From assembly GCA_946886475.1 (NCBI GenBank), contig CAMPIQ010000193.1:1-5053 (forward strand): DNA of 5,053 bases. The letters run 5' to 3'. The stretch comes from an uncultured Chitinophagales bacterium. GTDB lineage: Bacteria > Bacteroidota > Bacteroidia > Chitinophagales > Chitinophagaceae. The position numbers and the translations under genes are program-made. The notes beneath the pieces were generated by a model. It worked only from the letters and a program-made list of their open reading frames with translations. It was not told the origin of the DNA and did no database searches. Positions 1-5,053 of the stretch are shown piece after piece. Every line of letters begins with the position of its first letter. Position 1 is the stretch's first letter.

Positions 1-1840
1 GGATAGAAGAGGTAAATACACCACCGATCATTGGCAATACTATTGGTTTCATTACATCAGTGCCTACTCCGGTTGACCATAACACGGGTATAAGTCCAAA
101 TAAGGAAACACATACCGTCATTAATTTTGGCCGCAGTCTTTTGGCGGCTCCCCTGATAACATATTCCTTTAGATCTTCTTTAGTTATTGTTTCATTTGAA
201 TTTCCTTTTTGCTGCACCAGTTGCTTTATGGCATCATTCAGGTAGATCACCATTACAATACCGGTTTCAACCGCTATTCCAAATAATGCAATAAATCCTA
301 CTGCAACCGCCACTGAAAGATTAACGCCCCAGAAATAAATTAGATAAGCCCCTCCTATTAATGCAAATGGAATTGTGATCAGGCTAAAAAAGGCTTCCCT
401 GATGGAATGAAAAGCAAAATATAAAGAGAAGAAAATAATGACCAGCACAATAGGAGCCATGATCAGCAGGCTTTTTTGACCTCTTATCAGGTTTTCATAT
501 TGACCACTCCATTCCAAAAAATATCCCTGAGGCAGCATTCCTTTTTCGCGGTTGATCTTTTCCATTGCTTCTTTTACCGTGCTGCCAAGGTCACGGCCTC
601 TTACATTAAACATCACTGCACCACGCAAGATGGCATTTTCGGAAGTGATCATGGGTGGTCCGTCTTCAAAGGCAATATCAGCAACTGCACTGAGTGGCAC
701 TTCACCAAAAACGGGAGACTGAAGTGGGATACGCCTGATCTGTTCTAAACTATTTCTGTATTCCTGGGCCAGGCGCACACTGATGGCAAATCTTTGCCGG
801 CCTTCAACTGTCTGACTAACCGGTGATCCACCTAATGCGCTTTCCACTGTGGCATTCACATCATCCACATTTAAACCATATCGCGCCATGTCTGCACGTC
901 TTACATCAATGGAAAGATATTTACCACCGGTAATGGGTTCCACATAAAGATCAGTAACACCAGGTGTACCTTCAAGCGCTGATTTTACTTTTTCAGAAAC
1001 CTGTGCTATTTGATGTAGATCCTGCCCATATACTTTTATACCGACATCAGTTCTTATTCCAGTAGCAAGCATATTTATCCGGTTGATGATTGGCTGGGTC
1101 CAGCCATTGACAACCCCGGGGATCTGTAATTTTTTATCCAGCTCACTGATAATATCAGCTTTTGTAATTCCTTCCCTCCATTCCGACCTGGGTTTCAGCA
1201 TGATTATGGTTTCGATCATGCTTATTGGAGAATTATCTGTTGCTGTGCTGGCGCGACCGGCCTTACCCAGAACCTTATCTACTTCCGGAACCGACTTAAT
1301 TATCTTATCCTGGATCTGCAAAATGCGCTTTGCTTCCGTGTTTGAAATATCAGGCAGCGTTACCGGCATGAACAAAATACTTTGTTCATCCAGTGGCGGC
1401 ATAAATTCTGAACCCAGGCTTTTCAAAAGTGGTATTGAGATCAGCAAAGCAATGATATTGACTGCCAGGGTGGTCTTTCTCCATTTCAGTATGGTTCTGA
1501 TAACAGGTTCGTATATGCGCTCCAGGAAACGATTCACAGGGTTGGCATGATCAGGCCTGAATTTACCTTTCATGAAAAAGGAGATCAATACAGGCGCCAG
1601 CGTCAACACCAGAATGGCATCTACAATCATAATGAAGGTCTTGGTAAATGCAAGCGGATGGAATAATTTACCTTCCTGTCCCGTAAGCATGAACACCGGC
1701 AGAAAAGAAGTTATAATGATAACAGTGGCAAAGAATACGCCCCTTGAAACCTGTTTACTGGATCTCTCTATAACCGACAGGCGTTCTTCTTCCGTTATCC
1801 AGTTTTCCTTATTTTTTTTCTTTCGTTTACGCCAGATCAT
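1..1840 (-). CDS. cusA: CusA-type copper/silver RND exporter, C-terminal half (separate frame, cut by the left edge)
   Basis: This open frame starts at ATG 1840-1838 and reads without a stop to the window edge, giving 613 residues. It matches residues about 420 to 1015 of E. coli CusA as recalled. Visible parts in order: a very basic start (RKRKKKNK, residues 4-11), TM5 (about 33-53, ending in LTGQEGKLF), TM6 (64-89), TM7 (123-140), the C-terminal porter domain (about 145-450), TM8 (457-476), TM9 (483-504), TM10 with Glu525 (GIAVETGIVM), TM11 after RPK (Lys572), and the start of TM12 (PMIGG). Cleft methionines Met208 and Met257 correspond to CusA Met573 and Met623, while CusA Met672 is Leu323 here. 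About 35 residues, or more if an outer-membrane domain is fused, lie beyond the edge. The protein would sit in the inner membrane and export Cu(I)/Ag(I) by proton antiport with CusB and a TolC-like channel. Family assignment is firm. Whether this half is translated on its own is unknown. Confidence 0.93.
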   Translation of the reverse strand, partial: MIWRKRKKKNKENWITEEERLSVIERSSKQVSRGVFFATVIIITSFLPVFMLTGQEGKLFHPLAFTKTFIMIVDAILVLTLAPVLISFFMKGKFRPDHANPVNRFLERIYEPVIRTILKWRKTTLAVNIIALLISIPLLKSLGSEFMPPLDEQSILFMPVTLPDISNTEAKRILQIQDKIIKSVPEVDKVLGKAGRASTATDNSPISMIETIIMLKPRSEWREGITKADIISELDKKLQIPGVVNGWTQPIINRINMLATGIRTDVGIKVYGQDLHQIAQVSEKVKSALEGTPGVTDLYVEPITGGKYLSIDVRRADMARYGLNVDDVNATVESALGGSPVSQTVEGRQRFAISVRLAQEYRNSLEQIRRIPLQSPVFGEVPLSAVADIAFEDGPPMITSENAILRGAVMFNVRGRDLGSTVKEAMEKINREKGMLPQGYFLEWSGQYENLIRGQKSLLIMAPIVLVIIFFSLYFAFHSIREAFFSLITIPFALIGGAYLIYFWGVNLSVAVAVGFIALFGIAVETGIVMVIYLNDAIKQLVQQKGNSNETITKEDLKEYVIRGAAKRLRPKLMTVCVSLFGLIPVLWSTGVGTDVMKPIVLPMIGGVFTSSI

Positions 1841-1846
1841 ATATTA
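1837..1846 (-). other. cusA junction: overlapping stop and start (ATGA) next to an ATATAT run
   Basis: On the minus strand the upstream frame reads AAT AAT ATA TGA. The downstream frame has TAA at 1846-1844, then TAT ATG ATC TGG, so the two frames can only be joined within these few bases. Deleting one AT from ATATAT gives AAT AAT ATG ATC TGG and one continuous transporter frame. No clear Shine-Dalgarno sequence precedes the second ATG: an AGGAA lies about 20 bases before it and only AAAAGAA is closer. An ATGA overlap is a classic arrangement for coupled termination and reinitiation. The alternatives are a recent 2-base insertion or a sequencing error. Confidence 0.9.
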
Positions 1847-3129
1847 TTCTTTTGTTGTTCCTGCCAGAGCGTATATCGTTCCGACAGGTGTTTGTATGCG
1901 TTCTCACTCATGATGATCCCATTATCTACAATAACACCTATGGCCAGGGCAATACCTGTCAGGGACATGATATTTGAGGAAATGTCAAATGCATTCAATA
2001 AAATGAAACTGGTAGCAATGGTTATCGGTATCTGAATGATAATACTCAATGCGCTTCGCCAGTGAAAAAGAAAAATGATCACAATGATGGATACCACGAT
2101 CATTTCCTCGATAAGTGTTTTTTTAATGCTTTCTATGCTTTCCTCAATTAATTCACCCCTGTCGTAAACAATGTCAAACTTCACTCCCTGAGGCAGGCCC
2201 CTGGCCACCTCCAGCATTTTTGCTTTTACATTATTAATGACGGCATCTGCATTTTCTCCATACCTCATCACCACAATACCCCCAACAACCTCCCCTTCTC
2301 CATTCATGTCAAATATTCCAAGTCTTGTTTGACCGGTCATTTGTACTACCGCAACATCAGCAATGGTTACGGCAATGCCATTTTTTGTTTGTATGGGAAT
2401 ATTTTCAATTTCCCCGATGGATTGCAAATAACCTGAGGTTTTAATTACATAACCTATGTCGCTTAATTCAAATTTGCTTCCGCCACTTTCATTATTATTG
2501 GATCTGACCGCAGAAATAATATTATTAATTGCGAGGTTGTAATAAAGAAGCTTATTGGGATCAACTGTTATTTGATATTGCTTTTGAAATCCGCCAAATG
2601 ACGCGATTTCACTTACACCGGAAACATTTTGTAAGGCAAACTTTATATACCAGTCCTGTAAGGCCCTTTGTTCTCCCAGGTCCATTTCAGGTGCATCCAG
2701 TGTATACCAGAGAATATGCCCAACACCCGTGCCATCGGGTCCCAGCTGTGGACTTACACCTTCGGGAAGCGATTGAGAAACCGTACTTAGTCTTTCCAAC
2801 ACCCTTTCCCTTGCCCAATAAACATCTACATCATCTTCAAAAATGATATAGATGAAACTCATCCCAAACATGGAGTTGGCCCGCACATACTTGATCCGCG
2901 GCAGGCCCTGAAGGTTGGTTACCAGCGGATAGGTTATCTGATCTTCTATTAATTGAGGACCTCTCCCCATCCATTCCGTAAATACGATCACCTGGTTCTC
3001 GGAGAGGTCAGGAATGGCATCAATAGGATTTTCCTTTACAGATAGGATACCCCATACAAAAAGACCAGCCGCTAAAATCAGAACAACAAATCTGTTCCGT
3101 AAGGACCATTCGATAATACGATGAACCAT
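1837..3129 (-). CDS. cusA: CusA-type copper/silver RND exporter, N-terminal half (stops early)
   Basis: The 430-residue product covers the first two fifths of a CusA/CzcA transporter, whose usual length is about 1,040 residues. TM1 is at about 12-30. It is followed by the RND signature IPDLSENQV (39-47) and the N-terminal porter domain (about 35-335), with YWARERVLE, LGPDGTGVG, LQDWYIK and LNGEGEV-like DMNGEGEVVGG. TM2 (342-356), TM3 (361-380) and TM4 (385-407) follow. TM4 carries NIMSLTGIALAIG and Asp402, the counterpart of the proton-relay Asp405 of E. coli CusA. Met388 matches CusA Met391, but Met403 is Ile400 here. The frame ends at TGA 1839-1837 in the cytoplasmic TM4-TM5 loop, and the rest of the protein continues one frame away from the overlapping ATG at 1840. 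The N-terminal start MVHRIIEWSLRNR is typical of the family. Transcription probably comes through from the HYC gene 201 bases upstream. It is either half of a split transporter or a frameshifted cusA. Confidence 0.95.
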   Translation of the reverse strand: MVHRIIEWSLRNRFVVLILAAGLFVWGILSVKENPIDAIPDLSENQVIVFTEWMGRGPQLIEDQITYPLVTNLQGLPRIKYVRANSMFGMSFIYIIFEDDVDVYWARERVLERLSTVSQSLPEGVSPQLGPDGTGVGHILWYTLDAPEMDLGEQRALQDWYIKFALQNVSGVSEIASFGGFQKQYQITVDPNKLLYYNLAINNIISAVRSNNNESGGSKFELSDIGYVIKTSGYLQSIGEIENIPIQTKNGIAVTIADVAVVQMTGQTRLGIFDMNGEGEVVGGIVVMRYGENADAVINNVKAKMLEVARGLPQGVKFDIVYDRGELIEESIESIKKTLIEEMIVVSIIVIIFLFHWRSALSIIIQIPITIATSFILLNAFDISSNIMSLTGIALAIGVIVDNGIIMSENAYKHLSERYTLWQEQQKNNI

Positions 3130-3130
3130 A

Positions 3131-3147
3131 ACAATTTTAAATGTTGT
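3131..3147. promoter_or_regulatory. 17-base imperfect dyad just upstream of cusA
   Basis: The bases read ACAA-N9-TTGT, with 12 of 17 positions symmetric, and lie 2 to 18 bases before the cusA ATG. A 17-base element with the same ends, ACAAT...TTGT, occurs at 3842-3858 upstream of the HYC gene. It could be a regulator site shared by the two metal genes, but such AT-rich dyads arise easily by chance. A -7-like TAAAATTG (3139-3132, minus strand) overlaps it without a well-spaced -33 partner. Confidence 0.2.
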
Positions 3148-3330
3148 ATAGCTTCTGCTAATTCAAACCCTGCCGGGTCAACTTCTGCTTTTTTGAAATA
3201 GGCTTACTGGTACTTTTAAAACTTTAAGCCTGAAATTCAAAAATGAAAGTTGTAAATCTTAATTCAAAAACTGAATAAGCATGTATGATGCTTTAACCAG
3301 GGAAGAATTGCCTGGATGTAAGTGAAGGTA

Positions 3331-3732
3331 TCAAATGCGGAATACGCGATTGCGTTTATAAATGGCGACGTCCCAACTTCGGGGCGGGGCATGGCTTTCA
3401 GGATGAAAGCGGAGGTTTTCAGTTAATGCAGCCTGGTTATTTTCAGCTGCAATATAATTGTGTTGGTCAGGTGAAATTTTAAACAACTGAAATAAAGCAA
3501 AGGATGCTTTTTGATCGTCCTGGATCTTTACCCAACTGTTAACATCGTGGCAACATCCATTATCAACATTTTCCTGCTGTTCCATGCCACATTTACCACA
3601 TGTCTTTTCCCTGCTGTCTGACCACAACGACCAGTCGGCCAATTTACCCATGCAATAATGTACATGTATAGATGTACCGCTGGAGGTAACAGCGTAAATG
3701 ATTAATAATATGGAAGCCAGTATTCGCTTCAT
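3331..3732 (-). CDS. Secreted Cys/His-rich protein, HYC_CC_PP family
   Basis: The 133-residue protein starts with a signal peptide: MKR, then a hydrophobic stretch at about 4-17 ending near SSGTS, so it should be exported to the periplasm or envelope. The mature part begins with HVHYCMGKL (HYC at 25-27), followed by a CxxC (Cys45, Cys48) with Met50, a GCCHD (Cys60, Cys61, His62) and HAPPRS near the end (Pro116-Pro117). This order of HYC, CC and PP motifs is what defines the HYC_CC_PP family of small Bacteroidota proteins. The function of the family is unknown to me. The Cys, His and Met residues and the position just upstream of cusA on the same strand suggest that it binds or senses copper or another soft metal in the periplasm, which is an inference. 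The start is secure: an in-frame TAA lies at 3753-3751 and no other start codon falls between. No Shine-Dalgarno sequence is visible (CCCCGG precedes the ATG). Confidence 0.88.
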   Translation of the reverse strand: MKRILASILLIIYAVTSSGTSIHVHYCMGKLADWSLWSDSREKTCGKCGMEQQENVDNGCCHDVNSWVKIQDDQKASFALFQLFKISPDQHNYIAAENNQAALTENLRFHPESHAPPRSWDVAIYKRNRVFRI

Positions 3733-3738
3733 CCGGGG

Positions 3739-3770
3739 TAAAACTACATTTTATATTTAAGCGCTTCAAT
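3739..3770 (-). promoter_or_regulatory. Putative Bacteroidota-type promoter of the HYC gene (and probably cusA)
   Basis: On the minus strand ATTG (3770-3767) is followed after 20 bases by TAGTTTTA (3746-3739), one base off the -7 consensus TAnnTTTG. The spacing fits the known -33/-7 layout. The box ends 6 bases before the ATG at 3732, so the leader would be absent or a few bases long. The spacer contains the perfect 8-base palindrome AAGCGCTT (3759-3766), a possible repressor site. Confidence 0.4.
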
Positions 3771-3797
3771 AACTTAACCGGGTTTTTTAGTTAAGTT
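3771..3797. promoter_or_regulatory. Perfect 8-base inverted repeat directly upstream of the HYC promoter
   Basis: AACTTAAC (3771-3778) and GTTAAGTT (3790-3797) are exact reverse complements separated by 11 bases, so the half-sites are 19 bases apart centre to centre, about two helical turns. The dyad abuts the -33-like element on its upstream side, where an activator dimer would bind. Read on the plus strand it is followed by a T run, so an AT-rich terminator is the alternative, but no plus-strand gene precedes it. Confidence 0.4.
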
Positions 3798-3851
3798 TTT
3801 TAATAAATCCTTCCTTTTCCCCTGTTTCCCTTCCTGGAAACACAATGATCA

Positions 3852-3947
3852 CTATTGTCCACCCCCACTTCCTTTATAATATTCCGGATCCGCTTCCTCA
3901 ATTAAAATGATCTCCAGCTCAATAATACGTATTGGAGGAAGAGGAAA
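3852..3947 (-). other. Coding-like stretch without a start codon, possible gene-tail remnant
   Basis: Between TAG 3950-3948 and TAG 3854-3852 the minus strand has a frame of about 31 codons with protein-like composition (IIELEIILIEEADPEYYK, then a GSGGGQ tail). There is no ATG and I do not recognise the family. It could be the last codons of a decayed gene or chance. It lies upstream of the HYC promoter. Confidence 0.2.
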
Positions 3948-3962
3948 CTAAAAGACAGCTAA

Positions 3963-4232
3963 GACAGGATACAGAACAGGCCTGTCTTAATAAAGACCAA
4001 TGCTTATAAGCGGTATATCATTCAAAAAAAATAGCATTGAAGGTGGCGGATAATGGTACCGGAATGCCGGAAGAGATACTGGAAAATATCTTCATTCCGT
4101 TCTTCAGCACTAAAAAAAATGGAAGCTGCTTGGATTAAGTTTGTGCAATCAAATAGTGATGTTGCATAAGGAAATATCCAGATACAATCATTTGAGGGAA
4201 AGGGGCCGGTGGTTTCCTTATTTTTTGGTTAA
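3963..4232 (+). pseudogene. Remnant of a sensor histidine kinase, ATP-binding (HATPase_c) C-terminus only
   Basis: The frame open at 4010-4138 encodes [15 protein letters not shown] and then [12 protein letters not shown], the G1 and F boxes of a histidine kinase ATPase domain. It then stops after Cys-Leu-Asp, where GxG-LSL is expected. The next frame (4132-4170) supplies [13 protein letters not shown], the usual sequence after the G2 box. A third frame (4173-4232) supplies NIQIQSFEGKG and VVSLFFG followed by TAA, the normal end of such a kinase. At the 5' side, 3963-4031 reads RPVLIKTNAY in a further shift, with the change at a run of eight A. Each shift is explained by one missing base, at about 4024-4031, 4127-4131 and 4171-4172. 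The phosphoacceptor His box and all sensor domains are absent. The kinase assignment from 4010 is firm; the extension back to 3963 is tentative. The part cannot give an active kinase. Confidence 0.85.
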
Positions 4233-4236
4233 GGGA

Positions 4237-4428
4237 TCAGGTTTTTACTACAGGCTGCAAAAACATGAAATGCTTTTTCTCAACATGGTCCGGCCTGTCT
4301 ATTTCTATGATCTTAAGATCGCCATGTGGTTTATAATTTTCATTGTCAATGAGCTGCTGAACTTCGGCTTCAAGTTCCTGATGGGTGGTTGCAGATAAGA
4401 TTTTATAGCCGGTGATCTTCTCTTCCAT
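4237..4428 (-). CDS. Small DUF1737-like protein
   Basis: The 63-residue product has the layout of DUF1737 proteins: an opening strand (TGYKILSA, 6-13), an amphipathic helix of the ELEAEVQQLIDNE type (18-30), a YKPHGDLKI turn and strand (32-40), and a closing strand HFMFLQPVVK (53-62). It lacks a signal peptide and membrane segments, so it is cytosolic. The family's function is not known to me. The start is fixed by an in-frame TAG two codons upstream (4434-4432). A -7-like TAAATTAT (4441-4434), with TTG at 4462-4460 and 18 bases between, precedes it but matches the consensus weakly. Its stop lies 4 bases from the TAA of the kinase remnant, tail to tail. It is divergent from clpS across 144 bases. 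Confidence 0.8.
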   Translation of the reverse strand: MEEKITGYKILSATTHQELEAEVQQLIDNENYKPHGDLKIIEIDRPDHVEKKHFMFLQPVVKT

Positions 4429-4538
4429 TACCTATAATTTATCCGGATCAATTAAAAAACAATGCCAGTTACCCTTCAGGCAGTTTCAGCAGTCAGAAAA
4501 TTCTAACCCTTCTTTAATACCATTTTTGCTCACGGATA

Positions 4539-4568
4539 TTGATGTTTGCACCAGGGATTTTAACTTTG
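4539..4568 (+). promoter_or_regulatory. Putative Bacteroidota-type promoter of clpS
   Basis: TTG (4539-4541), 19 bases, then TAACTTTG (4561-4568), an exact match to the -7 consensus TAnnTTTG with normal spacing. Transcription should begin about 4 to 6 bases after the box, that is at or next to the clpS ATG at 4573. Confidence 0.5.
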
Positions 4569-4572
4569 AATC

Positions 4573-4863
4573 ATGAAGGGTGACCATGAAATAAAAAAGC
4601 AGGAACTGGTGGATCTTCTGGAGGACCTGGATTCGCCTTTTCACCTGGTGGTATGGAATGATGAGGTGAATACATTTGAATGGGTGATTGAAACCCTGAT
4701 GGAAATATGTAATCATTCGCACGAACAGGCAGAACAGTGTGCCTATATTATACACTTCCGCGGTAAGTATGCCGTAAAGCAGGGAAGTTACGATGAACTC
4801 AAACCCATGTGCGATGCCATTACTGAAAGAGGTATTGGTGCAACGGTGGAGGAAATGGCGTGA
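4573..4863 (+). CDS. clpS: ATP-dependent Clp protease adaptor protein ClpS
   Basis: ClpS binds proteins bearing destabilising N-terminal residues and delivers them to the ClpA or ClpC unfoldase for degradation in the cytosol. The 96-residue product is of normal length. A short N-terminal extension (1-20) precedes the ClpS core, which has LVVWNDEVNTFEWVIETL (25-42) and the AYIIHFRGK segment (57-65). Asn29 and Asp30 match the N-end-binding Asn34 and Asp35 of E. coli ClpS, and His61 matches His66. The gatekeeper Met40 of E. coli is Phe35 here, which may change the shape of the pocket. The core ends with ELKPMCDAITERGIGATVEE, the final strand. The start is certain because an in-frame TGA lies at 4567-4569. 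No Shine-Dalgarno sequence is present, and a promoter-like box ends 4 bases before the ATG. The gene is monocistronic as far as the window shows, with repeats following its stop. Confidence 0.96.
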   Translation: MKGDHEIKKQELVDLLEDLDSPFHLVVWNDEVNTFEWVIETLMEICNHSHEQAEQCAYIIHFRGKYAVKQGSYDELKPMCDAITERGIGATVEEMA

Positions 4864-4881
4864 TGGGAGGAGACGTGGGGC

Positions 4882-4916
4882 TGGAGTCGGGAGTAGCGCG
4901 TATGGAGTGTAGAGTC
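4882..4916. repeat. Degenerate GAGT-rich microrepeat downstream of clpS
   Basis: GGAGTC, GGAGTAG, GGAGT and TAGAGTC recur within 35 bases, right before the GTTCAAA heptamers. It is low-complexity spacer DNA with no open frame worth calling. Short imperfect tracts like this often sit beside heptamer repeats in Bacteroidota intergenic regions (recalled, not checked). Confidence 0.45.
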
Positions 4917-4920
4917 TGAA

Positions 4921-5035
4921 GTTCAAAGTTCAAAGTTCAAAGTCGGGTCGTTTATAGAATACAATATTTTTCTGCATTGGACATTGTAGTCAACGCTGTA
5001 TTTAGTCCGCTGACTTTGAACTTTGAACTATGAAA
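4921..5035. repeat. GTTCAAA heptamer repeats in inverted orientation
   Basis: Three tandem GTTCAAA units plus GTC (4921-4944) face GAC plus two TTTGAAC units and a degenerate TATGAAA (5012-5035). The inner 17 bases (4928-4944 and 5012-5028) are perfect reverse complements, and the full 24-base arms match at 22 positions. The 67 bases between them hold no gene. The pair could fold into a long hairpin at the 3' end of the clpS transcript or be a relic of a non-autonomous repeat element. Confidence 0.85.
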
Positions 5036-5053
5036 TTAGTACGCTGACTTTGA
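5002..5053. repeat. Direct repeat with 34-base period running off the right edge
   Basis: An 18-base unit, TTAGT[C/A]CGCTGACTTTGA, occurs at 5002-5019 and again at 5036-5053 with one mismatch. The second copy ends at the last base of the window, so the array may continue. The unit contains the GACTTTGA part of the heptamer repeat. Confidence 0.75.

Follow-up and report, generated by a model that had tools for sequence, protein, structure and literature searches.

RND pumps are treated as single-chain protomers. SecD and SecF, which belong to the RND superfamily, are two polypeptides in many bacteria and one in others, and they represent two 6-TM halves, separated where the internal repeat begins anew after TM6. 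By contrast, the CusA-type pump described here is not cut between TM6 and TM7 but after TM4, inside the first repeat. MdtBC is an RND pump with two different inner-membrane genes (PMC7015380); MdtB and MdtC are homologs that arose by gene duplication, whereas the two parts of split CusA are unlike each other and appear to derive from fission. A close known system is E. coli CusA of CusCBA (PDB 3k07 and 3ne5; TIGR00914; Pfam ACR_tran), to which both halves align over nearly the full length. They retain its three copper-binding Met as well as its proton-relay residues, and in relatives there are partner genes of the TolC/OEP and CusB-type HlyD families. E. coli CusA is one chain, whereas the split pump has two genes, probably two chains per protomer, and extra residues at the break. 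Among open-licence PMC papers we recognised no description of a split CusA.

One CusA in two open reading frames

The window, the whole stretch of 5,053 nucleotides that we analysed, carries the following features:

1..1840, minus strand: cusA-C, the C-half of the permease, from TM5 onwards with the second periplasmic part (ORF 1840..2; ATG 1840-1838)
125..268, minus strand: cusA-C Glu525 (268-266) and Lys572 (127-125), proton-relay equivalents
1070..1369, minus strand: cusA-C Met158 (1369-1367), Met208 (1219-1217) and Met257 (1072-1070), Cu(I)/Ag(I) site equivalents by alignment
1799..1840, minus strand: basic N-terminal extension of cusA-C, MIWRKRKKKNKENW, preceding the helix that leads into TM5
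1837..1840 (1840-1837), minus strand: ATGA junction, where the cusA-N stop TGA overlaps the cusA-C start ATG
1837..3129, minus strand: cusA-N, the N-half of a CusA-type RND permease, 430 aa, with TM1, the first periplasmic part and TM2-TM4 (stop TGA 1839-1837)
1840..1899, minus strand: C-terminal tail of cusA-N beyond the TM4 EN motif, which prolongs the TM4 helix in the model
1924..1926, minus strand: codon of cusA-N Asp402, equivalent of the TM4 proton-relay Asp by alignment to CusA
3331..3732, minus strand: small protein of the HYC_CC_PP family (profile match 1.1e-11, above cut-off), upstream of cusA-N and in the same direction
4573-4863, plus strand: ClpS adaptor protein (Pfam PF02617), a complete ORF found by Pfam match

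Together, cusA-N and cusA-C are one CusA in two ORFs, broken at the TM4-TM5 loop. The first-pass annotation had proposed two ORFs meeting at an ATGA in this loop, and the lengths of the halves (430 aa and 644 aa) and their alignments to TIGR00914 and CusA bear this out. The window holds 613 aa of cusA-C, which runs off its end; the last 31 aa lie outside, and the complete protein of 644 aa was found as a database copy (P0121). In a profile search against TIGR00914 (CusA/CzcA; 1051 positions), cusA-N covers positions 1-425 and cusA-C 424-1021, so no homologous stretch is missing at the break. Aligned to E. coli CusA chains, the halves match residues 8-430 and 439-1030, respectively. The four longest helices in the cusA-N model span residues 13-33, 324-354, 357-380 and 387-428; the last of these consists of TM4 and the helical tail, which places the break between TM4 and TM5, in a loop that we take to be cytoplasmic from RND topology.

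Neither half reaches the curated cut-off of TIGR00914, set at 701 bits for one protein (444.7 bits for cusA-N and 624.3 for cusA-C, the latter cut by the window end), and two ORFs stand in place of the single polypeptide of 12 TM helices that defines CusA/CzcA. Because each half misses the cut-off singly while the pair covers the profile without a gap, we call the pair a split variant that would work like CusA, and not a standard member. The three metal-site Met that mark the monovalent Cu/Ag branch of CusA are present, as are the three relay residues of RND proton antiporters (Asp in TM4, then Glu and Lys further on), all of them within the window. Among the JGI names given to database proteins are CzcA family heavy metal efflux pump for the N-half and Cu(I)/Ag(I) efflux system membrane protein CusA/SilA for the C-half. 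The nearest unsplit relatives in a search of 395 Bacteroidota genomes (L131-L137; 49-58% identical to the halves) belong to the same family and share the metal-site residues; unlike the split pair, they are one ORF (open frames of 1049-1120 aa), with a TM4-TM5 stretch of 25-28 residues and low net charge.

Separate AF2 models of the two halves were mediocre, with pLDDT of 67 and 72 and pTM of 0.45 and 0.60 for N and C, respectively. In the PDB, both models matched CusA chains best, with query-based TM-scores of 0.57 for N and 0.64 for C and rmsd values of 11 and 9 A, and as wholes the models superposed poorly on CusA, at an rmsd of about 9-11 A. Four helices of transmembrane length are seen in the N model and further ones in the C model.

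The HYC_CC_PP gene is a probable operon neighbour of cusA-N and cusA-C. By eye, similar-looking small ORFs lie ahead of the split pair in four relatives (L002, L015, L115 and L143). Elsewhere in the window, GTTCAAA units stand in tandem in the intergenic region after clpS (4919-5053), along with a copy in inverted orientation (AGTTCAAAGTTCAAAGT / ACTTTGAACTTTGAACT, exact over 17 nt), and a short plus-strand stretch at 4034-4138 resembles, by eye, the ATP-binding end of a histidine kinase and is probably a gene remnant. No RNA element in the window reached the Rfam gathering level, and megablast found no plasmid DNA similar to the whole window.

The same break in relatives

A short AT run lies at the junction, and the first-pass annotation had held it equally simple that one added AT, as a recent mutation or a sequencing error, had broken an ordinary one-piece cusA. 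To see how the junction looks in relatives, as had been suggested there, we fetched the best 80 of at least 580 related stretches in bacterial and archaeal genomes. In all 80, the N-half stands alone, ending at 425-438 aa, and the C-half is on the same locus (cut by the contig end in L045). None of these loci has a continuous frame across the junction, and the sole exception that our family searches returned is nested within the split clade (below). Relatives at 89-90% identity and named isolates are broken at the same place; isolates among the fetched split loci include Chitinophaga, Pedobacter, Flavobacterium, Dyadobacter, Olivibacter and Solitalea. Nor does the AT run account for the split, since a relative whose N-half is 89% identical (L001) lacks the run and is nevertheless split with the same ATGA.

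Protein searches gave the same picture. Among about 5.8 billion proteins searched with the N-half, with candidates restricted to 236-752 aa so that only separate halves were eligible, all 120 matches listed, the window's own copy included, were 430-432 aa long. For the C-half, candidates of up to 1072 aa were allowed and one-piece proteins were thus eligible; the best 120 matches listed, again with the window's own copy, were 638-659 aa. Both searches scored the 8000 candidates that shared most words with the query.

A survey of 395 Bacteroidota genomes, drawn evenly, found at least 29 separate N-halves (425-481 aa, 55-83% identical) in 24 genomes. At least 29 C-halves, likewise separate and 643-728 aa long, occurred in exactly these 24, and the two members of every pair shared a contig. 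These counts are lower bounds because only the best 4 (N) and best 3 (C) candidates per genome were scored, and one genome with an N-half match at a contig edge (G234) was left out of the 29. Longer, unsplit matches in both searches were at most 58% identical. Two family surveys agreed: around Chitinophaga eiseniae (G001), 33 matches at 1e-150 or better were found in 31 of 79 genomes, 32 of them separate N-halves, and around a Pedobacter genome (G003), all 40 N-half matches, in 34 of 81 genomes, were separate ORFs. The 80 fetched loci, the 395-genome survey and the two family surveys rule out a sequencing error or a very recent frameshift, as do the narrow length range of the N-half matches and the swapped genes and inserted genes between halves described below; despite the AT run, we consider this explanation exceedingly improbable.

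The split also occurs on plasmids. Of 85 matching plasmid records, 14 were at least 58% identical, and all 14 are from Bacteroidota genera (by the taxonomy given in the record for five of them). RefSeq has the halves as two CDSs; on complete plasmids each is annotated as an "efflux RND transporter permease subunit", beside TolC and adaptor genes. Both halves are intact in four of the six plasmid regions that we read (L151, L152, L153 and L155). On a Hymenobacter sp. HDW8 plasmid (L154, 7290-9315), the N-half is intact and the C-half is in broken pieces; a Pelobacter plasmid sequence at 52% identity (L156) is unsplit. In Spirosoma linguale pSLIN01 (L155, 5882-9353), both halves are open, yet the record has no protein there and skips a locus tag; the pair may have been classed there as a pseudogene. 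Among the fetched loci, L017 comes from a record named Williamsia sp. (Actinomycetota), yet it carries a Chitinophagaceae-type pair and groups with Chitinophagaceae in the tree; the record is probably a mislabelled metagenome bin. The scope of the genome survey was Bacteroidota.

Junction architecture and the history of the split

To describe the junction across the family, we compared 106 distinct split loci, the window included, after removing 13 repeat loci from 119 split rows. The C-half start was set at whichever ATG comes closest to a point 26 residues ahead of the TM5 helix, a rule that favours the commonest length. Relative to the N stop, this start falls at -1 (ATGA) in 40 loci; a further 17 have other overlaps, reaching -20, and the offset is +2 to +14 in 39 and +62 to +689 nt in 8. 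In the remaining 2 loci the C-half is upstream of the N-half. Coupling through ATGA, which the first-pass annotation had noted, is thus present in the window but cannot be the essence of the arrangement, given that only 40 of 106 split loci have it. In two loci (L002 and L113), a methyltransferase gene stands between the halves. The two reversed loci (L111 and L112) read C-half, OEP (TolC type), CusB-type HlyD, HlyD with a heavy-metal-binding domain, N-half; because these are sister rows in the trees, the reversed order is probably the result of one rearrangement. The gap between the halves in Nubsella zeaxanthinifaciens (L071, 6279-6526) has, by eye, short repeats around GACGCACAATTGTGCGTC.

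Frequent overlaps, and a C-half start at offset 2 modulo 3 in 71 of the 106 loci, might suggest programmed ribosomal frameshifting, in which one gene would give a full-length pump plus a short N product. Several observations speak against this. The frame relation between the halves varies (71, 32 and 3 of 106), the junctions inspected by eye show no evident shared slippery site, and an in-frame ATG is available for the C-half in every one of the 106 loci. Moreover, the variable offsets, with gaps of +62 to +689 in 8 loci, the inserted genes and the reversed order exclude a single frameshifted gene, and we judge programmed frameshifting to be very improbable.

Among 27 unsplit relatives, 25-38 residues with a net charge of -3 to +3 separate the EN motif of TM4 from the TM5 helix; in the window, for which alone this sum was taken, the N-tail (22 residues, counted from E) and the C-head (26) add up to 48. 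Across the 106 loci, the C-head, counted without its final 12 residues, has a median length of 14 residues; its mean net charge is +3.9. The first-pass annotation had pointed to a strongly basic segment, RKRKKKNK, at the head of the C-half. It is there, and a basic head is usual among the loci; but the extension is absent (charge 0) in 4 of the 106, so the segment is not essential. A cruder choice of start, the last ATG, took an internal Met in several loci and gave 12 of 106 without the basic extension.

To trace the history of the split, we built trees of each half from 42 of the 106 split rows, 10 of the 27 unsplit rows and 5 outgroup rows, with near-identical rows removed. In both trees, all split rows fall on one side of a branch (support 100/100 for N and 95/85 for C), and each tree asks for one change. 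The N and C trees have 30 of 54 splits in common and show 9 conflicts between well-supported branches, which concern the unsplit rows and the sequence in which split subgroups branch; given these conflicts, the halves need not have been strictly co-inherited or have identical histories.

The one exception in the family surveys is a continuous ORF of 1051 aa (L157, genome G456; 3739-6894, minus strand) that is 67% identical to both window halves and has 31 residues from the EN motif to the TM5 helix. By eye, three ORFs follow this gene where relatives have a TolC-type and two adaptor genes. In second trees of 43 rows, which included L157 and three more split rows after 18 close rows were removed, L157 is nested in the split clade: in the C tree it falls in a 5-row set supported at 100/99, and in the N tree it stands with the same four rows at 94/94, inside a larger set of 23 rows (100/99). 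Split rows and L157 together form a clade supported at 99/100 (N) and 88/82 (C, down from 95/85). These trees fit best with one old gene fission within a Bacteroidota CusA lineage, and, given an unsplit root, L157 would most simply be a re-fusion of split halves. Keeping L157 unsplit throughout would need several separate fissions, an argument drawn from the shape of the tree. Independent repeated fissions are unneeded, as the first trees ask for one change and those with L157 for two.

A putative two-chain pump

Functional residues are given here in E. coli CusA numbering, with D405, E939 and K984 as the proton relay and M573, M623 and M672 as the Cu(I)/Ag(I) site. The equivalent of the TM4 relay Asp is D in all 106 split and all 27 unsplit rows, and each of the three metal-site Met equivalents is M in all of these rows. 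Among the 104 split rows that cover the positions, the E939 equivalent is E in every one and the K984 equivalent is K in 102 and L in 2; most of the unsplit rows are truncated C-terminally, which leaves E939 and K984 readable in 7 of the 27. At the position of CusA M403, all 106 split loci have I or V, and at that of M486, 63 have M; the more extended Met relay of E. coli CusA is therefore retained only in part.

Comparison of the window with four relatives gave pN/pS of 0.09-0.15, with synonymous sites near saturation, and three closer, unsaturated pairs gave 0.00-0.06 for N and 0.01-0.03 for C. These ratios indicate that both halves are under strong purifying selection. The metal-site and proton-relay residues, together with the low pN/pS, argue that the pair is functional.

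The two halves might instead have drifted apart in function, with the N-half, for example, becoming a regulator or assembly factor and the C-half working with an unsplit CusA paralog. Six genomes picked for having a pair also carry several unsplit CusA/CzcA-like paralogs, and the N and C trees differ in places, as this possibility would allow. But N and C copy numbers are equal in all six of these genomes, the halves share a contig in the genomes listed, all 106 N-halves retain the relay Asp, selection on both halves is strongly purifying, and an apparently re-fused copy exists (L157). We therefore regard functional drift as very unlikely.

We consider it very probable that cusA-N and cusA-C encode a two-gene, two-chain heavy-metal RND pump of the CusA type, derived from one old fission, whose chains form one protomer. 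The two-chain reading, which the first-pass annotation had raised, is supported as far as sequence goes, and in relatives, too, the halves are separate ORFs. One old fission would have cut cusA in the TM4-TM5 loop within a Bacteroidota CusA lineage, after which cusA-N and cusA-C would have been inherited as two genes, typically in a Cus operon of N, C, a TolC-type cusC and two CusB-type adaptors. Neighbours of the pair in relatives include OEP and HlyD_D23 genes (by Pfam in L111 and L112 and by annotation on plasmids); the window itself ends within cusA-C. In one locus (L159), the pair is followed by an ORF that by eye resembles a P-type ATPase, so the TolC/CusB-type setting is not found in every locus examined.

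Both chains would be made, often by coupled translation at ATGA or across a short gap, and would insert separately with their new ends in the cytosol. They would then associate through TM4/TM5 and periplasmic interfaces to give one CusA-like protomer, and we infer that both chains most likely sit in the same protomer. Three N/C pairs would form a trimer in which proton antiport drives Cu(I)/Ag(I) out through TolC- and CusB-type partners; export of Cu(I)/Ag(I) is suggested by the metal-site residues and the neighbouring genes. Because the relay is divided, with Asp on N and Glu and Lys on C, and the three Met are on C alone, neither chain should pump by itself.

The cut may even have been kept for its usefulness, although we put this forward as a speculative and rather doubtful idea. 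The long helical tail of TM4 and the basic C-head could form a cytoplasmic docking site or assembly checkpoint that is absent from one-piece CusA, so that formation of the pump from three N and three C chains would depend on how two subunits are supplied or paired. In some genomes, which carry two or three copies, halves might also be exchanged among these.

Annotation can take real pumps for broken ones, as the open pSLIN01 halves without a listed protein may illustrate. A widespread natural two-chain CusA, with swapped gene orders and an apparent re-fusion, would offer a ready system for questions of RND protomer assembly, letting one ask which TM contacts keep the protomer intact and whether a proton relay can operate over a gap in the chain.
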